Position numbers and translations under genes: made by a program. 36,023 nt of DNA from an uncultured Clostridia bacterium. Lineage in GTDB: Bacteria > Bacillota > Clostridia > Lachnospirales > Lachnospiraceae. This document shows, one piece after another, positions 1-36,023 of the stretch (within the stretch, counting starts at the first letter, position 1; each line of letters opens with the position of its first letter). Where the stretch lies: the NCBI GenBank assembly GCA_946401715.1, contig CAMIVF010000004.1, positions 1 through 36,023 on the forward strand, in the 5' to 3' direction. The notes under the pieces were generated by a model that saw only the letters and a list, made by a program, of their open reading frames with translations, did not search any database and was not told the origin of the DNA.

Positions 1-1331
1 AGCAGTTCCTCCAGCCAGCCCTCGGTTACCTCCACGTCATTGTTCAGAAATACCAGGTATTCCCCCTTCGCGATGCGCGCCGCGAAATTATTGATCGCGG
101 AAAAATTGAAGGCCGGTCCGCCTTCCGGCGCCTTCCAGCGCACCACACGGATCCCCTCCACCCGAAGGGTTCTGTAACAGTCAAGAATCTCCCCCGAGGA
201 GGAATTGTTCTCGACGACGATTACTTCATAATTCTCATACCTCGTGTGAGCACGGATCGCGCTGATACACTTTCTCAGCAGATCAGGCGACTCACGGTTC
301 GGAATGAGAATAGAAACCAGCGGCCTTTGCGTCAGGGTGTACCGGATCCGGTAAAACCCATGGTCCTTCGTCTGGGAAACCGCTCCGTCAAGGCCCCGTC
401 TTTCCAGATGCTCCATGAGCGCCCTTTGGCCGGACTCATACGCATACTGCTTGCTGTCGGGATTGTCCGCCGTGGACTGCTCATGTGTCCTCCAGTGATA
501 GAGCACCTTCGGAATATGTCCGATCCGCTCCGCCGGGATCCGGTCCGCCAGCCGCAGAATAAATTCATAATCCTGCGCTCCTTCAAAAGCACCGTTCAGC
601 CCGCCTGCCTCCTCAGCCAGACACTTTCTCACCATCAGAAAATGGCAGATGTAATTGTTTGACCTGAGCAGATCCAGATTAAATCCAGGCTTGAAATGCG
701 GCTGAAAATGCTCCGGCATGCCGTCAGTGCCGTCCCGGACCTTGTCCTCGTCCGTATAGATCAGATCGACATCTCTCGATCTGATCAGCTGCCAGGCTTC
801 GAACAATGCGTCCGGCGCGATCAGGTCATCGTGGTCCATAAAGCACACAAACCTGCCCCGCGCCTGACAGATGGCCGCGTTCGTATTCGCCGCAATCCCG
901 CCGTTTTCGGCAAGCGGCAGGACGCGGATTCTCTCATCGCCAGCTGCCGCCTCCTCTAAAATCAGGCGCATCTTCTCATCTTCCGGGCTGGCGTTGGCAA
1001 TACACAGCTCATAATCACCGAACACCTGGCCCCGGACACTCGCAAGCAGTTCCCTCAAAAACCTGTCAGGGGTCCTGTATGCCGGCACGATAATGGAGAA
1101 CAGCGGGCCATCCGGTGTTTTCTCATATTCAGCGAGGAAGGTTTTTTTCTCTACCTCCAGGGTGGCCTCGTTGGTTTTGTGTGCCTCATACCATGGTCCG
1201 TATGGGACCTCGTCCGGCGTCAGTCTCTCACGCACACGAATCAGGAAGTCCTTCGGTCCATAATGTCTCAGGTACCGGAAAGCCTTCCTAACATAATAGG
1301 GTTTCAGTTTCTGAAGCAGTGATCTGCTCAT
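1..1331 (-). CDS. GT2 glycosyltransferase with two catalytic domains, C-terminus cut by window edge
   Basis: I translated this from the minus strand; it stays open for 443 codons to the window edge, so the ORF track missed it. The start MSRSLLQKLK lies 1 nt after the aminotransferase stop with a weak GGAA site, implying translational coupling. The first GT-A domain runs from about residue 78 (FSIIVPAY) with the nucleotide-sugar/metal motif FMDHDDL near 164-170. A second GT2 domain begins near residue 335 (PLVSILIPNRESPD) and shows VVENNSS and FLNNDVEV before the cut. Family knowledge: tandem GT2 proteins of this kind assemble rhamnan or teichoic-type surface polysaccharides at the cytoplasmic membrane. 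The neighbours make a 4-amino-4,6-dideoxysugar and a lipid-sugar flippase, so a surface-glycan role is inferred. The acceptor and donor are unknown. Confidence 0.9.
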   Translation of the reverse strand, partial: MSRSLLQKLKPYYVRKAFRYLRHYGPKDFLIRVRERLTPDEVPYGPWYEAHKTNEATLEVEKKTFLAEYEKTPDGPLFSIIVPAYRTPDRFLRELLASVRGQVFGDYELCIANASPEDEKMRLILEEAAAGDERIRVLPLAENGGIAANTNAAICQARGRFVCFMDHDDLIAPDALFEAWQLIRSRDVDLIYTDEDKVRDGTDGMPEHFQPHFKPGFNLDLLRSNNYICHFLMVRKCLAEEAGGLNGAFEGAQDYEFILRLADRIPAERIGHIPKVLYHWRTHEQSTADNPDSKQYAYESGQRALMEHLERRGLDGAVSQTKDHGFYRIRYTLTQRPLVSILIPNRESPDLLRKCISAIRAHTRYENYEVIVVENNSSSGEILDCYRTLRVEGIRVVRWKAPEGGPAFNFSAINNFAARIAKGEYLVFLNNDVEVTEGWLEEL

Positions 1332-1332
1332 A

Positions 1333-2466
1333 TCAGTTCCAGTCCGGATAATCCAGGATGCTCCGGACTACTTGCTCCATCTCCTCATCTTTCAGGTTAT
1401 AGAACAGCGGAAGCCGCATCAGCCGCTCCGACTCTTTCGTCGTGTAGACATCCTCGCCGTGAAAACGTCCGAATTTCAGGCCGGCTTTTGACGAATGCAG
1501 AGGTACATAATGAAATACGGTCCAGACCCCCTGCTCTCTCAGATAGCGGATCAGGTTCGTCCTGGCCTCCAGATCCTTCGTCTTAATATAGTACATATGC
1601 GCGTTATGCTGTGCATAATCCGGCACATACGGCTGCTCAATCAGTCCGGCCTCAGCCAGCGGCCTGAGCGATTCATCATAGTAATTCCAGATCGCAAGAC
1701 GCCTGTCATTGATCTCATCGAACCGCTCCAGCTGCGCGCACAGATAAGCCGCATTCAGCTCACTCGGAAGATAGGAAGAGCCATAGCCGACCCAGCTGTA
1801 CTTGTCAATCTGCCCCCGGAAGAACTTGCTGCGGTCCGTCCCCTTTTCGCGGACGATCTCCGCTCTTTCCTGGTCTGCATCGTTGTTGAACAGCAGCGCG
1901 CCTCCCTCACCCATGGAATAATTCTTTGTCTCATGGAAGCTCCAGCAGCCATAATCGCCGATGGTTCCGAGAGGACGCCCCTTGTAATAGGCATTCACAC
2001 CCTGTGCGGCATCTTCCACAACCTTCAGTCCATGCTTCGCAGCGATTCCCAGAATCGCGTCCATATCACAGGCCACACCGGCATAATGCACCGGGCAGAT
2101 CACTTTCGTCCGCTCTGTGACAGCCTCCTCGATCTTCGCCGGATCAATGTTCATGGTCTTCGGATCAATATCGACAAATACGATCTTTGCCCCGCGCAGT
2201 ACAAATGCGTCCGCGGTAGATACGAAGGTATAGGACGGCATGATCACTTCATCGCCGGGCTGCAGATCACACAGCCAGCTTGCCATCTCCAGCGCAGAAG
2301 TGCAGGAGGTGGTAAGGTAACAGTGCCTTACTGAAAACCGGTTCCTGAACCACTCTGAAGCAGATGCGGTAAACGGGCCATCCCCGCACAGTTTGCCGTT
2401 CGCCAGTGCCTTTTCAAAAAATCCTGTCTCGGTGCCCAGCACCGGAGGTCTGTTAAAATCTATCAT
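1333..2466 (-). CDS. rffA: dTDP-4-amino-4,6-dideoxygalactose transaminase (WecE/RffA-type)
   Basis: A 377-residue DegT/DnrJ/EryC1/StrS aminotransferase, almost exactly the length of E. coli WecE. It converts dTDP-4-keto-6-deoxyglucose to dTDP-4-amino-4,6-dideoxygalactose (Fuc4N) using PLP and glutamate. Recognised stretches typical of WecE include SGKLCGDG-like ANGKLCGDG, GDEVIMPSYTFVST, RGAKIVFVDI, VHYAGVACDMD and VVEDAAQG. The PLP Schiff-base lysine is K181 in FHETKNYS. The C-terminal FHGEDVYTTKESERLMRLPL block is also WecE-like. ATG start with a GGGGAT ribosome site. It sits between the flippase-like pair and the GT2 gene in one operon. The product assignment is strong by family; whether the sugar goes to a teichoic acid, a capsule or a glycoprotein is not visible. 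Confidence 0.93.
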   Translation of the reverse strand: MIDFNRPPVLGTETGFFEKALANGKLCGDGPFTASASEWFRNRFSVRHCYLTTSCTSALEMASWLCDLQPGDEVIMPSYTFVSTADAFVLRGAKIVFVDIDPKTMNIDPAKIEEAVTERTKVICPVHYAGVACDMDAILGIAAKHGLKVVEDAAQGVNAYYKGRPLGTIGDYGCWSFHETKNYSMGEGGALLFNNDADQERAEIVREKGTDRSKFFRGQIDKYSWVGYGSSYLPSELNAAYLCAQLERFDEINDRRLAIWNYYDESLRPLAEAGLIEQPYVPDYAQHNAHMYYIKTKDLEARTNLIRYLREQGVWTVFHYVPLHSSKAGLKFGRFHGEDVYTTKESERLMRLPLFYNLKDEEMEQVVRSILDYPDWN

Positions 2467-2478
2467 CTTATCCCCTTT

Positions 2479-2859
2479 TTACATGGAGAAGACCGCTATG
2501 CCGACCATCATGACTGCGATCCCCAGCATTCTTCTTTTTGATATCTTTTCCTTCAGAACCAGCACACCGATCACCGGAACAAAAATATAGCTCAGCGGCT
2601 CTATGATCGGTGAGTAGGTCAGAGGAACATACTTCAGCGCATACATCGTCAGGAATGTTGACAGGAAAAAGATGCCGTACGCCGTAATTACCATCGGATT
2701 GAGGTATTCCTTCAACCTGCTTTCGTGCTTTTTGTCCGCTTCCGCCTTCAGCATCACCTGCGCGATGGAGGAAATCAGAACGGATATGATCCACACGATA
2801 ATATACTTTTCCAGGCCCTGGAACATGGATCCCGTACCTGACAGCAGTGCCGCACTCAT
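2479..2859 (-). CDS. half-size EamA/SMR-type membrane transporter (ArnE/ArnF-like partner 2)
   Basis: 126 residues with four hydrophobic segments: about 18-36, 57-76, 80-100 and 107-125. The C-terminal PLTYSPIIEPLSYIFVPVIGVLVLKEKISKRRMLGIAVMMVGI is the usual EamA/DMT half-repeat signature. Its start overlaps the stop of the upstream half transporter as ATGA, so the two are made together and probably form a heterodimer. Family knowledge: ArnE and ArnF are paired four-helix proteins that flip undecaprenyl-phosphate-aminoarabinose. Here the pair sits directly upstream of an aminosugar transaminase and a glycosyltransferase, so flipping an undecaprenyl-phosphate-linked sugar is a reasonable inference. 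A drug or metabolite SMR pump is the alternative. Confidence 0.82.
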   Translation of the reverse strand: MSAALLSGTGSMFQGLEKYIIVWIISVLISSIAQVMLKAEADKKHESRLKEYLNPMVITAYGIFFLSTFLTMYALKYVPLTYSPIIEPLSYIFVPVIGVLVLKEKISKRRMLGIAVMMVGIAVFSM

Positions 2860-3299
2860 GAATCCACCTCCTGCATGCCTTCTGCAGTTTCCACGCTCAC
2901 GCTCTCTTTCGCGGCAGGTTCCTGTGTATCGGAAACACCGATGACAATGCCGATCAGGATAATCGCAGAACCCAGGATCATCTTCCAGGTAAGTGTCTCT
3001 CGGAAGATGGTTACCCCCCAGATCAGCCCCCAGATAATCGTAACCGGCTTATTCGTGAAGGCGAAAGTCAGCGACATGTGCTTGAGGATCTGCTGCCATG
3101 CGACGGCAAATGCCATCGTGATCGCAAGCATGACGCCATACCAGAACACAAATCCGAATGATCCGAAGGGATGTCTGCCGGCCAGCTTGGAAGCAGTCCC
3201 TGCCAGAGAATTAACGATCAGGCTGAGATGAAGCAGAATAAACCACTTCAGGGGCACCTCACCCACAAATCTGCTCTTTTTCTGATCCATTACAGACAT
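2856..3299 (-). CDS. half-size EamA/SMR-type membrane transporter (ArnE/ArnF-like partner 1)
   Basis: 147 residues, four predicted helices (about 18-37, 50-70, 79-100, 105-123), then a hydrophilic acidic tail (EPAAKESVSVETAEGMQEVDS) that its partner lacks. The segment FTNKPVTIIWGLIWGVTIFRETLTWKMILGSAIILIGIVIG is EamA-like. ATG with a strong GGGGAGGATA ribosome site, and a well-formed promoter lies just upstream, making this the first gene of the glycan operon. The two halves are not recent duplicates at the sequence level. Function inferred with its partner: membrane translocation of a lipid-linked sugar. Confidence 0.82.
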   Translation of the reverse strand: MSVMDQKKSRFVGEVPLKWFILLHLSLIVNSLAGTASKLAGRHPFGSFGFVFWYGVMLAITMAFAVAWQQILKHMSLTFAFTNKPVTIIWGLIWGVTIFRETLTWKMILGSAIILIGIVIGVSDTQEPAAKESVSVETAEGMQEVDS

Positions 3300-3328
3300 T
3301 ATCCTCCCCGGTACATAATAGACAAGTC

Positions 3329-3357
3329 AGTATAGCATAAAAGAAAAGGTCCTGCAA
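3329..3357 (-). promoter_or_regulatory. sigma-A-type promoter of the glycan operon
   Basis: On the minus strand TTGCAG and TATACT are separated by exactly 17 nt, about 30 nt before the start of the first half transporter. This is the best promoter match in the left part of the window and fits an operon of at least four genes. Confidence 0.7.
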
Positions 3358-3468
3358 ACCCCGGCCGTCGAATCTCCGCAAGCAATTGATCCCGTCGACG
3401 CTCCTGCTCATGGTGCCCTGCGGAGGCAGTCTGCCAGCGGCGGGGCTGCGGATGTACGAGTGACAGTG

Positions 3469-4320
3469 TTACGATTCGTACTCATCCAGGAAGCTGTGCC
3501 TGACCATGTTTTTCTTGTAGGCGATCACACGGTCCAGATTGACGTTCTGGGCAGTCTTGAACAGGTTGGCCTCGATATCGGGATTTGTCTCATGCAGCCT
3601 GCGGATCAGCTGCTTTGTCTCAACCCGTTTGGATGCACTGCTGCCGTCCGGCCTGACAGCGGAACAATTCTCGGTGAAATGGCAGGCACAGCGCAGGAAT
3701 ACCAGGCTGTTTTTCTCCGCCCAGTCGATGATATCGTCTTCCCGGATCAGGTACATGGGACGGATCAGTTCCATCCCTTCAAAATTGCTGCTGTGCAGCT
3801 TCGGCATCATGGTCTGGAACTGGCCGGCCCACAGCATGCTCATCAGAATGGTCTCGATCACGTCATCGAAATGATGTCCGAGCGCGATCTTGTTGCAGCC
3901 CATCTCCTGTGCCCACCGGTAGAGATATCCCCTCCGCATGCGGGCGCACAGATAGCAGGGATTCTTCGGGATATGGTCTACAGCGTCAAAGATCCTGCTC
4001 TCATACACGCTGACAGGGATCCCGAGTTTCCCGGCATTCTCCATGATCAGCGCACGGTTTGGCGCACTGTATCCGGGATCCATCACCAGATACTTCACGT
4101 CGAAGTCGAACTTCCGGTGCTTTTTCAGAATCTGGAACAGCTTCGCCATCAGCATGGAATCTTTTCCGCCGGAGATGCACACACAGACCCGGTCCCCCGG
4201 CGAGAGCAGCTCATACTGGCTGACCGCTTTTGTAAAGGGACTGACAAGCTTCTCGTGAAACCGTCTTTCCTTCTGAAGCTTCCGCTCCATTTCTTCCGCG
4301 TAGTTCAATTCTGTACTCAT
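3469..4320 (-). CDS. TtcA-like tRNA 2-thiocytidine(32) synthetase, PP-loop ATPase
   Basis: 283 residues of the TtcA/TtuA PP-loop family. The ATP pyrophosphatase loop SGGKDSM is at 50-56. A CxxC pair (C122 and C125 in NPCYLCARMRR) and a later cysteine group (C211, C213 in RCACHF) fit the three cysteines that hold the 4Fe-4S cluster in TtcA. GHHFDDVIETILMSML at 148-163 is the second family motif. Known family reaction: ATP-dependent thiolation of C32 in certain tRNAs. In Clostridia several TtcA-like paralogs exist and not all have proven tRNA substrates, so I leave the symbol blank. It lies 18 nt downstream of the LysR gene, so the two are probably co-transcribed. Confidence 0.85.
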   Translation of the reverse strand: MSTELNYAEEMERKLQKERRFHEKLVSPFTKAVSQYELLSPGDRVCVCISGGKDSMLMAKLFQILKKHRKFDFDVKYLVMDPGYSAPNRALIMENAGKLGIPVSVYESRIFDAVDHIPKNPCYLCARMRRGYLYRWAQEMGCNKIALGHHFDDVIETILMSMLWAGQFQTMMPKLHSSNFEGMELIRPMYLIREDDIIDWAEKNSLVFLRCACHFTENCSAVRPDGSSASKRVETKQLIRRLHETNPDIEANLFKTAQNVNLDRVIAYKKNMVRHSFLDEYES

Positions 4321-4338
4321 TTTCTCTCTGGCTGCTCC

Positions 4339-5262
4339 TTATTCATGCAGGGACGCCTGCCGGGCGTCTTTTCTGTGATAGAAGCCCTGCAGGAACCGTA
4401 CAAAATCCTTCCTGAGCGAGGAGGGGATATCATTTCTCCTCTGAACGACAAAGAAAGAACGTTCTGCAGATCCTTCGGGCAGTTCAAAGCACAGTACCCG
4501 CTTTGCTTCGATCAGCTCCTCGGCTGCCCTGTAAGAAAGAAAGGAGATACCCAGGCCTCCCGCCACCATATTCTTGATTGCTTCCTGGTCATTGATTCTG
4601 GCAACGACATGCAGTTCCTTCTCGCTGATTCCTTGTGAAGCCAGGTAAAGATCCGCCGCCTTCAGGCTTCCGCTCCCTTCCTCCCGCAGAATGATCGGCC
4701 CGTTCAGAAGCTCTTTCACGCCCGCATTCTTATCTTTCATTTCCAGGTAATACCGGCTGACCGGTGTGATCAGGACCATCTTGTCTGTGCAGAATTCCTC
4801 CCCCGTCAGATTCTCATCCTCCGGACAGCGGCCGGTCAGGCCGATGTCAGACAGCCCTTCTGTGACATCCCGCTCCACCCCCGCACTGTCGCTCTGGTGG
4901 ATGGAGAAATACACCTCAGGGTGTTCCTTTCCGAACTGCCTGAGCACAGTCGGAAGAATATACGCGGAAGGTATGGTAGACGCACTGATGGAAAGGATGC
5001 TGTGGCCTCTCCTGGAGCAGTTCGCCATAATCCGGTCCCGCATGGCGAGGATGTCTTCCGCATAGGAGCAGAGCCTTCTCCCCTCCGGCGTGATCTCAAT
5101 CTTCCGTGTGGTGCGCATCACCAGTCTCTCTCCAAGCTCTTCCTCCAGCTGCCGGATATGCTGGCTCACCGTCGGCTGGGAAAGAAACAGGTTCTGCGCC
5201 GCATCGGTAAAGCTTCCGGTGTGTACGACCTCCACAAATGTCCTGAGCTGCTTGAATTCCAT
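4339..5262 (-). CDS. LysR-family transcriptional regulator
   Basis: 307 residues from the chosen start MEFKQLRTFVEVV. The track start is nine codons earlier but GGAGGAGAGG sits just before this ATG. Winged-helix HTH at 1-60 (GSFTDAAQNLFLSQPTVSQHIRQLEEELG), then a linker helix and a periplasmic-binding-like effector domain (ISASTIPSAYILPTVLRQF, EGLSDIGLTG, GGLGISFLSYRAAEEL). The effector-domain start resembles the CysB/CysL-like branch associated with sulfur or selenium metabolism. The downstream TtcA-like sulfur-transfer gene makes that attractive, but the effector cannot be read from sequence. It lies about 60 nt downstream of the NHLM ABC operon on the same strand, separated by a GC-rich hairpin. 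Confidence 0.88.
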   Translation of the reverse strand: MEFKQLRTFVEVVHTGSFTDAAQNLFLSQPTVSQHIRQLEEELGERLVMRTTRKIEITPEGRRLCSYAEDILAMRDRIMANCSRRGHSILSISASTIPSAYILPTVLRQFGKEHPEVYFSIHQSDSAGVERDVTEGLSDIGLTGRCPEDENLTGEEFCTDKMVLITPVSRYYLEMKDKNAGVKELLNGPIILREEGSGSLKAADLYLASQGISEKELHVVARINDQEAIKNMVAGGLGISFLSYRAAEELIEAKRVLCFELPEGSAERSFFVVQRRNDIPSSLRKDFVRFLQGFYHRKDARQASLHE

Positions 5263-5295
5263 CCTCTCCTCCGTACAGTGTCTTTTCATAAATAC

Positions 5296-5316
5296 GGCCG
5301 GCCCCGAAGGCCGGCC
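5296..5316 (-). terminator. GC-rich hairpin after the NHLM ABC operon
   Basis: Two GGCCGGCC arms (8 bp) flank a five-base TTCGG loop, giving a stable C(UUCG)G-type hairpin in minus-strand RNA, right after the second ABC gene. The following bases are GTATTTATG rather than a T run, so termination would be weak or factor-assisted. It may be a processing or stability element between the exporter genes and the LysR gene. Confidence 0.45.
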
Positions 5317-5322
5317 GGCCGA

Positions 5323-7512
5323 TCAATCGATATCCACTCTCTGCCGTTCCACAAGCTTCGCAAAGAGCCCGCCCTTTTCGATCAGTTCGTCGTAGGTGCC
5401 CTGCTCCACGATCTTTCCGCCGTCCATCATCAGGATCCGGTCACAGTTGCGGATCGTTGAAAGCCTGTGGGCAATCACAATCCTGGTGCACTTCAGGGTG
5501 TCCAGGGAATCCGATACAATCTTCTGTGTAATATTGTCCAGGGCACTTGTCGCTTCATCAAACATCAGGATGGAAGGATTGCCGGCGATCGCCCTTGCGA
5601 TCATCAGCCTCTGCTTCTGTCCGCCGGAGATGCCTCCTCCGCCTTCCTGAATCAGTGTATGCATCCCCATCGGCATGTGTTCGATGTCTTCCTTCATGCC
5701 GACCATCTCTGCCGCCTTCCAGGCTTCGTCTACCGTCATACTCGGATTGGAGATCGAAATATTCGAGTAGATATTCCCCTGGAACAGGTTTCCGGCCTGC
5801 AGCACGACGCCGATGCTGCGGCGCAAAGACTTCATGTCCAGCATCTGGATGTCGCGGCCGTCATAGAAGATACCGCCCTTCTGCGGCTTCTCAAATCCCA
5901 GCAGAAGCCGGAGCAGCGTAGACTTCCCGCAACCTGTCCTGCCGACAATCGCGACATACTCGCCCTTTTTGATCTTCAGCGAGAGATTCTGCAGCACATA
6001 AGGCATCGTTTCCGAATAGCGGAAGGAGACATGGTTGATCTCGATGCTGCCGCCCAGACGTTCCAGTACTTCCTTATCCTCCTGCATCTCCGGTGCCGTC
6101 TCAAACAGAGGCTTCGCCATATTCAGGGCAGGTTTCACTCCTGCCACCGCAGCGCCCGCACCTACCAGGCTTGTAAAGGCACCGGACATAATAGCATAGG
6201 CACTGTTGAACGCCATGTAGTCTGCCGAGCTGACACGCCCGCGCAGTGCGAAATAATACATGACAACCGCACCGCCCAGCGTAATCATCTGGGAGATCGG
6301 CCCGTTCATCTTCACCAGGAAAGGCGGATTATACGTCAGCTGCGCGGATGGCGCATAGCACTTCGCCCATCTGGCAAATGCTCTCTTCTCCGCACCGGCC
6401 ACCTTGATCTTCGGAATTCCGTTCAGGAGTGCCAGCACCATACCGGTTTCTTTACTGTCATTCTCCATCCTGCGCTGGGTAACGCCCATCTGAATCAGCG
6501 CTGTCGCCAGGGACAGCCCTGCTGTCAGGAGCGTGATCGCCAGAGAAGGCGCCAGAAGGCCTGGCGCAAAATTGAAAATCTGTACCAGGTAAACCAGCGA
6601 GAAAGCAGCGGTCAGCATCACCGAAAAGAACGTTGACGAAATCGTCGAACAAACCGACGTCACCGCCGAAACCCGGGTCGTCAATTCTCCGGAATTATAC
6701 CTGGTAAAGAAGGAGATCGGCAGGGACAGAATCCGCATCATCGCCGCACTCTCCACCTGCAGATTCAGCTGTGACTGAATGTTCTGGCTGAATATGGTCT
6801 TCACCAGATCAAACATCTGCCGTGACATCTCTGACAGCAGCATGACAAGAATAAAGCTGATCAGCATCAGCCTGTTCCCACGATCCAGAAAGCTCTGGTC
6901 ATATATGATCTGCGTGATCCTGGGACCGATCGTCTGTACCAGCGTCACAACGCCCGTCAGGGAGATCATCCATATATAGTCTCTCGGACGGAGCAGGGAG
7001 ATGACATACCTGGCAACCTCCTTGATCCCGATGGCTTTCAGCGGAAACGGCTTATAGAAGCACAGCGCCTCCGTGCTCAGCTCCTTCACCGTTTTTGCGT
7101 TGACATCCTCACTGCTGTCATTGGCCGGATCAACAATCGAATATCCCTTCAGCTTTCCGGGAATCAGGGCGACAACCGACCCGTCCTTCCGCGTCCCGAG
7201 CATGGCACCCGTCGCGTCCTTCCACCACTGGCCGGTCAGCCTGACCTCCCTGCGCAGAATGCCGGAAGGCCTGAGCAGGTAATCCAGGATCTCCTTCGAG
7301 CTTTCCATGCTCTCCGGAATCTTCCTCGCGCGTACGCGGTAATACTTCAGGATCTCCCCCACCGCCCGTGTCGCCATCTCCCGGTCGGACTGGAACAGAA
7401 CCTCTATTTTCTTTTTTCCGATGACCGCATTGGCCATCCGGGCATAAGCATCGGACAGAACGTCATCATCGTTCTGTACACGCTGCCTTATCTGCTCATC
7501 AAACCATCCCAA
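5323..7512 (-). CDS. NHLM bacteriocin-system ABC transporter, second permease/ATPase (no peptidase)
   Basis: 729 residues. A non-transmembrane N-terminal region of about 160 residues (WWKDATGAMLGTRKDG, VVALIPGKLKGYSIVDP) typical of the NHLM ABC2 family replaces the peptidase. A six-helix exporter domain follows (about 170-460), then an ATPase with Walker A GRTGCGKST at 524-532, signature ISGGQ at 628-632 and Walker B ILMFDE at 648-653. The start is TTG: AAGGAG lies 9 nt upstream, whereas the nearby ATG is out of frame. It follows the peptidase-containing ABC gene by 20 nt. Family knowledge: the two ABC proteins work as a pair to export peptides with Nif11 or nitrile-hydratase-like leaders. 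No such peptide is visible here. Confidence 0.92.
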   Translation of the reverse strand: MGWFDEQIRQRVQNDDDVLSDAYARMANAVIGKKKIEVLFQSDREMATRAVGEILKYYRVRARKIPESMESSKEILDYLLRPSGILRREVRLTGQWWKDATGAMLGTRKDGSVVALIPGKLKGYSIVDPANDSSEDVNAKTVKELSTEALCFYKPFPLKAIGIKEVARYVISLLRPRDYIWMISLTGVVTLVQTIGPRITQIIYDQSFLDRGNRLMLISFILVMLLSEMSRQMFDLVKTIFSQNIQSQLNLQVESAAMMRILSLPISFFTRYNSGELTTRVSAVTSVCSTISSTFFSVMLTAAFSLVYLVQIFNFAPGLLAPSLAITLLTAGLSLATALIQMGVTQRRMENDSKETGMVLALLNGIPKIKVAGAEKRAFARWAKCYAPSAQLTYNPPFLVKMNGPISQMITLGGAVVMYYFALRGRVSSADYMAFNSAYAIMSGAFTSLVGAGAAVAGVKPALNMAKPLFETAPEMQEDKEVLERLGGSIEINHVSFRYSETMPYVLQNLSLKIKKGEYVAIVGRTGCGKSTLLRLLLGFEKPQKGGIFYDGRDIQMLDMKSLRRSIGVVLQAGNLFQGNIYSNISISNPSMTVDEAWKAAEMVGMKEDIEHMPMGMHTLIQEGGGGISGGQKQRLMIARAIAGNPSILMFDEATSALDNITQKIVSDSLDTLKCTRIVIAHRLSTIRNCDRILMMDGGKIVEQGTYDELIEKGGLFAKLVERQRVDID

Positions 7513-7532
7513 AGCGATGTGCTCCTTCCGTC

Positions 7533-9728
7533 TTACTCACTGGAAACCAGCTGCTTGTAAAGTCCGCCCTTCGCATACAGTTCCTTGTGCGTTCCGCGCT
7601 CTACAACATGTCCCTGATCCATTACGATGATCTCGTCACAGTCACGGATCGTGGAGAGGCGATGCGCAACCACGATGCAGGTGATGCCTCTTTCCTGGAC
7701 AGACTGGACAACCTCCGCTTCCGTCCTCGCGTCCAGAGCGCTCGTTGCCTCGTCCATGATCAGGACTGTCGGATCCTGGGCCAGCACCCTGGCGATCTCC
7801 AGCCTCTGCCGCTGGCCTCCGGACAGGTCCTTCCCATTTTCTCTCAGCACATAGTTATATCCGCCGTCACGGTCGATGATGTCCGAATGGATGCTGGCAT
7901 CCCGCGCGGCCAGGATCACCTCAAAGTCTTCGATGGAGTTGTCCCACATCTTGATATTCTGCGCAATGGTGTCCTCGAACAGCGTCACCTCCTGATCCAC
8001 CTTTGCCACGGATCCCGTGAACAGGTTGCGGTCAATCTCATCAAGACGCTGCCCGTCATACAGGATCTCTCCGCTCCACGGCTTGTAGAGTCCTGTGAGA
8101 AGCTTCGCGATCGTGGACTTTCCGCATCCGGAAGCGCCGACAAACGCGATCTTCTGTCCCGGTTCCACCGTGAGACTGAAGTTCTCGATCAGAGGCTTTG
8201 CCAGAGGAGAATAGCCAAAGGTGACATTCTTCATCTCGACCCTTCCGTTCAGCTTGGCATAGCTGATCTCCTTATTCAGCTTCAGGGAATCCGGAGACAC
8301 ATCGGTCGGATATTCCAGGACATCCTCGATCCGTTCCATATCCGTACGCATCTCCCGGATCAGGTCCCGCGCGGAAGTCAGCTGTGTTACCGGCGCCGTA
8401 AAGCTGTTCAGAAGCGTCTGGAAGCCGAATACCATACCGATGGTAAAATTCCCGGACATGGTAAAGAGCAGTCCAAGCGCAAGGATGATGTCATTGGACA
8501 GTGACGTGACGAATCCAAGCAGCAGCCCGTAATACTGCGTAATGTGCTGGCTCTTCATATCCTGGCGGTTCACAGAAGCCTGGTAGCCGGCCCATCTGGC
8601 GAAGAAAGCGTCCTCCACTCCGCTCGCCTTGATCGTCTCGATCATCTCGATGCCGGAGACTGTGGTGGACTGCAGCTTCGCAGCGTCGCGAAGCCTGACC
8701 CTGGAAACATTGATCTTCTTATTGGAAACATACTTTGACAGGGCGCTGTTAATCAGAATTGATACAATCCCGACCAGGGACAGAATCACATTGTACCGGA
8801 GCATCACAACCAGATAGAAGATCATCATGCCCACATTCAGAATCAGCGGCGTTAACGTATTGATCATCGTCGATGCGATCGTCGCATTGGTCTGCTTCCG
8901 CATCACAATATCCCCGGTCTGCCGCTGGGAATAGAACTCGACAGGCAGTCGGAGCACATGCCACATGTACTCACTGTTCGACGTGATCGCCATCTTCCCT
9001 TCCATTCTCAGGGAAAAAATCCGCTCCACCACCGCCGTCACCATCTGGATTATAGCGATCACGGATACCATGATCAGAAACGGCGTCACCCACTCCGGAT
9101 TCTTGCCCGTAAGCAGCTGATCAAGGAATATCCTCTGAAAAGCGGGATTCAGCATACCGATCAGAGCGGTGATCGAGGAAAGCAGCACCGCAAACAGGAA
9201 AGAAAACGCAAGGCCTTTCATCTTCTTGCGTACGAAACCCATAATGCTCTTGGGTTCTCCGCCCGGCTCGAAGTTTTCCCCTGGCGACATTTCAATGATG
9301 ATTCCCGAGAAGCTGCTCTCAAACTCTTCTCTGGACACCTCAACAAGGCCTCTGGCAGGGTCATTGAGCACCGCTCTCCCCTTCCGGAAGCCATCCAGTA
9401 CAACAAAATGGTTGAAATTCCAGAACAGAATACAGGGAAAGATCCCTTCTTTTTCAAGATAAGAGGCTTCCACCTTATATCCTTCTGCATTCAGTCCATA
9501 ATTGATCGCCGCACGGCGGACACAATTCGCGTTGGATCCGTCCCGGGAAACACCGCAGTCTTTGCGCACTTTCTCAAGTGGAATCCACTTGCCGTAATAG
9601 GCAAGGATCATATCCAGACATGCAGCGCCGCATTCCAGCGCCTCCAGCTGCATGATCACGGGAACCCTGGCAACCTTTTTCCCGGTCACAGGCTCCTTCG
9701 CAGCAGCCATCTTCTTCCTTATTCCCAT
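7533..9728 (-). CDS. NHLM bacteriocin-system ABC transporter with C39 leader peptidase
   Basis: 731 residues. The N-terminal C39 cysteine peptidase has Q27 and C33 (MQLEALECGAACLDM), H107 (FNHFVVLDG) and D123 (LNDPARG), so its catalytic set is intact and it should cut a double-glycine-type leader in the cytoplasm. Six transmembrane helices span about 175-440. The ATPase has Walker A GASGCGKST at 531-539, LSGGQ at 635-639, Walker B VLIMDE at 655-660 and an H-loop at H689. The ATG start is five nt after the adaptor stop. Together with the next ABC gene it is the exporter core of an NHLM-type system. Substrate unknown: no precursor with a GG or GA leader is found in the window. Confidence 0.95.
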   Translation of the reverse strand: MGIRKKMAAAKEPVTGKKVARVPVIMQLEALECGAACLDMILAYYGKWIPLEKVRKDCGVSRDGSNANCVRRAAINYGLNAEGYKVEASYLEKEGIFPCILFWNFNHFVVLDGFRKGRAVLNDPARGLVEVSREEFESSFSGIIIEMSPGENFEPGGEPKSIMGFVRKKMKGLAFSFLFAVLLSSITALIGMLNPAFQRIFLDQLLTGKNPEWVTPFLIMVSVIAIIQMVTAVVERIFSLRMEGKMAITSNSEYMWHVLRLPVEFYSQRQTGDIVMRKQTNATIASTMINTLTPLILNVGMMIFYLVVMLRYNVILSLVGIVSILINSALSKYVSNKKINVSRVRLRDAAKLQSTTVSGIEMIETIKASGVEDAFFARWAGYQASVNRQDMKSQHITQYYGLLLGFVTSLSNDIILALGLLFTMSGNFTIGMVFGFQTLLNSFTAPVTQLTSARDLIREMRTDMERIEDVLEYPTDVSPDSLKLNKEISYAKLNGRVEMKNVTFGYSPLAKPLIENFSLTVEPGQKIAFVGASGCGKSTIAKLLTGLYKPWSGEILYDGQRLDEIDRNLFTGSVAKVDQEVTLFEDTIAQNIKMWDNSIEDFEVILAARDASIHSDIIDRDGGYNYVLRENGKDLSGGQRQRLEIARVLAQDPTVLIMDEATSALDARTEAEVVQSVQERGITCIVVAHRLSTIRDCDEIIVMDQGHVVERGTHKELYAKGGLYKQLVSSE

Positions 9729-9733
9729 TCGAA

Positions 9734-10066
9734 TCAGCTACCTGTCTTCCCGTCTGTTACAAACGAAGCAGGCGTGACAGTCTGTGTCGTAACCTGCCCG
9801 TCCGGACCCGTTGTCTCCATCTCAAGCTTTGCGGTAAATCCCCAGATAATCAGCGCCGCAAGCAAAACCAGGATTGCCATCACGAGAAGCCACATACCCG
9901 GTGTCGTGACACGGATATAGTCATCCACCTGCTCCGGGGAAGAGATCCGCGCATTTTTCCTGGTGTCACTTACAGGAGCATCCTGAGACGGCGCAGCTCC
10001 TTCTGCCTGAGGCGCTGCGGCTGTCTCCGCGCCATTCGCCATTCTTTCTTCTGCTTCCTGTCCCAT
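9734..10066 (-). CDS. short NHLM-type secretion adaptor, membrane-anchor part only
   Basis: 110 residues. A low-complexity Ala/Glu-rich N-terminus is followed by ISSPEQVDDYIRVTTPGMWLLVMAILVLLAALIIWGF, which matches the cytoplasmic box plus single membrane helix that opens NHLM/HlyD secretion proteins. Those proteins normally continue for a few hundred residues with a barrel-sandwich and coiled coil. This one stops about 30 residues after the helix, with no decayed remainder before the next gene, so it seems natively short rather than broken. A second in-frame ATG eight codons in is also possible; the ribosome site before the first is weak. It is first in the exporter operon. Confidence 0.72.
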   Translation of the reverse strand: MGQEAEERMANGAETAAAPQAEGAAPSQDAPVSDTRKNARISSPEQVDDYIRVTTPGMWLLVMAILVLLAALIIWGFTAKLEMETTGPDGQVTTQTVTPASFVTDGKTGS

Positions 10067-10081
10067 AGTCTTACCCGTCTG

Positions 10082-10098
10082 CCGGACATACTGTCCGG
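10082..10098 (-). promoter_or_regulatory. perfect 7-bp dyad in the NHLM operon leader
   Basis: CCGGACA and TGTCCGG flank a 3-nt centre. It falls in the predicted 5' leader, between the transcription start and the first gene, about 15 nt before the ATG. It could be an operator half-site pair or a small RNA hairpin controlling access to the ribosome site. Confidence 0.5.
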
Positions 10099-10128
10099 GC
10101 TGTCATAACAAAACGATTGTTCTTTTCT

Positions 10129-10157
10129 ATGATATCAATTTCACCCTCTGTTTGCAA
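10129..10157 (-). promoter_or_regulatory. sigma-A-type promoter of the NHLM exporter operon
   Basis: Minus-strand TTGCAA and TATCAT are separated by exactly 17 nt. The predicted start is roughly 55 nt before the adaptor ATG. Its presence inside the 71-codon ORF argues against that ORF being a gene. Confidence 0.65.
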
Positions 10158-10269
10158 TCCTCTCACCTGCGCCTTCGCAAGGCCTTCCCAGCCTGAATCA
10201 TCGTCATATGATAAAGCCGCCGAAAGCCGATTGCGATTGTTCTGCGCTGTCACGATCCTCACTTTTTGA

Positions 10270-10298
10270 TTTACACAGGGAAACATTTAAGATACCAT
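10270..10298 (+). promoter_or_regulatory. candidate promoter of the MFS transporter gene
   Basis: TTTACA and TACCAT with a 17-nt spacer, about 75 nt before the MFS start. An overlapping alternative (TTGATT, 16 nt, TAAGAT) is also possible, so the exact start is uncertain. Confidence 0.5.
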
Positions 10299-10377
10299 TA
10301 CAGGCAGCGCACCGCGCGGACGCTTTCTGTGTGCCATGCGCCTGTACTGTCAGAATTGATCATGAAGGAAGATGCAT

Positions 10378-11553
10378 ATGAATTACCGGAAAACCCTGAT
10401 CGCCTGCTACCTGGGCTTTATCACACAGGCAATCAGCGCGAACTTTGCCCCCCTGCTGTTTCTGAAATTCCACACGGACTATGGAATTCCGCTGGGAAAG
10501 ATTGCCCTGATCCCAACCGTGTTCTTTCTGACGCAGCTGCTGATTGATGTTTTCTGTGCCCGGTTTGTCGACAGGATCGGGTATCGCCTGAGCATCGTAA
10601 TCTCGGAGGTTGCCAGTGCCCTCGGCCTGGCAGGGCTGGCGGTGCTGCCGGGCCTGTTTGCCGATCCCTTTACAGGAATCATTCTCTGCGTGCTGGTCTA
10701 TGCGATCGGCAGCGGTCTCATCGAGGTTCTGGTCAGTCCCATCGTGGAGGCCTGTCCCTTCGAGAACAAGGACGCCGTGATGAGCATGCTGCATTCCTTC
10801 TACTGCTGGGGCTGCGTCGGCGTTATCCTGCTGTCTACCGTGTTCTTCTTCCTCTTCGGCATAGAGAACTGGAGATGGCTGGCACTCTTATGGGCCCTGA
10901 TCCCTCTGTACAACATCTACAACTTCGCCACCTGCCCCATCGAACGGCTGACAGAGGAAGGAGAAGGGATGACCATCGGCGCCCTGTTCAGAACGCCGTT
11001 TTTCTGGGCCGCCATCCTTCTGATGGTCTGCGCAGGCGCTTCGGAGCTGTCGATGGCGCAGTGGGCTTCTGCCTACACGGAAGCGGCCCTGGGATTCCCG
11101 AAGACAGCAGGCGATCTCATCGGCCCCTGCCTCTTTGCCGTAACCATGGGCATCAGCAGGGTGATCTACGGCAGATACGGTGCGAAGATGAACCTGAACC
11201 GCTTCATGCTCGGCTCCGGCATCCTGTGCCTGTGCTGCTATCTGCTGACCGCACTCTCTTCCAGTCCTGTTCTGGGACTGGCAGGCTGTATTTTCTGCGG
11301 CTTCTCCGTTGGAATTATGTGGCCCGGTACCATCAGCATTTCTTCTCCCCGCCTGCCGCAGGGCGGCACGGCTCTGTTCGCGCTGCTTGCGATGGCCGGT
11401 GACCTGGGAGGCGCCTTCGGTCCCGGTCTGGTCGGTGCCGTGACACAGCAGGCAGGGGACAACATGCAGACCGGCATGCTTGCCGGCAGTATCTTCCCGC
11501 TGGTATTGATTCTGGCCCTGCTTCTGATCAGTCGGAAACCGCGTAATCCCTGA
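10378..11553 (+). CDS. MFS transporter, substrate unknown
   Basis: 391 residues from MNYRKTLIACYLGF. The track start is two codons earlier, but AAGGAAG gives proper spacing only to this ATG. About twelve hydrophobic helices, with a central hydrophilic break near PIERLTEEGEGMTIGALF. The first loop carries the MFS-like CARFVDRIGYRLSIV, the counterpart of the GxLaDrxGrk motif. The glycine-rich GDLGGAFGPGLVGAVTQQ sits near the C-terminus. It is the only gene on the plus strand in the left two thirds of the window and its end overlaps the convergent hydrolase gene by 26 bp. Sugar or drug transport cannot be separated from sequence alone. Confidence 0.88.
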   Translation: MNYRKTLIACYLGFITQAISANFAPLLFLKFHTDYGIPLGKIALIPTVFFLTQLLIDVFCARFVDRIGYRLSIVISEVASALGLAGLAVLPGLFADPFTGIILCVLVYAIGSGLIEVLVSPIVEACPFENKDAVMSMLHSFYCWGCVGVILLSTVFFFLFGIENWRWLALLWALIPLYNIYNFATCPIERLTEEGEGMTIGALFRTPFFWAAILLMVCAGASELSMAQWASAYTEAALGFPKTAGDLIGPCLFAVTMGISRVIYGRYGAKMNLNRFMLGSGILCLCCYLLTALSSSPVLGLAGCIFCGFSVGIMWPGTISISSPRLPQGGTALFALLAMAGDLGGAFGPGLVGAVTQQAGDNMQTGMLAGSIFPLVLILALLLISRKPRNP

Positions 11554-12091
11554 CAGCCTGCATGGTGCTGCGCAGGATTTCAATGTCACGCTCCACCACG
11601 CCTGTCTCCAGGGAATGGTTTGCCCCTTCTGTTTCATACAGCCGGATGCCGGCCTTTGCGCAGCAGTCCTCAATCACCTTCGTATCCGCCCATGGATCTG
11701 CCGTTCCATGAAATGCAATCGCGCCGCTGCCGGCCCACCGGAACGTGTCTTCCACCGGCGTATACAGAATCTGCCGGCACAAAATCTCATGACTGCATGC
11801 ATACGCGCAGCCGACCGCCGTTCCGATGCTCTTGCCGACAAACAGAACCTTTTCATACGAATCCCATTTGATCTCTTTCAGGATCTCCTCTGTCTGTTCG
11901 AGCGCCATCGCAGCGCAGGCGCGCATCTTTTCAGCATTCCCCTTTACGCCGGACGGAAACCCGCTGTAAGGAACCGGCACCACCTCCCAGTCCATTCCTT
12001 TCAGCAGCTTCCAGCTGTAGTACAGAAGCGGCTTGTCACAGGTGTACCCGATTCCGGGAAACAGGCATGCGATCTTCTTGGGTTGGTTCAT
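11528..12091 (-). CDS. small alpha/beta-hydrolase-like protein
   Basis: 187 residues from MNQPKKIACLFPGIGYT; the earlier track start has no ribosome site, whereas GAGGAG precedes this one by about ten nt. The fold signs are a nucleophile elbow G-K-S-I-G (FVGKSIGTAVG), an acid in FHGTADPWAD and a histidine in EGANHSLE, in the correct order for a Ser-Asp-His triad. No signal peptide, so cytoplasmic. The substrate is not predictable. It lies about 56 nt downstream of the multidrug-type ABC gene, on the same strand, and overlaps the MFS gene tail to tail. Confidence 0.8.
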   Translation of the reverse strand: MNQPKKIACLFPGIGYTCDKPLLYYSWKLLKGMDWEVVPVPYSGFPSGVKGNAEKMRACAAMALEQTEEILKEIKWDSYEKVLFVGKSIGTAVGCAYACSHEILCRQILYTPVEDTFRWAGSGAIAFHGTADPWADTKVIEDCCAKAGIRLYETEGANHSLETGVVERDIEILRSTMQAVRDYAVSD

Positions 12092-12147
12092 CTTCGTCTC
12101 GCTCCTCATCGGTAAAAAACCACAAATCTGGCAGGTACCGGCTTTTT

Positions 12148-13860
12148 CTACAGTTCCTGGGCCTCATACAGCTGCGCGTATTCGCCGCCTGCCTTCAGCA
12201 GCTGCTCATGGGTGCCGGCTTCTTTGATCTGCCCTTCTTCGATCACAACGATCCGGTCCGCATTCCGCACGGTGGAAAGCCGGTGCGCGATGACAAAGGA
12301 TGTCCTGCTCTTCATCAGCCCGTCAAAGCTTCTCTGGATGTGTTCCTCTGTGATGGTATCCAGGGCAGAGGTAGCTTCGTCCAGGATCAGTACCGCCGGA
12401 TCCTTCAGGAAGATTCTTGCGATAGAGACTCTCTGCCGCTGTCCGCCGGACAGCTTGGTTCCCCGCTCTCCCACATAAGTGTCAAATCCTTCCGGCATGC
12501 GGACGATGTCTTCGTAGATCTCTGCCCTGCGGGCTGCCTCTTCGACTTCCTTGTCAGACGCGTCCGGCCTTCCGTACCGGATGTTCTCACGGATCGTATC
12601 CGCGAAGATAAACACCTCCTGCTGCACGATTCCGACACTGCTGCGGAGCGACTTCTTTGTCACATCCCGGATATCGGTTCCGTCGATCCGGATGGATCCG
12701 GATACGACATCATAGAAACGCGGGATCAGGTGGCACAGCGTCGTCTTTCCGCCTCCGGACGCACCGACCACCGCGATCATTTCTCCGCCCGCGACATGCA
12801 GGTCAATATCGTGCAGTACCTCCGGATTGTGGATATAGGAAAAACTGACATGGTCAATGTCAACGCGCCCTTCTGTCACCGTCAGATCCGTGGCGTCAGG
12901 CTTTTCCTGCACAGTCGGCTCCATGGCCATCACTTCTTCAAACCGGCGCAGCCCTGCCATGCCGCTGGAAAAGATCTCGGCAAACTGTGCCATTTTCCGG
13001 ATCGGCGTGACGAAGGAGCTCACAAACAGGGTGAAGGTGATCAGGTCGATGTAATTCATCTGTCCCTTCATGATCAGGAATCCGCCGACCGCAATCACAA
13101 CCGCCGGCAGGATCCCCATAAAGAATTCCTGGGACGCGAAAAAGATTCCCATCGCCTGATAAAAATCCTTTTTCGCGGTGCGGTACTGCATATTCGCGTC
13201 GGTAAAACGCTCATTGTCTACTTCTTCGTTCGCGAACGCCTTGGAGGTCTTCATGCCGGACAGGCTGGTCTCGATGCTCGTATTGATGCCGGCAAGCTTC
13301 TTTTTGACGTTCGTGGAAGTCCGGGACATATTCCGGCGCTGCAGCATCGTGATGGCAAGGAAAATCGGAATCAGGACCGACACCACCAGCGCCAGGCGCC
13401 ATTCAATGGTGAACATGATGGTCAGAGATCCCACCACAGTCAGTACACTGATCAGAAGATCCTCCGGACCGTGATGCGCCAGCTCCGTGATCTCAAACAG
13501 GTCACCGGTCAGCCGGCTCATCAGGTTTCCCGTGCGCATCTGGTCATAGAATTCGAAGTCCAGTTCCTGCAGATGGCGGAACAGATCGGCGCGGATGTCC
13601 GCCTCCACACGGGCACCGAAGGTATGCCCCCAGTAGGTCATGACAAAAAAACAGACAGACCGGATCACATAGCTGACAGCCACCGCTGCCATCAGGGCAA
13701 AAAACGCTCCAAAAAGGCGGTCCGGCAGAAGGGTGTTCATGGCATGCCTGGAAACCACCGGGAATGCAAGATCAATCGCCGACGCCAGAACGGCGCAGAA
13801 CATATCAAGCAGGAACAGTTTCATATGCGGTTTGAAATACCGCAGCAGTGTTTTCAGCAT
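12148..13860 (-). CDS. multidrug/lipid-type ABC exporter, fused permease and ATPase
   Basis: 570 residues from the ATG at MLKTLLRYFKPH. The track uses a GTG three codons earlier, but AGAGGAG sits only one base from it and ten from this ATG. A six-helix type-IV exporter domain covers about 15-300 (FYDQMRTGNLMSRLTGD coupling region). The ATPase has Walker A GASGGGKTT at 366-374, then LSGGQRQRVSIAR, Walker B VLILDE, and the H-loop in FVIAHRLSTV. It is a homodimeric half transporter of the MsbA/LmrA/YfiB type. A palindromic operator-like site lies directly upstream, hinting at local induction. Substrate unknown. Confidence 0.93.
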   Translation of the reverse strand: MLKTLLRYFKPHMKLFLLDMFCAVLASAIDLAFPVVSRHAMNTLLPDRLFGAFFALMAAVAVSYVIRSVCFFVMTYWGHTFGARVEADIRADLFRHLQELDFEFYDQMRTGNLMSRLTGDLFEITELAHHGPEDLLISVLTVVGSLTIMFTIEWRLALVVSVLIPIFLAITMLQRRNMSRTSTNVKKKLAGINTSIETSLSGMKTSKAFANEEVDNERFTDANMQYRTAKKDFYQAMGIFFASQEFFMGILPAVVIAVGGFLIMKGQMNYIDLITFTLFVSSFVTPIRKMAQFAEIFSSGMAGLRRFEEVMAMEPTVQEKPDATDLTVTEGRVDIDHVSFSYIHNPEVLHDIDLHVAGGEMIAVVGASGGGKTTLCHLIPRFYDVVSGSIRIDGTDIRDVTKKSLRSSVGIVQQEVFIFADTIRENIRYGRPDASDKEVEEAARRAEIYEDIVRMPEGFDTYVGERGTKLSGGQRQRVSIARIFLKDPAVLILDEATSALDTITEEHIQRSFDGLMKSRTSFVIAHRLSTVRNADRIVVIEEGQIKEAGTHEQLLKAGGEYAQLYEAQEL

Positions 13861-13883
13861 TCTACTCACGCTCCTCTAAAAAC

Positions 13884-13909
13884 ACCAGTTTTATCTGACT
13901 AATACTGGT
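13884..13909. promoter_or_regulatory. MarR-like operator dyad before the multidrug ABC gene
   Basis: A 26-bp imperfect palindrome of form ACCAGT-n-TTA-n6-TAA-n-ACTGGT: nine of ten positions per arm are symmetric. The TTA-n6-TAA core is the spacing common to MarR-family sites. It overlaps a candidate promoter and ends about 24 nt before the ABC start. With the G-T5 that follows it in minus-strand RNA it could alternatively act as a weak terminator for the MATE gene. Confidence 0.55.
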
Positions 13910-13927
13910 CGGATACGATTACCGTAA
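13899..13927 (-). promoter_or_regulatory. candidate promoter of the multidrug ABC gene
   Basis: Minus-strand TTACGG and TATTAG with a 17-nt spacer. The -10 element lies inside the dyad, so a bound repressor would block polymerase. The match is moderate. Confidence 0.4.
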
Positions 13928-13947
13928 CCGCATGCCTTCGGCATTCG

Positions 13948-15378
13948 CTAACGGTATTCCGCTCCCCTTTTCTTCGGGGACCAGCCCTCCATGGCTGCGA
14001 TCCCCTCCGGCGTCACCGGACGGATCCATTTCCCGCTGAACAGATGGCGCTGCATCAGCACATACCTGACCGGCTCATCGACATAGCAGCAGGCAAAGAC
14101 CACCAGCGTCGGCCAGTGCCATACCATGCCGGACAGACAGACGACGGGCAGTACCATGGCCCACATGAAGATAATCTCCATGACCGTACCGTATACAGAA
14201 TCTCCCGCGGCACGGAACGTGTCATTCTGGACCCAGTTTCCCATCCGGATCAGGCTTGCTGCGGCATAGATGCAGATCATGCCGAAGGCAATCCGGAAGC
14301 TCTCCCCGTGCATTCCCATGACAGACAGGATCGGGGTATGCAGAAGGATCAGCGTCAGGCCGAGCATGCCGATGATGCCCTGGCACAGATACACCAGCCG
14401 CCATGCCCGTTCATAGGCAAGATCGATCTGCCCGGAGCCCACCTTCGTGCCGACCAGCACAGAAGATGCATTGGAGAAGCCCGCAAAGAAACCGATCACC
14501 AGGCCTTCCAGGGTCCGGAACACCGCAAGCGCGGCGATGGCCTCCTCCGGCTGCCGTCCCAGCACAATATTGATCACCATGTTCCCAAGCCCGATAAAAA
14601 TTTCATTCATCAGGATCGGGAAGCACTTTTTGAAGTAAATCCGGAAAAATGCGCCCGTCAGGCGAAAGTGCCTGTGAATGGCAAGCAGATAAGGGTGCTT
14701 CCTTTTCGCCGCAAGAAGCACGATCACCAGGATTCCGGACGCCTGCGCCATGACCGTGGCTGCCGCCGCGCCTCTCACGCCCATCGCCGGGACGGTGAAG
14801 AAACCGAAGATCAGGATCCGGTTGAGAATGATATTCGTCAGGACAGAAACGATGGAAGCATAAAGCGGGATCCGCACCTGCCCTGTACATCGCAGCAGGG
14901 CAGCCATCCCCATGGACAGGACCATCAGCGGATAGGAGAATCCGGCAATCCGGAGATACTGTATTCCTACCTGGCGGATGGCCTGCTTATCCGTATACAG
15001 ACGCATCACCAGCCCGGGAAAACAGACTGCCATCACACAGAACAGGACGCCAACCGTCAGCATGCAGACCAGCGTCATGCCGTAAGACCGGTTGATTCCG
15101 TCATCGTCTTCCGCCCCCCAGTACTGGGAAAAGAACAGCATGCCGCCGCCTACGAATCCCCAGAAGCAGGAAAACATCAGAGAGGAAAACTGTGCGCAGA
15201 GTCCCACTGCTCCGACCTGCCTGGTTCCCAGGGACGCGATCATCATCGTATCCACCATGGAGCCGGTCGTTGTCAGCAAATTCTGCAACGCCACAGGAAC
15301 GGCAATCACAGCAACCTTTTTCAGGAATTCTCCCCAGGAAAAGGATCCCTTTTTCCTGCCGGTCACCGGTTTTTGCAT
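13948..15378 (-). CDS. MATE-family multidrug exporter
   Basis: 476 residues, about twelve helices in two related halves, with typical MATE stretches: VPVALQNLLTTTGSMVDTMMIASLG at the N-terminus, LRCTGQVRIPLYASIVSVLTNIILNRILIFG in the middle, and FRAAGDSVYGTVMEI in the second half. GGAGGG lies about nine nt before the ATG. The start overlaps the end of the EamA gene by 16 nt, so the two exporters are translationally coupled. Family role: cation-coupled efflux of drugs or metabolites. The substrate is not readable. Confidence 0.92.
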   Translation of the reverse strand: MQKPVTGRKKGSFSWGEFLKKVAVIAVPVALQNLLTTTGSMVDTMMIASLGTRQVGAVGLCAQFSSLMFSCFWGFVGGGMLFFSQYWGAEDDDGINRSYGMTLVCMLTVGVLFCVMAVCFPGLVMRLYTDKQAIRQVGIQYLRIAGFSYPLMVLSMGMAALLRCTGQVRIPLYASIVSVLTNIILNRILIFGFFTVPAMGVRGAAAATVMAQASGILVIVLLAAKRKHPYLLAIHRHFRLTGAFFRIYFKKCFPILMNEIFIGLGNMVINIVLGRQPEEAIAALAVFRTLEGLVIGFFAGFSNASSVLVGTKVGSGQIDLAYERAWRLVYLCQGIIGMLGLTLILLHTPILSVMGMHGESFRIAFGMICIYAAASLIRMGNWVQNDTFRAAGDSVYGTVMEIIFMWAMVLPVVCLSGMVWHWPTLVVFACCYVDEPVRYVLMQRHLFSGKWIRPVTPEGIAAMEGWSPKKRGAEYR

Positions 15379-16337
15379 GATGCACCACCCTCCAGATTGA
15401 CAATGATGACACCAGCCGTCACCAGGAGCAGCGACACAATCCCTGTCACTGAAAATGCCTCACCGGTTTCTCCCAGAACAAGCGCGGAGATCATAACGCC
15501 GAAAACAGGATTGAAAAAGCCCAGAATGGACACCCTGCTGACGGGATTATACTTGAGCAGTATGCTCCAGAGGGTATATGCCCCGGTGGAGACGAGCGCC
15601 AGATACAGCAGAACGATCACGCAGGCTGAATTGTAGAAGGTAAGCCTTCCGCCCATGCAAAGCCCTGCCAGAAGCAGCACCAGGCCGCCCACAACAAACT
15701 GGTATCCGCACAGGACAACCGGATCTTCTTTTTTCGCGAACACCTTCGTCAGACACGCCCCGGCCGCGATGAAGAGATCTGCCGCAACCATGGCGCCTTC
15801 CCCGGACAGCGTGACCGCGCCTCCTGACAGGACGGACTGACCATTGCTGACAATCAGGATGACTCCGCACATGCCGATGATACAGCCTGCCATTTTCCGC
15901 AGCGTCATCTTTTCAAACCGGAACAGATACACGGCGAACAGAATCGTGAGAAAGTTCCCGCAGGCATTGATAATAGAACTCCGCACACCGGTCAGATGCG
16001 CCAGCGCCATAAAGAAAAAGAAGTACTGGCCTGATGTCTGTATCAGTCCCAGAAGGACTATCTTCGGCCAGGATTCTTTCTTCGGAATCAGCAGTTTCTT
16101 TTCCAGCGCCGATCCGATCAGAACCGTCAGAACGCCAGTAATGGTAAACCGAGTCCCGGCCAGCACGATCCTGGAAGCAGTGTCTTCCGATCCGATCCGA
16201 AACTGCCGGTACGCGATCTTAATCGCTGCCGGTGCACTTCCCCATAAGACGCAGCAGAACATCGCTGTCAGGAGCAGTACAGGGAACCATGCCCAGACCG
16301 CCCGCTTTTCCTGTCTGTATGCTACATTTCTTTCCAT
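15363..16337 (-). CDS. EamA (DMT-superfamily) exporter, full length
   Basis: 324 residues with ten predicted helices in two EamA repeats. The first repeat includes VLWGSAPAAIKIAYR and SIINACGNFLTILFAVYLFRFEKMTLRKMAGCIIGMCGVILIV. The second includes NPVSRVSILGFFNPVFGVMISALVLGE. Unlike the split pair near the left edge, this is the ordinary ten-helix form. It lies 23 nt after the radical SAM gene and overlaps the MATE gene. Family members export amino acids, nucleotides or other metabolites; none is indicated here. Confidence 0.9.
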   Translation of the reverse strand: MERNVAYRQEKRAVWAWFPVLLLTAMFCCVLWGSAPAAIKIAYRQFRIGSEDTASRIVLAGTRFTITGVLTVLIGSALEKKLLIPKKESWPKIVLLGLIQTSGQYFFFFMALAHLTGVRSSIINACGNFLTILFAVYLFRFEKMTLRKMAGCIIGMCGVILIVSNGQSVLSGGAVTLSGEGAMVAADLFIAAGACLTKVFAKKEDPVVLCGYQFVVGGLVLLLAGLCMGGRLTFYNSACVIVLLYLALVSTGAYTLWSILLKYNPVSRVSILGFFNPVFGVMISALVLGETGEAFSVTGIVSLLLVTAGVIIVNLEGGASCKNR

Positions 16338-16360
16338 TCTGCAAATACCGCCTTATTTCG

Positions 16361-17473
16361 TTATGATTCACCGCCCCGCCGCTGAGCCGCCAGCAGCGCC
16401 TCCACCTGGTCACGCTTTTCGTACAGCACACAGCCGCCTTCGTGGTCGTCCATCAGAATATCCCCGCTCTGCAGGGCTGTAAACAGCGGCGAATGGATCG
16501 CTTCACGCAAAGATCCGGTTCTCACATTGACGTCAGAGTACGGTGAAAACGGACAAGGCTCCGCGCCGCCGTGAGAGTTGATATGGAAGAATCCCCTGCC
16601 CGCAGCGACACAGCCGCCGGAGCTCTTCTCATCTCCGGGGAAGGACACATAGACCATCTCCGGTTTCTCCTGCCGCAGGCGCATGATTTCCTGTTTCAGA
16701 TACTCCCGCTCTTCTTCTCCGGGCGCAAGTTCCTTACTCTCATCCGTCACCGGCACAAATTCCACAAAGACAACCGCCCTGCAGCCTCTGCCGGAGAGTC
16801 TGTCCAGAAATGCATCTGAAGTGACTTCTCTGAGATTTGACGTTGTCACCGTCACCGACGCGCCGAATACAAGTCCTCTTTTGTGAAATGCATCCATGTT
16901 GGCAACAAGCTTGTCATAGACGCCTTCTCCGCGTCTTGCGTCCGTGGTTTCTTTCCCTCCTTCGATGCTCATGACCGGAATCAGATTGCGGGAAGCGTCA
17001 AACAGCGCCAGATACCGGTCATCGATAAAGGTTCCGTTTGTGAAAATCGGAAAAAGAATGTTCCGCTTCTTTCCCGCCGCCTCGATAATATCCCGGCGCA
17101 GCATGGGTTCACCGCCGGCCAGAAGAATGAAGCTGATCCCCAGATCATCCGCTTCTTCAAATATCCGCAGCCACTCCTCACTGCTCAGCTGGCTCACAGG
17201 CTCTTCGTCCAGCGTCGCATGGTTGCAGCGGGAATAACAGCCGGCGCAGTGCAGGTTGCACTTGCTGGTGATACTTGCGATGAGAAACGGCGGGATATGC
17301 TCTCCTGCTTTCTCCATGGCCTTCCGTTTTCCGGACGCAGAGCGGCTCGCGAGAGCGAACTTCGCCATAAATGCCGCTTCTCTCGGGTTTTTGAGCGTTG
17401 CCCGGATTGCGTCGGATACGACCCGCTCCACGCCCTTTGTCATATATTCCTGAATATCAAATTCTTTTTCCAT
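16361..17473 (-). CDS. radical SAM protein with SPASM-like C-terminus
   Basis: 370 residues. The radical SAM 4Fe-4S motif CX3CX2C is C72-C76-C79 in SKCNLHCAGCYSRC, followed by the SAM-binding AGGEPML at 119-124 and MSIEGG at 168-173. Later cysteines C288, C307 and C348 (SGGCVAAG, EPCPFSPY, GGCVLYEK) form a reduced SPASM or twitch-like cluster site. An N-terminal helical extension of about 60 residues precedes the barrel. It is followed closely by two exporters and preceded by a MacB-like ABC gene. Peptide or small-molecule modification linked to export is possible, but no cysteine- or motif-bearing precursor peptide is seen nearby. Confidence 0.88.
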   Translation of the reverse strand: MEKEFDIQEYMTKGVERVVSDAIRATLKNPREAAFMAKFALASRSASGKRKAMEKAGEHIPPFLIASITSKCNLHCAGCYSRCNHATLDEEPVSQLSSEEWLRIFEEADDLGISFILLAGGEPMLRRDIIEAAGKKRNILFPIFTNGTFIDDRYLALFDASRNLIPVMSIEGGKETTDARRGEGVYDKLVANMDAFHKRGLVFGASVTVTTSNLREVTSDAFLDRLSGRGCRAVVFVEFVPVTDESKELAPGEEEREYLKQEIMRLRQEKPEMVYVSFPGDEKSSGGCVAAGRGFFHINSHGGAEPCPFSPYSDVNVRTGSLREAIHSPLFTALQSGDILMDDHEGGCVLYEKRDQVEALLAAQRRGGES

Positions 17474-17515
17474 ACGTATGATTCACTTCAAAAATACCGA
17501 TCACGGGTTGTCTTG

Positions 17516-20359
17516 TCACTCACTCCGCAGCGCTTCCACCGGATCCTGTCTGGAAGCCTTGCATGCCGGCAGGAAGCCGCCGATCAGGGTCAGCACAACG
17601 CACAGGCCGGTCAGAACCACGGCAGCCCTGGGCGGCAGGAAAGCCGACACAGGCTGGTCTGTGTAAGAATGGATCGCCATGTTGATGGGAATCAGCGTGA
17701 GCAGCGTCAGTGCGACGCCAAACGCTCCGGCCAGGATGCCGATGATGAAGGTCTCCGCGTTGAACACCTGGGTGATGTTGCCGCGGGAGGCGCCCATCGC
17801 CCGCAGGATTCCGATCTCCTTTCTCCTCTCCAGCACCGAGATGTAGGTGATGATGCCGATCATGATGGAAGAAACCACCAGGGAAACCGCAACAAATGCA
17901 ATCAGCACATAGGTGATGACATCGATAATCGTTGTGACCGAGCTCATCAGAGAGCCGACATAGTCTGTATACGAGATCACCTTGTCTTTGTAGCCTTCCT
18001 TCTCCATCGTGGCATTGTAGGCCTCCAGCAGATCGATCACCCTGTCCTTGCTCTCAAAGTTATTCGGATAGATGGTAATCATGGAGGGTTCGTCCACGTC
18101 TGCATAGCCAAAACGGATCAGGTTGGAACGGAGGCTGGACTCCTGCGTCCCGGGCTGGCTCATATACATTTCCCGCATCTTCTCTTCGTCCATCTGGAGC
18201 GAGATCGCTTCGGAGATCTTGTTTTCATCGATCTCGAACAGATCCATCAGCGCCGGAAGGAGGTCGTCGATCACCGCCTGCAGTGTAGGGGATTCTCCTG
18301 TACGTGTCAGTTCACGGATCACACGCACCGTCTGGACCGCACTCAGCCTGCCATGCTCCTCCATCACCTGATCCAGCGCTTCAAAATCAAATGACACGGC
18401 GTCCGGAAGCTTCTCCGGGTGGATTTCGATCATATCCAGAAGCGAGTCTGTCAGGAGAGTGCCTTCTTCTCCGAACTTCGCCCCGGTCAGGACATCCGTG
18501 TCAGGATCCGCCAGCTGCTGCCTGACAATCTCACTGTCTGCCGCTTCCCGGAGCAGATCATTCATCAATTCCGGGCGGTAGTCGATTCCAAGCTCTAAAA
18601 GCCCGATGGAGTTTTTATCCTTCGGCGCAGCCACACCGCTGATCCGGATCTGTCTCGCATCGTCAAGAAGGGCATTCATCCTGTCCGTATCGCCGGTATC
18701 ATTCAGCCAGATGCCGAATTCCTCATCATAAGAATAGGTTTTGCAGGCCGGAAGCACGCGGAAAGAGATGCCGAGGAACTCCTCCGGCGCATACTCCTTC
18801 GAGCCGGACATGGACGTGTCAACGGTATCTCCGTTCACCACATTGCTGATGATCTCATCACGCTCAGCAGCGTCCTTCAGTCCCATCGAATAGAGCAGGT
18901 AGTCCGGAACGCCGCCCCCCGGCAGCAGAACCAGCACACACTCATCACTTTTTTCCGGCCAGTGTCCCGCAAGCACATGATAGGAATCCTGATAGAGTTC
19001 TTCCTTGTCAGGAAGCTTGCAGAACAGATCATTGCTGTTCCACACGCTCATCATGGAAGAGAGATTATCGCTCATGGAGATACCGACCGCGGACATGGTC
19101 TGGTCCGGGTTGACCTGGCGGTATCCATCCTTCTCTTTCAGGAAAACCTGCGGACTGATCCCATAGGCATAGCTGACGCAGCGGGTGACATCTTCGATCC
19201 CGCTGTACCCGCTGTCGAACCATCTCTTCAAAGACGCGAGGTCATTGGTCCCGGATCCGGCAAGCATACTGCCCAGGATCTGTTTCTCCTCCACCTGCCC
19301 GTCCTCCGGCTCTGCTTCCGCACTCTGGTTCATCAGTCCCATCGTGGAAAATGAGCTCATCATGGATTCCATGGAGAAGGAAGAAGACGTAATCTGAAGC
19401 GGATACTCGCTCAGCGCATTTTCCTCCATCCGGTTGATGTAGTCGTGCGCCCCCGTGGACAGCGACAGAATCAGCGCGATTCCCGTGATGCCGATCGATG
19501 CCGCAAAAGCAACCAGTATAGTCCTGGCCTTTTTGGAAAGCAGGTTTGATACGGACAAAGACAGCGCTGTGAGAAAAGACATGGAAGGCTTCTTCACGCG
19601 CCTGCCCCTGCGCCCGGCAGACAGGCTTAGGTCTGGGGAACCAGTCAGCGTTCCCTGCGGCGCTGCCTCCTGTGCGGACGGATCATACGGATTGCTGTCT
19701 GACTTCACCCTGCCGTCACGCAGCCTGATGATTCTGGTCGCGTAGCGCTCCGCGAGCTCCGGATTGTGAGTGACCATGATGACCAGATGGTCTTTCGCCA
19801 CCTCCCGGAGAAGCTGCATCACCTGCTCGCCGGTTTCACTGTCCAGCGCGCCGGTCGGCTCGTCCGCAAGTACAATCGTCGGATCATTGACCAGCGCTCT
19901 TGCGATGGCAACCCTCTGCATTTGTCCGCCCGACAGCTGGGCAGGCTTCTTGTGCATCTGGTCCCTCAGGCCTACCTTCTCAAGCTCTTCCTCTGCGCGC
20001 TCCCTGCGCTCCGCCCTGCTGCTGCCTGCCAGCGTCATTGCAAGCTCTACATTTCTTCGCAGCGTCTGATGCGGGATCAGGTTATAGCTCTGGAAGATAA
20101 ATCCAACGGAGTGATTACGGTACGCATCCCAGTCCCGGCTTTTGAACTTCTGCGTCGGAATGCCGTCGATGATCATCTCACCGCTGTCACAGTGGTCCAG
20201 ACCGCCGATCACATTGAGCAGCGTCGTTTTTCCGGAACCGCTCGGTCCAAGAACTGCAACAAATTCACTTTCCCGGAATGACAAAGATACGCCGTCCAGT
20301 GCTTTCTGGACGAGCGTACCTGTCTTATATTCCTTGTGAATATTCCTGATCTCAAGCAT
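17516..20359 (-). CDS. MacB/FtsX-type ABC transporter, fused ATPase and permease
   Basis: 947 residues from [14 protein letters not shown]; the earlier track start has no ribosome site, while AGAAAGAAAG lies just before this ATG. ATPase first: Walker [10 protein letters not shown] at 38-46, LSGGQ at 142-146, Walker B IVLADE at 162-167, H-loop H198. Then one helix ([22 protein letters not shown]), an unusually large extracytoplasmic domain of about 500 residues, and three C-terminal helices with the FtsX motif [19 protein letters not shown]. Family members are mechanotransmitters that extrude peptides or lipoproteins, or sense antibiotics, rather than classic pumps. The gene immediately upstream encodes a small acidic secreted protein, a plausible partner or substrate. 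Confidence 0.93.
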
Positions 20360-20401
20360 ATACTTTCTTTCTGCAGATAAGCCGGGCATCAGCAGGAAGC
20401 A

Positions 20402-20758
20402 TCAGGCTGATGCTGTCTCAGCTTCCGTTTCCGCCTCTGTCTCTTCCTCAGTCTCGTCCGAGAAATGCTCCTCGATATCCAGTTTCGTGTTCTCCGCGAT
20501 TTCCTGCACATCGTTGACGAACTCTTCTGTCTTCTTGTAAGTGTCACTTTCCTTCAGCTCAGATTCCAGGGTTTCCTTGCGCTCCTCGGCCGCGGCAGAC
20601 ACATCATCCACGATCCCTGCAGCTTCATCTACAATCACATCCATATGCGCCTGTACCTTCTGCTCCAGTTCCGTGTCTCTGTGCGGGTCACGGTCGGCGG
20701 AAACGCCTGCGCTGAAGCCAAGCAGCAATGCCAGCAGCCATCCCAGTAATTCCTTCAT
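20402..20758 (-). CDS. small acidic secreted or membrane-tethered helical protein
   Basis: 118 residues from MKELLGWLLALLLGFSAGVSA. AGGAGG is spaced seven nt from this ATG; the GTG one codon earlier is too close. An N-terminal hydrophobic segment (residues 3-20) acts as signal peptide or anchor. The rest is highly charged, predicted helical or coiled coil (VDEAAGIVDDVSAAAEERKETLESELKES), ending in a repetitive acidic tail (EETEAETEAETASA). It has no cysteine and no domain I recognise. It lies between the potassium channel and the MacB-like ABC gene, 42 nt before the latter. Confidence 0.75.
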   Translation of the reverse strand: MKELLGWLLALLLGFSAGVSADRDPHRDTELEQKVQAHMDVIVDEAAGIVDDVSAAAEERKETLESELKESDTYKKTEEFVNDVQEIAENTKLDIEEHFSDETEEETEAETEAETASA

Positions 20759-20806
20759 CACATAACCTCCTCTTCCATACTTGACAGTTGCACAAAAAAG
20801 AACCTT

Positions 20807-21289
20807 TTACGATTCATGGTCTGTTCCTGATCTGCCCGAATCAGTTTTATTTACCTGAAAGAGATTATCCTTACGTATTCTTGAAATGAAATCGGACAGT
20901 TCCTTCAGCTCCTCTTTTGACAATTCGGGAAGCCGTTCCATCTGATCCAGAACGGCTGCGATCGTCTCCTTATTCTTTATCTCTATCATATTTGTATAGT
21001 AATTGACAACCACACCGGTAACGATGGCAATGACAAGCACCGAATAAACCGTCAGGATAAAAGACAGAATCCTGGGAAGCATGTGGGTCACTACCACATC
21101 GCCGAATCCTGCCGTGGAAATCACGGCATAACAGAACCACAGTGCCTCCCGGAACGTCTTGATGGTCGGTTCTGTTATCCAGATCAGCAGTGCATCCACA
21201 AGCACAAACGCCGTATACGATACCAGGAACTTATCTGCCCCTGTATTTTTCAGTATCCTTTTCAGTATCCTGAGGCGATGTCCTTTCAT
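20807..21289 (-). CDS. two-TM potassium-channel-like protein
   Basis: 160 residues. TM1 spans about 22-38, the pore helix about 45-58, the filter STAGFGDV is at 58-65 (a variant of TVGYGD), and TM2 spans about 72-97. A cytoplasmic helical tail of about 60 residues follows (LDQMERLPELSKEELKELSDFISRI), with no RCK nucleotide-binding domain. This is the Ion_trans_2 fold; tetramers of such proteins conduct K+. It has a GGAGG site five to six nt before the ATG and lies 16 nt after the MscS-like gene, so the two channels are co-expressed. Selectivity with Ala-Gly-Phe in the filter is an open question. Confidence 0.85.
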   Translation of the reverse strand: MKGHRLRILKRILKNTGADKFLVSYTAFVLVDALLIWITEPTIKTFREALWFCYAVISTAGFGDVVVTHMLPRILSFILTVYSVLVIAIVTGVVVNYYTNMIEIKNKETIAAVLDQMERLPELSKEELKELSDFISRIRKDNLFQVNKTDSGRSGTDHES

Positions 21290-21305
21290 GCTGTCCTCCG
21301 ATCAT

Positions 21306-24300
21306 TCACTGTCCCTTCCAAAGGCCGCTGGAACCAAGGTTTTCTTTCTCCATGATCACCAGCAGCTCGCGGCTGAGTACCCGTTCAACCGTCACCCGGT
21401 CGGCTTCCCTGCACTTTGTCTGGAACAGCAGAAGGACAAAGAGCGGATCCGACTGGTCAATTCCGCAAAGTACGATCTCATCAAGCGCTTCAGGAATCTT
21501 CTTCCGGATGCCGGGAAGGGCCTTCCGGAAGATCGCTTCCACCTTCTCAATGGGTTCTGACCGGCTCACATGAATCTTTGCCTGGGCAACGGAGAAGCGC
21601 TGGGTCAGATTAATGACGCCGCTGACTTCACTGTTGCGGAAAACCTTCACATTTCCCATGGACATGACCTTCGTGGTACGGACGCCGATCTCCTCCACCT
21701 TGCCGCGGAAATCTCCGATCTGTACGATGTCTCCTGTCCGGAATTCTCCCTCAAACACAATCGCGATTCCTGCGAGGATATCCGCCACAAGATCTTTTGC
21801 TCCGATGCTGATGCCAAGTCCCACAATCCCTGCCGACGCTATGATTGCCATCGCATCCACGCCAAGGCACATCAGACAGTACAGTATAGCACCGATCACA
21901 GCCACATAGCCGACAAAACTGTCAATCAGGCGGGCAATGGTTTCCCCGCGGCTTCCCATATTCTCACCGACCAGCATGATCAGTTTCCGGATCAGCAATG
22001 TCACAATATAGATGGCAAAAACGACCAGAATCGCATAGGCGATTGCGTAAACATTGATCCCGATGCGCCACGACCGCTGCAGCAGGTACGCAATGGTGCT
22101 TCCCATGATTCCTTCCAGGCTCCTGTACTCATAGAGCACGAAGCCGAACACACACAGCACCGACAGAGCGATTTGGATCAGAAAATGAATCTTCTCATCG
22201 GCAGACTTCGCCCGGAAAGGAGTCTTCAGATCCAGCCACCGGCCGACAGCACCACGGTCAGCATGCAGCTCTCCGCCGCGTTCCCGGTAATAAGACGCAT
22301 TCTCCTCTCTCTCTTCCTCTTCCTGCTGCGCTTCCTTCTGCGCCTCCTTGCGCTGTTCCCGTTCCGCCTTTGTTTCTTTTCCACGCTTCAGCGTACCGTC
22401 TGTCCCGACTCCATACACGGAACCGGCAGGCATCTGTCCGGCTTCCAGATTCGTCCACGTCTTTTTCTGAAAGCAGTAAACCAGAAAGAACATCACAATC
22501 ACAAGCAGCAGGCCGGCTGCAATCGTCTCGAGCAGCACCGGCAGATACAGCAATGCCAGATAGGACAGATCTGCCGCGATCAGGCTTGCCCTCCCTTCCT
22601 GCGCTCTGGTCTGGACAAAGCATCTTCTTCCGTCCAGCATGATATCTCCGACAAATCCATCTCCGCATACCGTTTCCGTCAGACCGATTGACTCCGCCTT
22701 CACACCGTAATACGTTTCTTCCGAACTCGACAGAATCTCCCCTGTCTGTGTATTGACGGCGATAAGAAACAGTCCGGAGGGCACATGATAATCTGCATAG
22801 TATTCCGCCAAAGAGACATGATCGGAAACATCGTCCAGAAGAAGCAGCATGCCGCCCACATCATTTCTCCTGGTAGCCCAGCACTGACAGTAACTGCCAT
22901 TCATCTGCACGATCGCGGATATATGATCTGCCTTTCCTTCCAGGACACTCTTCAGAGGTGCCCATTTGGAATCCGGATCTGAAAGAGCAGAAAGATCATA
23001 CTGTCCCAGCGAAGAGGCTTGTACCTTCCCGTCTTCCTGCACAACCAGGATACTTTCCCGAATCGCGGAGCTCAGGTCGAGGATTGCATCATTCTCCACC
23101 TGTCCCGGCACATCAGACAGAATAGTGGCAATTCTGTCTGCAAACAGGATCTGTGTTGTCTCTTCCGCGAGAGAGACAAATTCAGCATTCTCATCATCTT
23201 CCTGAAAGTATTCCTCGATATCCGACAGAACCCTGCTTCCCCAGACCCTGGTATCATCGACCACAAAGAGAGACACGCCTACGACAAGCATGGCAAGCAT
23301 GCATACCGCGAGCAGGAAGAACACCAGACGCACACGACGAAGCAGCATTCCAAACAGATCCTGTCCGCTTTGAACACGCTTCTCCTGCTCCACGCGTCCA
23401 CGCTGGATATCAAACTTCAAAAACCATGCATACAATATGGTCAGAAGGAACAATGCCGCAAACATCAGAGCCGGAAGGAGCGGTGACAGAACACTCCTGG
23501 CGGAAACTGACGCGGCCGGAACCAGGGCATAAACACGGTACCCGGAAGAATCCGCCGCTCCCGAAACATACCAGGTCTCCCCAATCTTCAGCCGTCCAGC
23601 CTGGCCTGCCTCCGCTTCCAGAATATCGCCTTCAGCAACACCGGATATGCCCTTTGCCCGCAGAACCTTATTGCCGGCAGTCTGTACCAGCACAATCGCA
23701 ACGTCATCGTCCGGCATGTCGCCATCAATAAATGCCAGAATGTCATCCTGCTGATCCGTCTGATTCAGCCCATCAAACGGGATCCTGCTGATTACAACCG
23801 CGTCCGAGTGCATCAGCATGGCAGAATAATACCAGTTCTCTCCATCCACAGTCAGGGCAGAGTTTCCCTCCAGAAAACCACCCTGTTCCTCGGTATATTC
23901 CCTGCTGTTCACAGAGTAATGCCACTGCTCGCTGAGGTTGTCCCGCGCCTCCAGGGCTTCGTCAAATTCCTCCTTTGGAAATTCTCCCAGCAGGACATGG
24001 TAGTCATCTCCCTGAAGAAGCGCCAGGCCATCCGGTATGTCTGCCCCGCTATCATAGAGGTTCCGGATCCCTTCCTCATCGATTCCTGCGTATATGTAAG
24101 CCCACGCTGCCAGCGCATTCATGTCGCAGTTCGCCTGCCTCATGTTCAGCATCCACGCCGACACGCTTTTCTCGTCATTGATGCTTTGTTTGAGCAGTGC
24201 TTCCGCAATCACCTCGCACTCCTGCCGGGTGTGTTCCGCGGTCCGGTCCCTCCAGATCAGATCGAACAGCGGCATTAAAACCAGCGCAATCAGGACCGTC

Positions 24301-24377
24301 GCCACGATCCAGAGTGCGCCTGTTTTCCAGCTTTTTTCAGATTTTTGTGCCAGGCCGGCAGACTGCTCTTTTCCCAT
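21306..24377 (-). CDS. MscS-family channel fused to two extracytoplasmic sensor-like modules
   Basis: 1023 residues. TM about 21-41, outside domain about 42-295, TM about 297-321, TM about 350-372, second outside domain about 373-606, TM about 607-635. Then a highly charged cytoplasmic linker (KETKAEREQRKEAQKEAQQEEEEREE, about 668-693). The C-terminal MscS unit has helices near 731-750, 775-800 and 818-840, pore helix AIIASAGIVGLGISIGAKDLVADILAGIAIVFEGEF and the beta domain GDIVQIGDFRGKVEEIGVRTTKV. The outside regions look like repeated CACHE/PAS-type sensor folds flanked by helices, but I cannot name a family. Starts at ATG with AAGGA, nine nt after the isomerase gene. Confidence 0.88.
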   Translation of the reverse strand: MGKEQSAGLAQKSEKSWKTGALWIVATVLIALVLMPLFDLIWRDRTAEHTRQECEVIAEALLKQSINDEKSVSAWMLNMRQANCDMNALAAWAYIYAGIDEEGIRNLYDSGADIPDGLALLQGDDYHVLLGEFPKEEFDEALEARDNLSEQWHYSVNSREYTEEQGGFLEGNSALTVDGENWYYSAMLMHSDAVVISRIPFDGLNQTDQQDDILAFIDGDMPDDDVAIVLVQTAGNKVLRAKGISGVAEGDILEAEAGQAGRLKIGETWYVSGAADSSGYRVYALVPAASVSARSVLSPLLPALMFAALFLLTILYAWFLKFDIQRGRVEQEKRVQSGQDLFGMLLRRVRLVFFLLAVCMLAMLVVGVSLFVVDDTRVWGSRVLSDIEEYFQEDDENAEFVSLAEETTQILFADRIATILSDVPGQVENDAILDLSSAIRESILVVQEDGKVQASSLGQYDLSALSDPDSKWAPLKSVLEGKADHISAIVQMNGSYCQCWATRRNDVGGMLLLLDDVSDHVSLAEYYADYHVPSGLFLIAVNTQTGEILSSSEETYYGVKAESIGLTETVCGDGFVGDIMLDGRRCFVQTRAQEGRASLIAADLSYLALLYLPVLLETIAAGLLLVIVMFFLVYCFQKKTWTNLEAGQMPAGSVYGVGTDGTLKRGKETKAEREQRKEAQKEAQQEEEEREENASYYRERGGELHADRGAVGRWLDLKTPFRAKSADEKIHFLIQIALSVLCVFGFVLYEYRSLEGIMGSTIAYLLQRSWRIGINVYAIAYAILVVFAIYIVTLLIRKLIMLVGENMGSRGETIARLIDSFVGYVAVIGAILYCLMCLGVDAMAIIASAGIVGLGISIGAKDLVADILAGIAIVFEGEFRTGDIVQIGDFRGKVEEIGVRTTKVMSMGNVKVFRNSEVSGVINLTQRFSVAQAKIHVSRSEPIEKVEAIFRKALPGIRKKIPEALDEIVLCGIDQSDPLFVLLLFQTKCREADRVTVERVLSRELLVIMEKENLGSSGLWKGQ

Positions 24378-24386
24378 CTTCTGTCC

Positions 24387-25628
24387 TTATGTGAAAAGCT
24401 TTTCCTTTACAGCACATGCAATGGATATTCCTCCCTGACAGTATGGGATCAGTGTTGCCTGGAAAGCATGATACAGGTCATTCTTCCCCGGCCATACGGT
24501 ACCGATCACATGGTTTTCACGATCCATCTGATGGAACCAGGAACCATTCACATGATCCAGAACCTTTTCATCGAGGTATTCCATAAACTGTGCGTAATAA
24601 TCCGCGTATTCTTTCTTCCCGGTCACACGGTACAGGGTTGCGGCGGTATTGACCGCCTCTGCCAGCACCCAGTGCATCCGGTCATGAACCACGGGCCTGC
24701 CCGTCCAGTCTGTCGTATACACCAGCCCCGGGGCCCCGTCAACGTTCCACGCATCCGTCACCGCGCGCAGGAACAGCCGTTCTGATGCATCGATATACTT
24801 CGATGCATCTGCCTCTCCCTTCGCAGATGCCGACAAAGCCCACTGCGTAATCAGCCGGCTCCACTCAATCCCATGTCCTGGCGTCGCGCCGTACGGCTTG
24901 AACGGATCCGCCGGCCTGTCCTGATTCAGCTCCGGAAGCGGATTCCATGCGCTGTCATAGTGCTCCGGCAGCCTCCACTGAAACTCCTCTGCCCAGCCAA
25001 GCACCCGGTCGATCATCCGATGGCAGCGCTGCCTGTATTCTTCTCTTCCGGTCACGTCCGCAGCCGCAAGGAATGCCTCTACCGTATGCATATTGGCGTT
25101 CAGGCCGCGGTATTCATCCTGAACGGAAAACTCCGTATTCCAGGTATCACAGGCAAGCTGGTCCTTCTCGATCCAGAAGAAGCGGTCATATACCTCCAGT
25201 GCCTCCTCCAGAAGTTCCTTTGCCCCCGCTCTGCCTGCCAGAAGCGCCGAAGACGCCGCCAGGATCACAAAAGCATGTGCATAACACAGCTTGCCGGGAA
25301 GGGGCTTCCCCTCCGCGTCGATGCCCGCATACCAGCCACCATGCTGCGTATCCTTCAGTTCTCCCGCGAGACCCTTCAGTGCCGCGTCCGCCAGCTCTCC
25401 GCTCCCGGGATAGCCGAGGAAGGTCCCGATGCTGTAGACATGCGCCATGCGGCAGGTAATGAACGCCTCCCGCGGACGGTCTTTCCAGGGGGTTCCGTCA
25501 TCTCCGAGATAATACGCTCCCCCGCCCGGAGACGGGAACCGATGGCCAAACTGCAGCAGATCATCGGTCAGAGATTTCATAAACGCCCGGTTCTCGTCCG
25601 TATCAATCAGATACTTCTGTTCTCTCAT
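24387..25628 (-). CDS. AGE-superfamily aldose-ketose isomerase, YihS-like
   Basis: 413 residues, the same length as E. coli YihS, a mannose/sulfoquinovose isomerase of the (alpha/alpha)6 barrel N-acylglucosamine 2-epimerase superfamily. Active-site candidates are in register with YihS: R60 (ITCRMAHVYS), N177 and H181 (LNANMHTVEAF), H252 (GATPGHGIEWSRL) and H387 (KNDLYHAFQ). The likely reaction is reversible aldose-ketose isomerisation, for instance mannose-fructose; sulfoquinovose is possible, but no sulfoquinovose catabolic genes are present. Cytoplasmic. AAAGGAG lies ten nt before the ATG. The downstream MscS-like gene begins nine nt later, an odd operon partner. Confidence 0.88.
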   Translation of the reverse strand: MREQKYLIDTDENRAFMKSLTDDLLQFGHRFPSPGGGAYYLGDDGTPWKDRPREAFITCRMAHVYSIGTFLGYPGSGELADAALKGLAGELKDTQHGGWYAGIDAEGKPLPGKLCYAHAFVILAASSALLAGRAGAKELLEEALEVYDRFFWIEKDQLACDTWNTEFSVQDEYRGLNANMHTVEAFLAAADVTGREEYRQRCHRMIDRVLGWAEEFQWRLPEHYDSAWNPLPELNQDRPADPFKPYGATPGHGIEWSRLITQWALSASAKGEADASKYIDASERLFLRAVTDAWNVDGAPGLVYTTDWTGRPVVHDRMHWVLAEAVNTAATLYRVTGKKEYADYYAQFMEYLDEKVLDHVNGSWFHQMDRENHVIGTVWPGKNDLYHAFQATLIPYCQGGISIACAVKEKLFT

Positions 25629-25772
25629 AGCCCTCTCACTCCTTTATTATGCCCAGATACGCCAGCCCACTGCGCTGAAGTCCAAACAGACTTCCACCGT
25701 TCGATGCCATGGTACCATAACGCGGCTTTTTTATCCACTCTTTCATACAAGTTCCGGGCATCCCGGCACATT
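25629..25772 (-). other. leader region before the isomerase gene
   Basis: Gene-free. Holds a 6-bp hairpin GAAGTC/GACTTC (25677-25694), a perfect ATGGTACCAT palindrome, and a CCGGG-CAT-CCCGG hairpin (25754-25766) immediately beside the long inverted repeat. I do not find a convincing -35/-10 pair. Confidence 0.45.
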
Positions 25773-25962
25773 CCACGCCGGCCGGACGCTCCGAAGGCAG
25801 CCTATGCAAACAATAGGGAGCCGACCGAACTTTGCGAATTGCTGCCAGCGCGGAGGCGACCACGCTTCTATAGGAGCCGGGAGCGCTGGCAGTGCAACTG
25901 ATGCAAAGCGAGGGTAGGCGACCGTGTTTGCAGGCTGCCTTCGGAGCGTCCGGCCGGCGTGG
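25773..25962. repeat. 190-nt long inverted repeat with nested internal stems
   Basis: The outer arms pair over 37 bp with only a 2-nt bulge (left arm 25773-25811, right arm 25926-25962; each contains the GCCGGCCGGACG-type core or its complement). Inside, CTTTGC (25830-25835) pairs with GCAAAG (25903-25908), and CTGCCAGCGC (25842-25851) pairs with GCGCTGGCAG (25883-25892), in correctly nested order. AGGCGACC occurs twice in the unpaired parts. No target-site duplication is obvious at the ends. It could be a miniature mobile element, or a structured non-coding RNA or 3' UTR element of the reductase gene. Confidence 0.8.
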
Positions 25963-25995
25963 GTCTGGCTGCCGCGTGGACAGCGGGCGGGTTTG

Positions 25996-27120
25996 TTACA
26001 CCTCCAGCTTCGCCGCGGCGTCCTTCATCAGCGCGATGATCGGCAGATGCTGCGGACATGCGCCCTCGCACTGGCCGCAGGCGATGCAGTCGGATGCCTT
26101 GCCGCTCGATGTGGAAGCAAGCAGCCCCTTGTAGAATGCCCTGGGCCGGAATTCTTCGTTGTAAAGCGTCATGGTGTTGACAGCACGGAACACGTCAGGG
26201 ATGCTGATCGAGCTCGGACATCCGTCGCAGCAGTATCTGCAGGAGGTGCAGCCGATCAGCGGAATGTCAAGCATGATCGCCCTGACTTCGTCAAGAACCT
26301 GCTTTTCCTCTTCGCTCAAAGGTTCAAACGCGGTAAACGTCGAGATATTGTCCCGCATCTGTTCCTCGTTCGACATGCCGGAGAGAATCGTCATCACACC
26401 AGGAAGGGAGGCGACAAAACGGAATGCCCATGACGCAATGGATTTGTCCGGTCTTGCCTTTTTATACTTCTCCTCCAGTTCCGGCTTCAGGCTGGCGAGC
26501 GTTCCGCCCTTGACCGGCTCCATGACAATAATCGGAATCTTTCGTTCTTCCAGAATCCTGTACAGCGCTCCGGACTGTACGATCTGATTGTTCCAGTCTA
26601 TGTAATTGAGCTGAATCTGAACAAACTCCACCTCCGGATGCGCGTCAAGTACCTTGACAAGAAGTTCAGGGCTTCCGTGGAAGGAGAAGCCGAAATGCCT
26701 GATCTTTCCTTCTTTCTTCTTCTCTGCGCCCCAGCTGAAGCAGTCCAGCTTCTCATAGGTGTCAATATTGCCGTCTTCCACCGAGTGCAGCAGATAAAAG
26801 TCGTAATACTCCACGCCTGCGCGCTCCAGCTGCTCGTTGAAGATCCTGTCCCGGTCTGCCTTCTCCTTCATCTCCCAGGCAGGAAGCTTCGTAGCGATGC
26901 GGAAAGACTCTCTCGGATAGCGCTCAACCAGCGCCTTTCTCGCAGCGGCCTCGGAAAGGCCTCCATGGTAGACATAGGCCGTATCAAAATAGTTCAGGCC
27001 TGCTTTCATATACAGGTCCACCATTCTGGAAAGATGTTCGATGTCAATCTCATCATTTTTCTGCGGCAGTCTCATCAGGCCAAACCCAAGTTTCGGCATC
27101 TCACTGACGTTGATACTCAT
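25996..27120 (-). CDS. aldo/keto reductase with C-terminal 4Fe-4S domain
   Basis: 374 residues. The AKR barrel comes first, with the tetrad D46 and Y51 (FDTAYVYHGG), K78 (RIATKLP) and H112 (YLLHSVED). The C-terminal third carries ferredoxin-like cysteines in two groups: GCTSCRYCCDGCP and CIACGQCEGACP, enough for one or two 4Fe-4S clusters. This is the common COG1453-type oxidoreductase of anaerobes; substrates are usually unknown. An ideal AAGGAGG sits six nt before the ATG, and a strong dyad sits just upstream. It is separated from the isomerase gene by the long inverted repeat. Confidence 0.93.
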   Translation of the reverse strand: MSINVSEMPKLGFGLMRLPQKNDEIDIEHLSRMVDLYMKAGLNYFDTAYVYHGGLSEAAARKALVERYPRESFRIATKLPAWEMKEKADRDRIFNEQLERAGVEYYDFYLLHSVEDGNIDTYEKLDCFSWGAEKKKEGKIRHFGFSFHGSPELLVKVLDAHPEVEFVQIQLNYIDWNNQIVQSGALYRILEERKIPIIVMEPVKGGTLASLKPELEEKYKKARPDKSIASWAFRFVASLPGVMTILSGMSNEEQMRDNISTFTAFEPLSEEEKQVLDEVRAIMLDIPLIGCTSCRYCCDGCPSSISIPDVFRAVNTMTLYNEEFRPRAFYKGLLASTSSGKASDCIACGQCEGACPQHLPIIALMKDAAAKLEV

Positions 27121-27140
27121 GTTTTTCCTCCTTTTTGATA

Positions 27141-27169
27141 ATCGTCAGTACCAGTGCAGTACTGACGAT
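27141..27169. promoter_or_regulatory. perfect 11-bp inverted repeat before the aldo/keto reductase gene
   Basis: ATCGTCAGTAC and GTACTGACGAT flank a 7-nt centre, ending about ten nt before the Shine-Dalgarno. No T run follows in minus-strand RNA, so it is not a typical terminator for the upstream phosphatase gene. An operator, or a leader hairpin next to the ribosome site, fits better. Confidence 0.6.
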
Positions 27170-27245
27170 CTCTTCCGTCATAGTTGCGGCTGACTTTCAT
27201 CATACAGGACTGTTTCCCTGCTGACTATGCATTCTGTGTTGAATT

Positions 27246-29447
27246 CTATTCCTTTTCGGGCATTCCGGAGCCTCTGTATTCCAGGCAAAGCATCGTCAGG
27301 TCATCGAACTGAGGTGTTTCGCCGACAAAGTCGTCAATCTGTTCCCGGACCACGCGAAGGAACAGGTACAGGTCCATGCCTTCCTCTTCCTGATTCTGTC
27401 CAAGCTCGTCCAGGCTTTTTTCCAGAGAAGCAAGCATCCTTTCATTGCCGAACAGCTCATGCGCGCTGTTGTTCGCCTCCGGGACACCGTCTGTATACAA
27501 AAAGAGCAGATCTCCGGGATTCATCATCCACTTCGTATCCCGGTACCGCACATCTTCCATGCCTCCCATGGCCAGACCGTGCGGATCCTTCTCCAGGATG
27601 AACCCCTCGCCCTTGTGGTAAAACACGGGATACTCATGTCCCGCGCAGGAAGAAACCAGGCTCCCGTCAGAGATTGTCAGGATGCCCAGCCACGCAGTGA
27701 CAAACATATTGTCCTCGTTTCCTTCGCACAGGCGGTTGTTGACGTCCTTCAGGATCTCGGCCGGGCTGGTGTATACGCCGGATAGCGTCACATTCTTGAT
27801 CAGGGTCTTCGAAATCACCATAAACAGCGCCGCAGGAACTCCCTTGCCGGAAACGTCCGCCACAACGACAGCCAGATGGTCATCATCAATCAGGAAGAAA
27901 TCGTAGAAATCCCCGCCCACTTCGCGGGCAGGATCCATGACCGCATACAGATTGAATTCATTTCTGTCCGGAAATGGGGGGAAATGCGTCGGCAGCATGT
28001 TTTCCTGAATCTGGGAGGCGACAGACAGCTCTGTCTCCAGCCGCTGCTTCTCCGATGTAATATCAACGATTTCTGTCACATAGCCCTGCATCTTCACGGA
28101 CATATCTTCAAATGACCTTGCGAGGACTTCGATCTCATCCCCTGTCAGCATGGTCTGGTCTACATGGAAGGACATATCGCCCCCCTCCATCTGGGAGACA
28201 CGCTGCGTCATGCGCCGGATCGGCCGGACCAGTCCGTTGGCAAGGGCCATGGACGTCAGCGTGGCCAGGAAGAGCAGCGCCGCAGCGATCACAAGATCCC
28301 ACAGGACTGTCATCGATTCTGTATCGCGGACTTCGGTAAGAGATTTCTCCATGACGGAATCCGTCTTCTCCATCAGAACACGGCCTGTCAGATTCAGGTC
28401 TTCCTGAGAGATGACAAGCAGCTGTGTCCATCCGACCGTTTTAACAGGCGCATAAGCGATATAGGTATTCTTACCGTCGATCGTAATCAGGGAAAAACCG
28501 ACATCTCCTTCCAGGGCCTCGCCCACCAGAGACACCAGTTTCGGATTGCTGCTTTCCTTCAGGCTTTTCAGACCGTTGGTCTCAAGTCCGAGCTCGCCTT
28601 CCGATCTGGAGGAATAGAGAACATTCCCGTTCTCATTGATCAGGCAGGAGTCCGTATAATCACCCAGCTGTGCGTTTGAGACGATTTTTCCCATCGTTTT
28701 CATCCGGATCGAGCCGCCGCAGACAGCAGCAAGCGCTCCGTTTACATAGACAGGTACACCCACCATAATCTGGGGCTCGCCGGTATAGGCATCCAGGTTC
28801 ACGGGCGTAAAGTAGGTTTTCCCGTGGACAAGCGCGCCGACATACCAGGGGCGTCTGTCGGCATTAAAGGGCCGGATCTCTCCGTCGGAACGAACTTTTA
28901 ATTCAGGAACATCATCCGCTATGACGCTCGCCCCGCCCGGCAGGGATACCACACAGTCGATCAAAGAATCAATCCCGCCGACCATTTCCAGCATCATGGT
29001 CCCAAGACCGCCGATCCTGCGGACCTGCTCTGTCAGACCAGGATCCGAGCTGTCGGCGTCCTCCGCAAAAAGCAGCTGCAGTGACAGCTGCCCGGCTCTG
29101 TCTTTGGACGGAGGCGGCACGCTGACCCCGGCATAAGAAAGAGGGCGTGACAGTACCATCTCCACCTGTTTCGCCAGTACTTCCAGATCATGCTTCATGG
29201 CAGTGAACTGGCCGTCCAGCACCTTGGCCTCGGAGACGACATATTTCCGGAAGTCTTCCGTCGCGATGTCTTCCATGGAGTCCTGCATGGTACTCATGAT
29301 CACCTGGTTCTGCTCAAGGTTCGTCTGCTCCATGATATTGGCAAACCGGCGAACCTGGTAGATGCCGAATATCATGAACACGATAACCGCCGCAGCGACA
29401 GATATGATACTGATCCTGAACACTTTGAAACGTAGGCTGTGTTTCAT
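27246..29447 (-). CDS. CACHE-HAMP-SpoIIE (PP2C-type) sensor phosphatase
   Basis: 733 residues from MKHSLRFKVFRIS; the track start is a TTG inside the ribosome site (GGAGG, five nt before this ATG). TM1 about 11-31, extracytoplasmic double CACHE about 32-380, TM2 about 382-405, HAMP about 405-455, short coiled coil, then an RsbU/SpoIIE phosphatase with EVGGDFYDF (509-517), VADVSGKGVPAALFM (529-543), LYTDGVPEA (650-658) and FDDLTML. FNADRRPWYVGA at 194-205 resembles the amino-acid-binding CACHE motif (aromatic-x4-R-x-W-Y). Family role: dephosphorylates an anti-sigma antagonist in response to an outside signal. No anti-sigma gene is nearby; the solute-binding protein gene is directly upstream. 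Confidence 0.93.
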   Translation of the reverse strand: MKHSLRFKVFRISIISVAAAVIVFMIFGIYQVRRFANIMEQTNLEQNQVIMSTMQDSMEDIATEDFRKYVVSEAKVLDGQFTAMKHDLEVLAKQVEMVLSRPLSYAGVSVPPPSKDRAGQLSLQLLFAEDADSSDPGLTEQVRRIGGLGTMMLEMVGGIDSLIDCVVSLPGGASVIADDVPELKVRSDGEIRPFNADRRPWYVGALVHGKTYFTPVNLDAYTGEPQIMVGVPVYVNGALAAVCGGSIRMKTMGKIVSNAQLGDYTDSCLINENGNVLYSSRSEGELGLETNGLKSLKESSNPKLVSLVGEALEGDVGFSLITIDGKNTYIAYAPVKTVGWTQLLVISQEDLNLTGRVLMEKTDSVMEKSLTEVRDTESMTVLWDLVIAAALLFLATLTSMALANGLVRPIRRMTQRVSQMEGGDMSFHVDQTMLTGDEIEVLARSFEDMSVKMQGYVTEIVDITSEKQRLETELSVASQIQENMLPTHFPPFPDRNEFNLYAVMDPAREVGGDFYDFFLIDDDHLAVVVADVSGKGVPAALFMVISKTLIKNVTLSGVYTSPAEILKDVNNRLCEGNEDNMFVTAWLGILTISDGSLVSSCAGHEYPVFYHKGEGFILEKDPHGLAMGGMEDVRYRDTKWMMNPGDLLFLYTDGVPEANNSAHELFGNERMLASLEKSLDELGQNQEEEGMDLYLFLRVVREQIDDFVGETPQFDDLTMLCLEYRGSGMPEKE

Positions 29448-29482
29448 CTTTCCTCCAAACAAGGCCCTGCAGTGTTTCTTCC

Positions 29483-31168
29483 TTACCGGTTCTCTTCTTT
29501 CAGAACAATATCCCGCAGATACATGGAACTCCAGCCTGCCCAGAACGGGCTGAAGCTCTCAAGTCTGCTTCCGAGTACGAAAAAATGATCTGACGACAGC
29601 AGGGGAACCCAGGCTGCTTCGTCCCGGATCAGAACACGCTCCAGGAAGGCATACTCAGCCATGCGCGCTTCCTCATCCTGGATCGCCCGTGCGTCATTGA
29701 TGCGGCGGAAGATGCCTTCGTTATCGTAGTTGCTGGACCGGTACAGTGTCTTCTCCCGGTTTCCGAAAAAAGTATAGATAAAGTTATCCGGATCGTTGTA
29801 ATCCGCGCTCCATTCACTGGAATACGCCATCAGCTCACCTGCTTTGCGCAGGTACATGAAACTGTCTGAATCATAGCTCACGATTACAGTATTCAATCCT
29901 GCCGCGTTCAGGTCCTGGCGGATCATCTCCATCATGGTCAGCCTGCGGGTGTTGCTCTGGGAATTGACCGCCAGCTCCAGCGTGAATTCGTCACCTCCGG
30001 GAACCTCACTGACCAGCCTTTTCGCTTCTTCCGGATTGTATTCCAGCCAGCCCTGATTCTCTTCGCAGTAACCGATCAGTCCTTTGGGGAAGATGCCGTC
30101 CATCAGGCTTCCGCCGGTCCCGCCGTACAGCTCTTCCAGAATTCTGCCGCGGTTGATGGCCATCTGTACCGCCTTCCGGATCCGGACGTCCTTCAGCAGG
30201 CCCTCCTCCAGATTCATCATCAGATACTGGATCTCCACACGGCCGCGGGCGGTGAGACGGCTGCCCCACTCCTTCGAGGTGAGGTATTCCTGCGCTGCAT
30301 CCGGATTGATCAGATTCAGGTCCAGAAGGTCCAGCCCGCCGTTGCGGAAGGTCTGGTTCATGATGGCAGGCGGAAGAACCAGAATCTCCGCCCTTGAAAC
30401 AGACAGCTCCTCTCCTTCATGACAATGATAATAAGGATTCCTCTCCAGCGTGATCCTCTCTTCGCCGAACATAGTCACCATATACGGTCCGGAACCGATG
30501 GTCGTTTCGGCGGAATCACCGTAACTGTCTCCTGCTTTGGCAACAAAAGACTCACTCAGAATACTGCAGGAAGGAGCGGCCAGCAGATGAATGTACCCCG
30601 CAAAGGGATCCGACAGCTCGACCTGAATATGCGTGTCGTCCAGGACACGGATCCCTTCCGGCATGTCTGCTTTTCCGCGCATCACCTCGTCCGCTCCCAG
30701 GATCATATCCGCAAAATCCGTCTGTACGCTCTCTTTCATCGACAGCATTCGGGAAAATGTGAACGCCACATCAGATGCTTTCACATTCGTCCCGTCAGCA
30801 AAATATGCGTCCTCGCGCAGCGTAAACAGAAAAGTCCGGCCATCTTCTGAAACATCGTAATCCCGGGCAAGCCCGTTCACCACCTCCGGGTTTCCGTCCG
30901 CGTCTGCCTTGATGTCAAAGAGCCTCTCATAGATGTTGAGCGGGATCATGTAGTCTTCCGTCGTTTTCTGAACGTCCATGGTACTGACACGATCCGTAAG
31001 ACCGATCCGGGCAAGGCCGTTTAAGACACTTGCCGGTCCGTCTGCACTGACTCCTTCCGTCATGCTGTCGGACTGTGCTGCCGGAGGGCAGCAGGACATT
31101 GCCATACTCAGAATCAGAGCCGGCAGAATGAACTTCATCTTATGCAGAATGAACCTCTCTTTTTCCAT
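29483..31168 (-). CDS. orphan peptide-type solute-binding lipoprotein (SBP_bac_5)
   Basis: 561 residues from MEKERFILHKMKFILP, with GAGGT about eight nt upstream; the track start is thirteen codons too early. Signal peptide with a probable lipid-attachment cysteine near C26 (LILSMAMSCC). The family 5 fold shows NGLARDYDVSEDGRTFLFTLREDAYFADGTNVKASDVAFTFSRML, the usual OppA/DppA entry segment, and later KAVQMAINRGRI and YNPEEAKRLVSE. There are no permease or ATPase genes beside it. The next gene, 35 nt downstream, is the CACHE-SpoIIE phosphatase, suggesting a signalling rather than uptake role. Own promoter upstream. Confidence 0.9.
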   Translation of the reverse strand: MEKERFILHKMKFILPALILSMAMSCCPPAAQSDSMTEGVSADGPASVLNGLARIGLTDRVSTMDVQKTTEDYMIPLNIYERLFDIKADADGNPEVVNGLARDYDVSEDGRTFLFTLREDAYFADGTNVKASDVAFTFSRMLSMKESVQTDFADMILGADEVMRGKADMPEGIRVLDDTHIQVELSDPFAGYIHLLAAPSCSILSESFVAKAGDSYGDSAETTIGSGPYMVTMFGEERITLERNPYYHCHEGEELSVSRAEILVLPPAIMNQTFRNGGLDLLDLNLINPDAAQEYLTSKEWGSRLTARGRVEIQYLMMNLEEGLLKDVRIRKAVQMAINRGRILEELYGGTGGSLMDGIFPKGLIGYCEENQGWLEYNPEEAKRLVSEVPGGDEFTLELAVNSQSNTRRLTMMEMIRQDLNAAGLNTVIVSYDSDSFMYLRKAGELMAYSSEWSADYNDPDNFIYTFFGNREKTLYRSSNYDNEGIFRRINDARAIQDEEARMAEYAFLERVLIRDEAAWVPLLSSDHFFVLGSRLESFSPFWAGWSSMYLRDIVLKEENR

Positions 31169-31219
31169 ATCCGGTAACCTCATTCCAAAGCGATGTCTGT
31201 GGTGCACCCTTTCAGTCTG

Positions 31220-31228
31220 ATTATAGCA
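31220..31228 (-). promoter_or_regulatory. extended -10 promoter of the binding protein-phosphatase pair
   Basis: Minus-strand TGCTATAAT is a perfect TGnTATAAT extended -10. No good -35 is present, as is usual for this class. The predicted leader is about 45 nt. It lies between the tex stop and the binding-protein start, so the pair has its own transcription. Confidence 0.65.
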
Positions 31229-31250
31229 TAAACCTTCCCGGGCCTGATGC

Positions 31251-33497
31251 TCAGTTCTCCAGCTTCATGGTCAGGCCGATCCTCCTGCGCTCAGGATCGA
31301 CCGTGAGCACCTTTACTTCCACAATATCCCCCACGGAAACCACATCAAGCGGATGTTTTACAAACTGCGTCGCGCTCATCTGGGAGACATGCACCAGTCC
31401 GTCCTGATGCACGCCGATATCAACAAATGCGCCAAAGTCAATGACATTCCGCACGGTTCCTTTCAGGATCATGCCCGGTTTCAGGTCCTCCATGTGAAGG
31501 ACATCTGACCGCAGGATCGGCCGGGGCATGTCACTGCGCGGATCCCGCCCCGGTTTTTCCAGCTCCCTGGCGATATCGATAAGTGTCTCCGTTCCTGTTC
31601 CCAGCTCTTTCGCCAGACGTTCCGCCTGGGCGCGGTCTTTCAGCCGCGCGCTCAGTCCCGTGATCTTCGCGTCCCTGACATCTGACAGGCTGTATCCTGC
31701 CAGATCGAGCAGCTTTGAGGCAGTCTCGTAGGATTCCGGGTGCACGCCCGTCATATCAAGCACATGTTTCCCACCACGGATCCGCAGAAATCCCGCGCAC
31801 TGCTGATAAGCCTTCGGCCCCAGTCCTGCCACCTTCAGAAGCTGTCTCCTGCTGGTAAATGCGCCGTTTTCATCTCTCCATGCCACAATCGAGCGCGCGG
31901 TTTTCTTTGTGATGCCGGAAACATATTCCAGCAGAGAATAAGAGGCTGTATTCAGGTCAACGCCGACCTGGTTGACGCATGTCTCGACAACGCTGCCCAG
32001 CTTCAGATCCAGCTTTTTCTGATCGCAGTCATGCTGGTACTGGCCTACCCCGATGGACTTTGGATCGATCTTGACCAGCTCAGACAAAGGATCCTGCAGA
32101 CGGCGCGCGATCGACGCAGCGCTTCTGGTCCCCACATCATATTCCGGGAATTCCTCGGACCCGAGCTTGCTGGCCGAGTAGACAGACGCACCGGCTTCGT
32201 TGACGATCACATACCCAAGCTTCGGCAGTGCGCCTGGATCTTCTGCGGAAGAAGCAGCGCTTCCCGCAGCCTGACGCCTTGCCCTGTCTGCATTCACCTG
32301 TGCTACGATCTGTGCGATCACCTGCTCGGACTCACGCGATGCCGTACCGTTTCCGCAGGAGATCAGCGTGACATGATCCTTCTCCACCAGATGCCGGATC
32401 GTCCTCTTTGCGTCCTCGATCTTCGCCGGAGTGGTCGGCGCTGTCGGATAGACCACCGTTTTATCAAGAACCTTTCCTGTGCTGTCCACGACCGCGATCT
32501 TGCAGCCTGTGCGAAATGCCGGATCCCAGCCCAGAACCACCTGTCCTGTGATTGGCGGCTGCATCAGCAGCTGGCGCAGATTCTTCCCGAATACGTCAAT
32601 CGCCCCGTCCTCTGCCCGTTCGGTCAGCGCACTCCTGAACTCACGCTCGATAGCAGGCGCGATCAGCCTCCGGTAAGCGTCTGCGCAGGTTTCTCGCAGA
32701 ACCTGCACGGTGTTGAAGCTGTCCGGGTGATCCAGTGAGAGTACCATCTTCTCAACCAGGCGGATCAGCTCATTTTCATCGACCTTGATCGATACGGCAA
32801 GAACCTTTTCCTTTTCACCGCGGTTCAACGCAAGAATCCTGTGTCCCGGAATCCGCTTTGCCGCTTCCTCAAAATGGAAATACTGTGCGTAGACCGATTC
32901 CGGCTGTTCCATCCCCTTCTTTACTTCGGACACAATCACACCGGTTTCAAAGGTCCTTCTCCGGACTGCGGAGCGGATGTCCGCCCGCTCGGAGATGATC
33001 TCCGCAATGATATCCTCAGCCCCCTGGAGTGCTGCCTGGGCGTCCGGGATCTCTTTCCCTGGATCAACGAATGCTTCCGCTCTTTCCACCGCCGGCGTCT
33101 TCATCTTCTGGGACAGAATCTCCTGCGCAAGAGGCTCCAGCCCCCGTTCCTTCGCGATGGTTGCCCTCGTGCGGCGCTTCGGCCGGTAAGGGAGGTACAG
33201 ATCTTCCAACGCAGCCTGCGTTGCGGCCGCCTCAATCTGCTGTTTCAATTCCTCTGTTAGACTTCCCTGTTCCTGAATGGAAGCCAGGATCACGCCGCGC
33301 CTTTCCTCCAGCGCTCTCAGGTAACGGAGACGTTCCTCGAGGCTTCGAAGCTGCTCATCATTCAGAGCACCATGCGCTTCTTTCCGGTATCTGGCGATAA
33401 AAGGGATCGTATTCCCCTCGTCAATCAGGCGGATGACCGCCTCCGCCTGCCAGCTTTTGATTCCCACATCTTCTGCGATTGTCTGTACGATATTCAC
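31251..33497 (-). CDS. tex: Tex-family S1 RNA-binding transcription accessory protein
   Basis: 748 residues, full family length. N-terminal helical Tex domain (WQAEAVIRLIDEGNTIPFIARYRKEAHGALNDEQLR), a YqgF/RNase-H-like domain around GQVVLGWDPAFRTGCKIAVVD, helix-hairpin-helix repeats (LLEYVSGITKKTARSIVAWRDENGAF), and a C-terminal S1 domain (GMILKGTVRNVIDFGAFVDIGVHQDGLVHVSQ). The start is GTG with AAAGGA about nine nt upstream. Binds nucleic acid and the transcription/translation machinery in the cytoplasm. A variable insertion (ARRQAAGSAASSAEDPGAL) interrupts the middle domain. An ordinary housekeeping gene with its own promoter. Confidence 0.97.
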   Translation of the reverse strand: MNIVQTIAEDVGIKSWQAEAVIRLIDEGNTIPFIARYRKEAHGALNDEQLRSLEERLRYLRALEERRGVILASIQEQGSLTEELKQQIEAAATQAALEDLYLPYRPKRRTRATIAKERGLEPLAQEILSQKMKTPAVERAEAFVDPGKEIPDAQAALQGAEDIIAEIISERADIRSAVRRRTFETGVIVSEVKKGMEQPESVYAQYFHFEEAAKRIPGHRILALNRGEKEKVLAVSIKVDENELIRLVEKMVLSLDHPDSFNTVQVLRETCADAYRRLIAPAIEREFRSALTERAEDGAIDVFGKNLRQLLMQPPITGQVVLGWDPAFRTGCKIAVVDSTGKVLDKTVVYPTAPTTPAKIEDAKRTIRHLVEKDHVTLISCGNGTASRESEQVIAQIVAQVNADRARRQAAGSAASSAEDPGALPKLGYVIVNEAGASVYSASKLGSEEFPEYDVGTRSAASIARRLQDPLSELVKIDPKSIGVGQYQHDCDQKKLDLKLGSVVETCVNQVGVDLNTASYSLLEYVSGITKKTARSIVAWRDENGAFTSRRQLLKVAGLGPKAYQQCAGFLRIRGGKHVLDMTGVHPESYETASKLLDLAGYSLSDVRDAKITGLSARLKDRAQAERLAKELGTGTETLIDIARELEKPGRDPRSDMPRPILRSDVLHMEDLKPGMILKGTVRNVIDFGAFVDIGVHQDGLVHVSQMSATQFVKHPLDVVSVGDIVEVKVLTVDPERRRIGLTMKLEN

Positions 33498-33562
33498 GTC
33501 AGTTTTCCTTTCCGGTTCCCGACGTCAGTCTTCAAACGCCCGGATCAAACAGTATCGCCCTT

Positions 33563-33571
33563 ATGATAACA
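33563..33571 (-). promoter_or_regulatory. extended -10 promoter candidate of tex
   Basis: Minus-strand TGTTATCAT (TGnTATnAT form) lies about 65 nt before the GTG start. The -35 region (around TTATTT) is weak. Confidence 0.45.
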
Positions 33572-33613
33572 CAGATTTCTCAACAAATAACCCGCACATA
33601 CTGCTTCATAAAG

Positions 33614-33650
33614 CTAAAAACAGGAACGCTGTCGGCGTTCCTGTTTTTAG
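33614..33650. terminator. bidirectional intrinsic terminator after the HTH regulator gene
   Basis: CTAAAAACAGGAACGC and its exact complement form a 16-bp stem around a TGTCG loop. The arms contain A5 and T5 runs, so the hairpin ends in a U tract when read in either direction. It lies about 30 nt past the stop of the HTH gene and insulates tex. Confidence 0.88.
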
Positions 33651-33681
33651 CCCTGCCTGTCTGTCAGGCCTGTCCCGATCC

Positions 33682-34131
33682 TCAGATCAGTGTCTTCTCT
33701 CCGTTTTTGAACAGCATGTCATTGACCTGGTAAAGATCCATACGATGCAGAATCCCGTACTCAATGACTGCGTCCCTGCGAGAGCGGGCATACAGCATTG
33801 CGTCTTTGTTTCTGCGCAGCAATTCCTGGGTCTCCTTCAGCGAAGCCCCCATCCCGATGCACAGACACAGAAGCCGGTCGCGGGAAGGCGTTCTCCTCCC
33901 GCCAAACAGCTGATGTACATAGACCTCGCTTATACCGGATCTTTTCGCCAGGTTCGCTTTGGTAAGCTGCTTCTCTTCAAAGATACTTCCCAAAAGCGAT
34001 ATAAAATCCGATTCGACAAAACTGCCCTCACCTTTTTCCAGAAAACCTTCCAGCGAATCTGACCTGCTCAACAGTGTTTCCAGGTCACTCGTCTTTCTTC
34101 TGATAAAAGAATGATCCTGTCTTTCCATCAT
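33682..34131 (-). CDS. XRE-like helix-turn-helix regulator
   Basis: 149 residues. After about 40 polar residues comes a Cro/CI-type HTH at about 43-90: LGSIFEEKQLTKANLAKRSGISEVYVHQLFGGRRTPSRDRLLCLCIGM. A helical tail follows (LKETQELLRRNKDAMLYARSRRDAVIEYGI) that may dimerise or bind a partner. GTGGAG lies five to six nt before the ATG. It is divergent from the small Ser/Thr kinase gene; the shared promoter region has two inverted repeats. Regulation of the kinase operon and of itself is inferred. An HTH beside a kinase gene may be its phosphorylation target, but this is not shown. Confidence 0.85.
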   Translation of the reverse strand: MMERQDHSFIRRKTSDLETLLSRSDSLEGFLEKGEGSFVESDFISLLGSIFEEKQLTKANLAKRSGISEVYVHQLFGGRRTPSRDRLLCLCIGMGASLKETQELLRRNKDAMLYARSRRDAVIEYGILHRMDLYQVNDMLFKNGEKTLI

Positions 34132-34160
34132 GTTTTCTCCACTTCAACTGATCATTCAAC

Positions 34161-34179
34161 AGAAACTCTCTTTGTTTCT
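34161..34179. promoter_or_regulatory. inverted repeat at the HTH gene transcription start
   Basis: AGAAAC and GTTTCT with a 7-nt centre, directly downstream of the HTH gene -10 element. This position would suit autorepression or an RNA leader hairpin. Confidence 0.45.
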
Positions 34180-34209
34180 AGTTTAACAAAACACCTGCTC
34201 CAAAAACAA
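34180..34209 (-). promoter_or_regulatory. promoter of the HTH regulator gene
   Basis: Minus-strand TTGTTT and TAAACT with an 18-nt spacer. The -10 is preceded by TGT, giving an extended TGnTAAACT form. Confidence 0.55.
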
Positions 34210-34232
34210 TATGCTGTCTGCATCTTTTTTGC

Positions 34233-34251
34233 TTTGCGAAGTGATCGCAAA
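34233..34251. promoter_or_regulatory. operator-like dyad between the HTH and kinase genes
   Basis: TTTGCGA and TCGCAAA are perfect 7-bp arms around a 5-nt centre, placed midway between the two divergent genes and upstream of the kinase -10. It is a candidate site for the neighbouring HTH protein. Confidence 0.5.
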
Positions 34252-34305
34252 ATTGCCGGATTGCCAAAGTATCATTCCTCGATGGCGGAATTCACCGGTC
34301 TATCG

Positions 34306-34311
34306 TATAAT
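34306..34311 (+). promoter_or_regulatory. -10 element of the kinase gene, probably giving a leaderless mRNA
   Basis: Consensus TATAAT lies exactly six nt before the kinase ATG, so transcription would begin at or next to the start codon. No Shine-Dalgarno exists there. The -35 position (TGGCGG at 17 nt) is poor, suggesting an activator or a weak promoter. Confidence 0.5.
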
Positions 34312-34317
34312 GGCTCT

Positions 34318-35034
34318 ATGAATAACAGCCTTTATGAATACACACAGAGTTATATCAGGGACTGTTTCCTGGAGGAAAAAGTTCTGCGCCGTACCCCGGA
34401 AAGTACGATCAGAAGACTGCGCCACTCAGGCAGCCGGAAGCTTTATGTATGCCGTGAATTTGAAGGAGACGCGGACGCTGTGAGAAAGCTGATCGGTGTA
34501 AGCTGCGCGCATCTTCCGCATGTGTATGAAGCAGCCGGTAAAGACGGACATGTCATTGTTCTGGAGGAATACATCCCCGGAGATAATCTGGCGGACATCT
34601 GCCGGGACTGTACGCTGGAAAGCGAACAAGTGCGCAGGATTGCGCTGGATGTATGCGATGCGCTGTTTGCGCTTCATTCCCAGGGCCTGGTACACCGGGA
34701 CGTGAAACCGGAAAACGTCATTCTGGACGGAGACCGCAGTGTGCTGATCGACTTCAATGCCATCCGGGAAGCCTCGGAAAAAAAGGAACATGACAATGAT
34801 ACCCGGATCCTTGGTACGGTAGGCTATGCGCCGCCTGAACAGTACGGCCTGTCACAGACCGACCGCAGGGCGGACATCTTTGCGCTTGGCATATTGATCA
34901 ATGTCCTTCTCACCGGAAAGCACCCGTCCCTTCAGCTCGCCTCCGGCAGCTGGGGAAGAATCGTCTCCCGCTGTACCATGACCAGCCCGGGAAAGCGGTA
35001 TCAGACAGTACTGGCTGTGCGGGAAGCGCTTTAA
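34318..35034 (+). CDS. small atypical Hanks-type Ser/Thr kinase
   Basis: 238 residues from MNNSLYEYTQSY; the track start is upstream of the promoter and unlikely. The catalytic loop HRDVKPENV (126-134) and a GTVGYAPPEQYG activation segment (166-177) are intact. The metal-binding DFG is DFN (145-147), the usual VAIK lysine is an arginine (YVCREF, R46), and no glycine-rich loop is visible. There is no membrane helix. It is a kinase core only, shorter than PknB. The next gene, 20 nt on, encodes a zinc-ribbon membrane protein. It could be a divergent active kinase of a clostridial subfamily or a pseudokinase. Confidence 0.85.
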   Translation: MNNSLYEYTQSYIRDCFLEEKVLRRTPESTIRRLRHSGSRKLYVCREFEGDADAVRKLIGVSCAHLPHVYEAAGKDGHVIVLEEYIPGDNLADICRDCTLESEQVRRIALDVCDALFALHSQGLVHRDVKPENVILDGDRSVLIDFNAIREASEKKEHDNDTRILGTVGYAPPEQYGLSQTDRRADIFALGILINVLLTGKHPSLQLASGSWGRIVSRCTMTSPGKRYQTVLAVREAL

Positions 35035-35054
35035 GCAAAGAACCGGAGGACGAT

Positions 35055-36023
35055 ATGAACAGTTCAGATAAAAAGAGTACCATAAAATACTGCATTCACT
35101 GCTCTCATGAGCTTCCGGCGGAAGCTTCTTTCTGCCCTTACTGTGAAAAAGAGCAGACAGAAAAAGTTTCTGTGCAGGCACCGCCGAGAAAGCACCGGAC
35201 CATTGCGGCTCTGGTACTTGCTTTGTTTACAGCAGCCCTGATTCTGTTCCTGCTATGGCAGATCCATCAGCCAAAGATATACCAGGGCGGTTCAAAAATC
35301 TCATATCCGCTCGGGAATCAGACTGTGGATGTGATCGCGTCATTCGATCTTACCAGCTGTGAGGACGGACATCTGGCCCCGGAAGCGGCGGACCGGATCG
35401 CCGAAGGGGATCAGGGCTCCATGCCTCTGTGGCTGTGCGTATTCAACAGTTCGGATTCCTCTCTTGCGGAAAAGTTTACTGAGCAGATTGCCAGCTGCAC
35501 AGTCGAAGCTGTACCTGCTGAAGTGCCCGGGAATGCAACTGAGGCAGCCTCTGAGCCGGTTGCTGCGCGTATCTCTGCCTCATCCCCCATGGAGATCTTT
35601 GGTCCGGATCCGATTGACGATGCTTCTATTCCGGCTGTGTGGGAAGCAGATCTGATCTACACGCCGGAGAATGGGACCAATGAACTGAAGTGGACCATCA
35701 CCATGAAGAACAAGGATACCATCCTGCTCTCACAGACCATGACCTGTACGCCGCTGCCTGTGAAAGATCTGCATTACCAGGATGTCCCGCTTGAGACAGT
35801 GGAGGATATCAAGGCTGCCATACATACGGTCAGTGAGGATACCATCCTGAATCTGCATCTTCCGCCTGTCACCTACACCGAACCGCTCGACCTGTCTGAG
35901 CGCTGCGTCAACCTGTACGGTACTTCAGACGGCAGTCAGTCAACCACATTTGCGGCGCAGATCACAGTACACAACCGCGTTCCGGATGTGATATCCCTGT
36001 CTGACATTGCCTTCACCGGGGAC
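35055..36023 (+). CDS. zinc-ribbon, single-TM protein with large outside domain, cut by window edge
   Basis: I translated this directly; it stays open for 323 codons to the window edge, so the ORF track missed it. It starts MNSSDKKSTIKYC with GGAGG five nt upstream. The zinc ribbon CIHC...CPYC uses C13, C16, C27 and C30. A basic stretch (PPRKHR) then a helix at about 48-68 (TIAALVLALFTAALILFLLW) suggest a type II membrane protein with the ribbon inside. The outside part has beta-rich segments, such as TNELKWTITMKNKDTILLSQTM and STTFAAQITVHNRVPD, that I cannot assign to a family. It follows the kinase gene by 20 nt and is a likely partner or substrate. Confidence 0.85.
   Translation, partial: MNSSDKKSTIKYCIHCSHELPAEASFCPYCEKEQTEKVSVQAPPRKHRTIAALVLALFTAALILFLLWQIHQPKIYQGGSKISYPLGNQTVDVIASFDLTSCEDGHLAPEAADRIAEGDQGSMPLWLCVFNSSDSSLAEKFTEQIASCTVEAVPAEVPGNATEAASEPVAARISASSPMEIFGPDPIDDASIPAVWEADLIYTPENGTNELKWTITMKNKDTILLSQTMTCTPLPVKDLHYQDVPLETVEDIKAAIHTVSEDTILNLHLPPVTYTEPLDLSERCVNLYGTSDGSQSTTFAAQITVHNRVPDVISLSDIAFTGD

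Follow-up and report, generated by a model that had tools for sequence, protein, structure and literature searches.

The hairpin at 25773-25962 of the window, by which we mean the whole 36,023-nt stretch of DNA analysed here, is probably a copy of a mobile element that is non-autonomous and forms a hairpin (broadly a MITE, and ERIC-like), with a core that appears to be under selection. The mobile-element reading is well supported, and comparative alignments give good support for a structural constraint on the core. A core hairpin of about 135 nt keeps its fold and its internal-loop sequences inside longer complementary arms that change fast; copies insert between genes and are, we propose, moved in trans.

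The outer arms (25773-25803 and 25932-25962) are complementary over 31 of 31 bp and are the sole strong inverted repeat found by an inverted-repeat scan of the 36-kb window. After a 2-nt offset the outer stem resumes for 7 bp (25806-25812 with 25925-25931), which is close to the 37-bp near-perfect arms described in the first-pass annotation. Nested inside, where ordered stems of 6 bp and 10 bp had been claimed, are stems of 7 bp (25830-25836 with 25902-25908), 4 bp (25839-25842 with 25894-25897) and 9 bp (25843-25851 with 25883-25891) and an apical stem (25855-25861 with 25873-25878), all in register, and the repeat that it saw in the loops is AGGCGACC, present at 25854-25861 and 25916-25923. 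As RNA, the 190-nt stretch folded at -142.3 kcal/mol, compared with -87.1 ± 4.6 kcal/mol for dinucleotide shuffles (z = -12.0), and 0 of 200 shuffles folded as well. The copy lies between two minus-strand genes, for an aldo/keto reductase with a 4Fe-4S domain (Aldo_ket_red, PF00248) and an N-acylglucosamine 2-epimerase (GlcNAc_2-epim, PF07221). The distances of 34 nt to the reductase stop and about 145 nt to the isomerase start were as first given (34 and 145 nt), and inspection of the window sequence agreed that a T run is absent after the stem at both ends. The features of the window copy, in order of position, are as follows.

24387-25628, minus strand: N-acylglucosamine 2-epimerase family gene (PF07221).
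25754-25759, no strand: left degenerate target duplication CCGGGC, weak (cf. CAGCGGGC at 25981-25988 and, in the G008 empty site, CAGTGCGGGT).
25760-25980, no strand: proposed whole insertion, 221 bp, with putative boundaries drawn from the element-free spacer of the sister genome G008 and the flanking degenerate direct repeats.
25773-25803, plus strand: left outer arm, 31 bp, 31/31 complementary to 25932-25962.
25801-25944, plus strand: conserved hairpin core with short flanks (covariance models R2 and R3, 161 and 153 bits; covariation).
25806-25812, plus strand: core helix 1, 5' side GCAAACA, pairing with 25925-25931 (fold, covariation).
25812-25822, plus strand: conserved motif AATAGGGAGCC, opposite GGTAGGCGACC across a GA-rich internal loop (near-invariant columns).
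25830-25836, plus strand: core helix 4, 5' side CTTTGCG, pairing with 25902-25908 (fold, covariation).
25839-25851, plus strand: core helices 5 and 6, 5' side TTGC and TGCCAGCGC, pairing with 25894-25897 and 25883-25891.
25855-25878, plus strand: apical part GGCGACC-ACGCTTCTATA-GGAGCC, used for the pattern scan; no other block of the family is as well conserved.
25913-25923, plus strand: conserved motif GGTAGGCGACC (near-invariant columns).
25932-25962, plus strand: right outer arm, 31 bp, pairing with the left arm.
25981-25988, no strand: right degenerate target duplication CAGCGGGC, weak.
25996-27120, minus strand: aldo/keto reductase gene with a 4Fe-4S domain (PF00248).

In the sister genome G008 both flanking genes are present, and only 14 nt separate the aligned flanks at the place of the window element; because the element is absent from this orthologous site, we regard it as an insertion. 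Degenerate direct repeats, CCGGGC and CAGCGGGC, flank the predicted 221-bp insert (25760-25980). Neither outer arm is present in the G008 spacer, so the arms either arrived with the element or formed after insertion, unless G008 has lost them. Empty sites, which the first-pass annotation had proposed to look for, were also found elsewhere: the site of L208, a copy in G018, is empty in G007, where the left flank is nearly identical as far as the target, and the element is missing from two further sites, in G012 and G000. At the L208 site a further genome carries another insert, roughly 94 bp long and also containing a hairpin (L358, G005:C15:10267-10362). An ordinary long intrinsic terminator or a chance palindrome of this operon would suit a position 34 nt past a stop codon, but the T run is lacking, the hairpin is missing in G008 with the same genes and the fold stands at z = -12; we consider this explanation scarcely credible, and homologues at unrelated loci refute it.

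Copies of the element are dispersed. Five were found in its own draft genome (73% complete), each on a separate contig and one truncated where its contig stops, and within the genus the core covariance model matched 11 of the 19 genomes. Multiple copies, another check proposed in the first-pass annotation, were thus found. The richest genomes of the genus were G010, with 65 matches, many of which were pieces cut by contig ends, and G018, with 28. In samples of the family, 11 further Lachnospiraceae genera carry the element, at one to dozens of copies per carrier genome, and many carriers came from the rumen. A class-level sample of 391 genomes, in which few candidates were scored per genome and weak copies may be missed, gave a match in the window's own genome only. 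The pattern of the apical part matched 106 stretches in public genomes, and every label among the matches listed was Lachnospiraceae or Clostridiales MAGs. Almost all placed copies (59/60) are intergenic, and the window copy is a dispersed repeat without coding sequence, as judged from the list of open reading frames. Together, the dispersed copies and the empty sites support the MITE-like insertion suggested earlier for this stretch, and a sister subfamily has IS66-type ends. Rfam gave no credible family match over the core, and phage and plasmid collections and viral contigs gave no match to the window copy. We found no description of this repeat family in the open-access literature, and one may exist elsewhere; the family is apparently undescribed so far.

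Several loci have particular arrangements. Many contigs of G010 (Reindeer_1_mag_103) start or stop inside the element, so the repeat probably accounts for much of the fragmentation of this assembly. Four tandem cores with a period of about 215 nt occur at L187 1069-1860 (G334:C31:4774-5569), just past the 3' end of an apparent 23S rRNA gene. L281 44-210 and L294 1-85, from unrelated genera, lie a few hundred bases from the Clostridiales-1 sRNA RF01699, possibly by chance. L020 202-404 is one core with about 60 additional apical bases, which are themselves foldable, and a tandem repeat of about 29 nt (GATCGATTGACCCATGCAATATCCATCCGG) adjoins the element in the right flank of L007. Diverging core pairs were considered as a composite element, which was rejected, as ordinary host genes lie in between.

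In one subfamily the mode of movement can be suggested from the ends. Copies in G010 and G018 and one copy in G012 share the terminal repeats GTTACAGTTCAC, also written GTTACAGTTCACAGG / GTTACnGTTCAC (GTTACAG type). The flanking 8-mers of 21 copies matched at 5.33 of 8 positions, versus 2.17 for permuted pairs (z = 10), and the signal was specific to 8 bp (lengths 4-7 and 9-12 all gave z below 3). Exact 8-bp repeats were found by script in three copies (e.g. AATGCGGA, CGTGAGTA) and by eye in L222 and L224, provided that a small indel is allowed there in the end repeat. Searching the genus for IS66 transposases revealed the element L324 in G006, with the ends GTTACTGTTCACACCC ... GGGTGTGAACAGTAAC; the MITE end GTTACAGTTCACA and the IS66 end GTTACTGTTCACA are identical at 12 of 13 positions, at both ends of L324. 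IS66 elements have been described with 8-bp repeats (PMC3281130), and their ends as beginning with GTAA (PMC11946415). Because of its 8-bp duplications and of ends like those of the IS66 element of the genus, the G010/G018/G012 subfamily is, on this sequence evidence, an IS66-type MITE, for which the mover would be an IS66-type transposase with an 8-bp target duplication.

No IS66 transposase was detectable in G010, the richest genome, the genus search turned up no autonomous element whose ends match exactly, and the IS66 elements found do not carry the core. Candidates for an autonomous partner drawn from single-end matches were rejected, those examined being core-deleted relics or pieces cut by contig ends. 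Core-deleted and solo-arm relics are present, as expected of a transposon family; the relics L310, L315 and L316 (G018, G010) have arms without the core or with another hairpin in its place. GTTAC ends were absent among the own-genome copies, and the window subfamily and the other subfamilies scanned had no consistent target duplication, the repeats of the window copy being degenerate; the window copy thus has neither the IS66-like ends nor the clean 8-bp duplication of an IS66-type MITE. We infer IS66 mobilisation for the window copy and its subfamily, which probably moved in the same or a comparable way. Since the insert folds back on itself in either reading direction, it would probably be tolerated in 3' flanking regions.

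The core, about 135 nt and conserved across genera, shows strong covariation in two alignments, and so the covarying base pairs proposed as a check on this stretch were found. We set the core structure by hand from a single-sequence fold, which replaced a poor RNAalifold consensus on a MAFFT alignment. When 29 copies were aligned by sequence only, both partners varied in 21 of the 39 pairs, such double changes filling 84 cells versus 28 ± 4 in shuffles, and pairing falls from 86% to 31-40% when the partners are slid. A second alignment, fitted to the model and therefore leaning towards the structure as the 29-copy alignment does not, covers 79 copies of 11 genera; in it 90% of cells pair, both partners vary in 39 of 39 pairs, and there are 537 compensatory cells versus 130 ± 9 after shuffling. 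Covariation is strongest in helices 5 and 6, where single pairs show as many as four Watson-Crick types. Unlike the covarying stems, the internal loops are constant in sequence across genera. These conserved loops and the cross-genus covariation exceed the needs of a MITE and argue against a MITE alone.

The folding of the two strands suggests that one of them is functional. Folded as RNA, the core strand was more stable than the complementary strand in 67 of 76 copies (8 opposite; mean 5.7 kcal/mol), and this advantage was seen in 12 of 12 lineage groups, which share ancestry. It is due to the loops, since the core strand does not have more G.U pairs than the complement. The alignment contains 132 G.U and 54 A.C cells, a single pair supplying 47 of the G.U. 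These comparisons favour one functional strand, which single-stranded DNA would fit equally; the core probably acts in single-stranded form, with RNA likelier than DNA, in the orientation that carries the GA-rich loops. An RNA function of the core is plausible, and its transcription is presumed. The structured-RNA reading of the first-pass annotation is supported in two respects, the conserved structure and the asymmetry of folding between the strands. Its other suggestion, a UTR element of the host, lacks support, because orientation relative to genes is unbiased: copies between tandem genes number 23 on the same strand and 18 on the opposite strand with a hexamer gene caller. An orientation bias seen with short flanks (19 same, 6 opposite) was dropped after longer loci gave 17/16 and the hexamer caller 23/18.

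The same evidence bears on a true structured ncRNA family, in which the core would be a functional RNA domain (protein binding, regulation) that unrelated elements merely carry in different genera. Constant loops with covarying stems across genera, the strand advantage in all 12 groups, the excess of G.U over A.C and the lineage-specific outer sequences (GTTACAG in G010/G018, GGAACACCCACTAC in G183) would all suit such a family, but copies have no preferred orientation relative to genes (23/18), Rfam gave no match, no associated protein gene was seen, and single-stranded DNA would give the same signs; we consider it possible but rather unlikely. Likewise rather unlikely is a portable structured-RNA domain that would have spread through Lachnospiraceae on several unrelated transposon ends, with RNA-level selection on fold and loops, for example as a recognition signal for a trans-acting protein, and with its DNA ends replaced.

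The outer arms differ from the core in their rate of change. In G218 and the window subfamily, cores are 87-90% identical between copies, and arms of different copies are 0.52-0.60 alike, versus 0.43-0.50 when shuffled; the two arms within one copy match at 0.82. Most arms of G218 resemble intrinsic terminators with A and T tracts, and the sister genome G340 has ordinary terminators near 3 of the 4 orthologous places compared. Both observations, with the 87% identical G218 cores and the site-specific arms that pair within a copy, would follow if the element entered the loops of existing intrinsic terminators, the variable arms being host terminator stems and the insert lengthening the hairpin. 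However, the empty G008 spacer holds neither window arm, the arms of the window subfamily have no T run, and the GTTACAG subfamily has arms of its own and 8-bp duplications, and we regard such entry as unlikely. The choice is between element arms that diverge fast with compensation and host hairpins that were entered, and the empty window site argues for the former.

In the flanks of L028 and L002 the inverted repeat extends past the arms into complete hairpins, which are near reverse complements of each other across the two sides. Neutral copy-correction of quasi-palindromes by template switching, which would keep pairing with no selection, would yield both this inverted hairpin duplication and outer arms that are copy-specific yet complementary. 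For the core it fails, because it would have removed the internal-loop mismatches, yet these are the most conserved part. Template switching may have shaped the outer arms; as the explanation of the pairing in general it is very improbable.

The mobile hairpin described here adds a dispersed family to the known bacterial repeats, and it combines mobility evidence in one subfamily with RNA-grade covariation of the core across genera, which is a rare pairing. It permits one to ask directly in which form mobile hairpins are selected, be it RNA, single-stranded DNA or merely a harmless fold beside genes, and it explains break points in some rumen Lachnospiraceae MAG assemblies. Its likeness to ERIC / IRU and other bacterial stem-loop repeats (PMC2267715) is one of form only: the host here is Lachnospiraceae, a subfamily has 8-bp duplications and IS66-type ends, and covariation was measured across genera, with constant internal loops. 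With IS66 insertion sequences it shares, in a sister subfamily, the GTTAC-type ends of the genus IS66 element and the 8-bp target duplications, but the family has no coding sequence, the core is absent from the IS66 elements found and the window subfamily is without GTTAC-type ends. REP/BIME repeats with RAYT (Y1) transposases are likewise palindromic, intergenic and present in many copies; however, REPs are 20-40 nt and Y1 chemistry is not expected to give 8-bp duplications, whereas the present element is 135-220 nt and one subfamily has such duplications. Intrinsic (rho-independent) terminators are also stem-loops at gene 3' ends, and the G218 arms have A/T tracts, but the window element is far longer, its homologous core is dispersed and the window copy has no T run. 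We assign the element to a new family of mobile hairpins, ERIC-like by form, with an IS66-type subfamily.
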